Below are positions 1 to 64,000 of a stretch of DNA of 64,000 bases, piece after piece (position 1 is the first letter of the stretch; each line of letters starts with the position of its first letter). The position numbers and the translations under genes are program-made. The notes under the pieces are model-generated. The model saw nothing but the letters and a program-made list of their open reading frames with translations, was not told the origin of the DNA and did no database searches. This DNA is from an uncultured Algibacter sp. (GTDB lineage Bacteria > Bacteroidota > Bacteroidia > Flavobacteriales > Flavobacteriaceae): positions 744,001 to 808,000 of the forward strand of contig NZ_CANLGU010000001.1 in the NCBI RefSeq assembly GCF_947490405.1, read 5' to 3'.

Positions 1-6
1 AAAAAT

Positions 7-40
7 AGTCGCAGTACTCAGTCACAGTGGGCAGTTTACC
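7..40. repeat. CAGT-rich intergenic repeat, left arm
   Basis: The stretch is built from CAGT words (AGTCGCAGTACTCAGT and onward). The complementary pattern recurs at 104-138, so the two flank the spacer before sufD as an imperfect inverted repeat, and a third copy lies at 5366-5390. It is seen only in intergenic DNA of the SUF locus. Function unknown. Confidence 0.5.
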
Positions 41-103
41 TACCTTTATCTGATTACTCTAAAGTTTAAAAAAGTAAACAGTACCACTCTTAGTTTTCCA
101 TTT

Positions 104-138
104 ACTGAAAACTGAGACTGCCACTGAAAACTGAAAAC
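104..138. repeat. CAGT-rich intergenic repeat, right arm
   Basis: ACTGAAAACTGAGACTGCC and onward, repeating ACTGAAAACTGA just before the sufD start. It is the approximate reverse complement of 7-40. The repeat ends two bases before the sufD ATG, so it forms part of the translation initiation region. Confidence 0.5.
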
Positions 139-139
139 A

Positions 140-1453
140 ATGGATTTAAAAGAAAAATTAGTCTCATCATTTTTAGCATTTGAAAATAGTATCGATATCG
201 ATGCATATGCGCATGATGTTAGATCTGACGCTATCAAAATATTCGAAGAAAAAGGGTTTCCTTCAAAAAAAGAAGAAGCTTGGAAATATACATCTTTAAA
301 CAGTATTTTAAAAGAAGATTATAGTGTGTTTCCAAAGCAAGAAAATGCCCTAGAATACCCACAAGTAAAAAAGTATTTCATTCACGATATAGATACATAC
401 AAAATTATTTTTATCGATGGAAAATACTCCTCTCACCTGTCGCAAACCACACATGATGGTATTGATGTGTGCTTAATGTCAGCTGCATTAAGCAAACCAA
501 AATATCAACTAATAATTGAAAATTATTTCAATAAAGCCGCTGAAAAAGATAGTTTATCATCTCTAAACACAGCGTTTTCTAGCGAAGGTGCTTACATACA
601 CATTCCCAAAAATAAGATTGTAGAAAAGCCTATTCAAATCATACATTTCTCAACAGGCAATGAGTCTGCAACCATGTTACAGCCACGTAATTTGATTGTG
701 GTAGACGAGAATTCGCATGTACAAATTATCGAGCGTCATCAAAGCTTAACAAGCAATCCAGTATTAACCAATAGCGTTACTGAGGTTTTTGCAAACAAAC
801 GTGCCATCGTCGATTATTACAAAATCCAAAACGATAACGAAAACGCATCATTAATAGATCATACTTTTGTTAAACAAAGTAGAGAAAGTTTCGCTTCTGT
901 GCACACCTTCTCTTTTGGTGGTAAGCTAATTCGTAATAACTTAAACTTTTACCAAAACGGTGAGCGTATCGATTCAACCTTAAAAGGTATAACCATTATT
1001 GGTGAAAAACAACACGTAGATCATAACACATTAGTGCATCACATAGAGCCTAATTGTGAAAGTCATCAAGATTACAAAGGTATTTTTGATGATAGATCAA
1101 CTGGGGTTTTCAACGGTAAAGTTGTGGTTGAAAAAGAAGCCCAAAAAACCAATGCATTTCAAGCTAATAACAATATATTAATAAGTGACAAAGCATCGAT
1201 AAACACCAAACCTCAATTAGAAATTTTTGCTGATGATGTAAAATGTTCACACGGTTGTACTATTGGTCAGTTAGATGAAAGTGCCATGTTTTATATGCGT
1301 TCTCGTGGTATTCCAGAAAAGGAAGCCAAAGCACTATTAATGTTTGCATTTAGCAATAATGTATTAGAATCTGTTAAAATTCCTGAATTAAAACAGCGCA
1401 TCACCAAGATTATCGCAAATAAATTAGGGGTAAATATCGGGTTCGACCTTTAA
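140..1453 (+). CDS. sufD: Fe-S cluster assembly protein SufD
   Basis: SufD is a scaffold subunit of the cytosolic SufBCD complex, which builds Fe-S clusters with sulfur from SufS/SufE. The 437-residue product has the family beta-helix core and the conserved C-terminal block (DVKCSHGCTIGQLDE, then FYMRSRGIPEKEAKALL, about residues 366-400). The N-terminal region (KEEAWKYTSL) is typical of SufD. The start is the ATG right after the CAGT repeat. sufS follows about 90 bases downstream on the same strand; sufB and sufC would be expected to the left, outside the window. Family assignment is firm. Confidence 0.95.
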   Translation: MDLKEKLVSSFLAFENSIDIDAYAHDVRSDAIKIFEEKGFPSKKEEAWKYTSLNSILKEDYSVFPKQENALEYPQVKKYFIHDIDTYKIIFIDGKYSSHLSQTTHDGIDVCLMSAALSKPKYQLIIENYFNKAAEKDSLSSLNTAFSSEGAYIHIPKNKIVEKPIQIIHFSTGNESATMLQPRNLIVVDENSHVQIIERHQSLTSNPVLTNSVTEVFANKRAIVDYYKIQNDNENASLIDHTFVKQSRESFASVHTFSFGGKLIRNNLNFYQNGERIDSTLKGITIIGEKQHVDHNTLVHHIEPNCESHQDYKGIFDDRSTGVFNGKVVVEKEAQKTNAFQANNNILISDKASINTKPQLEIFADDVKCSHGCTIGQLDESAMFYMRSRGIPEKEAKALLMFAFSNNVLESVKIPELKQRITKIIANKLGVNIGFDL

Positions 1454-1467
1454 AATTTTTATTTGAA

Positions 1468-1535
1468 GCTAATCCCGCTATCCGCTGTATCTTTTTGCAA
1501 AAAAACAAAAAGGATGCCGCTACTATCGGGGCTAA
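1468..1535. repeat. Dispersed palindromic repeat, copy A
   Basis: Imperfect palindrome between sufD and sufS: GCTAATCCCGCTATCCGC on the left and GGATGCCGCTACTATCGGGG on the right, joined by a CTTTTTG/CAAAAAG stem. The GGATGCCGCTAC core matches, in reverse complement, the repeat at 11808-12003. The element has no in-frame stop in one frame, so it appears to extend sufS upstream to position 1495. That extension is repeat-derived and not likely to be translated. Confidence 0.6.
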
Positions 1536-1545
1536 ACTATCTGCC

Positions 1546-2760
1546 ATGTTCAATGTAGAAAACATACGAAAAGACTTCCCGATACTTTCCCGACAAGTAA
1601 ACGGAAAACCTTTAGTGTATTTTGATAATGCAGCAACATCGCAAACACCACAACAGGTTATTGATGTTATTGTAGATTATTATTCAAACTACAATGCCAA
1701 CATACATCGTGGTGTACATACCTTAAGTCAAGAAGCTACAGACTTATATGAAGCTTCTCGACAAAAAATAAAAACACATTTTAATGCAAAACATGCGCAC
1801 GAAATCATTTTTACCTCAGGTACTACGCATGGTATAAATCTTGTAGCAAATGGGTTCTCTTCGCTCTTAAAAAAAGGAAATGATATAATAGTTTCAGCTT
1901 TAGAACATCACAGTAATATAGTGCCTTGGCAAATGCTTTGTGAACGTACAGGTGCCACTTTAAAAGTTATCCCAATGAATGAAGATGGCGAACTTGTGAT
2001 GTCAGAATTTGATAAACTGCTGTCAAAAAACACAAAACTCGTTTTTGTAAACCATATTTCAAACGCATTAGGCACCATAAATCCTATTGAGTATATTATA
2101 GAAAAAGCACACGATGTAGGAGCAGCCGTTTTAATTGATGGTGCACAATCTGCTCCACATATTAAACCAGATGTTCAAAAATTAGATGTTGATTTTTATG
2201 TTACCTCAGCTCACAAAATTTGTGGACCAACAGGCGTTGGTATGCTCTACGGTAAAGAAGCATGGTTAAAAAAACTACCACCCTATCAAGGCGGTGGTGA
2301 AATGATTGCCGAAGTAACCTTCGAAAAAACAACTTATGCTGATTTACCACATAAGTTTGAAGCCGGTACACCTAATATCTGTGGAGGCATTGCTTTTGGA
2401 GCAGCCATAGATTATATGAACGCTATTGGTTTTGATAGTATTGCAACCTACGAAAATGAGCTTCTAGAATATGGCACAAAAAAACTCCTAGAAATAGAAG
2501 GTTTAAAAATCTACGGGACTTCAAAACACAAAACATCTGTTATTTCATTTAATCTTGAAGGCATTCATCCTTATGATGTTGGGACCATTTTAGATAAGCT
2601 AGGAATCGCTGTAAGAACTGGACACCATTGTGCACAACCAATTATGGATTTTTATAAAATACCTGGAACTATCAGGGCTTCTTTTTCATTCTATAATACA
2701 AAAGTTGAGATTGACGCTTTAGTTGAAGGTGTAAAGAAAGCTAAAATGATGCTGTCTTAA
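1546..2760 (+). CDS. sufS: Cysteine desulfurase SufS
   Basis: PLP-dependent cysteine desulfurase (class V aminotransferase fold). It takes sulfur from cysteine as an enzyme persulfide and passes it to SufE. From ATG 1546 the protein has 404 residues; the PLP lysine is K224 in TSAHKICGPTGVG and the catalytic cysteine is C362 in RTGHHCAQP, close to their positions in E. coli SufS. An in-frame ATG at 1495 would add 17 residues, but they come from a dispersed repeat (1468-1535) and have no family equivalent, so 1546 is preferred. The conserved sequence starts at once (FNVENIRKDFPIL). It lies downstream of sufD; sufE is 1.8 kb further on. Confidence 0.95.
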   Translation: MFNVENIRKDFPILSRQVNGKPLVYFDNAATSQTPQQVIDVIVDYYSNYNANIHRGVHTLSQEATDLYEASRQKIKTHFNAKHAHEIIFTSGTTHGINLVANGFSSLLKKGNDIIVSALEHHSNIVPWQMLCERTGATLKVIPMNEDGELVMSEFDKLLSKNTKLVFVNHISNALGTINPIEYIIEKAHDVGAAVLIDGAQSAPHIKPDVQKLDVDFYVTSAHKICGPTGVGMLYGKEAWLKKLPPYQGGGEMIAEVTFEKTTYADLPHKFEAGTPNICGGIAFGAAIDYMNAIGFDSIATYENELLEYGTKKLLEIEGLKIYGTSKHKTSVISFNLEGIHPYDVGTILDKLGIAVRTGHHCAQPIMDFYKIPGTIRASFSFYNTKVEIDALVEGVKKAKMMLS

Positions 2761-2916
2761 TTTCAGTATAACTTCAAAATTTTATTAAATTTATTGTTAT
2801 ATAATTAACAATACATGGTTGTTTGTCGAATAATTAACAAATATTTTATGAATTTATAAGATAATTCGTAAAATAATTTTATCTTCAGCATCGACTAATT
2901 CAAATTAATATTAAAA

Positions 2917-3993
2917 ATGAAAAAAATTCTTTTCAGTATGGCTGCGATAGCCTTACTATTCACAGCATGTGATGATGACAAAAATGAAATTAACGAGGAA
3001 CAATCTTTTAAAGTTGATATGAGCGACTTTTATGTTTATACAGATACATCCGAAGACTTACTTTCAAAGGCTACAAACAAAAAAGAAAAAACTAAGTCGT
3101 GTCATACGATGAATGTATTAAATAGACAGCTTGACCAAAACCCCGGACTTGCAAAAAAGATGTATGATATAGAATATCACACACGTGCATTTATTGCAGG
3201 TAAAAAAGGTGGAAATGGAAATGGAAACGGCGGTGGTAACAATGGCGGCGGAGACGGTGGTGGAGATCCAACTCCTGACAATTTGGGCGTAATAAATATA
3301 CCTGTTTACGTTCACGTGGTTTACAGCAATTCAAATGAAAATATTAGTAATGCCCAAATTACTTCTCAAATAAACATTTTGAATGATGATTTTAGAAAAA
3401 CTAATAACGATGCTAATCAAATTCCTTCAGAGTTTTCAGGTGTAGCTGCTGATTCTGAAATTACATTTACATTAGCAGGAACTTTCAGGCATCCAGATTC
3501 AAGAACCTCTTGGGGAACAAATAATGCTGTAAAAAGTGATTATCCTCCAATAACTCCTCAAACGCATTTAAATATTTGGGTGTGTAATATAGGTGGAGGC
3601 ATTTTAGGCTATGCTCAATTCCCTGGTGGGAATTCTGCAACTGACGGTGTAGTGGTTTCTCCTCAATATTTTGGCTCAACAGGTTATGTTGCTGCTCCTT
3701 TTGATGGAGGAAGAACAACAACTCACGAAGTAGGACATTACTTAAATCTACGCCATATTTGGGGAGACGGGAGATGTCGTCAAGATGATTTTGTTGCTGA
3801 CACACCTAGCTCTGACAGACCAAATTATGGCTGTCCATCTTACCCAACAGCGCATTGTAGAAGTAATGATATGACAATGAATTATATGGATTATGTTGAT
3901 GATGCATGTATGTACATGTTCTCAGAAGGGCAAAAAGCTAGAATGCGTGCAATATTTGCATCTGGTGGTGCTAGAGAAAGTATGTTGCCATAA
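2917..3993 (+). CDS. Lipoprotein M43 (pappalysin/cytophagalysin-like) zinc metallopeptidase
   Basis: Predicted outer-surface zinc endopeptidase of family M43B. The signal peptide ends in a lipobox (LLFTAC, Cys about 18) followed by acidic DDD, which in Bacteroidota favours surface display. Residues about 95-119 are a Gly/Asn-rich flexible linker. The catalytic site is the extended metzincin motif H270-E271-V-G-H274 with third ligand H280 (HEVGHYLNLRH), and the Met-turn is MNYMDY. Several Cys in the catalytic domain suggest disulfides. No T9SS C-terminal domain is present. It sits between sufS and sufE, unrelated to cluster assembly, and has its own terminator at 4022-4050. Substrate unknown. 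Confidence 0.88.
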   Translation: MKKILFSMAAIALLFTACDDDKNEINEEQSFKVDMSDFYVYTDTSEDLLSKATNKKEKTKSCHTMNVLNRQLDQNPGLAKKMYDIEYHTRAFIAGKKGGNGNGNGGGNNGGGDGGGDPTPDNLGVINIPVYVHVVYSNSNENISNAQITSQINILNDDFRKTNNDANQIPSEFSGVAADSEITFTLAGTFRHPDSRTSWGTNNAVKSDYPPITPQTHLNIWVCNIGGGILGYAQFPGGNSATDGVVVSPQYFGSTGYVAAPFDGGRTTTHEVGHYLNLRHIWGDGRCRQDDFVADTPSSDRPNYGCPSYPTAHCRSNDMTMNYMDYVDDACMYMFSEGQKARMRAIFASGGARESMLP

Positions 3994-4021
3994 AGATTTC
4001 TTTTTCTCTTAAAGATAATTT

Positions 4022-4050
4022 AAAAAGACGCCAAATTTGGCGTCTTTTTT
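4022..4050 (+). terminator. Intrinsic terminator after the M43 peptidase gene
   Basis: Perfect hairpin AAAAGACGCC-AAATTT-GGCGTCTTTT followed by a T run, 28 bases after the M43 stop. It separates the peptidase from the next genes of the SUF locus. Confidence 0.9.
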
Positions 4051-4080
4051 GTATCATTATTATCAATAAAAATAAAATAT

Positions 4081-4503
4081 ATGAAACTTTTGCTCATACT
4101 TTTATCAATTACATTAGCCAAAGGATGTTATCCACAAGCAGAACAAGATAATTTATCATTAGAATATACGGCAAGCACCAGAGGTTCTTACTTGCAAATT
4201 ATTATTAAAGACAAAACAATTTACTATAGTAAAGAAAGAGGAGCAAATTCAATTACAAAATCATGCCCTGATGAATTATGGGAGAAAATATTAAAAGAGT
4301 GTTATAGAGTTGATTTAGAAAAACTTCCAACTTTTATAGTACCTTCGAAAAATCATCAATTTGATGGTGCTCAAATAGCTTATTTAAAGGTTGTTACTAA
4401 CGGTGAAATTCATCAATCTCAAAGTTTCGATCATGGAAACCCACCCAAAGAAATAGCTTCTTTAGTTAAAGAAATCTTATCAGTGGTTAAAAACATTGAA
4501 TAG
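4081..4503 (+). CDS. Small exported protein of unknown function
   Basis: 140 residues. The hydrophobic N-terminus (MKLLLILLSITLAKGC) looks like a signal peptide, possibly with a weak lipobox ending at C16. The mature part is mixed alpha/beta with three further Cys or Trp-rich spots (CPDELWEKILKECYRVDLEKL), typical of uncharacterised Flavobacteriaceae periplasmic proteins. No catalytic motif was recognised. It lies between the M43 peptidase terminator and sufE, and the -33 box of the sufE promoter is inside its last codons. It may be functionally tied to the peptidase, but the terminator between them argues against one transcript. Confidence 0.7.
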   Translation: MKLLLILLSITLAKGCYPQAEQDNLSLEYTASTRGSYLQIIIKDKTIYYSKERGANSITKSCPDELWEKILKECYRVDLEKLPTFIVPSKNHQFDGAQIAYLKVVTNGEIHQSQSFDHGNPPKEIASLVKEILSVVKNIE

Positions 4504-4526
4504 CATCTTTTGTTGTTGTATTTTTG
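4496..4526 (+). promoter_or_regulatory. Bacteroidota-type promoter of sufE
   Basis: TTG at 4496-4498 and TATTTTTG (perfect TAnnTTTG) at 4519-4526, 20 bases apart, which fits the -33/-7 consensus of this phylum. The -7 box ends 15 bases before the sufE ATG. It restores transcription downstream of the inserted M43 unit. Confidence 0.6.
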
Positions 4527-4541
4527 CATAAAATTTGTACT

Positions 4542-4964
4542 ATGAGTATTGAAGACATTCAAAACGAAATTATAGACGAATTCTCAATGTTTGAAGACTG
4601 GGAAGAACGTTACCAATATATGATTGATTTAGGGAAAGATTTACCCTTAATTGACGACCAATATAAAACCGACACTAACATTATAAAAGGGTGCCAAAGT
4701 AAAGTATGGGTTCATGCTGAAATGAATGATGATAAAATTGAGTTTACGGCTGATAGTGATGCTATAATTACTAAAGGCATTATTGCCATTTTAATTAGAA
4801 CATTCTCCAATCAACACCCAAAAGATATTATTGATGCTGATACTGATTTTATTGATAAAATTGGTTTAAAGGAACACCTATCCCCAACAAGAGCTAACGG
4901 CTTAGTAAGTATGGTGAAACAATTAAAAATGTATGCCATTGCATACCAAACACAACTAAATTAG
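4542..4964 (+). CDS. sufE: Sulfur acceptor protein SufE
   Basis: SufE accepts the persulfide from SufS and delivers it to the SufBCD scaffold. With the ATG at 4542 the protein has 140 residues and the sulfur-accepting cysteine is C51 in the conserved loop IIKGCQSKVWV, the same number as in E. coli SufE. An in-frame ATG at 4524 would add six residues, but it overlaps the -7 promoter box, so 4542 is chosen. The next gene, a MIP18/DUF59 protein, starts 72 bases downstream. Confidence 0.95.
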   Translation: MSIEDIQNEIIDEFSMFEDWEERYQYMIDLGKDLPLIDDQYKTDTNIIKGCQSKVWVHAEMNDDKIEFTADSDAIITKGIIAILIRTFSNQHPKDIIDADTDFIDKIGLKEHLSPTRANGLVSMVKQLKMYAIAYQTQLN

Positions 4965-4983
4965 TTGATGTGTTGAATCGTAT

Positions 4984-5023
4984 AATCGTTGAACCGATTA
5001 CACAGTTAAACAAATAAACGATT
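4984..5023. repeat. Inverted repeat in the sufE-DUF59 spacer
   Basis: AATCGTT at 4984-4990 and AACGATT at 5017-5023 form 7-base arms inside a run of reiterated GTTGAATCG / GATTAAAC words. It could fold in the mRNA just upstream of the DUF59 start. No function recognised. Confidence 0.35.
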
Positions 5024-5036
5024 AAACATTTAAGAA

Positions 5037-5363
5037 ATGAGTGAAACAACAATAGATACAGCCGAATTAGGCGAAAAAATAGTAAACGTTTTAAAAACGA
5101 TTTACGACCCTGAAATTCCCGTAGATATTTACGAACTAGGTTTAATCTACGATGTATTTGTAAATGAAGATTACGATGTAAAAATCTTAATGACATTAAC
5201 AACTCCCAACTGCCCTGTAGCAGAAACATTGCCTTTGGAAGTTGAAGAAAAAGTAAAATCATTAAACGATGTAAAAGACGCCGAGGTAGAAATAACTTTC
5301 GATCCGCCTTGGACACAAGATTTAATGAGCGAAGAAGCTAAATTAGAATTAGGGATGCTCTAA
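5037..5363 (+). CDS. MIP18/DUF59-family Fe-S assembly protein (SufT-like)
   Basis: 108-residue cytosolic protein of the DUF59 (MIP18) family, the domain found in SufT, PaaD and eukaryotic CIA2, which acts in Fe-S protein maturation. Signature segments are YDPEIPVDIYELGLIYDV, the loop TTPNCPVAETLP carrying the conserved Cys, and ITFDPPWTQDLMSEEAK. The start ATG is preceded by AAGAA. Position inside the SUF cluster between sufE and DUF2480 supports the role. Single-domain, usual length. Confidence 0.9.
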   Translation: MSETTIDTAELGEKIVNVLKTIYDPEIPVDIYELGLIYDVFVNEDYDVKILMTLTTPNCPVAETLPLEVEEKVKSLNDVKDAEVEITFDPPWTQDLMSEEAKLELGML

Positions 5364-5365
5364 AT

Positions 5366-5390
5366 AGTTCTCAGTCGCAGTCTCAGTTTA
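5366..5390. repeat. CAGT-rich intergenic repeat, third copy
   Basis: AGTTCTCAGTCGCAGTCTCA and a few further bases, right after the DUF59 stop. Same CAGTCNCAGT words as at 7-40 and (reversed) 104-138. Confidence 0.5.
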
Positions 5391-5435
5391 CATTAGAATC
5401 CGACTAAACATCAAACAAATTAACAACTTACATTT

Positions 5436-5942
5436 TTGAAAGACGACATTATAAATCGCGTAGCGAATAGTAAACTGGCAACTATTGACCTTGAAGATTT
5501 TTATCCTGAAGGCAAACGCATTTTATTTGATATTAAAGATTGGTTATTTGAGGGTTTTGTACTCCGAGAAAAGGATTTCAGAAAACAGGTCTCAGAATTT
5601 GATTGGAGCCAACACAAAAACCAATATGTGGCTTTAACTTGCAGTACTGATGCTATTGTTCCAGGTTGGGCGTATATGCTATTAAGTCTCCATTTAGAAC
5701 CTTTTACAAAAAAAGTAATTGTTGGAGATTTGGAACAACTTGAAACTTCAACATATCAAGACATAATACAAAAACTAGATATTTCTGAATATGAAGGTAA
5801 ACCCATTATTATTAAAGGCTGCTCAAACAAGCCAGTACCTCAAAATGCTTATATTATGTTAAGTAACAAGCTAAAACCAGTTGCCAAATCTATTATGTAT
5901 GGCGAAGCATGTTCTTCCGTTCCGCTTTACAAAAAAAAGTAA
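5436..5942 (+). CDS. DUF2480 family protein
   Basis: 168-residue cytosolic protein of DUF2480, a Bacteroidota family usually found in SUF clusters; the biochemical role is unknown. Conserved features are IINRVANSKL near the start, DLEDFYP, WLFEGFVLREKDFR, the Cys-containing ALTCSTDAIVPGWAYM and the end GEACSSVPLYKKK; the two Cys regions could bear on cluster chemistry. The start is TTG at 5436: an in-frame stop lies at 5421-5423 and no ATG occurs before the conserved N-terminus. It is the last gene of the iron-sulfur group before the DUF3078 gene. Confidence 0.88.
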   Translation: MKDDIINRVANSKLATIDLEDFYPEGKRILFDIKDWLFEGFVLREKDFRKQVSEFDWSQHKNQYVALTCSTDAIVPGWAYMLLSLHLEPFTKKVIVGDLEQLETSTYQDIIQKLDISEYEGKPIIIKGCSNKPVPQNAYIMLSNKLKPVAKSIMYGEACSSVPLYKKK

Positions 5943-6029
5943 TAGTGACTTCTTTACGTAACTAGTGTCTTAAACGTAGTTAATAAATTAAAGACCTTAA
6001 TTTAAATTAACATTTGTTAAAAATTAATT

Positions 6030-6037
6030 TATATTTG
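6030..6037 (+). promoter_or_regulatory. -7 promoter box of the DUF3078 gene
   Basis: TATATTTG is a perfect TAnnTTTG box 22 bases before the ATG at 6059. A TTTG at 6013-6016 is close for a -33 element (13-base gap), so the upstream part is uncertain. Confidence 0.45.
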
Positions 6038-6058
6038 CCAACATTTTTAAAACTAACA

Positions 6059-6967
6059 ATGATGAAAAAACTATTATTTTTCGCAATTTTATTATTAAGT
6101 GTTTCTGTTATACAAGCACAAACAAAAGAAGAATTAGAAGCTCAAAAAGCTGAAAAACAAGCTGAAGCAGATGCTGCTACAGCAGAAGTGGCAGCAATTC
6201 AAGCTAAACTTGATGCATTACCAGGATGGAGAAAAGGTGCTTTTGGAGTAATTGGTGGTAGCTTATCTGGTTTTAACAATTGGTATGCTCAAGGTGCACC
6301 AAATAATGATTCTGGTAATATTGGGTTTACACTTAACGGTTTTGCTAACTTAATTCAAGAAAAATTCTTTTGGAGAAACAGTTTAACTACAAATTTAAAC
6401 TGGGTGAAATTAGACAACAAAGATATTGATACGGACAGTGATAATTTTGAACCGACTACGGATGTATTCAATATATCATCGCTTTATGGTAGAAATATTA
6501 CTAAAAACTTAGCTGCTTCTGGATTAATGGAGTATAGAACAACGATACTTAACAACTTCAATGATCCTGGTTATTTAGATGTTGGTATTGGTGCAACTTG
6601 GACGCCTATTGAGAACTTAATAGTGGTAATACACCCATTAAACTACAACTTTGTTTTTGCTGATAATGATGCTGTTTTTGAATCTTCTTTAGGTGCTAAA
6701 ATTGTTGCTGATTATACAAGACAAATTGGTGCTATTGCTTTTAAAACTAACTTATCTGCTTTCCAAAGCTATAAGACTTCAGAATTATCTAACTGGACAT
6801 GGACAAACTCTTTTAGCTACACGCTATGGAAAATGATTGGTGTTGGATTTGATTTTGGTTTGAGAAGCAACCAACAAGAGGCTGCCAATTTCCAAGGTGT
6901 TGCTTTAGAAGATGCTGATAATGATTTACAATCTTACTATACTTTTGGTTTAAGTTACAAATTCTAA
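6059..6967 (+). CDS. DUF3078 outer-membrane beta-barrel protein
   Basis: 302 residues from ATG 6059 (a second ATG follows directly at 6062). The signal peptide ends at VIQAQ. Residues about 20-52 are an Ala/Glu/Lys-rich helical or coiled segment (KEELEAQKAEKQAEADAA), then GWRKGAFGVIGGSLSGFNNW leads into alternating amphipathic strands and ends with an aromatic residue (FGLSYKF), as expected for an outer-membrane barrel. Function unknown. A start at 6014 would put non-signal residues in front of the signal peptide and overlap the -7 box, so it was not used. It has its own promoter and a strong terminator. Confidence 0.85.
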   Translation: MMKKLLFFAILLLSVSVIQAQTKEELEAQKAEKQAEADAATAEVAAIQAKLDALPGWRKGAFGVIGGSLSGFNNWYAQGAPNNDSGNIGFTLNGFANLIQEKFFWRNSLTTNLNWVKLDNKDIDTDSDNFEPTTDVFNISSLYGRNITKNLAASGLMEYRTTILNNFNDPGYLDVGIGATWTPIENLIVVIHPLNYNFVFADNDAVFESSLGAKIVADYTRQIGAIAFKTNLSAFQSYKTSELSNWTWTNSFSYTLWKMIGVGFDFGLRSNQQEAANFQGVALEDADNDLQSYYTFGLSYKF

Positions 6968-7013
6968 CATCATATAAATTTGTAGATTTAAAATCTATAA
7001 GTTGAATTTTATA

Positions 7014-7052
7014 AAAAAATGCGCTTCCCTTTTTTTGGGAAGCGCATTTTTT
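7014..7052 (+). terminator. Intrinsic terminator after the DUF3078 gene
   Basis: AAAAATGCGCTTCCC-TTTTTTT-GGGAAGCGCATTTTT, a perfect 15-base stem followed by T residues. Confidence 0.9.
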
Positions 7053-7140
7053 GCGTTAGGGATTGAACGGCATGTTTGAAATCCCCGACGCAGGAGGGAT
7101 TGAGTAGTGAAAGCCCGACCCTTTGGGTAACGCCCAAATT
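7053..7140 (+). repeat. Dispersed palindromic repeat, copy B
   Basis: Begins GCGTTAGGGATTG and ends AAGCCCGACC...GTAACGCCCAAATT, the same outer blocks as copy C (11808-12003) and, reversed, copy D (28006-28097). It fills the space between the DUF3078 terminator and the hflX stop codon. Confidence 0.7.
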
Positions 7141-7143
7141 ACT

Positions 7144-8343
7144 CTATCCCATATCCTCGTAGTTATAATCTGGATATAGGAAATGATTATAAGGAAAACG
7201 GGTAACGTGAATTTCGCGAACCTCATCGTAAACACGCTTTTTAAAATCTTCTAGATTACTTTTATTTATCGCAGATATGAATAAAGCGTTGTTACCAACT
7301 TTACTCATCCAAGTACTTTTCCATTCTTCTAGCGTGTAGTGCTTTTTTGTTCGTTCTATTTCCAAATCTGTTTCATCATGCGGTTCTGCTACGTAAGCAT
7401 CTATTTTATTAAAAACCATAATAGTTGGCTTATCGCTACTATTAATTTCGCCTAAAATTTTATTTACAGATGCTATATGCTCCTCAAAATTAGGATGTGA
7501 TATATCGACTACGTGTAACAATAAATCTGCTTCTCTAACCTCATCTAGTGTGCTTTTAAAACTATCTACCAATTGTGTTGGCAACTTGCGGATAAACCCT
7601 ACGGTATCACTTAATAAAAACGGTAAATTTTGAATTACTACCTTTCGTACGGTTGTATCGAGTGTTGCAAACAGCTTGTTTTCGGCAAATACTTCGCTTT
7701 TGCTAATAACATTCATAAGTGTAGATTTACCAACATTGGTATACCCTACTAATGCAACACGTACCATTTTACCACGGTTACCACGTTGCACAGCCATTTG
7801 CTTATCAATAGTTTTTATACGTTTTTTTAATAACGCTATTTTATCACGAACAATACGTCTATCTGTTTCAATCTCTGTTTCACCAGGACCACGCATACCA
7901 ATCCCTCCTTTTTGACGTTCAAGGTGTGTCCACATACCTCTTAACCGTGGTAATAAATATTCACATTGTGCAAGTTCTACTTGAGTTCTTGCATAACTTG
8001 TTTGCGCACGTTGCGCAAAAATATCGAGGATTAAATTAGTTCTATCTAAAACTTTTACGTTAAGTATTTTACTAATATTTCGTTCTTGTGCTGCAGAGAG
8101 TTCGTCGTCAAAAATAGCCGTATCAATGTCATTTTCCTTTATAAACTCGCTTACATCTTCCATTTTTCCAGAACCAATGAAGGTTTTGGCATTAGGCATA
8201 TCCATTTTTTGTGTAAAACGCTTTACGGCATAACCACCGGCTGTAAAGGTTAAAAACTCCAACTCGTCTAAATACTCTTTGAGTTTAGCTTCGTCTTGAT
8301 CTTTAGTTACAATACCAATTAAAACAGCTTTTTCTAATCCCAT
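7144..8343 (-). CDS. hflX: Ribosome-associated GTPase HflX
   Basis: 399-residue HflX, a cytosolic GTPase that binds the large ribosomal subunit and splits stalled ribosomes. Order: N-terminal HflX domain, the linker GGIGMRGPGETEIETDRR, then the G domain with G1 GYTNVGKST, G3 DTVGFIRKLP, G4 FNKID, and a short C-terminal tail. Length is normal. It is transcribed alone, divergent from the nuclease gene at 8435, with a -7 box at 8377-8384; its 3' end abuts repeat copy B. Confidence 0.95.
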   Translation of the reverse strand: MGLEKAVLIGIVTKDQDEAKLKEYLDELEFLTFTAGGYAVKRFTQKMDMPNAKTFIGSGKMEDVSEFIKENDIDTAIFDDELSAAQERNISKILNVKVLDRTNLILDIFAQRAQTSYARTQVELAQCEYLLPRLRGMWTHLERQKGGIGMRGPGETEIETDRRIVRDKIALLKKRIKTIDKQMAVQRGNRGKMVRVALVGYTNVGKSTLMNVISKSEVFAENKLFATLDTTVRKVVIQNLPFLLSDTVGFIRKLPTQLVDSFKSTLDEVREADLLLHVVDISHPNFEEHIASVNKILGEINSSDKPTIMVFNKIDAYVAEPHDETDLEIERTKKHYTLEEWKSTWMSKVGNNALFISAINKSNLEDFKKRVYDEVREIHVTRFPYNHFLYPDYNYEDMG

Positions 8344-8376
8344 ACACGCCTAAAAATTATAATAATATTATATGGA

Positions 8377-8384
8377 CAAAGTTA
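8377..8384 (-). promoter_or_regulatory. -7 promoter box of hflX
   Basis: Minus-strand TAACTTTG (perfect TAnnTTTG), giving a leader of roughly 25-30 bases before the hflX ATG. No clear -33 TTG was found. Confidence 0.5.
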
Positions 8385-8422
8385 CATAATTGCAGGGATT
8401 TTAAGGTTTATAATTTTAAGCC

Positions 8423-8430
8423 TATTTTTG
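8423..8430 (+). promoter_or_regulatory. -7 promoter box before the nuclease-family gene at 8435
   Basis: TATTTTTG is a perfect box ending five bases before ATG 8435. A transcript starting 5-7 bases downstream would be leaderless, or translation begins at the in-frame ATG 8477. Confidence 0.45.
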
Positions 8431-8434
8431 ACTC

Positions 8435-9403
8435 ATGATAGACGATTTTGACGATATACCCGTACGCCACGATATGCAAACTGTGGCTTTTTACAATATT
8501 GAGAATTTATTTGATTTAAGAGACAGTAAATTCACTAACGACAATGACTTTTTACCAGGTTCTGCAAAGCGATGGACCCCCAAACGTTATAAAAATAAAT
8601 TACGAAAAATAGGTTTTGCCATTTCTAATATTGGAAGAGAAGAAACGGGAAAACACCCTGCCATTATTGGTCTTGCCGAAGTAGAAAACGCTAAAGTACT
8701 TGAGGATTTATTAGACTCTAAACATTTAGACGATATAGATTACGACTATGTACATTTTGATTCTTTGGATGAACGCGGTATTGATGTAGCAATGATTTAC
8801 GATACGAATGTTTTTAAACCTATGCATACAGAAACATTCTCTGTAAGTTTAACTGATGATGATGGCTCACCTGATTATACACGTGATATTTTGCTAGTTG
8901 GAGGGCACTTAGATGGAGAATATGTTCATTTTATTGTTAACCATTGGTCATCTAGACGTGAAGGACAAAAGGAAACAGAGTTTAAACGATTAGCAGCTTC
9001 GGAGAAGATAAGTGAAATTATTTCATCAATAACTCAAAAAGACGAAACCGCTAAAATTATGGTTTTGGGTGATTTTAATGATACTCCACAAAATGAAAGT
9101 ATTAAACGTTTGGTTAACGACCATAGTTTATTTAATCCCTTTGAAACCTTACGTTCTTTCACGAGAGGTACAGTAAAACATAGGCGTCAATGGTATATTT
9201 TTGATCAAATACTAGTTTCTACTATTTTTTTTAAAAGTTCTAACGACGAATTCGAATTTTTTAAAGCTGATATTTTTGATCATGACTTTTTAAAGCAGTT
9301 TAATGGGCCCTTTAAAGGTGCTCCTTTTAGAACTTATGTTGGAAAAAAGTATAAAGGCGGATATAGTGATCATTTTCCTGTTTATACTATTTTAAAAAAG
9401 TAA
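8435..9403 (+). CDS. Endonuclease/exonuclease/phosphatase-family protein, no signal peptide
   Basis: 322 residues of the EEP metallo-hydrolase fold (DNase I-like), which cleaves phosphodiester or phosphoester bonds with Mg2+. Motifs in order: FYNIENLFD, the metal-ligand strand IIGLAEVEN, ERGIDVAMIYD, VNHWSSRR, the catalytic pair LGDFNDTP, and C-terminal YSDHFPVY (Asp-His). No signal peptide, unlike its paralog at 16429, so a cytoplasmic role is likely. ATG 8435 adds DDFDDIPVRHD before the conserved strand; ATG 8477 (MQTVAFYNIENLFD) is a credible alternative because the promoter box lies right against 8435. Exact substrate unknown. Confidence 0.85.
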   Translation: MIDDFDDIPVRHDMQTVAFYNIENLFDLRDSKFTNDNDFLPGSAKRWTPKRYKNKLRKIGFAISNIGREETGKHPAIIGLAEVENAKVLEDLLDSKHLDDIDYDYVHFDSLDERGIDVAMIYDTNVFKPMHTETFSVSLTDDDGSPDYTRDILLVGGHLDGEYVHFIVNHWSSRREGQKETEFKRLAASEKISEIISSITQKDETAKIMVLGDFNDTPQNESIKRLVNDHSLFNPFETLRSFTRGTVKHRRQWYIFDQILVSTIFFKSSNDEFEFFKADIFDHDFLKQFNGPFKGAPFRTYVGKKYKGGYSDHFPVYTILKK

Positions 9404-9781
9404 TCATGTAGCCTGAAAAAGAATATAGGTTAGGCCTAAAACAACAATAGGAAGTAACCAAAGTATCCAAATATTATAAGTCTGTTTTCTTTTTTTTAGC
9501 ATTTTGGCATTAAGCAAATTTCTTTTCTTTCCGCTGTATTGCATCCAATTTTTAAAAAACACAATTATACTGAGCAAAACAAATAGAGTCCATGCTTTAG
9601 ATGATGACATGGTATTAACATGCATCTGTCTAAAAAAGCCAGCAAAAAAAACACCTAAAAGTAACAGCAAGCTACATTGGATGAAGGACACATAAAACGT
9701 AGCAATCTTAATAGCTTTTTTGCTTTTTTTCGTTTTATAATACTGAAATATGTTAAAGAAAAAAGTGTCGAATATAGACAT
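9404..9781 (-). CDS. Small membrane protein of unknown function
   Basis: 125 residues with three hydrophobic segments (about 27-48, 64-81 and 103-122) and Lys-rich loops (KKSKKAIK, KMLKKRKQ). No known domain recognised. It is convergent with the nuclease-family gene: the two stop codons are directly adjacent (9401-9403 and 9404-9406) with no terminator hairpin between them. A well-formed promoter lies at 9798-9825, so it is probably expressed on its own. Confidence 0.7.
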   Translation of the reverse strand: MSIFDTFFFNIFQYYKTKKSKKAIKIATFYVSFIQCSLLLLLGVFFAGFFRQMHVNTMSSSKAWTLFVLLSIIVFFKNWMQYSGKKRNLLNAKMLKKRKQTYNIWILWLLPIVVLGLTYILFQAT

Positions 9782-9797
9782 ATAGTTGATGTTATTA

Positions 9798-9825
9798 CAA
9801 AGGTATGATTATTCCTGTTAATCAA
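9798..9825 (-). promoter_or_regulatory. Promoter of the small membrane protein
   Basis: Minus strand: TTG at 9825-9823, 17-base spacer, TACCTTTG at 9805-9798 (perfect TAnnTTTG). The gene start is about 17 bases downstream. Confidence 0.6.
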
Positions 9826-9860
9826 TCTTTCCAAAATCGATAAATACCAAAACTAATTAT

Positions 9861-11669
9861 CTATTCAAAAACTATATCATCAATATAAATATGATGACCA
9901 GCTCCATAACTTTGCGAAAACAACGTAAACCCAGAACGAATGCAACTCAAATCTTGCTTTTTAAGTTTGATAGTATATTTCTTCCATTTAGTTCCTAACT
10001 TTATTTCACGAGATTCTTTGGCAGTATCTGGGTAAGCTTTGTCTTTTCCTATTAAACCAAAACCAATGGTAGCTCTAAGCGAACTTTCACTACTTTTTGC
10101 CCAAAAACTAAACTTGGTGGCACCAGAAATATCATAACCTCCAAGAATATCACCCCAATCATTGGCTGGGTTTACCATACCCAATCCGTACCAATTGTAG
10201 TGATGATTATAGCTTATTTTTAAAGCTGCACTTCCAGAATGTACATCAGTAGTATTTCTAGTATCTACTAATATCTTTTCGTAATTACCCATATAAGCTG
10301 AAGGGGCATAAGGCATATCTTCACCATCTTTATACACATAGAATGGTAATCTTACTTTAGGTACAAGATACTTTCTGTTTTTAGCATCTTCATCTGTTAC
10401 TTTAATAGCTGTTGATGCAATACCAACATTATTGTAACTATCCTTGGCATTTACATAAACTTTAATGGCGCCATGTTCTTTGGGTAGTTGAATTTCAAAA
10501 CTACTTTTTAGAGTTCCTCTGTGCATTAAAGTATTAATTTGATTGCGCCTAATTCTACTACCTTCTCGATGGTTGTAATGAAAACTAATATTAAGTGTCT
10601 CATTTTCTACATCTGCAACGTTTAAAGTTACTGGAACCCAAGAATAACTTTTGTATTTACCATAAGGTAATTCAAAATTTACTACTGCCGGCACGTTATT
10701 TATTGGTTTTTCACCAGTATATGCTTCTCGGATAGCCCAGTATTGTGGTCGGTATGCTCCTCTATGATGCGTATGTAACCAAGGTGATCCATAATGATTA
10801 CCATCGCTGTAATGAAATACGAATACACCTAAATTAGCTGGTTTATTAGCTATCCATTCAGGATATCCATTAGCTATGGCGTTATACTTTTCTTTATCAG
10901 TTGGTTCTTGTTTTACACCATATTTTTCAATTTTAATATCCCACTCGCCAGTAACACCAAACTCGGTAACGATATAAGGTTTATCAATATTACGTTTTTC
11001 TAATTCTGAAGCTAAAAATCCTGCACCTGCACCGTAACTATTTAATCCATAAATATCAATAGAAGGTACGTATTTCTGCCACCATTCTAATCCGAAAGTC
11101 CAAGCCTCTACTGATGTTATTGGATGGTTAGGATCAATAGATTTTATTTTACTGCAAATCCGTTCCAAGAGTTCTGAATATGCTTCCTTTTCTTCATCGG
11201 TAGCCATATTTAAATATACCTCGTTACCAATTCCCCAAGTTAAAACTGCAGAATGGTCTTTATACTTTTGCACAACACGTATCGCATTATTGTACATGTC
11301 TTCCATTCCTTTTTTGTCTTTAAGGTAGTTAAAACTATCATCGTCTTCCATTCCAGGTCTACCATGGCGCATCCAAATACCAACCATAACTTTTATATTG
11401 TACTTTTTGGCAGCCTCTAAAAGTTGAGGCATATTATTTCCAGTAGCCCAAGTTCTGATAGCATTAACACCAAGAAAATTTAAGTCTTTAAAATAGGTGT
11501 CGTAGTTTGCTATGTCTTTATCGTAGCCAAATGTTACCCCTTTTATATCGAAAGGTTTGCCATCAACTAAAAGTTGCCAACTTTTGCCTTGTTTTTGAAT
11601 GGTTGTTTGGGCTTGGGAATATTGAAATATACACCCTAGAACGAGTAATAAAGATAAAATTCTCTTCAT
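9861..11669 (-). CDS. Exported glycoside hydrolase (clan GH-A TIM barrel) with C-terminal carbohydrate-binding-like domain
   Basis: 602 residues; signal peptide to about residue 20 (YSQAQ). Residues 25-320 resemble the TIM barrel of GH2/GH5-type enzymes: DIKGVTFGYD, AIRTWATGNN, the acid/base glutamate E150 in TWGIGNEV and the nucleophile glutamate E236 in VTEFGV. Residues 330-430 form a beta-sandwich and about 470-602 a jelly-roll resembling carbohydrate-binding modules (HSGSAALKISY ... HIYIDDIVFE). No T9SS domain or lipobox, so probably periplasmic. Substrate cannot be assigned from sequence; beta-glucans or beta-glycosides are possible. No SusC/SusD pair adjoins it, so it is not in a classical polysaccharide locus. 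Confidence 0.82.
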   Translation of the reverse strand: MKRILSLLLVLGCIFQYSQAQTTIQKQGKSWQLLVDGKPFDIKGVTFGYDKDIANYDTYFKDLNFLGVNAIRTWATGNNMPQLLEAAKKYNIKVMVGIWMRHGRPGMEDDDSFNYLKDKKGMEDMYNNAIRVVQKYKDHSAVLTWGIGNEVYLNMATDEEKEAYSELLERICSKIKSIDPNHPITSVEAWTFGLEWWQKYVPSIDIYGLNSYGAGAGFLASELEKRNIDKPYIVTEFGVTGEWDIKIEKYGVKQEPTDKEKYNAIANGYPEWIANKPANLGVFVFHYSDGNHYGSPWLHTHHRGAYRPQYWAIREAYTGEKPINNVPAVVNFELPYGKYKSYSWVPVTLNVADVENETLNISFHYNHREGSRIRRNQINTLMHRGTLKSSFEIQLPKEHGAIKVYVNAKDSYNNVGIASTAIKVTDEDAKNRKYLVPKVRLPFYVYKDGEDMPYAPSAYMGNYEKILVDTRNTTDVHSGSAALKISYNHHYNWYGLGMVNPANDWGDILGGYDISGATKFSFWAKSSESSLRATIGFGLIGKDKAYPDTAKESREIKLGTKWKKYTIKLKKQDLSCIRSGFTLFSQSYGAGHHIYIDDIVFE

Positions 11670-11807
11670 ATGATTTTCTTGTTAAGATAAGATATTTTAA
11701 AATGGTTTTATAACAAGGTGCCTTTAGACTTGTCTATTAATTTTTGTCTGGAATTTTATTGATTAACAAAAACTTTAGCCAACACATTACTTAGGCGGAT
11801 GAGACCC

Positions 11808-12003
11808 GCGTTAGGGATTGTAGCGGCATCCTTTTGTTTTTTATATAAAATAGACTGACGTTTATTGAAAGCTATGGATAGTCTAGTGGATTTTTGCCTT
11901 GGTAGAAATAATAGAAACAAAAGATATAGCGAAAAGCCCGACCGAAGCGATCCTACAAGGTTTTTTAACCTTGTAGGTATGAGCGCAGGGAACGCCCAAA
12001 TTT
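11808..12003 (+). repeat. Dispersed palindromic repeat, copy C (long form)
   Basis: Starts GCGTTAGGGATTGTAGCGGC and ends GGGAACGCCCAAATTT. An inner inverted pair ATCCTTTTGTTT / AAACAAAAGATAT matches copy A, and a strong hairpin at 11952-11977 (CCTACAAGGTT-TTTT-AACCTTGTAGG) lies within it. It fills most of the 342-base gap between the DUF5689 gene and the glycoside hydrolase gene; no other feature was seen there. Confidence 0.7.
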
Positions 12004-12011
12004 AAATTATT

Positions 12012-13448
12012 TTATGGCATGTAATCTACACTAATCTCATCCAACTCGTAAACTCCATCAAACGTAGATTGTCCACTTCCTGTATACTTAAACGCAATAT
12101 GAATAGTACCTGAAAGACAAGATAAATCTATATTTCCAGAACTAAACCATTCAGCAAAAGAATCAGAATCTTTTACTACATAAGCATCAGTTAAAATACG
12201 CCATGTAGCGGCATTTACTCCTGCTTCGGAGCCATCCCAATCATCAGCATAAAATACTTCCATATAACTACTATCTGCTAAACTATTTGAAGTTTTAAAC
12301 TGTAAAGTCTCACCGTCTTGAGTATCTAAATTTATTGCAGGGGTAATTAGCCAACCAATATTACTTGCATCACCAGAACTAGCGGATTGAAATCTGCAAG
12401 AACGCCCTAAGGAAGCGTTTGACGAGGTTGAAGAATATCCTTCCCAAGCCTCAGTTCCTGCTTCAATGTAATTTGTCCATCCATCAATTTCTATAGGTCT
12501 ATTATTCCTTTGTGGCTCAAAATCTTCATAGAGTAAATTCTGTGATCCAATTGCTGAAGCTAAACCACAAGAAAACTCTAGTGGATCGCAACGCTGATTA
12601 TTATCAAAATTAACATCCACAGAACTATTTATAACTAAAACATTAAAGTTGTCTCTGAAGTCACGACTAAACACACCTGTAACTTGCCCTCTTCCTTGTG
12701 GTACAATTAAAGATTTAAAATCTGAAAATGTACTGGTTTGCATGATAATTTGAATACCTGAATCACAACTTTCCAATAAACGTAAACCGTCAAATTCATC
12801 AAACGATTCACTAGCGTAGGTTGCTCCTAATTCAAATCTGTTTAATTGCATATTGTTTAACTGTATTAAGGTGTTTTCATCAGCCTCAGTTAAATCTGCT
12901 AAGCCAGAAACTTTGGGTTTAATGTCAACAATCTCGTTGGTTCTTAGCACAATTTCTTTGTACTCTGCAGGTTGAATCTGTTCTACACTAACCGCTTCTC
13001 CTTTTCCAATGGTTACTACTCCACTGGTTTCGCCAATAGTTAAACCTTGTAATTTTACATATACTTTTTGCCCAAATTGGTAGGTATCAGACAGACTACT
13101 TTGATTAATATCTATTTTAAAACCTAATCTGGGATCGCTGTCAGGATTACTATCATCTATTTTATTTTGAATAATCAATTCTTCAAAAAAGTTCCCAGCT
13201 TTATCTGAGGATACGACATAACCTTTAATATAAATATCGTCTTCAATTTTTACAGTTGTATTTCCCCCATTAACAGTTTGCTCATAAAGGGATTTAATAG
13301 CTTTAAAGGTGGTAAGCTTTTCATCAGGAATCATTGGGTTTTCACTAGAAATATTTGGTACACCAAAATCATCATCATTTACACAGGAAAAGCATACTAA
13401 AAGTATTCCAAAAAACACTATTGCTACTCTGTTAATACTTATTTTCAT
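12012..13448 (-). CDS. DUF5689 / choice-of-anchor J domain lipoprotein
   Basis: 478 residues; lipobox VCFSC (Cys about 22) followed by acidic NDDD, suggesting an outer-membrane, probably surface, lipoprotein. Residues about 45-285 are DUF5689, a domain resembling the OB-fold segments seen in nucleic-acid-associated secreted proteins of Bacteroidota. Residues about 300-478 are a choice-of-anchor J beta-sandwich (EDFEPQ ... GWLITPAINLDTQDGETLQF ... ELDEISVDYMP). It lies 63 bases downstream of a TonB receptor gene on the same strand, so the two probably form an import pair. Role in binding nucleic-acid fragments is inferred from the nearby nucleases. Confidence 0.82.
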   Translation of the reverse strand: MKISINRVAIVFFGILLVCFSCVNDDDFGVPNISSENPMIPDEKLTTFKAIKSLYEQTVNGGNTTVKIEDDIYIKGYVVSSDKAGNFFEELIIQNKIDDSNPDSDPRLGFKIDINQSSLSDTYQFGQKVYVKLQGLTIGETSGVVTIGKGEAVSVEQIQPAEYKEIVLRTNEIVDIKPKVSGLADLTEADENTLIQLNNMQLNRFELGATYASESFDEFDGLRLLESCDSGIQIIMQTSTFSDFKSLIVPQGRGQVTGVFSRDFRDNFNVLVINSSVDVNFDNNQRCDPLEFSCGLASAIGSQNLLYEDFEPQRNNRPIEIDGWTNYIEAGTEAWEGYSSTSSNASLGRSCRFQSASSGDASNIGWLITPAINLDTQDGETLQFKTSNSLADSSYMEVFYADDWDGSEAGVNAATWRILTDAYVVKDSDSFAEWFSSGNIDLSCLSGTIHIAFKYTGSGQSTFDGVYELDEISVDYMP

Positions 13449-13511
13449 AGTTTATATTTTTAGTTTCCACAAAGGTTTCGATTGCTCTTAACCTATAATT
13501 TGGATTATATT

Positions 13512-16313
13512 TTAGAACCTGTAATTCACATTTAAAAAATATGTAGCACCCCGACCATACCAATATTTTGATCCAAATACAGGTATATCTAGTGCTTGAT
13601 CATCTCGTAGTTGTCTGAAATTTGCATTTCTACCTTGCTCAAAACCACCTGTTTTAAATACCTCATCCAATAGGTTATTCACACTTGCAAAGACACTAAT
13701 GTATTTACTCCCTATTTTCCACGATTTTCCACCCACTAAATTCACTGCCATATAATCATCAAAACGCTCTTGCCTCAATAATTCTCTAGCTAACTCTTCA
13801 TCATAATCATTAAATACATTACCATCAAAATCTGTTGTGAAATTCGAAGATCGGGTTAATGGACTTATATCGATATACGTATTTGTAAAGAAGTTTGCCG
13901 TAGCTCCAAACCACCAAAAATCAGGATCGCGATATTCAAATCCAACAGAATACGCTCGATGCGGACCCGCAGCAATTTTGTAATCTTTTAAATTTGATGT
14001 TCCAAAATCCTTAAACCCATCTATAAAACCTGCAGCCACAGATTCATCATCCGCTTCGGTTGTTAAAAATAAATTGGGGTTGTTGGCATAAGTAAATTGC
14101 CCAATTGAAGCCACCCCTTTTAATTTAATACTAGGAGTTACTTGTGCTTCTACTCCCAATTCCCCTCCAATATGTTGTTTATCAATACCTTGTAAAATTT
14201 CTTGAATAAACGCCACATTATCACCGCCAATACCATCTGCAAAGAAAAAAGAGATTTCATTGGCATCTTGAATTTTAGTGTAGTAACCTGTTATTTTTGC
14301 TTTTATAATTGGCGAACGAAAAATATAACTAGCATCAGCAGATACTATTTTTTCCAGTGTAATATCTGGCACTACATTATGGTTTTCTCTTGAATTGGAA
14401 TACGTATTTCTTAGTGATGGTGCTCTTGTAATGTAGCCTCCATTGACATTCACTAAATGCTTGCCCGAAATTTTATAGGTTAATCCGCCTTTAGCTCCAA
14501 AACCCATAAAATTCAATTTCTCACCTTTACCCAAAGAATTATCGGGAAATGCTCCGTTTTGATATAGGCCTTCTCTTTGATATTGAGTATTTGTTACGCT
14601 TCCTGATAGGAAAAAATCTAATTTATTATATCTAAACTGCGCTTGGGCAAACCCACTGATAACATTGGCAAACAAATTATAATTGTATTTAAATTTATCA
14701 CCCTCTGTTACTATTCGATTAGGGTTTTGTAAATCGTTCTGCGCTTCATCAACATCATCGGCAAATTGATCGATATCCAAATAGGTTTCTGCTCCTAGCA
14801 GATCTAAGACTTCAGCAAAATTCTCTGATTTTAAAGTCTGGATACTCAAACCTGCATTCAAAATCACATTATCATTCAACTCTGAATTTAAAATTGAATT
14901 TAATGTAAACTGAGAATCATCAACGCGATCTTCGTAAAGCGCATATCTAGCATTACCACCCGTTTGTGCATTCGAAATATTGGCTTCATACAGTGTATTC
15001 CAGTCAATTTGACCATTATTCTGAAATTCCTGCAACGCCAAATACGCAAACTGTAAATCGTCAGGAAAATTACGCTCAAAATAACTTGGGAGCTTTTGGT
15101 AGTATGTTGGACTGGGATTTGCACCTCCACCTTCCGGAACACCATTAACCAAATCAGTTCCATTATTATCCAAGCGGCTATTTCCTAGTTTCCCAAACTG
15201 ATAAGCTACATTGGTATTCAATTTTGTTTTTGACGATATATCCCAATAATGGTTTAGCATAAAAACAGGTTCTTCAACCTCTTTAATACGCGAATTTCGC
15301 TTTTCCCCATCTTGCCATCCCCAATACTCGTTGTATCGAAGACCCTTCAAATCAAAGACTTCTTGTGTGTTTGGGGAAGATTTCCCTCTTCTATTAGGCG
15401 CATATATTCCCGTAAAACTCAAACTATGTTTATCATTCAACTTATTTTCAACAGATAAGAAAAGTGAATTTGCATCATAGATAGTGGCATCCTGATACCC
15501 TTCATTTCCCCATCGTCTCCCAAGGGAAATAGTATATGCCCAATTGTTTTTTAATAATCCAGAAGCATAGGTTGCCATTAAGCGATTGGTATAACTCCTA
15601 TTTGAAGAGGAGTAGGTTAAGCGTCCACCTTGTCTTGCCTGAGATGCTCTTACGTTTATGTTAGTAGTTCCTAAAATACCACCAAAGTTATAATCAGATG
15701 GAGCTAGACCAGTGGTTAATTCCTGATTTCGTATCACATCGTTCAAACCGCCCCAATTGCTCCATTGGGGTCTGCCATTAAACAACTTATTCATTGGAAT
15801 ACCGTTTATAAGCACACTTCCATTTTCAGAATCTAATCCTCTTAATCTGAAGAACGACTGGCTAAATTCAAATGCTGCTGTCCTTTGAAAAACATCTAGT
15901 GAAGATGATAATAATCCCGTAATATTATCTGCCCCAACAGCATCATTATCCAACTCATCATCAGAAAGTGTTATGGTAAACAAATCTTGACTTTGCGATA
16001 AGTCACGCTCTAAAGACATATCACTAATATCAACCGTTTGTCCTTCATTTATAATAATCGGAAAACGTTTGGTAGTATATCCTGTCTTAGAAATTTTAAG
16101 AATCTGTTCACCTAAAGGTACGTTCGTACTGAAATAAAATTCTCCTTGAACATCGGTAAGCACAACTAATTCTGTACTTTCCAACTCAACAGTAACATTC
16201 AAAATAGGCTGAAATGATACTGCATCCTTTACACTACCTTTAACAACTGTCTGTTGTGAAAAAAGGGAAATTGAAAAAAATCCGAATAAAAAAATGAGGG
16301 TTATTTTATTCAT
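13512..16313 (-). CDS. TonB-dependent outer-membrane receptor with regulatory-like N-terminal domain
   Basis: 933 residues. Signal peptide to about 19 (ISLFSQ), CarboxypepD_reg-like domain about 20-105 (VVKGSVKDAVSFQPILNVTV), plug domain about 120-235 with LRGLDSENGSVLINGIPMN, then a 22-strand-type barrel ending in ATYFLNVNYRF with terminal Phe. It imports a ligand across the outer membrane with energy from TonB. The downstream partner is a DUF5689/anchor-J lipoprotein rather than SusD, which argues against a standard glycan system. A secreted nuclease gene is divergent 115 bases away. The ligand is unknown; nucleic-acid products are the contextual guess. Confidence 0.9.
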   Translation of the reverse strand: MNKITLIFLFGFFSISLFSQQTVVKGSVKDAVSFQPILNVTVELESTELVVLTDVQGEFYFSTNVPLGEQILKISKTGYTTKRFPIIINEGQTVDISDMSLERDLSQSQDLFTITLSDDELDNDAVGADNITGLLSSSLDVFQRTAAFEFSQSFFRLRGLDSENGSVLINGIPMNKLFNGRPQWSNWGGLNDVIRNQELTTGLAPSDYNFGGILGTTNINVRASQARQGGRLTYSSSNRSYTNRLMATYASGLLKNNWAYTISLGRRWGNEGYQDATIYDANSLFLSVENKLNDKHSLSFTGIYAPNRRGKSSPNTQEVFDLKGLRYNEYWGWQDGEKRNSRIKEVEEPVFMLNHYWDISSKTKLNTNVAYQFGKLGNSRLDNNGTDLVNGVPEGGGANPSPTYYQKLPSYFERNFPDDLQFAYLALQEFQNNGQIDWNTLYEANISNAQTGGNARYALYEDRVDDSQFTLNSILNSELNDNVILNAGLSIQTLKSENFAEVLDLLGAETYLDIDQFADDVDEAQNDLQNPNRIVTEGDKFKYNYNLFANVISGFAQAQFRYNKLDFFLSGSVTNTQYQREGLYQNGAFPDNSLGKGEKLNFMGFGAKGGLTYKISGKHLVNVNGGYITRAPSLRNTYSNSRENHNVVPDITLEKIVSADASYIFRSPIIKAKITGYYTKIQDANEISFFFADGIGGDNVAFIQEILQGIDKQHIGGELGVEAQVTPSIKLKGVASIGQFTYANNPNLFLTTEADDESVAAGFIDGFKDFGTSNLKDYKIAAGPHRAYSVGFEYRDPDFWWFGATANFFTNTYIDISPLTRSSNFTTDFDGNVFNDYDEELARELLRQERFDDYMAVNLVGGKSWKIGSKYISVFASVNNLLDEVFKTGGFEQGRNANFRQLRDDQALDIPVFGSKYWYGRGATYFLNVNYRF

Positions 16314-16382
16314 AATTACCTTTAAGACACCAATAATAAGAAAAAGTAACTGATTGATTATAAAAAATTTAAATCATTAAGC

Positions 16383-16390
16383 TAACTTTG
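16383..16390 (+). promoter_or_regulatory. -7 promoter box of the secreted nuclease gene
   Basis: TAACTTTG is a perfect TAnnTTTG box 38 bases before ATG 16429, in the divergent gap to the TonB receptor gene. A TTG at 16354-16356 is 26 bases upstream, longer than usual. Confidence 0.45.
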
Positions 16391-16428
16391 GCTTGGGTTT
16401 TGCACTGAACAAATTGCAATTTTTAAGA

Positions 16429-17478
16429 ATGAATTTTTTTAAACTTACTTTATCTATTTTTTGCTTGAGTGTCGTCTTAAACTTGGATGCTCAAGATAAA
16501 AAATTCAAAATACATACTATTGCCTTTTACAATTTAGAAAACCTATTCGACACTATTAATAACCCATTAAAACTTGATGAGTATAGTCCCATAATGGGAT
16601 TAAAGACCAATCGAAAGCAAGCTTATTTGCAAAAATCAAGAAATATGGCTCGAGTGATTTCTGAAATTGGTAAAGATGTTACACAAAATACTCCTGCCAT
16701 ACTTGGTGTTTGCGAGGTTGAAAATAGAAATGTACTTGAAGATGTAGTTAACGACTCTCTTTTAATTGGAAAAGATTACGGTATCATACATCATGATTCA
16801 CCAGATGCTAGGGGAATTGATGTAGCCTTATTATATCAAAAAAGCCTGTTTACTCCAATTAACACCTCTACTCATGAATTGAAAATTTACGATGACCAAG
16901 ATGGGAAACGCATCACAACAAGAGATCAACTGGTAGTAAGCGGTCAATTGGAAGGCGACATTGTTTATGTTATTGTTAATCACTGGCCATCTCGACGCGG
17001 TGGTGAAGCAAGAAGCAGGCCTAAACGTATAGCTGCGGCAAAACTGAACAGGCGTATTGTAGATTCGCTTCAAACTCAAGATCCCTACGCTAAAATATTT
17101 ATCATGGGCGACATGAATGATAATCCAAATAACCCAAGTTTAAAAGATGCATTAAAAACCCAAAGAAAACGTAAAAAAGTAGGATTTAAAGGGCTGTATA
17201 ATCCTTATGAGAACTTTTTTCGTAATGGCTTGGGCACAACCGCTTACCGTGACAATTGGAGCCTATTTGACCAAATTATCATATCTAAGCCGTTGCTTGA
17301 AAAAGATTATTCATCCTTTAGATACTACAAAGCTGGAATCTTTAATAAAAACTATTTAATTACTTCAACAGGGAAATATAAAGGCTACCCATTTAGAAGT
17401 TGGAATAATGGTGGATTTAGTAACGGCTATAGCGATCACTTTCCTGTATATGTGTATGTAATTAAAGAAGTTTATTAA
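16429..17478 (+). CDS. Secreted endonuclease/exonuclease/phosphatase-family protein
   Basis: 349 residues from ATG 16429; signal peptide MNFFKLTLSIFCLSVVLNLD ending before AQ. EEP fold motifs: FYNLENLFD, ILGVCEVENR, ARGIDVALLYQ, VNHWPSRRGG, MGDMNDNP, and YSDHFPVYVY. It is a paralog of the protein at 8435, but with a secretion signal, so it should act in the periplasm or outside the cell on nucleic acid or phosphoesters. An upstream in-frame TTG (16393) would mask the signal peptide and was not used. It is divergent from a TonB receptor and ends 3 bases from the convergent membrane gene. Confidence 0.87.
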   Translation: MNFFKLTLSIFCLSVVLNLDAQDKKFKIHTIAFYNLENLFDTINNPLKLDEYSPIMGLKTNRKQAYLQKSRNMARVISEIGKDVTQNTPAILGVCEVENRNVLEDVVNDSLLIGKDYGIIHHDSPDARGIDVALLYQKSLFTPINTSTHELKIYDDQDGKRITTRDQLVVSGQLEGDIVYVIVNHWPSRRGGEARSRPKRIAAAKLNRRIVDSLQTQDPYAKIFIMGDMNDNPNNPSLKDALKTQRKRKKVGFKGLYNPYENFFRNGLGTTAYRDNWSLFDQIIISKPLLEKDYSSFRYYKAGIFNKNYLITSTGKYKGYPFRSWNNGGFSNGYSDHFPVYVYVIKEVY

Positions 17479-17481
17479 AGT

Positions 17482-17922
17482 TTACCCCAACCAAGTACTC
17501 CACGGAATTCTTGATAAAAATAATACTAAAGCAATGGTATAGAAAATTGCAATAGTTTTTAATTTTGGTCCAGAAGTTAATTTCTTTTTATGCTTTGAAT
17601 ACCCAATAGTGATTAAAGCTACGGCTATTATATTCACTAATGGATGCTCTACAAGATACAATCTATTAATAGCATCTTTCATAACACCACCCATTCCTAA
17701 TTCACTAAAAAGCGCTAATCTTGGTGAAACAAAATATAAAACTAGCCCAATTAATAATTGAATATGCGAAACAATTAATGTGAATAAAGAAATTCTAAAA
17801 TCTTTAGCACTGTATTCTTTTCCTGTAACTGTTTTAAATAAAGCATTACCTGCTGCAAGAATTAAAATTAAAAGCACTAAATATGCCCAGTAAGAGTGTA
17901 ATACTTGAATAGTTTCGTACAT
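17482..17922 (-). CDS. Four-helix membrane protein, cytochrome b561-like appearance
   Basis: 146 residues, four predicted membrane helices (about 11-28, 44-65, 92-110, 124-140). Histidines at the helix ends (LHSYWAY, SHIQLLIG, VEHPLVN) could bind haem, as in small cytochrome b561-like proteins, but this is not proven. Related Flavobacteriaceae proteins are often mislabelled as ribosomal protein L27, which this is not. It lies downstream of the endonuclease I gene, behind a terminator, with its own -7 box. Confidence 0.65.
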   Translation of the reverse strand: MYETIQVLHSYWAYLVLLILILAAGNALFKTVTGKEYSAKDFRISLFTLIVSHIQLLIGLVLYFVSPRLALFSELGMGGVMKDAINRLYLVEHPLVNIIAVALITIGYSKHKKKLTSGPKLKTIAIFYTIALVLFLSRIPWSTWLG

Positions 17923-17942
17923 AATTCAGAATTTAAGAAGTT

Positions 17943-17950
17943 CAAAAATA
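17943..17950 (-). promoter_or_regulatory. -7 promoter box of the four-helix membrane protein gene
   Basis: Minus-strand TATTTTTG (perfect TAnnTTTG), 20 bases before the ATG. No -33 TTG at the usual distance. Confidence 0.4.
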
Positions 17951-17967
17951 ATGATTTTAATCTATAA

Positions 17968-17998
17968 ATAAACCACTTCTTAAAAAGAAGCGGTTTAT
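17968..17998 (-). terminator. Hairpin terminator after the endonuclease I gene
   Basis: ATAAACCACTTCTT / AAGAAGCGGTTTAT stem with one G-U pair in the RNA, four-base AA loop, 21 bases after the endonuclease I stop on the minus strand. Confidence 0.75.
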
Positions 17999-18018
17999 TT
18001 TTATCTTTAAAAGATTAA

Positions 18019-18786
18019 TTATTGCCATTTATTTTCAGCAGCATCGCCACCCCAAATTAATGTTGCTAAATATGGGTTATCAATAAAAGGATTTCTATTT
18101 CCTTGTGCTGCGTAAATAACATTATTTCTTTGTTCTTCAAACTCAGAAACTGGGTCTTCAACATTCCATTTTAAGAATAACTCTGCTGTCCCCACTTTTT
18201 CAATTTTTTCACGGTATCTAACATTAAGATATAAAATCATTCTTGCTACATCACCTTTCCACTCATCTCCGGGATACCATCCGTTACCGATACGCTTGTA
18301 ATTACCACTTCCATCAACAAAAGGCAAATTACTTCTATCGGTATTAACTGTAGCATCTGTTGATCTTAAATGGTGTAAATCGGTTACCGCATCTGCTAAT
18401 CTTAATAATGATTGTGGATAAACATGCTCTGTATTAAATGTTTGAGGCATATAGTCATTATTACCTGAAGTGTACTCTTCCCAATATCTGCTTTCACCAG
18501 AATACATTAATGTTACATTATCAGGATTTGACAAATCAGCATCGGCATTATATAAGAAATCATGTCTGTCTCCATAGGATAAAATATCCTCATGATTATC
18601 TACAGTATGCTTTCTCAATGCATCATAATTTGCTTCTCCGTCTTGGCTAAGTGTTATGGTTGCATAATATAATTCTAATTCTTCAGGAACATCTAGTCCA
18701 AGTCCAATATCTGGCGTATCAAAATCTCTAGTTTCGGCACAACCTATAAATAGTATTGAGGTAATTATAAATATATATTTTTTCAT
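18019..18786 (-). CDS. Endonuclease I family lipoprotein (non-specific nuclease)
   Basis: 255 residues of the endonuclease I family (PF04231; bacterial secreted ribonuclease/deoxyribonuclease with a beta-beta-alpha metal site). Lipobox ILFIGC (Cys 16) predicts an outer-membrane lipoprotein. Family motifs: FNTEHVYPQSLL with the catalytic His, DLHHLRSTDATVNTDRSNLPF, KGDVARMILYLNVRY and RNPFIDNPYLATLIWGG. Length is normal. It follows the receptor/lipoprotein pair on the same strand and is the strongest sign that the block acts on extracellular DNA or RNA. Confidence 0.92.
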   Translation of the reverse strand: MKKYIFIITSILFIGCAETRDFDTPDIGLGLDVPEELELYYATITLSQDGEANYDALRKHTVDNHEDILSYGDRHDFLYNADADLSNPDNVTLMYSGESRYWEEYTSGNNDYMPQTFNTEHVYPQSLLRLADAVTDLHHLRSTDATVNTDRSNLPFVDGSGNYKRIGNGWYPGDEWKGDVARMILYLNVRYREKIEKVGTAELFLKWNVEDPVSEFEEQRNNVIYAAQGNRNPFIDNPYLATLIWGGDAAENKWQ

Positions 18787-18854
18787 ATTTTTTTGTTTAT
18801 TTAGTTAGCCACCTAAAGTTTAAGGTGGCTTAACTGTAATTTTAAATTATTCAC

Positions 18855-20492
18855 TTATTGGTAAACCCAAATTCCATTTTCTTTGATAACTGCAAAATCT
18901 TCTGTAGTTCTCGAACCATTAAAAACATCTATCGTTACAATATATTTTTGAGCCTCGCCAGCAGTTGGATTTATACCATCTAAAATAACAGTTATAGCCT
19001 CTAGTACCATTTCATCAGTCCATTGAGCACTATTCCCCGCCCTTCTATCCATATTGCCAAAATTATCCATACTACTTGTAGCATCTGGATATTTTGCTGA
19101 AAGCGCAGCTATTATCAAATCATAATCGGGTCTCCCCATGGTATATTTTATTGTGTTGTCTGGTACCCACTTATTACCATCGTGACCAAATTGTAGTTGT
19201 ACTTGGTGAGGTGTCCACTCTCCATTAACCACACTGTATGAGTTTCCTCTTAATACAGTGCTTCCATTAAAAAATCTGTAAATTACAAGTACTTCATCTT
19301 CTTCTTGTGCAAAATCATACGGAGAAGTTCTACTTAAAAACCTTGGAAGATAATCTTCAGGTGCTACAGAGTTACTAAAGTTATTAAACCTACCTGGTCT
19401 TCCAGAATCTTCTCCCATAGCGTCATAATCAGATTTGCTTAAATAAAATACGTTTTCAGCTTCTTCCCATCTTGACCCGTCATAGGTGTAATAAGCTCCT
19501 TTATTATCAACTTCTCCTTCAACTCCAATAGTCTTTATTGCAAATGACTCTATTCTCCATCTAGGAGAAACATCATCAGTTGATGTATACTTAAATGCTA
19601 CGTGAATAGTTTCCCCATCATATGCAGAAAAATCTAAATCAGGAGACAATGTTAAACTACCATAAGCTGTTTTATCAAAATCTAGAGCTGTCCAAGAAGC
19701 AGCCATAGGGTCTGTACCTGTTACGTAATCTGTAGACACTATAATATCAAACAAATCTATAGGACTACCAAATAAATCAATTTCTTGATTAATTTGAAAT
19801 TTCAAATCTGTTTGACCTACCAAATCAATTTCTGGAGAGATTAACCAATCTTCATTTGCAAATGCTCCACTTTGAAAACCAGAACCTTGAACGTTAGCAG
19901 AACCAACGGTCCAACCTTGATCTCCTAGTACATCAATGTTCTCAAAATCATCATAATTTGTTGGAAAAGACGCTTGGTATATATTTGCTAAACCTATTTC
20001 TGGCTCATTAAAAAACTGATCGTATCTTGCTAAAACCATATCGCCTTCTTCAGCCATAGTTATAGCATCTTCCAAAATTTCTGGAAGAAAATCATCTGAA
20101 TCAATATCTGGATAAAATGCAGCACCTTGATTTCCAGTTGTAGCATAATCTGCTAAACCAAGCTGATATACTGTAGCATTTGTAAGTCCCATTATTTCTG
20201 GTAAATCTGTACCAAATTCAATCTCATAATTAACTAATACTGATGATCCTTTTCCCCATACTGGATATCTAACTGTAAGGAAGTCTGGAATCAACTCTTT
20301 CGCATCATCAATACTTTCAAAAAAAGAATTAGCAACACCTATTTCTTCATAATCATCATCAGATAGTGTAATTGTTTCATCACCAACTACAGTATTGTCA
20401 AGACCAAGTTCATCATATGTATCCTCTAAGGAGCTTTCACATGACACCAAACTAACCGTTAGTATCATGAATATGTAAATAATTTTTTTCAT
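18855..20492 (-). CDS. Choice-of-anchor J domain lipoprotein paired with a TonB receptor
   Basis: 545 residues; lipobox SLVSC (Cys 18) then acidic residues. Residues about 40-165 contain two related alpha/beta stretches, about 175-330 a choice-of-anchor J beta-sandwich (DEWLISP-type motif EDWLISPEIDLVG, HVAFKYTSTDD), and 335-545 further repeats of the N-terminal type (YYTYDGSRWEEAEN ... IKENGIWVYQ). It starts 13 bases after the TonB receptor stop, so the two are co-transcribed. It shares the anchor-J module with the lipoprotein at 12012, and may act as a surface ligand-binding partner in place of SusD. Confidence 0.8.
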   Translation of the reverse strand: MKKIIYIFMILTVSLVSCESSLEDTYDELGLDNTVVGDETITLSDDDYEEIGVANSFFESIDDAKELIPDFLTVRYPVWGKGSSVLVNYEIEFGTDLPEIMGLTNATVYQLGLADYATTGNQGAAFYPDIDSDDFLPEILEDAITMAEEGDMVLARYDQFFNEPEIGLANIYQASFPTNYDDFENIDVLGDQGWTVGSANVQGSGFQSGAFANEDWLISPEIDLVGQTDLKFQINQEIDLFGSPIDLFDIIVSTDYVTGTDPMAASWTALDFDKTAYGSLTLSPDLDFSAYDGETIHVAFKYTSTDDVSPRWRIESFAIKTIGVEGEVDNKGAYYTYDGSRWEEAENVFYLSKSDYDAMGEDSGRPGRFNNFSNSVAPEDYLPRFLSRTSPYDFAQEEDEVLVIYRFFNGSTVLRGNSYSVVNGEWTPHQVQLQFGHDGNKWVPDNTIKYTMGRPDYDLIIAALSAKYPDATSSMDNFGNMDRRAGNSAQWTDEMVLEAITVILDGINPTAGEAQKYIVTIDVFNGSRTTEDFAVIKENGIWVYQ

Positions 20493-20505
20493 TTTATCTC
20501 TCTAT

Positions 20506-23073
20506 TTAGAAATTAATTTTTGTGCTTATACTAAACGTTCTGCCTTGACCAAAAAACACTAATGCATCTGTGGCTGAACTAGTAAGTCCATCATCTGCTC
20601 TGTTTATAAACTCTTCATCAAATAGGTTATTTATTCTACCCACAATTCTAGCGTTAAAGTTTCCAAATTCAAAATCATGTCTTAATATGATATCTGATAG
20701 GAAATAACTAGGTACTTTCCAAGGCTTAGTATCCAAAGTTGCTTGAGTTGATCTGCTCTGTAAATCGAAATCAGCATAATATCTATCATAATAGTTGTAA
20801 TCAAAAGAAAATGATGTTTTTCGAGATAAATTTAATTGTATTCCAAGGGCTGAAGTAGTTTGAGCTGAACGTCCAACTGGTATACCTTTTAAAAATATAT
20901 CTGTAGTTTCAAGTTCTCCATCTTGATTAGTTACAGGATTTCTATCAATATCAAAGAAAGGCACATCTGTTACATTGTTATTCCATGTCCAATCTCCAAA
21001 CGACACCATTCCAGTTACTGTTAAGTATGTAAATGGTCGAAATTCAAAATCGAATTCAATTCCTTGGTGTAAAGCTTCTAATCCATTAATATTTGCTGTA
21101 ATTAAGTCATCACCTGTACCTCTGTCAGCAGTCTCTGTTCTGTTTTTCCAAATAGTGTGATATACATTTAAATTGGCTGATAATTTCTCAGTTCGTAATC
21201 CGTAACCAACTTCAAAACTCGTTATCTTTTGATTTTCAACACCTTCGTTTAAATCATCATTACTAAAATTCAACCAAACATCATCTAAAAATGGTGCTCT
21301 TTCAAAATACCCAGCATTAACAAACACATTGTGCATATTATCAAAACGATAGTTACCTCCCAATTTTACTCCAAATCCATAGAAATTTTGTGGATCTGTT
21401 AATTGTGTTGGATCAGCATCAAGTTTTTGGAAAAAATCTTCTCTTTGGTATCTACTATTATTAAAATTAGCAGCTAAAAAAGCTGAAAAGTCATTATCAT
21501 CATATTCTACTTGACCAAAACCACCAATCCATTGATGGTATCCTTTATCGTGATAATTAATTTTATCCCCAACTCTAGTATTTCTATTAGGGTTATTTAT
21601 ATCATCATCACTAAGAAAATAACTGCCTCCTAATAAATCTGTAACTTCTTGAAAATGTTCTCCTACGTACCAACGATAATCAGCACCTAAGTTCAAATCA
21701 ATATTATCTGTGAGTTTTGTATTAAAAACACTCAAACCTCCAACCCAAACATGATCATTTCTACTTGCTCTTAGAATAGCAGATGAACCATTGGGACCAC
21801 TGGCTATATTTTCATCTACAATTCTATCTAAATCAACGGGTCCAAAATTTCCTATTTTATAATCGGCATCAGAGAACTTATTACTTTCCTCACCTGCTAT
21901 TCCACCGCCTCCACCTGTTCCAGTAGATCCATAAAGAGAAGTGGAAAGGGTACTATTATCATTAATTCTCCAGTAGTGGTTGATAGACATTAGGGGTTTA
22001 TGATAAAAATTATCTTCTATGTTAGTAACTTCTCCATTCTTATATCCCCAATCCGGGTTATATCGAGTACCTCTATCACTCAATCTATAATCATTAATTA
22101 GAGATCTATTTTGGCGCTGTCCATGGCGTTGTTTAGCTCCAAAAACATTAAAGGCAAACTTATGCTGGTCATTTAATCTATATGATATATTCAAAAAATA
22201 AGAAATTGCTTTGAAATTAGTACCATCTGCATAAGTAGCATCACCTACTGTTCTATCTCCATAGGCTGTTACAGCAAATCCATTATCTTGAAGTCCAGTT
22301 GATATTTTTGCCCCATAACGCGTGTAGCCATCATTTCCAACATCAAAACCAACAAATCCTCCTTTTTCTGAATCTGTAGATTCTGTAATGGTATTTATAG
22401 TACCTCCAATTGAAGGTACAGCAATTTTTGCAGCTCCCAGACCTCTTTGTGTTTGTACAGTTGATGTTACACTTCCTAAACTAGCCCAATTACTCCAAAA
22501 TATTCGGCCATTTTCCATATCATTAACAGGGATACCATTAATTAAAACAGCAACATTCTCTGAATTAAAACCTCTCATGGTAATTTCGCCATCACCAAAA
22601 CCTCCACCGTTACGTGTTACAAAAACACCTGGTGTAGATTTTAAAATCTCCGGAAACTCTTGATTCCCTAATTTAAGTTGAATCTCTTCTTTTCTAATAG
22701 TAGATACTGCCACTGGCGTTTTTCTGTCTACAGCCACAGAAGCAATAATCTGTATTTCTTCTAAACCTACCTGATTTGATTCTAATATGACATTCCCCAG
22801 AGTTGCATCTCCAGAAAAAGAAATCGTTTTAGAATTGTATCCGATGTAAGTGATTACAATATCTCCTGTAGAAGATTTTGTTTTAATGGTAAAGTTACCG
22901 TCAAAATCTGTAGTAACACCATTTGAAGTGCCTTTCTCAATTACATTTGCTCCAGGAAGTGGAATATTAGTTCCAGCTTCTAAAACTGTACCTGAGATAG
23001 TACTTTGCGCCATAACGACTGCAGAAAATAGCAACGCTAGACCAAACATTAAAAAATGTGTAGTTTTTTTCAT
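20506..23073 (-). CDS. TonB-dependent outer-membrane receptor
   Basis: 855 residues. Signal peptide to about 22 (VVMAQ), CarboxypepD_reg-like domain about 23-105 (TISGTVLEAGTNIPLPGANV), plug about 115-230 with STPGVFVTRNGGGFGDGEIT and NVAVLINGIPVNDMENGR, then the barrel ending in TFSISTKINF. Same receptor class as the one at 13512 (matching INGIP(M/V)N plug motif), but clearly divergent. First gene of a minus-strand unit: receptor, anchor-J lipoprotein, endonuclease I. A -7 box lies at 23100-23107. Ligand unknown; nucleotides or oligonucleotides are inferred from context. Confidence 0.9.
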   Translation of the reverse strand: MKKTTHFLMFGLALLFSAVVMAQSTISGTVLEAGTNIPLPGANVIEKGTSNGVTTDFDGNFTIKTKSSTGDIVITYIGYNSKTISFSGDATLGNVILESNQVGLEEIQIIASVAVDRKTPVAVSTIRKEEIQLKLGNQEFPEILKSTPGVFVTRNGGGFGDGEITMRGFNSENVAVLINGIPVNDMENGRIFWSNWASLGSVTSTVQTQRGLGAAKIAVPSIGGTINTITESTDSEKGGFVGFDVGNDGYTRYGAKISTGLQDNGFAVTAYGDRTVGDATYADGTNFKAISYFLNISYRLNDQHKFAFNVFGAKQRHGQRQNRSLINDYRLSDRGTRYNPDWGYKNGEVTNIEDNFYHKPLMSINHYWRINDNSTLSTSLYGSTGTGGGGGIAGEESNKFSDADYKIGNFGPVDLDRIVDENIASGPNGSSAILRASRNDHVWVGGLSVFNTKLTDNIDLNLGADYRWYVGEHFQEVTDLLGGSYFLSDDDINNPNRNTRVGDKINYHDKGYHQWIGGFGQVEYDDNDFSAFLAANFNNSRYQREDFFQKLDADPTQLTDPQNFYGFGVKLGGNYRFDNMHNVFVNAGYFERAPFLDDVWLNFSNDDLNEGVENQKITSFEVGYGLRTEKLSANLNVYHTIWKNRTETADRGTGDDLITANINGLEALHQGIEFDFEFRPFTYLTVTGMVSFGDWTWNNNVTDVPFFDIDRNPVTNQDGELETTDIFLKGIPVGRSAQTTSALGIQLNLSRKTSFSFDYNYYDRYYADFDLQSRSTQATLDTKPWKVPSYFLSDIILRHDFEFGNFNARIVGRINNLFDEEFINRADDGLTSSATDALVFFGQGRTFSISTKINF

Positions 23074-23099
23074 AATTATTTATTTGAAATTAGTCGAGG

Positions 23100-23107
23100 C
23101 AAAAATA
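23100..23107 (-). promoter_or_regulatory. -7 promoter box of the receptor/nuclease operon
   Basis: Minus-strand TATTTTTG (perfect TAnnTTTG), 26 bases before the receptor ATG, with TTTGG at about 23137-23133 as a rather distant -33 candidate. Confidence 0.45.
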
Positions 23108-23167
23108 CTGATAATTAGAGTATATACATTAACCAAATGTTAAGAATCTTAACATTTATTATTAACA

Positions 23168-23201
23168 AAAAAGCACCAATATCAATGATATTGGTGCTTT
23201 T
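23168..23201 (-). terminator. Intrinsic terminator after pgi
   Basis: AAAAGCACCAATATC-AAT-GATATTGGTGCTTTT, a 15-base perfect stem with flanking A and T runs, 20 bases after the pgi stop. It closes the DUF3108-pgi operon. Confidence 0.9.
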
Positions 23202-23221
23202 AGTAAGAATTTTATAATGAT

Positions 23222-24841
23222 TTAAGCGTTTTCCTTATAATATTTCAACAGATTTGAGGTAGAATTATCATGCTCATTCTTTACCTCTCCACTAAATTCT
23301 TGTAAAATTTTAGAAGCTAATTGTTTTCCTAGTTCCACTCCAAATTGATCATAACTAAAGATATTCCAGATAATACCTTGCACAAAAATTTTATGCTCGT
23401 ACATAGCTATCAATTTCCCTAAGCTTTCAGGTGAAAGTTTATTGATAAAAATAGTGTTTGTGGGTTTGTTCCCTTGAAAAACTTTAAAAGGAATAATATC
23501 TTCTTTAGTGCCTTCAGCTACAACATCTGATTTAGTTTTACCATTTAATAAGGCTTCTGTTTGCGCTAAAAAGTTAGATATTAGCTTATCTTGATGGTCT
23601 TGATTACCGTGTAGTGATTTCGTAAAACCTATAAAGTCAGCTGGAATTAATTTAGTTCCTTGATGAATAAGTTGAAAAAAAGCATGTTGCGAATTTGTTC
23701 CTGGTTCGCCCCAAATTAAGGTTCCAGTTTCATAATCTATAGAATTACCATTTCTATCAATACTTTTTCCATTACTTTCCATAATACCTTGCTGTAGGTA
23801 AGTAGCAAATTGATTTAAATATTGAGAATAAGGAATAACTGCTTCACTTTCAGCACCAAAAAAATTATTGTACCATATACTCATTAGTGCTAAAACTACA
23901 GGAATATTACTTCCAAAATCTTCACTTTTAAAATGCTTATCCATTTTATGAGCACCTTTTAAAAGACTATCATAGTTATTATAACCAACAGCTAAACTAA
24001 TAGATAATCCAACTGCACTCCATAAAGAAAAACGACCACCAACCCAATCCCACATGGGGAAAATATTATTTGGGTCTATTCCAAAGTTTTTTACCGAATC
24101 GATATTTGTTGAAACTGCTACAAAATGCTTAGCTATATCATTAGCACTAGCATGTTTTAAAAACCAAGATTTAATAGTATTTGCGTTGGATAATGTTTCC
24201 TGTGTAGTAAATGTTTTAGAAACTACAACAAAAAGGGTTGTTTCTGGATTTAATTTCTTGATAACCTCGTTTACATGATCGCCATCTACATTACTAACAA
24301 AATGCGTTGTTAAATGGTTTTTGTAATACTGTAAACTATCAACTACCATCGCTGGCCCTAAATCCGATCCTCCAATTCCAATATTTACAACATCTGTAAA
24401 AGGCTTTCCTGTATAACCCTTTCTGTCTCCATTTACAACTTCTTTAGTAAACGCTTCTATCTTTCTTTTTACTTGATAAACTTCTGGTATCACATTTTCT
24501 CCATCAACTTTTACGTTATAAGATTCTGGTGCTCTTAATGCTGAATGCAATACTGCCCTTCCTTCGGTTTGATTAATAATTTCTCCTGAGAACTGACTCT
24601 CAATAGCTTCTTTAAGTTTAACTTCATCGGCCAATTCGAGAAGATATTTAAACGTTTCTTCAGTAATTCTATTTTTTGAGAAATCAACATAAAAATCATC
24701 CCACTTAACTGTAAAGGTGTTTGCTCGATTTTTGTCTTTTGCAAATAAATCCTTCATATGGATATTTTTTATTGCTTCAAAGTGTTCCTCAAGCTTTTTC
24801 CAGGAATTCGTTGTTGTTGGATTTATGTTTGGTAAGGCCAT
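23222..24841 (-). CDS. pgi: Glucose-6-phosphate isomerase
   Basis: 539 residues; interconverts glucose-6-phosphate and fructose-6-phosphate in the cytosol. Signature segments: [30 protein letters not shown], the active-site stretch [23 protein letters not shown] and a C-terminal LGKQLASKI with the substrate-contacting Lys. It starts 10 bases after the M23 lipoprotein stop and is the last gene of a four-gene operon. Length is normal for the bacterial family. Confidence 0.96.
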
Positions 24842-24851
24842 GAATATTTGA

Positions 24852-26186
24852 TTAATAGTTAAGTGATATTAGATTATCATTTTGTTTTACAGTATGCTCT
24901 GGTTGATTCTGTTCTTCAAAAACATCCTCTAAAAAATGAATATTATCCAATTGATATTTTATGGGTTGAATAAAATTCAAGTATTTTACTTTTAAGGAAT
25001 CTGAAATAGGCTTTGCTTCAGGTAATTTTTGTTTAAATGGGTCTACTTCTTTTCCATTTTTCCAAAAACGATAGCATACATGAGGCCCTCCAGTGCTTCC
25101 TGTCATACCAATCCATCCTATAACATCTCCTTGTTTTACAAATTGTCCAACTTTTGCGTTGCGTTTACGCATATGTAAATATTGAGTTTCATAGGTAGCG
25201 TTGTGTCTAATTTTAACATAATTACCATTGCCTCCTCTGCGTTCTGATCGTGTAACTGTTCCATTAGCTGTTGCCATAATTGGTGTGCCAATTGGAGCAG
25301 CAAAGTCAGTACCTCTATGAGGTTTTACCCTGAAACCGTAAACTGCAATACGACGTTTTAAATTATACCTAGAAGACAATCGTCCAAATTTTATGGGGGA
25401 TTTTAAAAATGCCCGTCTTAGATTTTTAGCATCTTCACTAAAGTAATCTACAATCCCTTTTGCAGAGTCTGTTACAAATTCAAAAGCGTAAAAAGGCTCT
25501 TTATTATGTTCAAAATAAGCCGCTTTCACCTCATGAACACCTGTGTAAATGGTGTCATCTATATATTTATCAGTGTAAATAACCTTAAATCGATCTCCCT
25601 TTTGAAGCCTCCTAAAATCTATAGTCCAAGCGTAAATTTCGTCAGCCATTTTATAAGCTAATCTAGGGCTCAATCCTTGTTCTTCTAAAGTTTCGGAAAT
25701 ATTATTACTTATTACACCAGTAGCGGTTTTCTCAATATATTTAATAGGCTTAGTATCCCTGTATGCATGTATAGAGTCTTGAAAATCTATAACAACGTAT
25801 TCTTCTAAATTAGGCTGATAAATAAAACATCTGGGTGTTTCTAAAGAATCCTTTGCACATAAAAGCGTATAAGGTTTCCCAACTTGAAGACGCCTAATAT
25901 CAAACGTATCTTTTGCTTTTTCAGCAATGTTGAAAATTTTAGGATATCCAACGTGGTTACGTTCTAATATTTCACCAAAACTATCTCCTTTTCTAATAGT
26001 ATCTTTTTTAACAATGTAATCTTTTACATTAAAGCCAAATTCTAAAACTTCTTTTGGTTCCTCTAAAATAGGGATTGGTTCGACTACAACAGGTTTTTCA
26101 TCGTCTTTACACCCAAAAAGCCCAAAGATTAATATAACTATTACTAAATACCTGTTCCCCACGTTTCTATTTCTTTTTTGGTCCAT
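24852..26186 (-). CDS. M23-family peptidoglycan peptidase lipoprotein with His-to-Cys change in HxH
   Basis: 444 residues; lipobox FGLFGC (Cys 26). Residues about 50-250 form two regions related to LysM/opacity-associated peptidases, and about 265-400 the LytM/M23 zinc domain. H290 and D294 in [10 protein letters not shown] are metal ligands. The usual HxH is here GPHVCYRF: H369 is kept, but the last ligand is C371; Cys could still bind zinc. The role is presumably cleavage of peptide cross-links in the wall. The start lies inside the 3' end of the dioxygenase gene (43-base overlap, other frame), so translation is probably coupled; GTG at 26162 is an alternative start. Confidence 0.85.
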
Positions 26187-27058
26187 AAATCTGGAAAAAA
26201 TATTCTTTTTTGATACTTAGGGTGCATATACTTAACCCACTCGCTACCACCAGTAGCCTCTGCAGTTTCTCCTCCAATATTTAAGTAATGATTTGCTGTA
26301 TTATAATGTGCCATAACCCATTTTACGTTAACCGTATAATCATAATGACGCATGGCTTTAATTAAGGCTTTGTTTTCTCTGTCCTTTTTTGGCAATGCTT
26401 TGTACTTAGACCATAAATTTCTACCCTCATAAGCCTTAGAAAACTTGATAAATTCTTCTTTATAGCGTTCTTCAAAAGCAGATAATGTGTACGTTTTTTT
26501 GCCCGTTTTATAATCTTTACCAGCTGCTTGCCAATACAATTGCTCAAAGGCACTATTACAACAAATGTTTTTATCTGCCTTATCTCTAAAGCGCTTATCT
26601 ATTAAGTTTATCAGATCGGTAGAAGCAAATTCTACCATTCTGTATTGTGCGCTTTGAAATCCACTAGCTGGTGTTAAAGTAGTACGAAATTGATTGTATT
26701 GATCAATATTCATTCCGTCTTTCATTATACTAAAAGAAGAGGTTAATACATCAAAATAGCGACTTACACGCATTACTTTTTCGGTAAATTCTGCAACAAT
26801 AAAATCATTTTCCGCTACTTGTTCTAACTCGGTAAGTATCATTTTAAATAGCAATTCACTAATTTGATGATACATAATAAACACCATTTCGTCGGGAAAA
26901 TCAGTTCTGGGTTTTTGAAGATTTAATAAAACATCCGTTTGAATGTAATCCCAATAGTTAATGGGTTTACTGTGTAACAAACCTTCCAAGTGCACCTCAA
27001 CGTCTTGGTCTATGGCTTCGTATTTTTCTTTAAGTTGGTTGGTTATTTTAGAGTTCAA
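26144..27058 (-). CDS. Tryptophan 2,3-dioxygenase family protein
   Basis: 304 residues, cytosolic, all-helical haem dioxygenase that opens the indole ring of tryptophan to N-formylkynurenine. Recognised by PINYWDYIQTDVLLNLQ, EMVFIMYHQISELLFKMIL, the substrate-binding RTTLTPASGFQSAQYR and the C-terminal NIGGETAEATGGSEWVKYM. The start is TTG 27058: the same frame has a stop at 27067-27065, and no ATG occurs before the conserved N-terminus. It begins 6 bases after the DUF3108 stop and overlaps the M23 gene. No other kynurenine-pathway gene is in the window. Confidence 0.88.
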   Translation of the reverse strand: MNSKITNQLKEKYEAIDQDVEVHLEGLLHSKPINYWDYIQTDVLLNLQKPRTDFPDEMVFIMYHQISELLFKMILTELEQVAENDFIVAEFTEKVMRVSRYFDVLTSSFSIMKDGMNIDQYNQFRTTLTPASGFQSAQYRMVEFASTDLINLIDKRFRDKADKNICCNSAFEQLYWQAAGKDYKTGKKTYTLSAFEERYKEEFIKFSKAYEGRNLWSKYKALPKKDRENKALIKAMRHYDYTVNVKWVMAHYNTANHYLNIGGETAEATGGSEWVKYMHPKYQKRIFFPDLWTKKEIETWGTGI

Positions 27059-27064
27059 AATACC

Positions 27065-27847
27065 TTAATTATTAACAACTATTTTAAATGGATGCTTGAG
27101 TCCTTTAAAAGCTTCTAAGTCGGCTCTTAAAGACCCAACAGTTAAATCTGCTTTAATACGCAAAGGTACTTTATTTTTGTCTTTCGATACCCATAGTGTT
27201 AAACTTTCTTCCTCTTTAAAAACACGCCCTGCCATTACATATGGTCTAAATTTTAACGACTCAATATCTCCAAATTCTGTATCAATAGTTTCCTCTCCTA
27301 AATACTTTAGTTTAAAACCATAATTTTCTTCATCAAAAAACATATCAATCTTTACCTCATCACCAACTTTTAAAGACCTTGTATCTAAATTATTCCGCAA
27401 ATAGTAAAACGTAGATACCATATCCTGGATGTTAGGCTTAGTATCAATAACCTTTTTAGTCTTTTTCTTTTTATTATTTATATGGGCTTTGTTATTTTCT
27501 TGATCAAATTCTATTTCTAAATCTTTTGTATGTCCACCTTCGTAAATATTTCTAACAAACTTATAAGGCATTATGGTTTGCTTATCAAAATAGCTTTCAT
27601 ACCTATCTTTAACCTTAAAGAACCATTTAATCATGCCCGTAGTCCAGCCCTTGCCTACTACATGGTACACATCTTTATCACCAAATTTAGCATCTTTAAC
27701 CGTAAGTGTTGCATTACCTGCTTTAAGCCAATTGCTATAACTCATTTTAAACTTAAACCATTCACCACTTTCAAAAGCCGATTCCTGTTGGGCAAAAGCA
27801 GTTTGCATGGAAACTATAGTAATACATATAAGTAGTAATCTTTTCAT
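27065..27847 (-). CDS. DUF3108 exported protein
   Basis: 260 residues with a signal peptide (to about 19, TAFAQ) and a predicted lipocalin-like beta-rich fold of DUF3108, a family of periplasmic proteins with unknown ligand. Conserved blocks are ESAFESGEWFKFKMSYSNWL, the aromatic VGKGWTTGMIKWFFKVKDRY, DMVSTFYYLRN and LTLWVSKDKNKVPLRI. First gene of the operon leading to pgi; it has a well-formed promoter at 27923-27951. Confidence 0.85.
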   Translation of the reverse strand: MKRLLLICITIVSMQTAFAQQESAFESGEWFKFKMSYSNWLKAGNATLTVKDAKFGDKDVYHVVGKGWTTGMIKWFFKVKDRYESYFDKQTIMPYKFVRNIYEGGHTKDLEIEFDQENNKAHINNKKKKTKKVIDTKPNIQDMVSTFYYLRNNLDTRSLKVGDEVKIDMFFDEENYGFKLKYLGEETIDTEFGDIESLKFRPYVMAGRVFKEEESLTLWVSKDKNKVPLRIKADLTVGSLRADLEAFKGLKHPFKIVVNN

Positions 27848-27922
27848 TTTCTTTGGGTAATTGTAATGTAACTCCGTAGCGTAACATTTATTGTTTTAAG
27901 TAAGAAATTACAATTACTGTTC

Positions 27923-27951
27923 CAAAAATAAAAATTTTATCCTATTAGCAA
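27923..27951 (-). promoter_or_regulatory. Promoter of the DUF3108-dioxygenase-M23-pgi operon
   Basis: Minus strand: TTG at 27951-27949, 18-base spacer, TATTTTTG at 27930-27923. The leader is about 70 bases. The rest of the 309-base gap to hppD holds repeat copy D and the hppD terminator. Confidence 0.6.
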
Positions 27952-28005
27952 GGGTTAAGCACATTATAGTTCTGTTAGATTAACAAAAATTAACGCATTA
28001 TTAGT

Positions 28006-28097
28006 ATTTGGGCGTTACCACAAGGGTCGGGCTATTCGTTACAAGTCCTCGCACTTCCTTCGTCAGGCTGTGGGCTTTCCTCTGCTATCCCTAACGC
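28006..28097 (-). repeat. Dispersed palindromic repeat, copy D (inverted)
   Basis: ATTTGGGCGTTACC at the left, GGGTCGGGCT next, and ATCCCTAACGC at the right: the same outer blocks as copies B and C in the opposite orientation. It directly adjoins the hppD terminator, as copy B adjoins the DUF3078 terminator. Confidence 0.7.
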
Positions 28098-28132
28098 AGA
28101 AAACCTGCTGATTTAATATTAGCAGGTTTTCT
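28098..28132 (-). terminator. Intrinsic terminator after hppD
   Basis: AGAAAACCTGCT / AGCAGGTTTTCT perfect 12-base stem with an 11-base AT loop, 24 bases after the hppD stop on the minus strand. Confidence 0.85.
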
Positions 28133-28156
28133 ATTAGTGTTATAGTTAAGTTACGT

Positions 28157-29317
28157 TTAAAGTGTCCCGCGTTTAGCTTGCTCGCGCTCAATAGACTCAA
28201 AAAGCGCTTTAAAATTCCCCGCTCCAAAACCTCTTGCGCCCACACGCTGAATAATCTCAAAGAATAACGTTGGCCTATCTTCAACAGGTTTGGTGAAAAT
28301 TTGTAACAAATAACCCTCTTCGTCGGCATCAATCATAATTCCCAATTTTTTTAAGGCTTCAATATCTTCTCGTAGTTCATGACTATGCTCTTCTAAGCGT
28401 CCTGGAACTGCTCTGTAATATTCCTCTGGTGGGATGGATAAAAACTCCACACCTCTGCTTCTTAACTGGCTTACTGTTGTAATAATATCATCCGTAGCCA
28501 CTGCTATATGTTGCACACCAGAACCTTCATAGAAATCAAGATATTCTTCAATTTGCGAACGTTTTTTACCTTCAGCAGGCTCATTAATCGGGAATTTTAT
28601 TCTACCATTGCCATTACTCATCACCTTACTCATAAGTGCAGAGTATTCCGTATGGATTTGTTTATCGTCAAACGATAAAAAGTTTTCAAATCCCATAACA
28701 TCTTCATACCATTTTACCCATTTGTTCATTTGCCCCCAGCCCACGTTACCAACCATGTGGTCTATATACTTTAAACCTGCTGGTTCTGGGTTATAATCAC
28801 TCTCCCAAGCTTCAAATCCGGGTAAAAACGTGCCATTGTAGTTTTTGCGTTCTACAAACATGTGCACGGTTTCTCCATAGGTATAAATTCCTGCTCTAAC
28901 AACTTCACCGTGTTCGTCTGTTTCAACAGTTGGCTCCATATATGATTTGGCACCTCTGCTTGTAGTTTCTTCGTATGCTTTTCTAGCATCTTCAACCCAA
29001 AGTGCAATTACTTTTACACCATCACCGTGTTTTACAATATGCTCGTTTATGGTCGATTTACTGTTTAATGGCGTAGTTAAAACTAGTTTTATTTTATCTT
29101 GTGTTAGCACATAACTCACAGAATCTTTAGCGCCAGTTTCTAAACCTCTGTAGGCATAAGATTGAAATCCAAATGCTGTTTTGTAAAAATGTGCCGATTG
29201 TTTTGCGTTACCTACATAGAATTCTACATAGTCTGTTCCTAGAAGTGGCAAAAAGTCTTGTGCACCCTCAAATATTTTTTCTAAACCGTAGTTTACTGAT
29301 TTTATGTCTTTACTCAT
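28157..29317 (-). CDS. hppD: 4-hydroxyphenylpyruvate dioxygenase
   Basis: 386 residues; cytosolic Fe(II) dioxygenase turning 4-hydroxyphenylpyruvate into homogentisate in tyrosine breakdown. Two vicinal-oxygen-chelate domains are visible; the iron ligands are H187 (YIDHMVGNV), H270 (GVQHIAVATDDI) and E354 (LFFEIIQR). The C-terminal helix GFGAGNFKALFESIEREQ is typical. The homogentisate dioxygenase gene lies 95 bases upstream on the same strand, so the two enzymes act in sequence. A GTCATTCC-type repeat separates them. Confidence 0.96.
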   Translation of the reverse strand: MSKDIKSVNYGLEKIFEGAQDFLPLLGTDYVEFYVGNAKQSAHFYKTAFGFQSYAYRGLETGAKDSVSYVLTQDKIKLVLTTPLNSKSTINEHIVKHGDGVKVIALWVEDARKAYEETTSRGAKSYMEPTVETDEHGEVVRAGIYTYGETVHMFVERKNYNGTFLPGFEAWESDYNPEPAGLKYIDHMVGNVGWGQMNKWVKWYEDVMGFENFLSFDDKQIHTEYSALMSKVMSNGNGRIKFPINEPAEGKKRSQIEEYLDFYEGSGVQHIAVATDDIITTVSQLRSRGVEFLSIPPEEYYRAVPGRLEEHSHELREDIEALKKLGIMIDADEEGYLLQIFTKPVEDRPTLFFEIIQRVGARGFGAGNFKALFESIEREQAKRGTL

Positions 29318-29329
29318 TTCTTTAGTTTT

Positions 29330-29409
29330 GTCATTCCCGCAAAGGCGGGAATCTTATCGTTTGAAACTCAATTTTATATAATATGGATTCCTGCCTTCGC
29401 AGGAATGAC
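29330..29409. repeat. GTCATTCC inverted repeat pair between hppD and hmgA
   Basis: Two short hairpins, TTCCCGCAAAGGCGGGAA at 29334-29351 and ATTCCTGCCTTCGCAGGAAT at 29387-29406, flanked by GTCATTCC at the left and GGAATGAC at the right, so the whole 80-base element is an inverted repeat. This word occurs as a short dispersed element in many bacterial genomes. A half element is present at 30641-30664. Confidence 0.65.
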
Positions 29410-29412
29410 AAC

Positions 29413-30570
29413 TTACTCCAACCAAGATGTATGATAACTATCATCGGCTATTTTCATACCGTCTTCTGTAACCATCAGTGGTTTAAAGGTATCTACCATG
29501 ACTGCAAGTTCTTCGGTTTTTGTTTTCCCAATACTGCGCTCGGTAGCACCGGGATGTGGCCCGTGTGGAATACCTGCTGGATGCAACGAAATATGACCAG
29601 CCTCAACATCGTTTCTACTCATAAAATCTCCATCAACATAATACAACACCTCATCACTGTCTATATTGCTGTGGTTGTATGGCGCTGGGATGGATTGCGG
29701 ATGATAATCATACAATCGAGGTACAAAACTACATACTACAAAAGCATCGGTTTCAAAGGTTTGATGTACTGGTGGTGGTTGATGAATACGACCCGTAATA
29801 GGCTCAAAATCATGAATTGAAAACGCGTATGGATAATTATAGCCATCATATCCAACGACGTCAAACGGATGCGATGCGTAAACCATTTCTATAATGTCAT
29901 CTTGTTTTTTAACCTTAATTAAAAAGTCTCCAGATTCGTTATGGGTTTCTAATTCTTCCGGTCTGCGGATATCGCGTTCACAAAATGGTGAGTGTTCTAA
30001 TAACTGACCAAACCAATTGCGATATCGTTTTGGCGTGTAAATGGGCCTGCGAGATTCTACTATAAAAAGTCTGTTGTCTTCGGTATCAAAATCTATTTTA
30101 TAAATAATCCCTCTTGGAATCAATAGATAATCACCATATTTAAAATCAAGATTTCCTAACATGGTTCTCAATTTTCCTGTGCCTTTGTGAACGAAGATTA
30201 ATTCGTCTGCATCGGTGTTTTTATAAAAATAATCTTGGGTAGATTGTTTTGGAGCTGCTAAAATAATGGCACAATCACTATTTATTAAAACTGTTTTTCT
30301 ACTGTTTAGAAAATCGTTTTCTGGCTTTACTTGAAATCCTTTTAAACGATACGATTTTATATTATTTGCTTTGGCTATTTTTGGCGCTACATTGTATTGT
30401 TTTCCTATTTTTTTTACTTGTGTAGGACGTTGCTCGTGATAACTGTTTGTTGACATGCCATCAAACCCAATAGTTCCAAACAATTGTTCGTAATACAAAC
30501 TACCATTTGGTTTCCTGAATTGGATGTGTCGTTTATGCGGAATATTTCCTAATTTATGATAAAAAGGCAT
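29413..30570 (-). CDS. hmgA: Homogentisate 1,2-dioxygenase
   Basis: 385 residues, the shorter form usual in Bacteroidota; opens the homogentisate ring to maleylacetoacetate. Recognised by the N-terminal YHKLGNIPHKRHIQFRKPNG, the cupin stretch HPFDVVGYDGYNYPYAFSIH, RIHQPPPVHQTFE, and HISLHPAGIPHGPHPG, which hold the His and Glu iron ligands. Upstream neighbour of hppD on the same strand. The stop lies four bases from the repeat at 29330-29409. Confidence 0.95.
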   Translation of the reverse strand: MPFYHKLGNIPHKRHIQFRKPNGSLYYEQLFGTIGFDGMSTNSYHEQRPTQVKKIGKQYNVAPKIAKANNIKSYRLKGFQVKPENDFLNSRKTVLINSDCAIILAAPKQSTQDYFYKNTDADELIFVHKGTGKLRTMLGNLDFKYGDYLLIPRGIIYKIDFDTEDNRLFIVESRRPIYTPKRYRNWFGQLLEHSPFCERDIRRPEELETHNESGDFLIKVKKQDDIIEMVYASHPFDVVGYDGYNYPYAFSIHDFEPITGRIHQPPPVHQTFETDAFVVCSFVPRLYDYHPQSIPAPYNHSNIDSDEVLYYVDGDFMSRNDVEAGHISLHPAGIPHGPHPGATERSIGKTKTEELAVMVDTFKPLMVTEDGMKIADDSYHTSWLE

Positions 30571-30640
30571 ACTTTGAAATTTAAAAAATTAAATTTAGCC
30601 GAAAGCTAAACGAATGATACTAAAGATAATAAATTAAAAA

Positions 30641-30664
30641 GGATTCCTGCCTTTGCAGGAATAA
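30641..30664. repeat. Half copy of the GTCATTCC-type hairpin
   Basis: ATTCCTGCCTTTGCAGGAAT hairpin, one base different in the loop from the right half of the element at 29330-29409, in the 265-base gap upstream of hmgA. Nothing else was recognised in that gap. Confidence 0.55.
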
Positions 30665-30835
30665 CAAGAATGTATGCTCATTCAGGATTTCTCTTGATGA
30701 GATAATGAAGATGTGCCAGTAAGTTTTCCCAAAAAGGCTTCATAGTTTCACAAATATCGTGAAAATTCTTGAGAAAATGTGATCGTGTAAAGCATCATAA
30801 GATTTACACCTTCGCCTAAGTAGTAAATACCACGA

Positions 30836-33076
30836 TTAAAACCAAAAACCTACATTAAAAAACAACGTACCCTCTCCCTGTTCTGGAGAATAACTGTATT
30901 TAGTTTGCACAGGACCTAAAAAAGTTTCTATGGCATAACCAATAGCATATCCTCTATAGTCTGGAAGCGTAAACCACTCACCAGTATCAAAAATATTATC
31001 ATCAACATTTGCCCAATTACCCTCTAATGTAATGTGATGGTGTTTTATAAACTCGAAATCTGCAACTACAGAGGCTTTTACATAACTATTTCCTGATAAG
31101 GAGATAAAATCGTACCCTAAAAAAGGAATAAAATTATTAATAAAATTATTTCCATAACCTCCCAAAGCAAAATCTAAAGACTTATTTGATTTGTCTCCAA
31201 ATTTAAATCCACCACTACTACGCAAATTAAGTGCTATCTTATCTGAAACACCAATAGCGTAGCCCACTTCAGCTTTAGCGATAGAAAACTCTTCAAAATC
31301 ATCTACAATACCTGATCCATTAAAATAAATATTTAAACCGCCATTAAAGTAAACTCCTTTTTTAGGAAAATATTTATTATCATAAGTATCAAATTTTAAA
31401 TTTCCAAAAACACTAAGGTAATCCGAACTTTCTATTATAAATTCTTCATCTGGTGTATCCCCAGGAATCGTTTCAGAATCTATCATTAAACGTTTATGTT
31501 CCAAACCTAATGCTAATGAAAAATCTCGCCTAAAAAGTGTTTTCAAATAAAATTGATTTGTTTGGTCCCTGAGCTTAACATCCATTTTGTTTAATCCCAT
31601 ATTTGATATAACATCTTCTTCTAAAAATAAAGCAGCACTTATATTTTTATTAAACTGATTATATCTTGATCTTAAACCTACACTCCAATAAAATCCTTTA
31701 TCAATTAAATAATCAAAATTATATCTTATGTTATCTCCTAAAATAATATCAAGCGAACCAACATCATTTTTAAATAATAAGCGTTTTTTAGTTAGGTTTA
31801 CAAGCGCTGCACTCTTGTATAAATCATCATAATGTAAACCAAGTTTTAAAAACGTATTTACTTGTGCCTCTTTTACCCTAGCTACTAAGTCATAGCCTAT
31901 TTTGTTTGGGCTATCTTTTAGTTCAAACTCAAAAGCATCAAAGTTATTTGTTGCCACAAGATTATTTAAACCTTTAGTAAAATCTCTATAACTTACTTTT
32001 TTCTTTTTCTTAATTTTAAGTTTTCCTAGCACATAGGCTCTAGTATAATTTTCTAGACCCTTAATTTTTACTCCATTTATAGTAACACTATCTATCCGCT
32101 TCAGTTTAATTTTTTGATTAATATTAGGTTTGGAAGAAGCTACTTTTTTTAAACCACTAAGCTTTGTTATAGCAGCATATCTTCCAGATTCAATAATATC
32201 GTTTCCTTGATCAAAAGACACCACATTGAAATCTTTAATATTAGGTTTTATATAGATATCGGTTTTCTTAACCTTAGTCTTCATAGCATTAATCGTCCTG
32301 AAATTATTAATTTGAAGAAGTACTTCAGGTGCAGATGTTAAATCATCACGAGCTGCTAAACCATCTTGTACATCCACACCAATAATAACATCCATACCTT
32401 TTTCACGTAATTCATCAATGGGATAATTATTTACCACACCACCATCAATTAAAATCTCATTATTAATTGTAACAGGTTGAAAAAGGGAAGGTAATGCGCC
32501 ACTTGCCATTATAGATTGTGTCAAATTACCTCTATCTAAAACTACTTGCTTTCCGTTTTCAATGTTTGTGGCAATACAGAAAAAAGGAATAGGCAACTTG
32601 CTAAAATCATTGATAGTATTAACATGAATAAGCAATTTTAAAAGTAAACTGTATGTATTATGCCCTCTTGAAAGTGCAGATGGTAATTTGATTTTAAAGT
32701 TTTCAAAAGGCAGTTTTACCGCATATTTCTCCATGTTATCCCGCTCACTAAATGCTGTGGAGGACCGTGGTAAATCGTCATTAATAATCGTATCAAAATC
32801 GACGTTTTGAAAAATTGAATCTAGCTGTTTTCCTGAATACCCTGAAGCATACAAAGCACCAATTATAGAACCCATACTGGTACCGGCAACATAATCGACT
32901 TTTACACCTAAGCTATCAAGAACCTTTAAAACCCCAATATGTGCTAATCCTTTTGCACCACCACCACTTAACACCAAACCTACTTTTGGTCTAGTATTTT
33001 CCTTTACTTCATTTTGCGCTTTCGCGGAAAGTGAAGCGATTAGAAATAGGGTTAATATTATTGGTTTTAGGTTCAA
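30836..33076 (-). CDS. Patatin-like phospholipase with outer-membrane barrel domain (type Vd-like)
   Basis: 746 residues. Signal peptide to about 20 (SAKAQ). Patatin domain about 30-320: oxyanion loop GGGAKG (38-43), nucleophile S67 in GTSMGS and catalytic D211 in IDGGVVNNYP. A POTRA-like region follows (about 330-400), then a 16-strand-type surface-antigen/BamA-like barrel ending in FFNVGFWF. This order matches type Vd autotransporters such as PlpD/FplA, which place a lipase at the surface or release it. The start is TTG 33076; an in-frame stop lies 12 bases upstream and no ATG would retain the signal peptide. Confidence 0.88.
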   Translation of the reverse strand: MNLKPIILTLFLIASLSAKAQNEVKENTRPKVGLVLSGGGAKGLAHIGVLKVLDSLGVKVDYVAGTSMGSIIGALYASGYSGKQLDSIFQNVDFDTIINDDLPRSSTAFSERDNMEKYAVKLPFENFKIKLPSALSRGHNTYSLLLKLLIHVNTINDFSKLPIPFFCIATNIENGKQVVLDRGNLTQSIMASGALPSLFQPVTINNEILIDGGVVNNYPIDELREKGMDVIIGVDVQDGLAARDDLTSAPEVLLQINNFRTINAMKTKVKKTDIYIKPNIKDFNVVSFDQGNDIIESGRYAAITKLSGLKKVASSKPNINQKIKLKRIDSVTINGVKIKGLENYTRAYVLGKLKIKKKKKVSYRDFTKGLNNLVATNNFDAFEFELKDSPNKIGYDLVARVKEAQVNTFLKLGLHYDDLYKSAALVNLTKKRLLFKNDVGSLDIILGDNIRYNFDYLIDKGFYWSVGLRSRYNQFNKNISAALFLEEDVISNMGLNKMDVKLRDQTNQFYLKTLFRRDFSLALGLEHKRLMIDSETIPGDTPDEEFIIESSDYLSVFGNLKFDTYDNKYFPKKGVYFNGGLNIYFNGSGIVDDFEEFSIAKAEVGYAIGVSDKIALNLRSSGGFKFGDKSNKSLDFALGGYGNNFINNFIPFLGYDFISLSGNSYVKASVVADFEFIKHHHITLEGNWANVDDNIFDTGEWFTLPDYRGYAIGYAIETFLGPVQTKYSYSPEQGEGTLFFNVGFWF

Positions 33077-33092
33077 GTTTACTTTTTCTTAT

Positions 33093-33437
33093 TTAAGTGG
33101 TTATTTTATCTTTAATTAACTTCACAATTGTTTCAGCTTTTTCAAAATCTACATTTTGCAACCATATTTTTAAAGTATGATTTACCGTTTTTAATTTTAT
33201 GTTAGCCTCATTTTTATAATTTTCTCCACCTCCACTTGCAACAAATAAATCTAAAATCCAACTTAAAGTTGTAACAAACCAATCTGTTTTTTTGGGAGTT
33301 AACTCAATATTTATAATATTTTTAAATGAAAATGATCCACAATTTTTTGACCGCGAAGCATCTGTAATTTCAATACCTAATCCATCTAACTTTATTTTTA
33401 GTAGTGGTTTATATCTCAACTCAAAAGTTTCTGTCAT
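33093..33437 (-). CDS. Hypothetical cytosolic protein
   Basis: 114 residues with no signal peptide. Beta-strands (LKIKLDGLGIEITDASR, SFSFKNIINIEL) suggest a PH-like or small beta domain with a C-terminal helix (DFEKAETIVKLIKDKI); this is only a shape reading. It lies between uvrC (42 bases) and the patatin gene (16 bases) on the same strand, so it may be co-transcribed with the patatin gene. Confidence 0.6.
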   Translation of the reverse strand: MTETFELRYKPLLKIKLDGLGIEITDASRSKNCGSFSFKNIINIELTPKKTDWFVTTLSWILDLFVASGGGENYKNEANIKLKTVNHTLKIWLQNVDFEKAETIVKLIKDKITT

Positions 33438-33479
33438 TTAAATACTATAATTCTATCTTATTTCAAACCCACTAGTTTT

Positions 33480-35273
33480 TTACTTCTCATGATAATAATT
33501 ATAAACCTTTTCAGCACGCGACACCCCAACAACTGCCTCCAGTTCATCTAACTTAGCATTAGCTACACGTTTAGCTGATTTAAAATGCCTTAGCAATTCT
33601 ATAACCGTTTTCTCACCAACGCCATTTATGGTTTCTAGCTCTGTGTTTAACGCTGTTTTACTACGTTTATTTCTATGATGTTCGATTCCGAAACGGTGGG
33701 CTTCGTTTCGTAGCTGTTGAATAATTTTTAGGGTTTCGCTTTTCTTATCTAAATATAAAGGAATTGGATCGTTAGGGTAAAATAATTCTTCCAAACGTTT
33801 TGCAATTCCGATAATAGCAATTTTCCCTCTTAGATTTAAAGCATCTAAACTTTTTAATGCAGATGATAGCTGCCCTTTTCCACCATCAATAATAATGAGT
33901 TGTGGCAACGGCTGCTCTTCTTCCAATAAACGCTTGTAGCGTCGATAAACCACTTCTTCCATAGATGCAAAATCATCTGGACCTTCTACGGTTTTTATAT
34001 TGAAATGACGATAATCTTTTTTACTAGGTTTTCCATTTTTAAAAACCACACAAGCAGCTACAGGATGCGTTCCCTGTATATTTGAATTATCAAAACACTC
34101 AATGTGTCGTGGTTCTTCTGAAAGTCTTAAATCGCCTTTCATTTGTGCCATAATACGATTGGCATGCCTATCTGGGTCAACGATTTTCATTTGTTTAAAA
34201 CGCTCCATTCTAAAATACTTGGCGTTTCTGAGTGATAAATCTAAAATATGCTTTTTATCGCCTAACTTTGGCACGGTTACTTTTACATCTTCTCCCAACT
34301 CAACTTTGAAAGGCACATAAATTTCTTTGGAATTGGAATTAAAACGCTGCCTAATTTCTGTAATAGCGAGTTCTAACAATGCTTTATCGGTTTCGTCTAA
34401 TTTTTTCTTAATTTCAAGTGTGTGTGAACGGATGATTGAGCCATAAGACAATTGTAAAAAGTTGATATAACCATAACTCTCGTCACTCATTATGGAAAAT
34501 ACATCTACGTTGCTGATTTTTGGGTTAACTATCGTTGATTTTGCTTGATAATTTTCTAAAACCTCAACCTTCTCTTTTATTTTTTGAGCCTCTTCAAACT
34601 GCATGTTTTCAGCAAACTGTTTCATTTGCGTTTTAAACTGGGATAAAGAATCTTTAAAATTGCCTTTTAAAATTTCTTTTATGGCTTTGATGTTTTTATT
34701 GTATTCTACTTCAGTTTCTAAACCTTCACAGGCACCTTTGCAGTTTCCTAAATGGTATTCTAAGCACACTTTGTATTTGCCTGCATCTACTTTTTCTTCG
34801 GATAAATTGAAGTTGCAGGTTCTTAAGCTATAGAGTCCTCTTATTAAATCTAGAAGTGTATGTACTGTTTTTACACTGGTGTAGGGGCCAAAGTAATCAC
34901 CACTTCCTTTAAATACTCTGCGCGTAGAAAACACTCTAGGGAAACGTTCTTTTTTGATGCAAATCCAAGGGTAAGACTTATCATCTTTCAACAACACATT
35001 ATATCTTGGCTTGTGCTTTTTTATAAGGTTGTTCTCTAATAAAAGTGCATCTGTTTCAGTTTCTACAACGATGTGCTTTATGTTGGCAATTTTTTTTACC
35101 AGTACTCGGGTTTTGCCATTTTCGTGGGTTTTGGTAAAATAGGAACTAACACGTTTTTTTAAGTTTTTTGCTTTCCCAACATAGATAATCGTCCCTTCTT
35201 TATCGAAATATTGATAAACTCCAGGTTGATTTGGTAAGGTTTTTAATTGTATCTCTAAATCGGGGGTATTCAT
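33480..35273 (-). CDS. uvrC: Excinuclease ABC subunit C
   Basis: 597 residues from ATG 35273. UvrC makes both cuts in nucleotide excision repair. Order: GIY-YIG nuclease domain (GVYQYFDKEGTIIYVGKAKN, about 15-45), UVR domain (about 200-240, MQFEEAQKIKEKVEVLENY), the RNase H-like 5' nuclease domain (ECFDNSNIQGTHPVA, about 390), and C-terminal helix-hairpin-helix (INGVGEKTVIELLRHFKS). The frame stays open to 35504, but those 77 codons overlap the divergent rimK gene and have no UvrC equivalent, so the shorter start is used. Confidence 0.95.
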   Translation of the reverse strand: MNTPDLEIQLKTLPNQPGVYQYFDKEGTIIYVGKAKNLKKRVSSYFTKTHENGKTRVLVKKIANIKHIVVETETDALLLENNLIKKHKPRYNVLLKDDKSYPWICIKKERFPRVFSTRRVFKGSGDYFGPYTSVKTVHTLLDLIRGLYSLRTCNFNLSEEKVDAGKYKVCLEYHLGNCKGACEGLETEVEYNKNIKAIKEILKGNFKDSLSQFKTQMKQFAENMQFEEAQKIKEKVEVLENYQAKSTIVNPKISNVDVFSIMSDESYGYINFLQLSYGSIIRSHTLEIKKKLDETDKALLELAITEIRQRFNSNSKEIYVPFKVELGEDVKVTVPKLGDKKHILDLSLRNAKYFRMERFKQMKIVDPDRHANRIMAQMKGDLRLSEEPRHIECFDNSNIQGTHPVAACVVFKNGKPSKKDYRHFNIKTVEGPDDFASMEEVVYRRYKRLLEEEQPLPQLIIIDGGKGQLSSALKSLDALNLRGKIAIIGIAKRLEELFYPNDPIPLYLDKKSETLKIIQQLRNEAHRFGIEHHRNKRSKTALNTELETINGVGEKTVIELLRHFKSAKRVANAKLDELEAVVGVSRAEKVYNYYHEK

Positions 35274-35361
35274 GTCATGTAAAGGTATATTAAATTCTAG
35301 ATAATGTGAAAATTCGTCTCTCTTTTTTAGTATATTGCATAGAAAGGCTAAACCGCTTTTA

Positions 35362-36237
35362 ATGAATATAGTTATACTCTCCAGAAATCCTAATTTATAC
35401 TCTACCGACCGTTTAGTTGAAGAAGGTGAAAGAAAAGGCCATAAAGTAGAAGTAATAGATCCGCTTAAATGCGATATTATTATCGAAAAGGAAAAACCAA
35501 CCATCTATTATAAAGATAGATATTTAGACTATGTTGATGCCATCATTCCAAGAATTGGAGCTTCAGTTACGTTTTATGGATGTGCCGTGGTACGGCAGTT
35601 TGAAATGATGGGGGTTTTTACCATCGTTACTTCAGATGCTATACAACGTTCCAGAGATAAACTACGGAGTTTACAACGATTAAGTAAAGCAGGTATTGGT
35701 ATGCCAAAAACCGTTTTTACAAATTACTCAAGGGATGTAGAAGAGGTTATTGAGCATGTTGGCGGAACCCCTGTAATTATTAAACTTTTAGAAGGCACAC
35801 AGGGTTTAGGTGTCGTTTTAGCTGAAACTAAAAATGCAGCCGAATCCGTTTTAGAAGCTTTTAACGGCTTACAGGCAAGAGTAATTGTTCAAGAATTTAT
35901 AAAGGAAGCTGGTGGTGCTGATTTACGTGCTTTGGTAGTAGACGGGCAAGTTGTAGGCGCTATGAAACGCCAAGGTAAAGCAGGTGAATTTCGGTCTAAC
36001 TTACATCGTGGTGGTTCAGCAAATATTATAAAACTAAATCATGATGAACTAAAATTAGCCATGAATGCCTCAAGAGCACTTAAATTACCCGTTTGTGGCG
36101 TAGATATGTTACAATCTGCTAGAGGTCCTTTGCTATTAGAAGTTAATTCTACACCTGGTTTAGAAGGTATTGAAACTGCCACAGGACGAAATATCGCTAA
36201 GGCTATTATACGTTTTATTGAAAAAAACAGACAATAA
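35362..36237 (+). CDS. rimK: RimK-family ATP-grasp glutamate ligase
   Basis: 291 residues from ATG 35362. ATP-grasp ligase that joins glutamate to an acceptor carboxylate (ribosomal protein S6 in E. coli; other RimK-like enzymes make small amide-linked dipeptides). Motifs: [35 protein letters not shown], the ATP-binding [30 protein letters not shown] and the metal-binding [15 protein letters not shown]. Its TAA is followed at once by the ATG of a zinc acylase (36238), so the two are translationally coupled. It is divergent from uvrC. Confidence 0.92.
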
Positions 36238-37212
36238 ATGACGCAAATTAATAATGGAACTTTAACTATTCTTGGTGAAACAATTGAGCTTGGTGAAAGT
36301 AGAGAAGTAAACTTTGATGTTGCAAATTTGCACACCTCTACGCCAGTAAATGTTCCCGTAATTATAGAACGCTCTAAAAAACCCGGACCAACCGTTTTAT
36401 TTACTGCTGGCATTCATGGAGATGAAGTTAATGGTGTTGAAATTGTACGACAACTTATTGCTAAAGGTATAAACAAACCTAAATGCGGTACTATTATTTG
36501 CATGCCAGTAATTAATATTTTTGGATTTATTAATTTGAAACGTGAATTTCCTGATGGTCGTGATTTAAACCGTGTGTTTCCAGGAAGCCCTTCGGGTTCG
36601 CTTGCAGGACGTGTCGCTTATAAATTGATACATGATATTATTCCGCATGTAGATTTAATTATGGATTTTCACACAGGAGGCTCGGGTAGGTTTAATGCTC
36701 CACAATTACGTTATTCCAAAGAAAATAAAGAGCTTAACGATTTAGCTAAAGTATTTGGGGCACCTTTTGTGTTATACTCTAAAAATTTATCAAAATCTTT
36801 TAGAACCACTTGCTATAAACTTGGAAAACCACTTTTGCTTTTTGAAGGCGGAAAATCGTTTCATATTGATGATATTGTTACCAATTCTGGTGTTAATGGC
36901 TCCAAACGTGTATTAAAACATTTAGGCATGTTAAAAACCGTTTTTAAATCGTCTAGACCTAAAAAAGAAACAGTTTTTATAAATGAAAGCCGATGGCAAC
37001 GTGCAAAATATTCTGGTATGTTTAAAGCATCAGTAACTATTGGAACATACGTAGAAAAAGAAGATTTAATAGGGAATATTACAGATCCTTACGGAAAGTT
37101 CAACTATTTTGTTAGAGCTTCAAATAGCGGATATATTATAAATGTAAATGAATCACCTATTGTTTATCAAGGTGATGCATTGTTTCATATTTCTACAGAA
37201 CTTAAAAAGTAG
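36238..37212 (+). CDS. Succinylglutamate desuccinylase/aspartoacylase-family zinc hydrolase
   Basis: 324 residues of the M14-like AstE/AspA family (PF04952), which hydrolyses N-acyl amino acids or C-terminal amino acids. Zinc and catalytic motifs: GIHGDEVNGVEI (H60, E63), REFPDGRDLNRVFPG and DFHTGGSG. The C-terminal third is a beta-barrel-like domain. The first codon touches the rimK stop codon, so ligase and hydrolase are made together; their chemistry is opposite (amide formation, amide cleavage). Possible substrates are glutamylated S6 or a small glutamyl conjugate; neither is shown by sequence. Confidence 0.88.
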   Translation: MTQINNGTLTILGETIELGESREVNFDVANLHTSTPVNVPVIIERSKKPGPTVLFTAGIHGDEVNGVEIVRQLIAKGINKPKCGTIICMPVINIFGFINLKREFPDGRDLNRVFPGSPSGSLAGRVAYKLIHDIIPHVDLIMDFHTGGSGRFNAPQLRYSKENKELNDLAKVFGAPFVLYSKNLSKSFRTTCYKLGKPLLLFEGGKSFHIDDIVTNSGVNGSKRVLKHLGMLKTVFKSSRPKKETVFINESRWQRAKYSGMFKASVTIGTYVEKEDLIGNITDPYGKFNYFVRASNSGYIINVNESPIVYQGDALFHISTELKK

Positions 37213-37216
37213 AATT

Positions 37217-37780
37217 ATGACTAAAACTGAGCTTCGAAAAACATATAAAGCTTTACGAAAAGACTTGTCTTCTGAAACTATCGAAGATTTAAGTTTAGCC
37301 ATTTCCAATCAGCTTTTAAAAATTCCTATTTGGGAATATTCGTTTTACCATATTTTTTTAGCTATTGAAGCGCAAAAGGAAGTGAATACCGATTATATTT
37401 TGAATATTTTATCGGGTAAAGACAAGAATGTCCTGATTTCTAAAAGTGATTTTGAAACAGGAGAAATGACGCACTTTTTGTTGACAGACAATACCGTTAT
37501 TAAAAAAAACAATTATAATATTCCTGAACCTGTTGATGGGATTGAAATTACTAATGATAAAATTGAAGTTGTTTTTATTCCGCTTTTAGCTTTTGATAAA
37601 CAAGGAAATCGCGTAGGCTACGGGAAGGGCTTTTATGATCGGTTTTTAGCAAATTGCAAACCTGAAACTATAAAAATTGGATTGTCTTTTTTTGAAGCTG
37701 AAGTTGAAATTAGTGATGTTTTTGATGGGGATATTGGGTTGGATTATTGTGTGACGGCTAATAAAATTTATCAATTCTAA
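37217..37780 (+). CDS. 5-formyltetrahydrofolate cyclo-ligase
   Basis: 187 residues from ATG 37217, four bases after the acylase stop. Uses ATP to convert 5-formyl-THF to 5,10-methenyl-THF in the cytosol. Recognised by the N-terminal KTELRKTYKALRKDL and the C-terminal ATP/phosphate motif VGYGKGFYDRFL followed by IGLSFFEAEV. A longer frame from 37148 overlaps the acylase gene and was not used. Third gene of the rimK operon. Gene name in other species: fau/ygfA or MTHFS. Confidence 0.9.
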   Translation: MTKTELRKTYKALRKDLSSETIEDLSLAISNQLLKIPIWEYSFYHIFLAIEAQKEVNTDYILNILSGKDKNVLISKSDFETGEMTHFLLTDNTVIKKNNYNIPEPVDGIEITNDKIEVVFIPLLAFDKQGNRVGYGKGFYDRFLANCKPETIKIGLSFFEAEVEISDVFDGDIGLDYCVTANKIYQF

Positions 37781-37992
37781 CTATTTTTTTTCTTAACAAG
37801 ACATATTATCATTGAAATTAAAGTTAGAATGGCTAAAATTATTATCCCAGTTATAACTAACTTAATCCAAATTTCAACATAATTTAACTCTGGCGCTATA
37901 GTCCTTAAAACTAATTCTGCTGAGAAACACCAAATAATTGATAGCGCTATAAGCACTGCAAAGTGAAGTAATATTATTTTCCAATTTTTCAC
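37777..37992 (-). CDS. Small two-helix membrane protein
   Basis: 71 residues; two hydrophobic helices (about 5-27 and 42-64) and a basic tail VKKKNS. The start is GTG 37992, overlapping the TGA of lspA (GTGA), so it is probably translated with lspA. Its stop overlaps the 5-FTHF cyclo-ligase stop from the other strand. No family recognised. Confidence 0.6.
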   Translation of the reverse strand: MKNWKIILLHFAVLIALSIIWCFSAELVLRTIAPELNYVEIWIKLVITGIIILAILTLISMIICLVKKKNS

Positions 37993-38609
37993 TCTTTCGA
38001 AAATGCCTTCTTATTAAACACAATAAGCATAATAAAACCAGTACTTATAGCCATATCTGCTATATTAAAAACAGGATCGAAAAAGCTAAAGCGTTTTCCG
38101 CCGTAAAACGGAAACCACTCGGGTAAATCTACTTCAAATAATGGAAAATGAAGCATATCTACAACTTTACCATGTAGTAAACTATCATAACCTCCTAATT
38201 CAGGTAAAAATGTTGCTACTTGACTATAACTATCATCAAATAAAACACCATAAAATACAGAATCTATTATATTCCCTAAAGCACCAGAAAAAATTAAAGC
38301 AATGGCTATAATTAATATTTTAGAACTCTGTTTTTTTGTAGCATCGTAAAGCCAATATCCAATACCAAAAATAGCAACTACCCTAAATAGTGTCAAGATT
38401 ACTTTGGCTGTTCTATCTGAAATAAACGACGCAAAATCGCTAATTTTTGTCCCCCAAGCCATTCCATCATTTTCAACAAATATGATTTCAAACCAACTAA
38501 AAACATCAATACTTTCTTGAAGTACAAAATTGGTTTTAATGTATATTTTACTAATCTGATCGATTAATAAAATGATGATGATTAGTGCTATGGATTTTTT
38601 TAGTGACAT
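37989..38609 (-). CDS. lspA: Lipoprotein signal peptidase (signal peptidase II)
   Basis: 206 residues, four membrane helices. Cuts signal peptides from prolipoproteins at the modified cysteine, needed for the several lipoproteins encoded here. Catalytic aspartates are D116 in LGNIIDSVF and D185 in FNIADMAIS; D17-Q in the first helix (LLIDQISK) is conserved. The periplasmic insertion (about 120-180) is longer than in E. coli, as usual in Bacteroidota. Located downstream of ileS and the DksA-like gene on the same strand. Confidence 0.94.
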   Translation of the reverse strand: MSLKKSIALIIIILLIDQISKIYIKTNFVLQESIDVFSWFEIIFVENDGMAWGTKISDFASFISDRTAKVILTLFRVVAIFGIGYWLYDATKKQSSKILIIAIALIFSGALGNIIDSVFYGVLFDDSYSQVATFLPELGGYDSLLHGKVVDMLHFPLFEVDLPEWFPFYGGKRFSFFDPVFNIADMAISTGFIMLIVFNKKAFSKE

Positions 38610-38631
38610 AAAATTTATTTAAGACCTTTCA

Positions 38632-38661
38632 ACTTTAGTCTATGCTAAGCGCAGACAAAGT
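38632..38661. repeat. Imperfect hairpin upstream of lspA
   Basis: ACTTTAGTCTATGCTAAGCG and its continuation CAGACAAAGT pair as ACTTTAGTCT / AGACAAAGT with one bulge, 23 bases upstream of the lspA ATG. It could be a small repeat element or leader structure. Confidence 0.4.
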
Positions 38662-38690
38662 ACTCAAGGCGACAAAAATGTTTAAATAAA

Positions 38691-38717
38691 AAACGTCTCG
38701 GATTAAACGAGACGTTT
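38691..38717 (-). terminator. Intrinsic terminator after the DksA-like gene
   Basis: AAACGTCTCG-GATTAAA-CGAGACGTTT, a 10-base perfect stem, 22 bases after the stop of the TraR/DksA gene on the minus strand; A run upstream gives a U run in the transcript. Confidence 0.88.
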
Positions 38718-38739
38718 CAAATATATTATTTTAACAAAA

Positions 38740-39117
38740 TTATTTTTGCATGTTCTTTGCTTCAATACTTAACGTAGCATGTGGCACAAGCTCTAAACGT
38801 TTTTTGTTAATTAATTTTCCTGTTACTCTGCATACCCCATACGTTTTATTCTCAATACGGATTAATGCATTTTTCAAATCACGAATAAACTTTTCTTGAC
38901 GAATAGCGAGTTGCGAATTAGATTCTTTACTCATTACCGCACTGCCTTCATCAAAAGCTTTAAATGTTGGTGATGTATCTTCTGTACCATTATTATGGTC
39001 GTTCATATACGCACTTTTAATCAACTCTAAATCGTGTTGTGCTTTTTCTATTTTTTCTGTTATCAATTCTTTGAATTCTGCTAAATCAGCATCTGAATAT
39101 CTTACACTGTCTGCCAT
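38740..39117 (-). CDS. TraR/DksA-family protein with degenerate zinc site
   Basis: 125 residues: N-terminal coiled-coil (about 10-40 and 66-92) and C-terminal DksA-like domain (TYGVCRVTGKLINKKRLELV). DksA-type proteins act in the secondary channel of RNA polymerase. Only one cysteine (C96) of the usual C4 zinc finger is present; the others read as T, K and A in PHATLSIEAK. Such Cys-poor members are common in Bacteroidota. It lies 6 bases downstream of ileS and closes that unit with the terminator at 38691. Confidence 0.85.
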   Translation of the reverse strand: MADSVRYSDADLAEFKELITEKIEKAQHDLELIKSAYMNDHNNGTEDTSPTFKAFDEGSAVMSKESNSQLAIRQEKFIRDLKNALIRIENKTYGVCRVTGKLINKKRLELVPHATLSIEAKNMQK

Positions 39118-39123
39118 AATAAT

Positions 39124-42100
39124 TTAATGTTTTTGAATAAATAGCTTGGTATTTACATCGTCAAAAGCAATTTCTATACCATCTTCTAATTTATCTATAA
39201 TTTCAAGTTCATTTGTTAATGTTTCCGATTTGATATAAGCTCTATTCGCATCAACTGCATTTACAATCTGATCATCTTTTTGAAGAATAACATCAATTCT
39301 GTCTGTAACTTCAAAACCTGAATCTTTTCGTAAATTCTGGATTCTATTAATCAGTTCTCTTGCAATACCTTCTTTTCTTAAATCGTCAGTAATTGTTACA
39401 TCTAAAGCCACTGTTAAAGCACCTTCATTTGCAACTAACCACCCCTCAATATCTTGAGATGTAATTTCCACATCTGTAAGTTCTAAGGTAATAGTTTTTT
39501 CGTTTACTTCAACGTCTAAAATACCCTTTTGTTCGATATTTTTTATATCATCAGATGTAAAGTTATTAACTACCTGAGCTACAGCTTTCATGTCTTTCCC
39601 GAAACGGGGTCCTAACACTTTAAAATTAGGTTTAATTTGTTTTACAAGAATATCTGAAGCATCTTCTAAAACTTCAATTTCTTTTACATTTACCTCAGAT
39701 TTTATAAGGTCTGATACTGCTAAAATCTCATTTTTCTGGGATTCACTATTTATAGGAATCATTATTTTTTGCAGCGGTTGCCTTACTTTTATTTTCTCTT
39801 TTGCTCTTAACGATAAAACTAAAGAGGATATTGTTTGAGCACTTTCCATCTTGTTTTCCAAAGACTTATCAACATAAGTTTCATCAAAAACAGGGAAATT
39901 TGCCAAATGTACACTTTCAAATGCTTCTTTCTTGGTTGCTGCATTTAAGTCTAAATACAACCTATCCATAAAAAATGGTGCAATTGGTGCTCCCAATTTA
40001 GCAATAGTAACCATACAAGTATAAAGTGTTTGGTAAGCTGAAATTTTATCTTGTTGATAATCCCCTTTCCAGAAACGTCTTCTACTTAAACGTACAAACC
40101 AGTTACTAACATAATCTTGTGTGAAATCTGAGATTGCTCTTGCTGCTTTTGTAGGCTCGTAATCTGCATAAAACGCATCAACTTTTTGAATTAGTGTATG
40201 TAATTCTGAAAGTATCCATCTATCTATTTCGGGTCTTTCACTTAAAGGAATATCAGCTTCACTATAATTAAAGTTATCTAAATTCGCATATAGTTGAAAG
40301 AATGAATATGTATTATAAAGTGTTCCGAAAAACTTACGTTTTACTTCTTCAACACCATCCAAATCGAACTTTAAGTTATCCCAAGGGTTTGCGTTACTAA
40401 TCATGTACCAACGTGTGGCATCTGCACCATAATTTCCTAGAGTTTCAAACGGGTCCACAGCATTTCCTAAACGTTTGGACATTTTTTGCCCATTCTTATC
40501 TAATACTAATCCGTTTGACACCACGTTTTTATAAGCTACAGAATCAAAAACCATAGTTCCGATAGCATGAAGCGTATAGAACCACCCACGAGTTTGGTCG
40601 ACACCTTCAGCAATAAAATCTGCTGGATACGTTGTGCCTTTATCAATTAAATCTTTATTTTCAAACGGATAATGCCATTGAGCATAAGGCATAGAACCCG
40701 AATCGAACCAAACATCAATAAGATCGTTTTCGCGGAACATTTCTTGACCTGTTGGGGATACTAATACAATATCATCAACAATGTTTTTATGCAAATCGAT
40801 TTTAGCATAGTTTTCTTCGGAATTATTTCCCACTTCAAAATCAGCAAAAATATCTGCTTTTAAAACTCCAGCTGAAACAGCCTTAGCCATTTCAGATTTC
40901 AACTCTTCAACTGAACCGATACAGATTTCCTCTTTACCATCTTCAGTTCTCCATATTGGTAATGGAATTCCCCAATAACGAGAACGTGATAAATTCCAAT
41001 CATTAGCATTTGCTAACCAATTTCCAAAACGTCCAGTACCTGTTGATTTTGGTTTCCAGTTTATAGTTTCGTTAAGTTCAAACATTCTGTCCTTAACATC
41101 AGTAACTTTTACAAACCAAGAATCTAATGGGTAGTATAGAATAGGTTTATCTGTACGCCAGCAGTTTGGATAACTGTGTTTATACTTTTCAACCTTAAAG
41201 GCTTTATTTTCTTCTTTTAATTTTATGGCAAGTTCAACATCAATAGAACGTTCTGGTGCTTCACCATCTGTATAATATTCGTTTTTTACATATTTACCAG
41301 CAAACTCTGCCATTTCTGTCCTGAATTTCCCTTGTAAATCTACCAGAGGAACCAAATTATCGTTCTCATCTTTTACCAACATTGGAGGAACTTCAGGTGA
41401 TGCTTGTTTTGCAACTAATGCATCATCTGCTCCAAAAGTTGGTGCGGTATGTACTATTCCTGTTCCATCTTCAGTAGTAACGAAATCTCCAGAAATTACT
41501 CTAAAAGCATCTTGGGGATTATCGTTTGGCAAGGCGTATTTTAAAAGTTGCTCGTATCTAATTTCCAGTAAATCTTCACCTTTACATTCGGCAGCAATTA
41601 AAAAAGGGATTTTTTTGTTTTCTTTTGAATAGCTTGATAATTCTGAAACATCTTCTGTTTGCTGATACTTTCCTGTAAACTGTTTTCCAACTAGATTCTT
41701 AGCCAAAATAACGTGAATAGGCTCAAAAGTATATTGATTATACGTTGCCACTACAACATAATCAATCTTAGACCCAACAGTTAACGCCGTATTACTTGGT
41801 AAGGTCCAAGGTGTTGTAGTCCAAGCTAGAAGATGTAAATTATCGAATTTTTTTAAGAATTCTGGTAACGTGTTTTCAACTGCTTTAAACTGAGCAACTA
41901 CAGTAGTATCTGTTACATCTTGATAGGTTCCTGGTTGGTTTAACTCATGTGAACTTAAACCGGTACCTGCCTTTGGAGAATACGGTTGTATAGTATATCC
42001 CTTATATAACAAACTTTTATTATAAATCTGCTTTAATAACCACCAAACAGATTCCATATATTTAGGCTCATAAGTAATGTATGGATCATCCATATCTACC

Positions 42101-42522
42101 CAATAACCCATTTTCTGAGTTAGGTTATTCCAAACATCTGTATAACGCATTACTGCTTTTCTACAAGCTGCATTATAATCTTCAACAGATATAGTTTTTC
42201 CAATATCTTCTTTGGTAATTCCTAATTCTTTTTCAACACCCAATTCAATTGGAAGACCATGAGTATCCCATCCTGCTTTACGCTTTACTTGATAACCTTT
42301 CATGGTTTTATACCTTGGAAAAATATCTTTTATAGCGCGCGCCAATACGTGGTGTACACCAGGTAAACCATTTGCAGAAGGTGGCCCTTCAAAAAACACA
42401 TAAGATTCTGCACCTTCTCTGGTAGATACACTTTTCTCAAAGATGTTGTTTTCTTGCCAATATTGTAGTATGTTGTCTGCCACATTTGGTAAGTCAAGTC
42501 CTTTATATTCAGGAAATTTCAT
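39124..42522 (-). CDS. ileS: Isoleucyl-tRNA synthetase, type 2, with GVHH signature
   Basis: 1132-residue class I synthetase charging tRNA-Ile. Catalytic signature at residues 55-58 is GVHH (ANGLPGVHHVLARAIKD) instead of the canonical HxGH; the second signature is KMSKR (GQKMSKRLGNAVDPFE). The editing (CP1) domain spans about 200-420 with LLAWTTTPWTLPSNTALTVG; anticodon-binding and long C-terminal domains follow, as in type 2 (eukaryote-like) IleRS. The ATG start is confirmed by the conserved MKFPEYKGLDLPNVA. It has a 219-base leader with a hairpin. The first 23 codons recur at 49939-50007. Confidence 0.96.
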   Translation of the reverse strand: MKFPEYKGLDLPNVADNILQYWQENNIFEKSVSTREGAESYVFFEGPPSANGLPGVHHVLARAIKDIFPRYKTMKGYQVKRKAGWDTHGLPIELGVEKELGITKEDIGKTISVEDYNAACRKAVMRYTDVWNNLTQKMGYWVDMDDPYITYEPKYMESVWWLLKQIYNKSLLYKGYTIQPYSPKAGTGLSSHELNQPGTYQDVTDTTVVAQFKAVENTLPEFLKKFDNLHLLAWTTTPWTLPSNTALTVGSKIDYVVVATYNQYTFEPIHVILAKNLVGKQFTGKYQQTEDVSELSSYSKENKKIPFLIAAECKGEDLLEIRYEQLLKYALPNDNPQDAFRVISGDFVTTEDGTGIVHTAPTFGADDALVAKQASPEVPPMLVKDENDNLVPLVDLQGKFRTEMAEFAGKYVKNEYYTDGEAPERSIDVELAIKLKEENKAFKVEKYKHSYPNCWRTDKPILYYPLDSWFVKVTDVKDRMFELNETINWKPKSTGTGRFGNWLANANDWNLSRSRYWGIPLPIWRTEDGKEEICIGSVEELKSEMAKAVSAGVLKADIFADFEVGNNSEENYAKIDLHKNIVDDIVLVSPTGQEMFRENDLIDVWFDSGSMPYAQWHYPFENKDLIDKGTTYPADFIAEGVDQTRGWFYTLHAIGTMVFDSVAYKNVVSNGLVLDKNGQKMSKRLGNAVDPFETLGNYGADATRWYMISNANPWDNLKFDLDGVEEVKRKFFGTLYNTYSFFQLYANLDNFNYSEADIPLSERPEIDRWILSELHTLIQKVDAFYADYEPTKAARAISDFTQDYVSNWFVRLSRRRFWKGDYQQDKISAYQTLYTCMVTIAKLGAPIAPFFMDRLYLDLNAATKKEAFESVHLANFPVFDETYVDKSLENKMESAQTISSLVLSLRAKEKIKVRQPLQKIMIPINSESQKNEILAVSDLIKSEVNVKEIEVLEDASDILVKQIKPNFKVLGPRFGKDMKAVAQVVNNFTSDDIKNIEQKGILDVEVNEKTITLELTDVEITSQDIEGWLVANEGALTVALDVTITDDLRKEGIARELINRIQNLRKDSGFEVTDRIDVILQKDDQIVNAVDANRAYIKSETLTNELEIIDKLEDGIEIAFDDVNTKLFIQKH
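42349..42360 (-). other. ileS: Swapped IleRS signature motif (GVHH)
   Basis: Codons GGT GTA CAC CAC encode residues 55-58. In HxGH synthetases the order is His-x-Gly-His; here Gly and His are exchanged. Type 2 IleRS enzymes with GxHH are known to be extremely resistant to mupirocin. Confidence 0.85.
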
Positions 42523-42558
42523 CTGATAATTTTTATTTTATTATAATAAGACAGATGT

Positions 42559-42610
42559 AAACTTTGGTGACAAATCGGTGCTAAACACAATCTTCTCTAA
42601 ACCAAAGTTT
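42559..42610 (-). promoter_or_regulatory. Hairpin in the ileS leader
   Basis: AAACTTTGGT at 42559-42568 and ACCAAAGTTT at 42601-42610 are 10-base perfect arms around a 32-base loop, 37 bases before the ileS ATG. It could affect ileS translation. It is duplicated exactly at 50044-50095. No T-box specifier or antiterminator pattern was recognised. Confidence 0.5.
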
Positions 42611-42686
42611 TAGCGCTCATTTACTCTTATTTCTTATAAGTTCGCGAATTTAATGAATTATCCTTAAAACATTAATTTTAAAACCA

Positions 42687-42719
42687 AAAAAAAGACTACT
42701 TAAAATCAGTAGTCTTTTT
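42687..42719 (-). terminator. Intrinsic terminator after the 2201-residue T9SS gene
   Basis: AAAAGACTACT / AGTAGTCTTTT perfect stem with A and T runs on either side, 23 bases after the stop on the minus strand. Identical copy at 50172-50204. Confidence 0.9.
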
Positions 42720-42741
42720 CTAATTTTATTCTTTCTTATTA

Positions 42742-45700
42742 TTATTTCACGATAATCTTTTTAGTTAACACCGCATTGGTTTCTGTTCGCATAGAAACTA
42801 TGTAAGCACCTGTAGATATATTGTTGAACTGTATTCCATTTTCTAACTCTTCTCTTGACACATCTGTTAATTCCTTAACTGCCTGACCTCTCATATTCAC
42901 TAAAGAAAACTTGATTACATCACTATTGAGTTTCTTTACATAAAACGTATTGTTCGTGTTCTTGAAATACATGAAGTTTTCTTTTGCTGTTGCAATATCT
43001 GTACTTAATGTTTGCGCTTCACTCTGGAAAACAATCTCAAACCTTCCATTGAATATTCCTTGTTCTGCTGTAAAACTATAAGCCAAATCCTGAGTTAAAT
43101 CAAAATAGGTTTGTGTAAGATTGTCTCGTAGGTAAATCTCCTGATCTGATTCTACGTTCTCCATATCTGTAATTCTTATTTCAAAACTATTATCACCTGA
43201 TGATCTGAAGTTTAATGGTATAACTTTATCTGATGTAATAACTGAATAAGCCTGCATGTTCATATTCTGCCCTTCCAAATCTAAATTCAAATCATTATTA
43301 CTAGTCTCTGTGTTTTTAGCATCATATCCATAATCAAAGGCATCGGTTGTATAATCACTAAAACCTAATAACAACTCTCTTGTAGTCTCTGGTCCTGTAA
43401 CTGAATTTAGCTCCAAACGTATCTTTTGCATACTATCTGAACCCGATTCCTTTCCTGATTTTGAATTTGATGTTTTTGTTTTTTCTTTTGTTGACTTTGA
43501 AAAAGTTGATCCATTACCATAAGTCCCATCTGCGTCTGATTCCTTGATGAATATACGCTGGCTGTTATTAAACTCTACTTGTCCATCTGCGATAATCTCT
43601 GCAATAAATCCTTGACCTACTGGCATGTATCTTGTTGGAACAATAGTACCGTCTTGATTACCATTGTGAGCCCCATAAAAACTCACAAATTGATACGCTC
43701 GTGTGGATCCTAGTTTATTTACTTGGGCATAACCGCCTTCGTACTCGCTAAGATTATGTGAATCGCCACCCCATTGTTGCCATAACTGTAAAGTACCATC
43801 TATAACACCTACATTGTCATCTATAAACTTATGAATATCTATAGCAGAGGCATAAGGGTTACCTAGTAAGTATTCTGTTTTTGTGTGGTTGGCCACTGAA
43901 CCTGGACCGCCTACATCTTCTACATCTACTAGAATAGTACCGTTGTTGGGCTTGCCCTCAAATATGTATTGCTGTTCGGTACCTCCTGAACCTGTTCCTT
44001 TTTGGGTATAGCCTACGCCTGGGCTTAATGGTGTACTTGGGGATACCCATGCCCAATCCCAATATGTTTTTCCATTGACAAACTTATACAACCAATAAGT
44101 ACTAATGCTACCGCTACCTGTATAATTTGAGGTGAACATACAGGTTGAGCCTGAACCATCCTTGAGCATATCTAAGCTAAAGGCCGAATTGTTAGCGTTA
44201 TTGGTTGCCGCATTGTTATCTGTTAAACTCGTTGCGCCAGTGCTTCCAACAGGTGATGACCAATAATTATAACGGTATGGACTCGATGTTCCTTCCTGAC
44301 GCCTTAGTATCTTGCCATCGGCTGATGTTACCAAATCACTCGTCTCGGTCTGGACTAATTGACAATCATCCTCCAAATCTAAGGTACCATTTAACTCCAA
44401 GTACCAATTATTAGTTACTGCCTTTTCGCTGTGAATCCGCAAGTTAGTGCCAGAATCTATTATTAAACCAGATGTTGATATATCGTGACTAGCTGTCACT
44501 TCATTAGATATATGCACTATACTCCAATCTTTATTATTGGCCGTATCCTCAATATCCCACACATCGCCATGTAACCATGTCCCTGTACTTGTCCATGCCC
44601 CATCACTTGAAGTCTCATAAGGCATTGGCGCCGTTTGCTCTTGTGCTGTTTGTATGTTTCTTAGAGATAGTGTTTTGTTATTTCCTGAGATGTCATCCGT
44701 TGTGTTATTCTTTATATCAGTCATCGGATAGTAGGCTATTAAACTACTCCAAGATACTTTTGATCCTGTACTACGTTCTTCTATATCTTTTGGAATGACA
44801 CTTCCTCGAACATTACCGCCATTGTTCTCTATTTGCTGATAGACCATCTGTTGTACCTGGTCTTCGGTTAGGGAGACATCAAATACTCGAACCTCGTCTA
44901 TGTTACCACTAAAATACTGAATCGTTGGTGTAATATCTCTTGATAAACGACCTACTTCAAAATTCCCATTCCATAAACTCGCATCGGCTTCTATAGTTTG
45001 ACCAGAAAGTGACCCATCAGTAACTGTGGATATCATCTTTCCATCCACATATATAGATTGGGTTCCTGTGGCGCTTGAATATGTACCTGCTACATGATGC
45101 CACTCATCATCAATAATACTTATACCATTTATTACGTTTGTAGTTCCTGATGTTGTTCTAATACCAAATGCAAGTGTATTTCCATGCTTACGATATAATC
45201 GGCATGAAACATCCTCTCCAACTATAGTTCTATCTGTTACACCTGACAATGAGCTCAATTTTACCCAAGCCATTATAGTAACTTCACCTAACCCTTGCAA
45301 TAAAGCTTCACCTTGTAAATAATCATCTACACCATCAAAATCTATGGTTGCTGAAGTTGGTGGATTAATATCAAATAAATCTCGGTAATCTAAATCGCCT
45401 CCTAATGTTAAATCAAAATCAGCATCAGGCAAAATTGATAAATCTGTAGGGTCTTCTATATCTTCATTAACATCCAAAGTAGCATCGTTTATCCCTGTAG
45501 TTTCAAAGGCATCATCTAACCCATCATTATCGGTATCTGTACCCAAGATAACATTTGGCATACCGTTTTCTTCGATATCTGGCGTACCATCATTATCTGA
45601 ATCTAAATCTAAATAATCTGGCGTACCATCTCCATCAGTATCTTCTAATGATAATAATCCAACTCCATAATTATCATCTATACCGTCGTTGTTAACATCT

Positions 45701-48700
45701 GTAATTCCTGGACCATTACCACTTGGTGCTATGTAACCAATTGTAGGTTGTGCTTCTACATTATCTGGTATCCCATCGTCATCAGAATCAATATCTAAAT
45801 GGTCTGATATTCCATCTGAATCAGAATCACAAAATTGATACACAGCTGTTAACGTAATTTCAGCAAAGTCTACAAATAAATAATCATCTGCATAATCATC
45901 TCCAATTATTATATTCCATGTTCCCACATTTGGAGCTTCGTGGTATAAAGATGTTAGACTATTTTTTGGCAAAAACGTACCAGATTGTGGTAGGTTGTAT
46001 GTTGGATCTGCATCACTGGCAATTACTGCACCTGTACTATTAAATACTTGATCTACATCAATAAAAGATACCCCAGAACCAGCTCCAGAGCCATAATCTC
46101 CATAGTCGACGAAGTTAATAACTGCTCCGCTGGGTGATTTTAATCCAAAATATTTTTCGTCTGCATAAATAAGACCAGGTGAACCACTGCATTTATCTCC
46201 TGGTGTTCCAGAAAATATACCATCAAATATTTCAAATTTAATTCTTATTGATATATCAGTTACTCTATAACCTGCTGGTACAGAAAAACTTCCTATAACA
46301 AATTCTTCTTCATTTATTAACTTAGAACATGAAAGTCCATCAACAAAAATAGGACTAGCAATATCTCCACCAATTGTTTCAGTATACATAATTCCTGGAC
46401 ACTCATCAGTATCTAAAATTCCATCGTTATCATCATCTAAATCAACTATATCTGAAAGACCATCTGCATCTGAATCATTGTAAACTGTTACAGTAGCTAT
46501 AGCTGAAGAACAGTTAGTGGCGTTTGCTACTTCGCAAATTTGATAAGTTACAGGGTAAGTTCCTACTGTTGTTCCTACTGGAACCATTATATTTCCGGAT
46601 GTATCAATAGAAACTCCTGTCAATCCACCATCTGCTATAATAGATATAGTAACATCAGAATCTACTACAGGGGTTCCGTTCAATATATCATTTACAGTAG
46701 CATCTCCCGCAATTCCACCAGAAATATTTGTGACTGATGTATTATAAAAGGTGTCATCTACTGCCAGAATATTAATTGCATTTATAGTAATATTCCTTGA
46801 AGCTTTACATTGATTAGTTAAATAGTCTAATGCTATTACACTAAAATTATAAGTTCCTATTGAGGTTATTGGTTCAAGTGTTAAAGTAATAGAACCACCA
46901 TCTCCAAAAACACTATCACTGATATCCATTTCTGAAGCATTTTCAATAAAATACAAGGTGTTTTCTGCAGAATTTGAGATAATTATACTTTGTGGTTGAT
47001 TAGTAAAAACAGTGTAACTAGTTTTATCTGTATTAGGCGCACTAGGTCCAAAACAAGGAATAGAATAAGTAGAAGGACAAATAATTTCAGCTGTATTGGG
47101 TTCTTTAATTCCAATACTTAAAACACCTCCTTCATAAATTTGGTTTGCTAATGTAGTGTTTACTGGAACAGACCAAGTTGTTCCAGAAGTAGTCACTTCA
47201 CCCAAATAATATCCATCTATATATAATGAAACTATCGTATTTGCAATTGCACTTGCTAAAGTCCCATTAACAGCTGTTGTATTTATATTGGTTATAGGGC
47301 TTATGGTTCCGCAACGCAGATTAGAAACGGGTGCAAGTGCTGTAACTAAATTAGAATTCCCACTAGTACCACAAGCTGTAGTTAAAGTAGCATAGTAAAC
47401 TATTCCTGCAACAGGAGCTGGTGAAGACAAAGTCCAATTTCCTCCTGCACCTACCGTGGTAGTTCCTAATAATACATTAGTCGCATTATCATAAACATTA
47501 ATTGTTCCTCCTTCAACAGAAGCACTTCCTTGTAGTGGGCTTCCTGCAACTACATTACCATTATCATTATATATATATGGTGATAGCACATCACAAATCA
47601 CAGTTCTTTGAACAGGAATTGAACATTTATCTTGAGTGGAATCATTTGTGCTTGATAAAACTGCTCTAACTTCCACCACATCCCCTACTTGTAAAAATGA
47701 ATTGGTAGTGTCATAAGAATATGTTCCTACTGCTGTTGCTGTTGTAATACCCAAATTTATTGGAACAGCTGAGCCATTTTTATACACTACTAAAATTACA
47801 CTAGAATTTGCAGGTGCAGCACCAGTTATCTCAGAAGTATTTGGTGATATGGGATTAGTTTCTATTGTTGCTACTGGTGTATCTGGTTCAGGAGTATTAT
47901 TTACATAAGTACAAAATTCATAACATCTAGATTCACATTTTCCAGGTTCTTGATAGGTTATAAAATAGCTTCCAGCTGGTATATCACCTCCAGAAGGACC
48001 AGAACAGGTGTTACCAGTATTATAAGCGCTTCCATCCCAACCCCATTCTGTAACTGATGTAGCAAATGTATGCTCAAATTCAAGAACGATGCCTCCAGAA
48101 CCACTATATCTATAAACTCTTGTTGTAACACCAGCAGGAATAACAGTTCCTGTAATAGCATTATTAGTTCCTATTTTAATTCCTTTATGTGTTGTACAAA
48201 TATCGTAAATATCAAAACAGCTAGAAGTTTGATTGCATGCAACATCGGTAGATACTTGTACATTATTGCTATCATAACAAGCAGCTTCTCCAGTACTTAC
48301 AGCAGATGCATAAATAACATCACCGCTTGCAAGTGCGCTAACAGATAAATTCCAGCTTCCTCCAGATGTTGCTGTAGTTGTTCCAATAAGAGTTCCGTTT
48401 TTGTATACGGTAATCGTTGCTATACTTTGTGTAGAATAACTTGCGCTTGTCCAGCTTCCAGAAATGGTTGTTGCTCCTGCCGTAATAGGAGAATTTACTG
48501 TTGGTGCGTTAGTACAAAGTCCTGTAGGACAGGTTCCATCTAGTATTTGCTGAGGTGTACAAGGCGGTGTAACTATTAGATTTCCTGAAGGATACTTATC
48601 CGAAGAAGGCCCACATAATGACGGTTTAGGAGCCATCACAGTAGCTATATCATATCGTAAAGGCGTACTGCTTGTTAAAGGCGTGCTTCCACCTGAAAAG

Positions 48701-49347
48701 GCGGATAATGGCACATAAAAATCAATAAAATAATCGCTATCACCATCATTATTAGTTAATGCCACTGAGGTTTGAACATGCTGTGGATTAGTTAATAAGG
48801 TTCTTTCCCATAGAAGATTACAGCTATTTCCATTATTAACGTCATAAATAGAAATAGTGAATCCTGTTTGCACAACAACTTCATATTCAAATCCTGGATT
48901 GGATGTAGTATATGTGGGATCAGAAACCCCAAACTTACTATCTGTATCTATTAAAACACTATAACCTTTAGCTCCCGCAACAATATTACCCAAACGAAAT
49001 CTTGTTAGTAAATTAGTACCATCAAAATATTGATAAAATGCATGTCCATTTTCATCTTGAACAAAGTCGCTAAACCCACCACTAGGTCCCATTGAAATGT
49101 CTCCTGAAGATTCTTCAGAAATAACTGGAACAGAATAATATGGGATCTCACTTGCTAATCCTATATCTGTAGTTGTAAACCCAGTATTGGTTGCAGAGAC
49201 ATATCCATCACCATTAGGGTCTAAAACAGAAGATAAACTTTGAGGAGGAATATTTCCTGCCCCATCTCTTACAATTAAACCTGGTGTTTGTGAAAACACA
49301 AAAAACGGTAAAATTAAAAATACAACATAAAGTAATTTTATTTTCAT
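42742..49347 (-). CDS. Giant T9SS-secreted adhesin-like protein (2201 residues)
   Basis: Signal peptide to about 19 (FFVFSQ). Residues 20-260 form a beta-rich domain of unknown family; about 270-800 hold Ig/cadherin-like repeats ([29 protein letters not shown]); 960-985 and 1165-1290 are thrombospondin type 3 Ca-binding repeats ([19 protein letters not shown]); 1330-1500 is a LamG/concanavalin-like domain ([21 protein letters not shown]); the last 80 residues are a type A T9SS sorting domain ([14 protein letters not shown] ... [10 protein letters not shown]). Probably surface-anchored adhesin or glycan binder. Its last 519 residues are nearly identical to the paralog at 50228. Terminator at 42687; upstream block shared with the paralog. 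Confidence 0.9.
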
Positions 49348-49574
49348 GATTAATTGATTTAGGTAACCTTATATTAAAGATATGATTCGAAAACTTTTAC
49401 CTGTTAAATATTTGAATAAATACAAAGTCATCATTCATTGATGTATAAACTCATTATAAATTTAGACTCATTTAACACAGATAAGTCACTCTACAATAAG
49501 ATATGACATGATATTGTACAAAGCATTCAATTCTAAAATGATTTTGAAATTAAACTTGAGGGAAGAATATTTCG

Positions 49575-49602
49575 TTTATTAGAATTTTAAAATTCTAATA
49601 AA
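49575..49602. promoter_or_regulatory. 28-base perfect palindrome
   Basis: TTTATTAGAATTTT followed by its exact complement, 228 bases upstream of the 2201-residue gene. It lies between TTGAGGGA (about 49556-49563) and the conserved block, the same place where the paralog has GGATTA-N6-TAATCC (55459-55476). It could be an operator or cruciform site. Confidence 0.5.
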
Positions 49603-49609
49603 AATAACA

Positions 49610-49682
49610 TACAATAATACATCAAAAAATCGACAAAAGTTAAAAAAAATCGGATTAAAATACTTTTTTTAGCGACAAAATG
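49610..49682 (-). promoter_or_regulatory. Conserved upstream block, gene 1
   Basis: 73 bases aligned without gaps at the ends to 55498-55570, roughly 80 percent identical by eye. Key words are CAAAAAATCGACAAAA and CGACAAA at the far end, i.e. two TTTTGTCG words in direct orientation on the coding strand. Likely a regulatory region duplicated with the gene. Confidence 0.55.
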
Positions 49683-49896
49683 CATATCATCGAAAAAACA
49701 ATAAAGATCCTATAAGAACAGTTTTGTTACTCAAAACCTTCGTTTAAATAAAAATTAAATCAAAAAGTCTATAAAATTTTCAATTTTAGAAATTCATTGA
49801 GTTTTAAGTGAAATCTATTGTTTATGCTAACAGAAAATGTAAACCTGAAGGGAAGAAATATTTATACAGTTAAATAGTTAATTATGTCAAAATAAT

Positions 49897-50007
49897 CTAA
49901 CTATAATAAATACATAAATTAGCTAAAATATTATATTTTTGCCAATATTGTAGTATGTTGTCTGCCACATTTGGTAAGTCAAGTCCTTTATATTCAGGAA
50001 ATTTCAT
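49897..50007 (-). pseudogene. Truncated ileS copy (first 23 codons)
   Basis: 49939-50007 equals ileS codons 1-23 exactly. From 49938 the frame runs into unrelated sequence for 13 more codons and stops at 49897-49899, so a 36-residue chimeric peptide could be made if the duplicated leader is transcribed. No synthetase activity is possible. Confidence 0.85.
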
Positions 50008-50043
50008 CTGATAATTTTTATTTTATTATAATAAGACAGATGT

Positions 50044-50095
50044 AAACTTTGGTGACAAATCGGTGCTAAACACAATCTTCTCTAAACCAAAGTTT
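50044..50095 (-). promoter_or_regulatory. Duplicated ileS leader hairpin
   Basis: Exact copy of 42559-42610 at a constant offset of 7485, now in front of the truncated ileS remnant. Confidence 0.5.
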
Positions 50096-50171
50096 TAGCG
50101 CTCATTTACTCTTATTTCTTATAAGTTCGCGAATTTAATGAATTATCCTTAAAACATTAATTTTAAAACCA

Positions 50172-50204
50172 AAAAAAAGACTACTTAAAATCAGTAGTCT
50201 TTTT
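50172..50204 (-). terminator. Intrinsic terminator after the 1697-residue T9SS gene
   Basis: Same hairpin as 42687-42719 (AAAAGACTACT / AGTAGTCTTTT), 24 bases after the stop on the minus strand. Confidence 0.9.
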
Positions 50205-50227
50205 CTAATTTTATTCTTTCTTATTAT

Positions 50228-53200
50228 TTATTTCACGATAATCTTTTTAGTTAACACCTCATTGGTTTCTGTTCGCATAGAAACTATGTAAGCTCCTGTA
50301 GATATATTGTTGAACTGTATTCCATTTTCTAACTCTTCTCTTGACACATCTGTTAATTCCTTAACTGCCTGACCTCTCATATTCACTAAAGAAAATTTGA
50401 TTACATCACTATTGAGTTTCTTTACATAAAACGTATTGTTCGTGTTCTTGAAATACATGAAGTTTTCTTTTGCTGTTGCAATATCTGTACTTAATGTTTG
50501 CGCTTCACTCTGGAAAACAATCTCAAACCTTCCATTGAATATTCCTTGTTCTGCTGTAAAACTATAAGCCAAATCCTGAGTTAAATCAAAATAGGTTTGT
50601 GTAAGATTGTCTCGTAGGTAAATCTCCTGATCTGATTCTACGTTCTCCATATCTGTAATTCTTATTTCAAAACTATTATCACCTGATGATCTGAAGTTTA
50701 ATGGTATAACTTTATCTGATGTAATAACTGAATAAGCCTGCATGTTCATGTTCTGCCCTTCCAAATCTAAATTCAAATCATTATTACTAGTCTCTGTGTT
50801 TTTAGCATCATATCCATAATCAAATCCATCGGTTGTATAATCACTAAAACCTAATAACAACTCTCTTGTGGTCTGGGGTCCTGTAACTGAATTTAGCTCC
50901 AAACGTATCTTTTGCATACTATCTGAACCCGATTCCTTTCCTGATTTTGAATTTGATGTTTTTGTTTTTTCTTTTGTTGACTTTGAAAAAGTTGATCCAT
51001 TACCATAAGTCCCATCTGCATCTGATTCCTTGATGAATATACGCTGGCTGTTATTAAACTCTACTTGTCCATCTGCGATAATCTCTGCAATAAATCCTTG
51101 ACCTACTGGCATGTATCTTGTTGGAACAATAGTACCGTCTTGATTACCATTGTGAGCCCCATAAAAACTCACAAATTGATACGCTCGTGTGGATCCTAGT
51201 TTATTTACTTGGGCATAACCGCCTTCGTACTCACTAAGGTTATGTGAATTACCGCCCCATTGTTGCCATAACTGTAAAGTACCATCTATAACTCCTACAT
51301 TGTCATCTATAAACTTGTGAATATCTATAGCAGAGGCATAAGGATTACCTAGTAAGTATTCTGTTTTTGTGTGGTTAGCCACTGAACCTGGACCGCCTAC
51401 ATCTTCTACATCTACTAGAATAGTACCGTTGTTGGGCTTGCCCTCAAATATGTATTGCTGTTCGGTGCCTCCTGAACCTGTTCCTTTTTGGGTATAGCCT
51501 ACGCCTGGGCTTAATGGCGTACTTGGGGATACCCATGCCCAATCCCAATATGTTTTTCCATTGACAAACTTATACAACCAATAAGTACTAATGCTACCGC
51601 TACCTGTATAATTTGAGGTAAACATACAGGTTGAGCCTGAACCATCCTTGAGCATATCTAAGCTAAAGGCCGAATTGTTAGCGTTATTGGTTGCCGCATT
51701 GTTATCTGTTAAACTCGTTGCGCCAGTGCTTCCAACAGGTGATGACCAATAATTATAACGGTATGGACTCGATGTCCCTTCCTGACGTCTTAATATTTTT
51801 CCGTCTCCAGAGGTTACTAAATCACTTGTCTCTGTTTGGATTAATTGACAATCATCCTCTAAATCTAATGTGCCATTTAACTCCAAGTACCAATCGTTAT
51901 TCACTACAGTGTCACTGTGAATTCGCAAACTAGTGCCAGAATCTATAATCAAACCTGACGTACCTATTGAATGGCAAGCACTTATATCATTAGATATTTT
52001 TATGATGCTCCATGCTTTATTATTTGATGTATTTTCAATATCCCAAACATCGCCATGTAACCAAGTACTTTCGCTTGTCCAGTTACCATTATTTGAGGTA
52101 ACATATGGCATTGGCGCCGTTTGATCTTGAATCGTACTAATATAATTTATATACAACCAATTATCATGACCAGAATAATCTGATGTTCTTCCTACAACAA
52201 TATCAGTCATAGGGTAATATGCTAATAAATTCGACCAGTTTACTGTTGAATGAGTTGAAAAATCTTTTATATCTTTTGGAATAACTTTCCCTCGTAGAGT
52301 TCCACCATTATTCTCAATCTCCTGATAAACCATCTGCTGTACCTGACCTTCGGTTAGGGAAACATCAAATACTCTAACCTCGTCTATGTTACCGCTAAAA
52401 TATTGAATCGTTGGAGTAACATCTCTTGATAAGCGACCTACTTCAAAATTCCCATTCCACAAACTCGCATCGGCTTCTATAGTTTGACCTATTAATGATG
52501 GGTCTGTTAATGTAGCTTTTAACTCACCATCTACATAAATATTTTGGGTTCCTGTTGCACTAGAAAAAGTTCCAGCTACGTGATGCCACTCTTCATCAAT
52601 AATGCTTATACCATTTAGTACACTTGTAGCTCCGGATGTTGTTCTGACACCAAATGCAAGTATATTTCCATGCTTACGATATAATCGGCATGAAACATCC
52701 TCACCAACTATAGTTCTATCGGTTATACCTGATAATGAGCTCAATTTTACCCAAGCCATTATACTAACTTCGCTTAACCCTTGTAGTAAAGGTGTACCAC
52801 TCAAGTAATCATCTATACCATCAAAATCTATGGCTGCATAAGTTGGTGGATTAATATCAAATAAATCTCGGTAATCTAAATCGCCTCCTAATGTTAAATC
52901 AAAATCAGCATCAGGCAAAATTGATAAATCTGTAGGGTCTTCTATATCTTCATTAACATCTAAAACAGGATCATTAACATTTGTTGTTTCAAAAACATCA
53001 TTTAATCCATCATTATCTGTATCAATACCTGCTGTAGTGTTTGCCATTCCGTTTTCTTCAATATCTGGTATTCCGTCGTTATCAGAATCGCTATCAAACA
53101 TATCGATTAAACTATCACCATCAGTATCAACAGGCGTAATTCCAGTACCATAATTAGTATAAATCCCTGTTACAGGATCAATACTACCTATAGGCAATAA

Positions 53201-55321
53201 ATATCCTAGAGTAGTTTGTGCCTCTACATTATCTGGTATTCCATCGTTATCACTATCAATATCTAATGAATTTAAGTCTCCATCTCTGTCGCTGTCACAA
53301 ACAGAATCAACGCCTAACTGTGTTAGTCGTAAAGCTGTGCTTGCAATAGATCCTGTGGTGCCAAAAATTAAATCGATATGAGAAAAGATATCAAATTCTA
53401 AATATAGCCAATGTGCGGTATCGCTATTAAATGAACCTCCTTCATCTGTCCAATTAGTTGTATCTCCAGCCAAAGTTGGGTCTAGTCTGTATAGTGTATA
53501 TCCTGCAGGATCTGGGCCATTTACAAATCCTCCTTGTTGTAATTCAGTTGTTGATGCAAGGTATGGTATTATTGTGCCTGTAGCCGTTGAAGGATTAAAA
53601 CCATTTATCTCAGTGTAATCAGAACCTGAATCACTATCGTTATCTCTAAGCTGTAATATTAAATCGTATAGTACAGCAACCTCTCCTACAGGATTGGAGG
53701 GAGTTGCTGTTCCAGAATATACCAAATCTAGAGAATAGCTTACATAAGTATCGTTAACAGGATTTGTAACAGACATATTCAAATTCCCATTACATTGTAC
53801 TTGAAATACACCATTAATACTTTGAATAGTGAGTACAATATCATAATATGTCCCTTGATAAAACAAAGCGTTTGAATACAAAACTTTTTCTCCAACAAGA
53901 ACATCGTTTAAATTTGTAGCTGTTAATAATGAAGGTGTATTAAAATTAATAGCAGCTGAACACTCATAGGTATCAATAATGCCATCATTATCATCATCTT
54001 CGTCACAAATATCTGAAATACCATCTCCATCAAAATCAGGATTACCAGAAGCCACAGCATCACAAGGATATGTTACTGTTAATGTTGCAGACCTTACTTC
54101 TCTGAAACACAATAATTCGTCGTAAGTTATAACAACAAAATACTCATTACCATCTAATCCAGTAACATCACTAATATTTAATCGATCACTGTTTATACCA
54201 TTGTAAAGACCAGAAAGTGATAACGCTACACCTCCAGCATCAGGATCTCCCAAATACCATTGATAATTTGAATTAAAGGAGGAAAAAAATGAAGAAAATC
54301 CACTATAAATTGGGTTGCCAGTACCATCAAAATTTTGTGTTTGATATGCCTCTACACCCACTCTAAAGCTTACACCTTCTCCTTCATCTGCAGATTGATT
54401 TATAGGATCAACCACATCAATTCTAGTAGCCTCAACTTCATTAGCAGTGACTCCATTATATCCACCACTACTTCCAGTTACTCGACCATTAACATCAAAG
54501 CCTGTACCGTCTAATATCCCATCTCCATTCACATCAACACCACCAGATTCAATTACATCATTACAACCATCATTATCACTATCTAGATCTAAGTAGTTTG
54601 GTATACCATCTCGATCCGTGTCAATATCGCATATTGTTTCATCAAATGTAATACCTATAGTATCAAGGTCAACTTGTATAACGCCAGCATCATAAAAAAC
54701 AAACCTTATATAATATATGGTATTTTGATTTAGGGTGTAACCATCTAAAACATTGAAATCATTGTATCTGTAAGATGTTGTATCTGTATCCGGAGTAGTG
54801 CCATCATCTAAAACTGTGTAAGTTGCAAAAGTTGCATCAGTTGAAATTATTACACCCATTTTTAAAGTAGATGGTTCAAATCTGTCTATTACTTTTTTAT
54901 CTAAGTGTAAAGTAGCATCTAAAGTTCCTAATTGAAATTCCAAGTAGTCATTAGCAGATAGCGCTGTAGCAAACGTAGTTTCATCAGCTCCAGTAAACCT
55001 ATAATCAAAAGCCCATGACGTATCAACAAGCCCAGATCCAAAATTGGTTGTAGTATATGGAGTTGTATTCGCAGAGTCATATAAGGATGTTGAAAGTAAA
55101 TGATAATCTCTACCATAATTCCAAGCCAAACGATAATTTTCGTCATCCCTCAGGTAAAAACTACATCCTGCGCCTTCTTCAGTATCTAAAATACCATCAT
55201 TATCATCATCAAGGTCTGTAGCGTCAACTATTAAATCTCCATCAGAATCTTGAGCATTTATCGAGTAAGTAAACAAACATAGACTAACAATAAACACTTT
55301 TAAAAGTGGTTTCGTTTTCAT
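50228..55321 (-). CDS. Giant T9SS-secreted adhesin-like protein (1697 residues)
   Basis: From ATG 55321: signal peptide [20 protein letters not shown] to INAQ. Thrombospondin type 3 repeats at about 25-50, 225-250, 430-455, 675-700 and 740-800 ([19 protein letters not shown] and similar) alternate with beta-sandwich domains; LamG-like domain 824-985; a region common to both paralogs follows, and the last 80 residues are the type A T9SS sorting domain. Residues 1179-1697 differ from the 2201-residue paralog at four positions I can count, while the N-terminal third is unrelated. An in-frame ATG 24 bases upstream was not used because the signal peptide begins at MKTK. A -7 box lies at 55348-55355. 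Confidence 0.9.
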
Positions 55322-55347
55322 AATTAACATTGTAGATTTGGGCAAAT

Positions 55348-55355
55348 CAAAATTA
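55348..55355 (-). promoter_or_regulatory. -7 promoter box of the 1697-residue T9SS gene
   Basis: Minus-strand TAATTTTG (perfect TAnnTTTG), about 26 bases before ATG 55321. No -33 TTG at the usual distance. It also supports the shorter start. Confidence 0.4.
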
Positions 55356-55497
55356 ATTTATTGCTAAATATTTAAATATGCGCATGTTAAAACCGATTGT
55401 TATTTTAAAAAAATCAATTCAAAGTCTTAGCACACCTTAAAAATGCTTTGAGGGAGGGGGATTAATCAAGTAATCCTGTAGTTACACAGAAATTTAA

Positions 55498-55570
55498 TAC
55501 AATAGTAGTTCAAAAAATCGACAAAAACAATAAAAAATCAGATTAAAAGTTATTTTTTTACGACAAAGTG
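55498..55570 (-). promoter_or_regulatory. Conserved upstream block, gene 2
   Basis: Aligned to 49610-49682 (CAAAAAATCGACAAAA core, GATTAAAA, CGACAAA). An 18-base hairpin GGATTA-ATCAAG-TAATCC at 55459-55476 and TTGAGGGA at about 55449 lie on the gene side, in the same order as upstream of the 2201-residue gene. Confidence 0.55.
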
Positions 55571-55604
55571 ATTATTTCGTATAAATATTTTTATGAATTA
55601 AAAT

Positions 55605-56276
55605 TCATTCTTTTTCAATTTCACCACAAAAATCATTATAATAGTAGACAATTTCAGGAATAGTAGTTCTATTAAAATTACCCGAATCTGATTTATTTTT
55701 TATACCATCACAATCGTGAAAATATTTCTTAAGCTTTTTTTTGAAATTAGAAAAGATAGCTTCAAAATTTAAACCAGTAGTTAAGCTTAAAACTTTGTCG
55801 GCTCCTTTTCGCTTTAAATAATAAAATGTTTCTTCTACTTTATGATTATTTATTGGAAACCCTGTTTTGGAATTTAAACCTGAAGTTACCCAATAGCTTT
55901 CAATTTTGATATAAAGATTAACAGCTCCTTCCTCTACTAACTGTAATAATTGTGGATATGATTTTTTACTAAACTTAACATATAAGAAAGTAACATCATC
56001 AAATTCATAATGGAAAGTAACCCCTTTTATCATCAAATCAGTCCAAACGTCTGCTTTTCCTTCTTTCGATGCTTTAAACTTAACTTTATACTTTTCACTT
56101 GATATTGCTACAAAACCAACAAGTTTACCATACCCTTTAATTGAGGTACCGTCTAGAAAATGAATAGTTGCCTTTTCATAACCATCAAAAAACTCAACCT
56201 TTTTACTACAAGGAATTGCATTACCTAAATTGAATGCTAAAGTATACAAGAATAGTATTAAAATTTGTTTTTTCAC
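55605..56276 (-). CDS. Exported protein of unknown function
   Basis: 223 residues; signal peptide to about 20 (LGNAIPCS). The mature part is beta-rich (ATIHFLDGTSIKGYGKLVGF ... VTFHYEFDDVTFLYVKF) with a helical C-terminus (FEAIFSNFKKKLKKYFHDCD). No family recognised. The start is GTG 56276, one base after the radA stop, so it is probably translated from the radA transcript. Confidence 0.7.
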   Translation of the reverse strand: MKKQILILFLYTLAFNLGNAIPCSKKVEFFDGYEKATIHFLDGTSIKGYGKLVGFVAISSEKYKVKFKASKEGKADVWTDLMIKGVTFHYEFDDVTFLYVKFSKKSYPQLLQLVEEGAVNLYIKIESYWVTSGLNSKTGFPINNHKVEETFYYLKRKGADKVLSLTTGLNFEAIFSNFKKKLKKYFHDCDGIKNKSDSGNFNRTTIPEIVYYYNDFCGEIEKE

Positions 56277-56277
56277 G

Positions 56278-57636
56278 CTAAACGATAAGGTCTACTAAAT
56301 CCTCAATTTTAGAAATTAATTGAACTTTAATAACTGTATTTTTAAGTGATATTTTATTATATTTAGATACAAAAATAGTTGAAAATCCTAGTTTTTCAGC
56401 TTCTAAAATACGTTGCTCAACACGTTGCACAGGTCTAATCTCACCAGAAAGTCCAACCTCAGCAGCAAAACAAAAATCACGCTGTAATGCTTCATCTTCA
56501 TTAGAAGATAAAATAGCAGCTATAACTGCCAAGTCTATAGCAGGATCGTCAACAGTTATGCCTCCTGTTATATTTAGAAACACATCTTTTGCTCCTAGAC
56601 GGAAACCAGCACGTTTTTCTAAAACAGCCAGTAGCATATTTAAACGTTTTGCATTAAATCCAGTAGCGCTTCGTTGAGGAGTACCATAAACCGCTGTACT
56701 TACCAAAGCCTGCACCTCAATCATTAAAGGGCGCATACCCTCTAAAGTTGCTGCAATGGCATTTCCTGAAAGTTCTTCATCTTTTTTAGAAATTAAAATT
56801 TCTGATGGGTTAGACACTTCTCGGAGTCCAGAACCTTGCATTTCGTATATTCCTAATTCGTTTGTAGAGCCAAAACGGTTTTTATGAGCTCTTAAAATTC
56901 TGAATACATGATTCCTATCCCCTTCAAACTGTAAAACAGTATCTACCATGTGTTCTAAAATTTTTGGACCAGCAATGTTACCATCTTTTGTAATATGTCC
57001 AATTAAAAGTACAGGTGTTGCTGTTTCTTTAGCAAACTTTATAAGCTCTGTTGTACATTCTTTTATCTGTGAAATGCTTCCAGATGAAGATTCAATATAA
57101 TCGCTGTGCAAAGTCTGTATGGAGTCAATAATTACAATGTCTGGTTCTAAAGACTCAATCTGTTTAAAGATATTTTGGGTTTTAGTTTCAGTTAAAATAT
57201 AGCAGTTACTATTTTCTGGATTAATACGTTCTGCTCGCATTTTTATTTGCTTTTGACTTTCTTCACCAGAAACATAGAGTGTTTTGTATGGCAACTTTAA
57301 TGAAATTTGAAGTAGCAATGTGCTTTTACCAATTCCTGGCTCCCCTCCCAATAGAGTTAATGATCCTGGTACAATACCACCTCCTAAAACACGATTAAGC
57401 TCCGTATCAAAGGTGTTTAACCTAGGTTCTTTTGAAGTATCAATATCATTAATTTGTAAAGGAATTGATGCTTTTTTTGTTTTAGATGTTGAAGTTTTCC
57501 AGTCGTTCTTTTCTGGCTTCTGGATAAGCTCTTCAACTATAGTATTCCATTCTTTACAGGCATTACATTGACCTTGCCATTTAGCATATTGCGTGCCACA
57601 GTTTTGACAAAAAAAAGTAGTTTTTACTTTAGCCAT
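56278..57636 (-). CDS. radA: DNA repair protein RadA
   Basis: 452 residues; RecA-like ATPase that promotes branch migration in recombination. Order: zinc finger C10-x2-C13 and C24-x2-C27 (FCQNCGTQYAKWQGQCNAC), ATPase with Walker A GGEPGIGKSTLL and Walker B IVIIDSIQTL, the RadA motif KNRFG (HKNRFGSTNELG), and the C-terminal Lon-like domain (NITGGITVDDPAIDLAVIAA). The ATG overlaps the stop of the esterase-like gene by one base (TAATG). Confidence 0.96.
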   Translation of the reverse strand: MAKVKTTFFCQNCGTQYAKWQGQCNACKEWNTIVEELIQKPEKNDWKTSTSKTKKASIPLQINDIDTSKEPRLNTFDTELNRVLGGGIVPGSLTLLGGEPGIGKSTLLLQISLKLPYKTLYVSGEESQKQIKMRAERINPENSNCYILTETKTQNIFKQIESLEPDIVIIDSIQTLHSDYIESSSGSISQIKECTTELIKFAKETATPVLLIGHITKDGNIAGPKILEHMVDTVLQFEGDRNHVFRILRAHKNRFGSTNELGIYEMQGSGLREVSNPSEILISKKDEELSGNAIAATLEGMRPLMIEVQALVSTAVYGTPQRSATGFNAKRLNMLLAVLEKRAGFRLGAKDVFLNITGGITVDDPAIDLAVIAAILSSNEDEALQRDFCFAAEVGLSGEIRPVQRVEQRILEAEKLGFSTIFVSKYNKISLKNTVIKVQLISKIEDLVDLIV

Positions 57637-58787
57637 TAATATCCAAAATCTTCTTTGATTAACTCTGCTTTTTCTAAAACTTCATCCTTTGTAATACCAG
57701 CTATTTCATCTAAAGTGTAAGCAGATTGATAAGTGCGCATTGCCTTTTTAGTTTCTCCTGTTTCTTCATAAAATCGCCCTAAATAATAACCTCCCAAAAG
57801 TGTTTCTGGGTAAGCTTTTCTTGCCATTTTACCAAGTTCTTCATAATACTCATAAAACTCATTTTTTTCAATAGCTGCAGATATGGCTTTAAAATCATTA
57901 ATTAATACCTTCTTATCAATACCAAATAAATCAGAAATGGATTGATATTTTTCTTGCAGATAAAGTACTGGTGATATTTCTAATTCTAGGACAACATCTT
58001 TATACTCTTTTCTTGAAATAGGCTGAAATACTTTAAAAATGCTTTCCAAAGCACTTGGTATAGCATGAGTTGGTAAGGAGTAATGTGATGCGCTTTCAAA
58101 ACTATCAAAATTATACACTAAATTTTCATTTTCAATTGCTGAAATATCAGTATTTAAAGCCTCTGTCATTCTTTTTATAGATTTAGCATCATTTTTGGTG
58201 TTTGCCAAATAGTAAAATGTTTTAGATTGTGTTTTACCCATAACTTCAGGAAGATAATCTATCATTTGTGGTGCCAATTCTGGACTAATACTAATATAAG
58301 CTTGAAATAAGGGTTGAGGCTTTAATAGATAATAGTTTATAAAATTAGCTGTCTCTCCATGTCCTACAGCTATTCTAAAATTTCCTCCTCGGTATGTTTT
58401 TTCTATATAAGGCATAAGCTCCATTCCTATAAACTCAAAAAAGGCGGCACCAGTTTCAATAGGCAACGAGTTTTGCTCAGAATACATACAATCATCAAAA
58501 CGCTTGTCTATTTGATTAACTCCTACTACAATAGATTCGGGCATATCTTCCCAATAGGAATAATAATCAACATTCCCCGCAACAGCTTCAAACATATAAT
58601 CACCATCTAAGACTATAAATATAGGATAGGTTTTATCTTCTTCATTATTATACCCTCTAGGTAATTGTATTTTTAATTCACGTTCTTCACCTAACTTGGA
58701 AGATTGAATAGTTTCATATTTTACTTGGGCTTCTGTAGTTTTAATAACTAGACAAAAAAACAAAAAGAAAATGACTGTTTTTTTCAT
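57636..58787 (-). CDS. Exported esterase D-like alpha/beta hydrolase lacking the nucleophile, with TPR
   Basis: 383 residues; signal peptide to about 20 (KTTEAQ). Residues 25-260 follow the esterase D/enterochelin esterase fold (RELKIQLPRGYNNEED, PIFIVLDGDYMFEAV, ESIVVGVNQIDKRFDD). The nucleophile elbow, normally GHSxG, reads G142-H-G-E-T (AVGHGETANF), so the catalytic Ser is a Gly. The C-terminal part (about 320-380) has TPR-like helices (YYLGRFYEETGETKKAMRTY). It may be a binding protein rather than an enzyme. It overlaps radA by one base; no clear promoter upstream. Confidence 0.8.
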   Translation of the reverse strand: MKKTVIFFLFFCLVIKTTEAQVKYETIQSSKLGEERELKIQLPRGYNNEEDKTYPIFIVLDGDYMFEAVAGNVDYYSYWEDMPESIVVGVNQIDKRFDDCMYSEQNSLPIETGAAFFEFIGMELMPYIEKTYRGGNFRIAVGHGETANFINYYLLKPQPLFQAYISISPELAPQMIDYLPEVMGKTQSKTFYYLANTKNDAKSIKRMTEALNTDISAIENENLVYNFDSFESASHYSLPTHAIPSALESIFKVFQPISRKEYKDVVLELEISPVLYLQEKYQSISDLFGIDKKVLINDFKAISAAIEKNEFYEYYEELGKMARKAYPETLLGGYYLGRFYEETGETKKAMRTYQSAYTLDEIAGITKDEVLEKAELIKEDFGY

Positions 58788-58875
58788 TTTTAGAATGATT
58801 TGAGATTTACCAAGGGCAAGGTAAGAAATATAAGGTTTAGATTAAAAAAGGAAAAATTATAAGTTAAAAAAACAC

Positions 58876-59844
58876 TTAGTCGTTTTTTGAAACTTTATTT
58901 CTGTTATAAATGGGTAAATAAATTAATGAAAGCCCTCCAAAAATAATAATCATTAATGTTTGAGATGCCCACATAATCCATCCAAATGCAATACTTGGAT
59001 CTTCAGGAATACCAAAAATTGAAAATGCCGCGTAAATAGCCAAAGGATAAGATCCAATACCTCCATTTGTAGCGGCTATACTAAAACTTGCTGATATAAA
59101 ACCTATTAAGATAGCTCCTATAGATATACCTCCTAATTCTGAAATAGAAAAAGAGGTTACATAAAACATTAGTACATACATAGACCATATAAACAAGGTA
59201 TGAAAAATGTAAGCCCATTTCTTTTTCATTTTGAAAATACTTAAAGCCCCTTCTATTAATCCACTAACAAAGTTTCTTATTTTCAATGCAATCTTTAAAT
59301 CACTTTTCCTAATAAATCTAAAAAACAGAATCATCATAATTACACCTCCAGTAAGAGCAATTATAATTTTTGTTGGGTTGAACTTTTCAATTAAAAAGCC
59401 ATAAATAAAATCAAATTGAAGAAAAAGCGTTATTCCAATAATTCCAAACATAACGATTAAATCTGCAATACGTTCTGCTACTATAGTACCAAAGGCTTTT
59501 TGAAAAGGAACGCCTTCATAATTTGTTAGGATAGATGCTCTGGCTACCTCGCCAGCTCTGGGTATGGTATAATTAATTAAATAGGTAGCAAAAACTGCCA
59601 TTACGCTATTTCCAAAACGCACATTGTATCCCATTGGCTCCAGCTGATAACGCCAGCGATACGCTCTAGACAAATGACTCAAAAAACCTAGAAACATACC
59701 CAATACTATCCAGGTATAGTCAGCATTTTTAGCATACTCAAGTAGTTCATCAATCGAAACCTTTGATAATGAATACCAAACCAAAAAAACTCCCAACAAT
59801 AATGGGAGTGATATTTTTAATATGTTTTTTAATTTTTTACTCAA
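58876..59844 (-). CDS. UPF0104/lysylphosphatidylglycerol synthase-TM-like membrane protein
   Basis: 322 residues with eight or so membrane helices; conserved features of the AglD/YbhN-type family (SHLSRAYRWRYQLEPMGY, YLINYTIPRAGEVARASIL, ATNGGIGSYPLAIYAAF). Family members are flippase-like or lipid-modifying membrane proteins; the substrate here is unknown. The start is TTG 59844, four bases after the panD stop; an in-frame stop lies 9 bases further upstream, so no ATG is available. Downstream of panC and panD, probably co-transcribed. Confidence 0.85.
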   Translation of the reverse strand: MSKKLKNILKISLPLLLGVFLVWYSLSKVSIDELLEYAKNADYTWIVLGMFLGFLSHLSRAYRWRYQLEPMGYNVRFGNSVMAVFATYLINYTIPRAGEVARASILTNYEGVPFQKAFGTIVAERIADLIVMFGIIGITLFLQFDFIYGFLIEKFNPTKIIIALTGGVIMMILFFRFIRKSDLKIALKIRNFVSGLIEGALSIFKMKKKWAYIFHTLFIWSMYVLMFYVTSFSISELGGISIGAILIGFISASFSIAATNGGIGSYPLAIYAAFSIFGIPEDPSIAFGWIMWASQTLMIIIFGGLSLIYLPIYNRNKVSKND

Positions 59845-59848
59845 AAGT

Positions 59849-60199
59849 CTATTTCAATAAATTGGTTGCTTCATCTGGGAATACTAATGAAGGTTTAAAC
59901 ACTTTAGCATCCTCAATATCCATAAAAGCATACGTAATTAAAATTAGTGTATCGCCAACAGATACTTTTCTTGCAGCTGCTCCATTTAAGGTGATTTCAC
60001 CACTTTTTCGTGGACCAGGAATACAATATGTTTCAAGGCGTTCACCATTGTCATTATTTACAATTTGAACTTTCTCTCCCTGTATGATGTTGGCAGCATT
60101 CATTAGGTCCTCATCAATAGTTATACTACCAATATAGTTAAGTTCTGCACCTGTGCATTTAACTCTGTGAATCTTAGATTTTACTACTTGAATTTGCAT
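59849..60199 (-). CDS. panD: Aspartate 1-decarboxylase, pyruvoyl-dependent
   Basis: 116-residue proenzyme that makes beta-alanine for pantothenate. Self-cleavage occurs before S25 ([10 protein letters not shown]), the standard position, which fixes the start at ATG 60199. Other conserved parts: [19 protein letters not shown] and [33 protein letters not shown] promoter at 60204-60235 overlaps the end of panC and would start the transcript at or next to the ATG. Confidence 0.96.
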
Positions 60200-60203
60200 G
60201 CGG

Positions 60204-60235
60204 CAAAGATAATTAATTTAATGCGATATTATCAA
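60204..60235 (-). promoter_or_regulatory. Internal panD promoter, possibly leaderless
   Basis: Minus strand: TTG at 60235-60233, 21-base spacer, TATCTTTG at 60211-60204 (perfect TAnnTTTG), only five bases from the panD ATG. Because panD's start is fixed by S25, a transcript from here would have little or no leader. Confidence 0.5.
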
Positions 60236-61064
60236 TAAGTCTAATATCGTCTGCATATACTGCTATAAAAGCTCGATATGTTTTCTTGTTTGATTTTCGT
60301 TTAATTGGTTTTAAGGTTTCAGTGTCTGCTATAAGAAAGTATTCTAACTTCAACAAACCATGGTTAGCAAACTGTTTTTCAACCCATTCCGATACTTTAC
60401 TAGCACTTTTTGTGCCAAATTTTTCTTTGGCAATTTTTAAAGTTTTATATATAAAAGGTGCTGCCGCTTTGTACTTAGGTTTTAGTCGCGTATTACGAGA
60501 ACTCATAGCTAAACCATTAGTTTCACGGTGAATTTTACATCCTACAATTTTTACAGGAATGTTGTGTTTTTCAACAAGTTTTTTGATAATGGTTAATTGC
60601 TGAAAATCCTTTTCTCCAAAGTAAGCTTTATGTGGTTTTACAATGTCAAAAAAACGTTTTACAATCGTTCCAACACCATCAAAATGCCCAGTTCTAAACT
60701 TGCCTTCCATTTCAAACTCTAACCCATCAAAATCGAATGATTGAGACACTGTTTTACCTTCATAAATATCATTTACAGTTGGTGCGTAAACTATAATATC
60801 TGTTTTACTTACTGTTTTGAGTAACTCAACATCGTTCTCCAAAGTTCTTGGGTATTTCACTAAGTCTTCTTCGTTATCAAACTGCGTAGGGTTTACAAAA
60901 ACACTTACCACAACCTTGTCATTTTCATTTAAAGCCCGCTTTACTAGTTGTAAATGCCCCTGATGTAATGCACCCATAGTTGGCACCATTCCAACAGTAA
61001 AATCATCAGCTTTTAAATGACTGATGGTTTTAGCTATATCTTCTTTTCTTGAGTAAACCTTCAC
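60213..61064 (-). CDS. panC: Pantothenate synthetase
   Basis: 283 residues; joins pantoate and beta-alanine with ATP. Signature HIGH-like H34-x2-H37 in [16 protein letters not shown], substrate-binding [44 protein letters not shown] and the KMSKS-like MSSRNTRL. The start is GTG 61064; an in-frame TAA lies three bases further upstream. -7 box at 61089-61096. panD follows 13 bases downstream, so two successive steps of the pathway are adjacent. Confidence 0.96.
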
Positions 61065-61088
61065 TTTTTAATAAAAAATTAACGCGTG

Positions 61089-61096
61089 CAAACTTA
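61089..61096 (-). promoter_or_regulatory. -7 promoter box of panC
   Basis: Minus-strand TAAGTTTG (perfect TAnnTTTG), 24 bases before the GTG start, in the divergent gap with the glycogen-synthase-like gene. A TTG at 61111-61109 is too close for an ideal -33. Confidence 0.45.
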
Positions 61097-61127
61097 ATAT
61101 TTTACAGTCAATTAGCATAAAATTTTG

Positions 61128-61135
61128 TACTTTTG
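61128..61135 (+). promoter_or_regulatory. -7 promoter box of the glycogen-synthase-like gene
   Basis: TACTTTTG (perfect TAnnTTTG), with a leader of about 80 bases before ATG 61221. Confidence 0.45.
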
Positions 61136-61220
61136 CGTGTTTTTTATTTTCAATTTTAATTGAAAGAAAACATGAATTGCTATTAACATAGTATTATTTT
61201 AAGTCAACAAAATCAAATAT

Positions 61221-62030
61221 ATGAAAGATAAGAGGATATTGTACGTATCATCTGAAGTGGTGCCTTATTTACCAGAAACTGAAATTTCATCAGCTTCTTT
61301 TGAAGCACCTAGATTAGTAAACCAGCAAGGTGGACAAATACGAATCTTCATGCCCCGATACGGCAATATTAATGAAAGAAGACATCAGTTACATGAAGTT
61401 ATAAGACTTTCTGGAATCAATTTAGTTGTAAATGACTTAGATATGCCACTTATTATTAAAGTAGCTTCAATTCCGAAAGAACGTATCCAGGTCTATTTTA
61501 TTGATAATGATGAGTACTTTAAAAGAAAAGCAACTTTAACTGATGAGGACGGCAACCTGTTTTCTGATAATGATGAACGTGCCATTTTCTTTGCAAAAGG
61601 TGTTATTGAAACTGTAAAGAAATTAAACTGGGCTCCAGATATTATCCATGTACATGGTTGGTTAGCATCATTACTACCTTTATACTTAAAAGAATACTAT
61701 AAAGATGAACCTTTATTTAATGAGAGTAAAATAGTTACATCTATATACAATCAAAGCTTTGAAGACACGTTAAACAAAGACATGATCAACAAAGTTAAGT
61801 TTGATAATATTAGTGAAGATGCTATTAAGCCATTAGAAACACCTTCATTCAACAACTTAATGAAAGTTGCTATTGACTATTCCGACGCTTTAATTGTTGG
61901 ATCTGAAAACATTCCAGATGATTTAGATTCTTATTTAAAAGCATCAGACAAACCTATTTTAGAATTCAAAAGTAAAGATGAATTTGGTGAAGCTTATACT
62001 ACTTTTTTTAACGAAACTGTTTTAAGTTAA
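61221..62030 (+). CDS. Glycogen synthase-like N-terminal (GT5) domain protein, no C-terminal half
   Basis: 269 residues matching only the N-terminal Rossmann domain of GT5 glycogen/starch synthases: ILYVSSEVVPYLPE at the start, IRIFMPRYGNINERRHQLHE, RAIFFAKGVIETVKKLNW and PDIIHVHGWLASLLPLYL. The ADP-glucose-binding KTGGL motif expected after SSEV.P is absent (LPETEISSAS), and the whole C-terminal GT-B domain is missing with a clean stop. Stand-alone versions of this kind occur in Bacteroidota. Not likely to make glycogen; may be regulatory. It is divergent from panC and followed 25 bases later by a DUF4270 gene. Confidence 0.8.
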   Translation: MKDKRILYVSSEVVPYLPETEISSASFEAPRLVNQQGGQIRIFMPRYGNINERRHQLHEVIRLSGINLVVNDLDMPLIIKVASIPKERIQVYFIDNDEYFKRKATLTDEDGNLFSDNDERAIFFAKGVIETVKKLNWAPDIIHVHGWLASLLPLYLKEYYKDEPLFNESKIVTSIYNQSFEDTLNKDMINKVKFDNISEDAIKPLETPSFNNLMKVAIDYSDALIVGSENIPDDLDSYLKASDKPILEFKSKDEFGEAYTTFFNETVLS

Positions 62031-62054
62031 ACCTAAAAGTTCATTATATTTCAT

Positions 62055-63635
62055 ATGAAAAATATTTTTAAAGCCCTTAAATTTCCCTTTGTTTCACTTC
62101 TTATTTTGTTATCTTTTATTGCTTGCGATAAGGATTTTAATGTTATAGAAAGTGAAGTCCTTGGAGAAGAGAACGCTAACTTTTTTACAGATTCCATGAT
62201 ATTACCCATAGTTGCTCATAATAAGAAAGTTGAAGCTGTCCAAATAAATAATTTAGCGTCAAATCTTTTAGGTGTTTTTAATGATCCTGCATATGGTAGA
62301 ACTACAGCAAGTATAATTTCTCAATTAACTCCAACTACTTTTGGCCCAAGTATTTTTGGAACAAATCCAGTACTTGACTCTGTAGCTTATAGCATTCCTT
62401 ATTTTAGTAGATTAACTGAGGTTGATGTAACTACTGAAACATCTAAATATGCGATAGATTCTGTATATGGAAATCCAAGTAAACCTTTTAAATTAACTAT
62501 TTATCAAAACAACTATTACTTAAGAGATTTCGACCCCAATGGAGACGTTAATAATACTCAAAACTATTTCTCAAAATCAACAGATATTACTAATCCAAAT
62601 CATAATTTTGCTTTGGACGGAACTCAAACAATCGACTTTGACAACCATTTAGGAGAAAAATTAATTGAGACAACATTAACCCCAGGCTCTGAACAAGTAA
62701 CATTGCTTCCACCCGGATTCAGATTGTTAGTAAAAGATGATTTAGAAAGTATTGCATTTTGGAAAAGTACTATTTTAGATAAAAGAGAAGACGCTGTTCT
62801 GGCTAATGCAAATAGCTTCAGGAATTATTTTAGAGGTTTATATCTTAAAGCAGAAGCCATTGGTGATGATGGTAATATGATTTTATTAGATTTAGAATCT
62901 GCAAATATTACTTTGTATTTTACCAAAGGTGCTAGTGATGCCAGAATACAAGGTGAATATGTTCTAAATTTTAGCGGAAATATCCTCAACTCTTTCATAA
63001 ACGATTACAATATAACATTAGAAGACGGTGATCAAAATTTAGGAGATCAAAAACTATATCTCAAAGGCACCGAAGGATCAATGGCTGTGGTTAATTTATT
63101 TCCAACTCCCGAGGATTTACAAAACTTTAAAGATCAGTTTCTTGATGCGGACGGAAATCAAGTAAGGCTTATCAATGAAGCATTACTAATTATTCGTGAA
63201 GATGAATCGGTTGAAACCAACGGAAATCCTGATTTTCATAATTCAGATCGAATTTTCGCTTATGATATAAAAAATAATACAACCACAATTGATTATGATA
63301 TTGACCCTATTGAAAGCAATGAAGCATTAAACTCTAAAACCCTTAGTTTAGGAAACAGAGATACGTCTGGAAGGTATAAAATTAGACTTACAGAACATCT
63401 TAATAGTATCTTACAACAAGATTCTACTAATTTCAAGATTGGATTAGTATTATCTACAAATGTTAACTACACTTCAATATCTGAAACTTTGAACTCAGGA
63501 AATTCTGATATTAATGGTGTGCCAGCAGCAGCAGTTATATCTCCTAGAGGAACTGTTTTATATGGTAGTAATGATAATGTTCCAGAGAGTAATAGACTAC
63601 AGCTAAAAATATTTTTTACAGAAACTAGAAAATAG
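62055..63635 (+). CDS. DUF4270 lipoprotein
   Basis: 526 residues; lipobox SFIAC (Cys 24) followed by DKD, suggesting a surface lipoprotein. The body is DUF4270, a beta-rich Bacteroidota family of unknown function (GVFNDPAYGRTTASIISQL, DSVAYSIPYF, FRNYFRGLYLKAEA). Starts 25 bases after the GT5-like gene, so both are probably on one transcript. glmS begins 159 bases downstream. Confidence 0.85.
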   Translation: MKNIFKALKFPFVSLLILLSFIACDKDFNVIESEVLGEENANFFTDSMILPIVAHNKKVEAVQINNLASNLLGVFNDPAYGRTTASIISQLTPTTFGPSIFGTNPVLDSVAYSIPYFSRLTEVDVTTETSKYAIDSVYGNPSKPFKLTIYQNNYYLRDFDPNGDVNNTQNYFSKSTDITNPNHNFALDGTQTIDFDNHLGEKLIETTLTPGSEQVTLLPPGFRLLVKDDLESIAFWKSTILDKREDAVLANANSFRNYFRGLYLKAEAIGDDGNMILLDLESANITLYFTKGASDARIQGEYVLNFSGNILNSFINDYNITLEDGDQNLGDQKLYLKGTEGSMAVVNLFPTPEDLQNFKDQFLDADGNQVRLINEALLIIREDESVETNGNPDFHNSDRIFAYDIKNNTTTIDYDIDPIESNEALNSKTLSLGNRDTSGRYKIRLTEHLNSILQQDSTNFKIGLVLSTNVNYTSISETLNSGNSDINGVPAAAVISPRGTVLYGSNDNVPESNRLQLKIFFTETRK

Positions 63636-63751
63636 CACTTGTCTTGTACCGATTTAATAAACAAAATTACTATAAACCTATGATAAAGTGAGTTTTATCG
63701 TGTAAATCATTTAATTCGTATAATAATTAACTATCATAAGTAATTATTTTA

Positions 63752-63759
63752 CATATTTG
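63752..63759 (+). promoter_or_regulatory. Possible -7 box of glmS
   Basis: CATATTTG differs from TAnnTTTG at one position, 35 bases before the glmS ATG. Weak. Confidence 0.25.
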
Positions 63760-63794
63760 CTACGAATTTTAAAATAACCCCAAAATTAAGAATT

Positions 63795-64000
63795 ATGTGT
63801 GGAATTGTTGGATATATAGGACCAAGAGAAGCCTACCCAATTATAATAGAAGGTCTTAAACGTCTAGAATATAGAGGATATGATAGTGCTGGAATTGCAT
63901 TATTTGATGGCTCTGATCTTAAGGTATCAAAAACTAAGGGTAAAGTAGCTGACTTAGAGGAACGCTCTGAAAAAGAAATTTCAAAAAATGGAAATGTTGG
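63795..64000 (+). CDS. glmS: Glutamine-fructose-6-phosphate aminotransferase, 5' end only
   Basis: The first 68 codons are inside the window and the frame is open to its edge. The translation starts [20 protein letters not shown], with the N-terminal catalytic cysteine C2 of the class II glutamine amidotransferase domain, then [16 protein letters not shown]. This order (MCGI, RGYDSAG) is diagnostic for GlmS, which makes glucosamine-6-phosphate for cell-wall precursors. The rest, including the isomerase domains, lies to the right. Confidence 0.93.

What the first reader, a model, noticed from the sequence alone, without database searches (positions are those of the whole stretch)
42454..51786. 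1.85-kb near-identical duplication that copied the 3' part of a T9SS gene together with the start of ileS
42454-44300 and 49939-51786 match over about 1.85 kb. Outside the T9SS gene the two differ by one inserted base in 288; inside it, four amino-acid changes in 519 residues. At the right end similarity falls sharply to that of an older paralog pair, and at the left end the match stops inside ileS codon 23. So recent copying or gene conversion seems to have been laid over an older tandem duplication. Homogenised surface-protein ends may allow recombination between the paralogs.
Basis: seen in the sequence. Interest (0 to 1): 0.72.

Follow-up and report, generated by a model that had tools for sequence, protein, structure and literature searches.

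The report
Swappable surface-protein genes beside ileS
Two neighbouring genes for large, probably secreted surface proteins share a nearly identical back half, apparently because one has been copied onto the other, while the front half of one of them has passed almost unchanged to a different species, so the locus looks like a natural swapping station for surface proteins.

Summary
42454-44301 and 49939-51787 differ by 23 substitutions and one 1-base indel; no substitution lies in the 288 bp outside the gene. dS jumps from 0.06 to about 1.8 at 44302. An artefact is very unlikely: another species' assembly carries the same ileS-fragment junction.

The tract is part of a wider system. In Flavobacteriaceae, tandem T9SS surface-protein genes lie between radA and ileS (both neighbours seen in 45 of 68 loci), with a constant 3' half and variable 5' ends. 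In 6 of 25 multi-copy genomes two 3' halves share a block of at least 90% identity; among copies of 700 nt or more no between-genome block does. One block, in H. ulvae, is internal, as gene conversion gives.

The 5' ends travel. Gene A's start is identical in another Algibacter species (dS 0.000 over 880 codons; radA 1.36, ileS 0.86), while gene A's 3' part differs. The ileS fragment fits the window's lineage; beside it lies a radA-like remnant. I propose intragenomic conversion plus interspecies recombination through the 3' halves; the scar marks one additive integration (inferred).

The parts
42454..44301 (-). Copy 1 of the near-identical tract: 3' 519 codons of gene A, intergenic DNA, first 23 codons of ileS
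49939..51787 (-). Copy 2: 3' 519 codons of gene B, intergenic DNA, 23-codon ileS fragment
42454..43263 (-). Inner, apparently younger part of the tract (3 substitutions in 810 sites)
42742..49347 (-). Gene A, 2201 aa T9SS surface protein; N-terminal module about aa 1-1250, LamG, constant core, sorting domain
50228..55330 (-). Gene B, 1700 aa T9SS surface protein (ATG start; the mechanical ORF from TTG gives 1705 aa)
44851..45336 (-). LamG (PF13385) domain of gene A, near the switch point between travelling N-terminal module and resident C-terminal half
52337..52813 (-). LamG (PF13385) domain of gene B
42745..42960 (-). T9SS type A sorting domain of gene A (TIGR04183)
50231..50446 (-). T9SS type A sorting domain of gene B (TIGR04183)
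49939..50007 (-). ileS fragment (69 nt, identical to the start of the window's ileS)
49755..49839 (-). Remnant similar to the 3' end of radA (with a 15-nt gap relative to the copy in L092)
49332..49714 (-). Spacer reaching into the start of gene A, similar (64%) to the DNA between radA and the T9SS gene in A. marinivivus (G007)
46552..50258 (-). Block that differs from another Algibacter species (L092) by only 2 substitutions, the extra base at the end of gene B and one 15-nt indel
42687..42721 (-). Intrinsic-terminator-like hairpin after gene A
50172..50206 (-). Copy of the same hairpin after gene B
39124..42522 (-). ileS (TIGR00392), intact; downstream border of the locus
56278..57636 (-). 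radA (TIGR00416); upstream border of the locus

Best explanation
The interval between radA and ileS is a recombination locus for T9SS surface proteins. Each gene has a variable N-terminal module that can cross species borders and a resident C-terminal half (LamG, core, sorting domain). Step 1 (shown as pattern): the 3' halves of neighbouring genes are made alike by recombination inside one genome (gene conversion); in the window this probably happened at least twice, most recently over 42454-43263. Step 2 (shown as pattern): N-terminal modules with upstream DNA pass between species and genera and end up fused to a different 3' half, with the switch near the LamG domain. Step 3 (inferred): the shared 3' half is the homology arm for this exchange. 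Step 4 (inferred, about 0.5): gene A's cassette was first added in the window's lineage by one homologous crossover in the 3' half and one illegitimate joint at ileS codon 23, leaving the ileS fragment next to a radA-like remnant; later homogenisation ran to the end of that homology, codon 23. Step 5 (inferred): the benefit is rapid change of exposed proteins, for instance against phage or for attachment.
For: Tract and dS break; two-layer tract. Same-genome blocks of 90% or more over at least 300 nt in 6 of 25 multi-copy genomes (5 of 25 at 95% or more), and in no between-genome comparison among 68 genomes when copies under 700 nt are left out. H. flava 1635 bp at 100% and H. aquatilis 3098 bp at 99.2%, both ending 7 bp before the end of the stop codon; H. 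ulvae 1093 bp at 97.8%, internal with divergence on both sides. Cross-species modules: window vs G008 dS 0.000 (880 codons) against radA 1.36 and ileS 0.86; window vs H. ulvae N-term dS 0.31 against ileS 1.55, C-term 61% aa; A. marinivivus vs H. flava N-term dS 0.20 against ileS 1.16, C-term 63% aa; gene B vs G004 dS 0.14 against ileS 0.63. The ileS fragment in G008 carries a 5' insertion that, of six species compared, only the window and G004 have, and bases of the window's ileS that G004 and G008 lack. Gene A's module: 2 of 10 genus genomes (own and G008). Synteny in 45 of 68 loci. The radA-like and ileS-like pieces beat all 200 shuffles in 2 of 25 spacers, those of the window and G008.
Against: Most N-terminal pairs do not outpace the backbone: only 16 of 214 gene pairs have N-terminal identity above IleS identity, and 12 of the 16 involve one genome (L154) whose IleS is itself divergent. 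19 of 25 multi-copy genomes show no 90% block. One between-genome block above 90% does exist below the length limit: the 486-nt piece of the G008 contig (97%), which belongs to the transferred block. Past codon 880 the window and G008 are mosaic (dS 0.12 for codons 880-1250), so the right border is not one clean crossover. Similarity of ileS beyond codon 23 is marginal (4 of 1000 shuffles at 60 nt, 34 of 1000 at 250 nt), so an older, longer ileS copy is neither proved nor excluded. ileS/radA remnants were significant in only 2 of 25 spacers tested, and these two are one shared block, so the additive mechanism is not shown to be general. The G008 evidence rests on a 6.4-kb contig that ends inside both genes. 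No function was tested.
Confidence: 0.75

Rival explanations
1. A single recent partial duplication copied the 1.85 kb, with ends set by chance, and nothing else happens at the locus.
For: The left end has no clear homology beyond codon 23; 0 substitutions in 288 bp of intergenic DNA and ileS start.
Against: Substitutions are unevenly spread; homogenised 3' halves occur in other genera, one of them internal; the cassette next to the joint moved between species.
Confidence: 0.1
2. One additive integration (homologous crossover at 44301, illegitimate joint at ileS codon 23) made the whole pattern at once, without later gene conversion.
For: Explains both ends of the tract and the ileS/radA joint in one event.
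Against: Uneven divergence inside the tract (Fisher p = 1.9e-6 with non-coding sites, but only 0.044 with synonymous sites alone).
Confidence: 0.2
3. Assembly or contamination artefact: the copies in the window or the block in G008 are chimeric contigs.
For: Contigs of 5 of 9 other genus members end inside the 3' halves, so this DNA is hard to assemble.
Against: The two copies differ at 23 sites and lie within a 926-kb contig; the G008 contig matches the window only in its middle and departs at both ends; H. flava, H. aquatilis and H. ulvae show the same kind of tract within single contigs.
Confidence: 0.04
4. Purifying selection, not recombination, keeps the 3' halves alike.
For: The 3' half is conserved across the family (mean column identity 68% in 34 sequences).
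Against: Synonymous and intergenic sites are nearly identical too, and between-genome copies are far more divergent than these same-genome copies.
Confidence: 0.01

Closest known systems
Gingipain/HagA adhesin modules of Porphyromonas gingivalis (PMC5266723; passages, and section 20)
   Same: T9SS-exported surface proteins, identical repeats between genes that defeat automatic assembly, modular recombination and exchange between strains.
   Different: There the variable parts are adhesin domains that lie C-terminal to the catalytic domain, and strains of one species were compared; here tandem genes at one locus have a homogenised 3' half and N-terminal modules cross species and genera.
Rhs / polymorphic toxin C-terminal displacement (recalled; named in passages of PMC5361080, and in the listing)
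   Same: A constant half as likely homology arm, a swapped variable half, horizontal spread.
   Different: Mirror image: here the constant half is at the 3' end and the variable half at the 5' end; no toxin or immunity gene identified.
Additive insertion by homology-facilitated illegitimate recombination in Vibrio T6SS arrays (PMC5361080, passages)
   Same: One homologous anchor and one illegitimate end; a new module added while part of the old content stays behind.
   Different: Here the leftover is an ileS start next to a radA-like end; the mechanism is only inferred, as it is in that paper.
Replacement flexible genomic islands (PMC4033161; abstract and outline)
   Same: Genes for exposed structures replaced by homologous recombination at a fixed place.
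   Different: Here the proposed recombining arm lies inside the coding sequence and intragenomic homogenisation is added.

Membership tests
T9SS type A cargo proteins | C-terminal type A sorting domain | tested here: met
   TIGR04183 25.3 and 28.8 bits, cut-off 23; PF18962 25.4 and 26.2, just below cut-off 27
T9SS type A cargo proteins | Export and surface attachment | not testable with these tools
   needs experiment
Gene conversion tract | Sharp fall of synonymous divergence at the edge | tested here: met
   dS 0.06 vs 1.8 at 44302
Gene conversion tract | Tract bounded on both sides by divergent homologous DNA | tested here: inconclusive
   In the window the left edge coincides with the end of clear homology; met in H. 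ulvae
Rhs-like polymorphic toxin locus | Variable C-terminal part | tested here: not met
   The constant end is C-terminal, the variable end N-terminal
Rhs-like polymorphic toxin locus | Toxin domain with immunity gene | tested here: inconclusive
   Pfam gives gene A's N-terminal part only weak matches, the best to bacterial Ig, and gene B's a weak TSP3 match; toxin libraries were not searched
Replacement flexible genomic island | Different gene content at a fixed place in relatives | tested here: met
   radA-ileS interval in 45 of 68 loci; gene number and N-terminal parts vary
Replacement flexible genomic island | Recent exchange between lineages | tested here: met
   dS 0.000 over 880 codons against 0.86 and 1.36 in the flanking genes
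Homology-facilitated illegitimate recombination product | One homologous and one non-homologous junction flanking foreign DNA | tested here: inconclusive
   The joint at ileS codon 23 fits, but weak similarity beyond it and later conversion blur it

The most novel reading that the evidence does not exclude
The radA-ileS interval of Flavobacteriaceae is a dedicated surface-protein exchange locus, a mirror image of Rhs: intragenomic conversion keeps a resident 3' half uniform so that it serves as landing pad for N-terminal modules arriving from other species and genera.
Probability: 0.45. Interest if true: 0.7.

Novelty: new variant of a known kind. Interest (0 to 1): 0.55.

Why it matters
It would give marine flavobacteria a simple route to change exposed T9SS proteins by recombination without a dedicated recombinase, and a fixed locus where this can be measured in populations. 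The pattern predicts where breaks should fall (the LamG edge and the constant half) and is directly testable in cultured Algibacter and Hyunsoonleella.

Tried and rejected
Assembly artefact and purifying selection: rejected for the reasons given with the rivals. I therefore tested 25 spacers (chosen by me from 16 genomes, not all that I had) against 200 shuffles each: the window and G008 beat all shuffles for both radA and ileS; in the other 23 at least 19 (radA) and 17 (ileS) of 200 shuffles did as well. Origin of the 5' insertion in ileS: no copy outside the two at this locus. Control pair of adjacent T9SS genes elsewhere in the genome: 47% aa, not homogenised; one pair only. Spread of gene A's module in the family: of 397 genomes drawn evenly, only the own genome and one 34% relative; G008 is not among the listed ones, and the draw is a sample. 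Grouping of N-terminal parts by single linkage merged 77 of 97 genes and was not used. Structure prediction of the constant half was asked for twice and not run because the machine was busy. Promoter scan: no excess over shuffles (37 found, 36 expected), and it covers sigma-70 types only. Papers: searches; I saw the listings and opened three papers (PMC5266723, PMC5361080, PMC4033161). None of the listed titles or abstract starts describes this locus; long lists were cut (12 of 57 shown, 8 of 170) and the library holds open-licence papers only.

Corrections made on the way: one search counted 5 of 24 homogenised genomes because it dropped the identical H. flava pair; one search gives 6 of 25. 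A third-copy comparison was misaligned by 3 bases for G008 and is not used for G008. The 68 named loci are its best 80 matches merged, so they favour close relatives.
Full report
Observation. The repeat is real. 42454-44301 and 49939-51787 align with 23 substitutions and one 1-base indel. The 288 bp outside the gene hold no substitution; the 519 shared codons hold 4 amino-acid and 19 synonymous changes, dS 0.060. Beyond 44301 dS is 1.77 (44302-44450) and 1.95 (44450-44700). The own genome has no third copy, only two matches of about 30 nt. The left edge is the end of ileS codon 23. The bordering genes are ileS (TIGR00392) and radA (TIGR00416).

The tract has layers. 42454-43263 has 3 substitutions in 810 sites, 43264-44301 has 20 in 1038 (change point 43264, permutation p = 0.022). 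Synonymous plus ileS-fragment and intergenic sites give Fisher p = 1.9e-6, synonymous sites alone 0.044, all sites 0.0024. A single event is therefore unlikely, though the synonymous-only test is weak.

The genes. A (2201 aa) and B (1700 aa) end in a type A sorting domain (TIGR04183 above cut-off) and carry LamG (PF13385). Gene A's N-terminal part has bacterial-Ig matches below Pfam's cut-off. Of 6 genes of other species that I scanned, 6 have LamG and 5 match the Pfam tail domain at E 0.01 or better.

The locus. In relatives the gene or genes lie between radA and ileS. Of 68 named loci, 54 show radA upstream, 51 ileS downstream, 45 both, none in another order; 8 show neither, among them short contigs, internal copies and one (L211, Lacinutrix) that shows neither within its 10-kb flanks. 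Named genera include Algibacter, Flavivirga, Hyunsoonleella, Tamlana, Mariniflexile, Winogradskyella and Psychroserpens. Two relatives, G026 and G023, have no such gene between radA and ileS.

Homogenisation recurs. Among 25 genomes with two or more copies of 700 nt or longer, 6 have a same-genome block of at least 90% over at least 300 nt: the window, H. flava, H. aquatilis, H. ulvae, T. sargassicola and F. multivorans; 5 of 25 reach 95%. No between-genome block of copies this long reaches 90% among 68 genomes; the shorter G008 piece does (97% over 486 nt). H. flava: 1635 bp at 100%. H. aquatilis: 3098 bp at 99.2%. H. ulvae: 1093 bp at 97.8%, lying inside a longer alignment of 77.6% overall, so the copied piece has two internal edges, as gene conversion gives. 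In 5 of 9 other genus members contigs end inside the 3' half, as repeats would cause.

Modules cross species. A contig of G008 (L092) holds the end of a T9SS gene, the intergenic DNA, the ileS fragment, the spacer and gene A's start. From 50258 to 46552 it differs from the window by 2 substitutions, the extra base near the end of gene B and one 15-nt indel. Over 880 codons dS is 0.000, while radA gives 1.36 and the start of ileS 0.86; codons 880-1250 give 0.12, and from codon 1300 the proteins are 54% identical. In a neighbouring 20-kb stretch the pieces longer than 1 kb match at 74-85%. At both ends the contig departs from the window, so it is not simple contamination. H. ulvae carries gene A's N-terminal 1250 residues at 91% (dS 0.31, ileS 1.55) with a 61% C-terminal part; A. 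marinivivus and H. flava share a 440-residue N-terminal module (dS 0.20, ileS 1.16) with 63% C-terminal parts; gene B and its G004 counterpart have dS 0.14 against 0.63 for ileS. In the two cross-genus pairs identity falls near the start of LamG. Against this, only 16 of 214 comparable pairs have N-terminal identity above IleS identity, and 12 of the 16 involve one genome with a divergent IleS. So recent transfers are clear but few in this sample, which mostly has one genome per species.

Direction. Of six species compared, the window and G004 have an insertion of about 90 nt at the start of ileS; the ileS fragment in G008 has it, although G008's own ileS has not, and it also has bases of the window's ileS that G004 and G008 lack. 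The fragment therefore most likely arose in the window's lineage and was later passed to G008, directly or through a relative. The 15-nt gap lies in the window's radA remnant, which suggests a later deletion there.

The scar. About 100 bp beyond the ileS fragment lies a stretch similar to the last 100 bp of radA (79% over 99 nt in L092, E = 2e-17; 76% in a global alignment), followed by DNA similar to the radA-T9SS spacer of A. marinivivus (64%, E = 2e-24). So the joint connects the two outer borders of the interval, as if a second interval content had been added head to tail. The remnant is about as similar to radA as radA 3' ends of different genomes are to each other (median 75% of 1891 pairs, some genomes counted twice), so it may be foreign or decayed. 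Of 25 spacers tested, only those of the window and G008 beat 200 shuffles. Whether ileS similarity continues past codon 23 is unclear.

Reading. The pattern is best explained by intragenomic gene conversion of 3' halves plus exchange of N-terminal modules between species by homologous recombination, with one additive, partly illegitimate integration in this lineage. The first two are shown as patterns, the third is inferred, and the biological benefit is a guess. Related ideas exist for P. gingivalis gingipains (PMC5266723, passages and one section), Vibrio T6SS arrays (PMC5361080, passages) and replacement islands (PMC4033161, abstract and outline). None of the listings names this locus; apart from those three papers I opened none.

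Noticed in passing
window 28005-28100: Dispersed repeat of about 93 nt (GGGCGTTACC...TAACGC) with many copies in G004, G007 and G008; no Rfam match at gathering score.
   Followed up: partly
window 29325-29411: Second, smaller dispersed repeat, matching in both orientations in relatives.
   Followed up: no
window 1467-1537 (-) and 11798-11947 (+): Two Flavo-1 RNA matches (RF01705).
   Followed up: no
window 42517-42608: Insertion of about 90 nt after codon 4 of ileS (counted in relatives) in the window and G004 gives ileS a new start and leaves a short upstream reading frame; outside the two copies at this locus, no further copy in the genome.
   Followed up: partly
window 55605-56276 (-): 223-aa ORF between radA and gene B without Pfam or NCBIfam match at E 0.001.
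   Followed up: no
window 45085-45444: Second stretch of low dS (0.19-0.28) between genes A and B, possibly an older conversion tract in LamG.
   Followed up: no
L075:1339-2214 (-) and L177:12983-13855 (+): Small genes of about 290 aa next to ileS that carry only the end of the constant half after what looks like their own signal peptide.
   Followed up: no
L154:15980-19459: IleS of Flaviramulus multivorans is only about 75% identical to that of the others while its RadA is 93%: possibly a replaced ileS.
   Followed up: no
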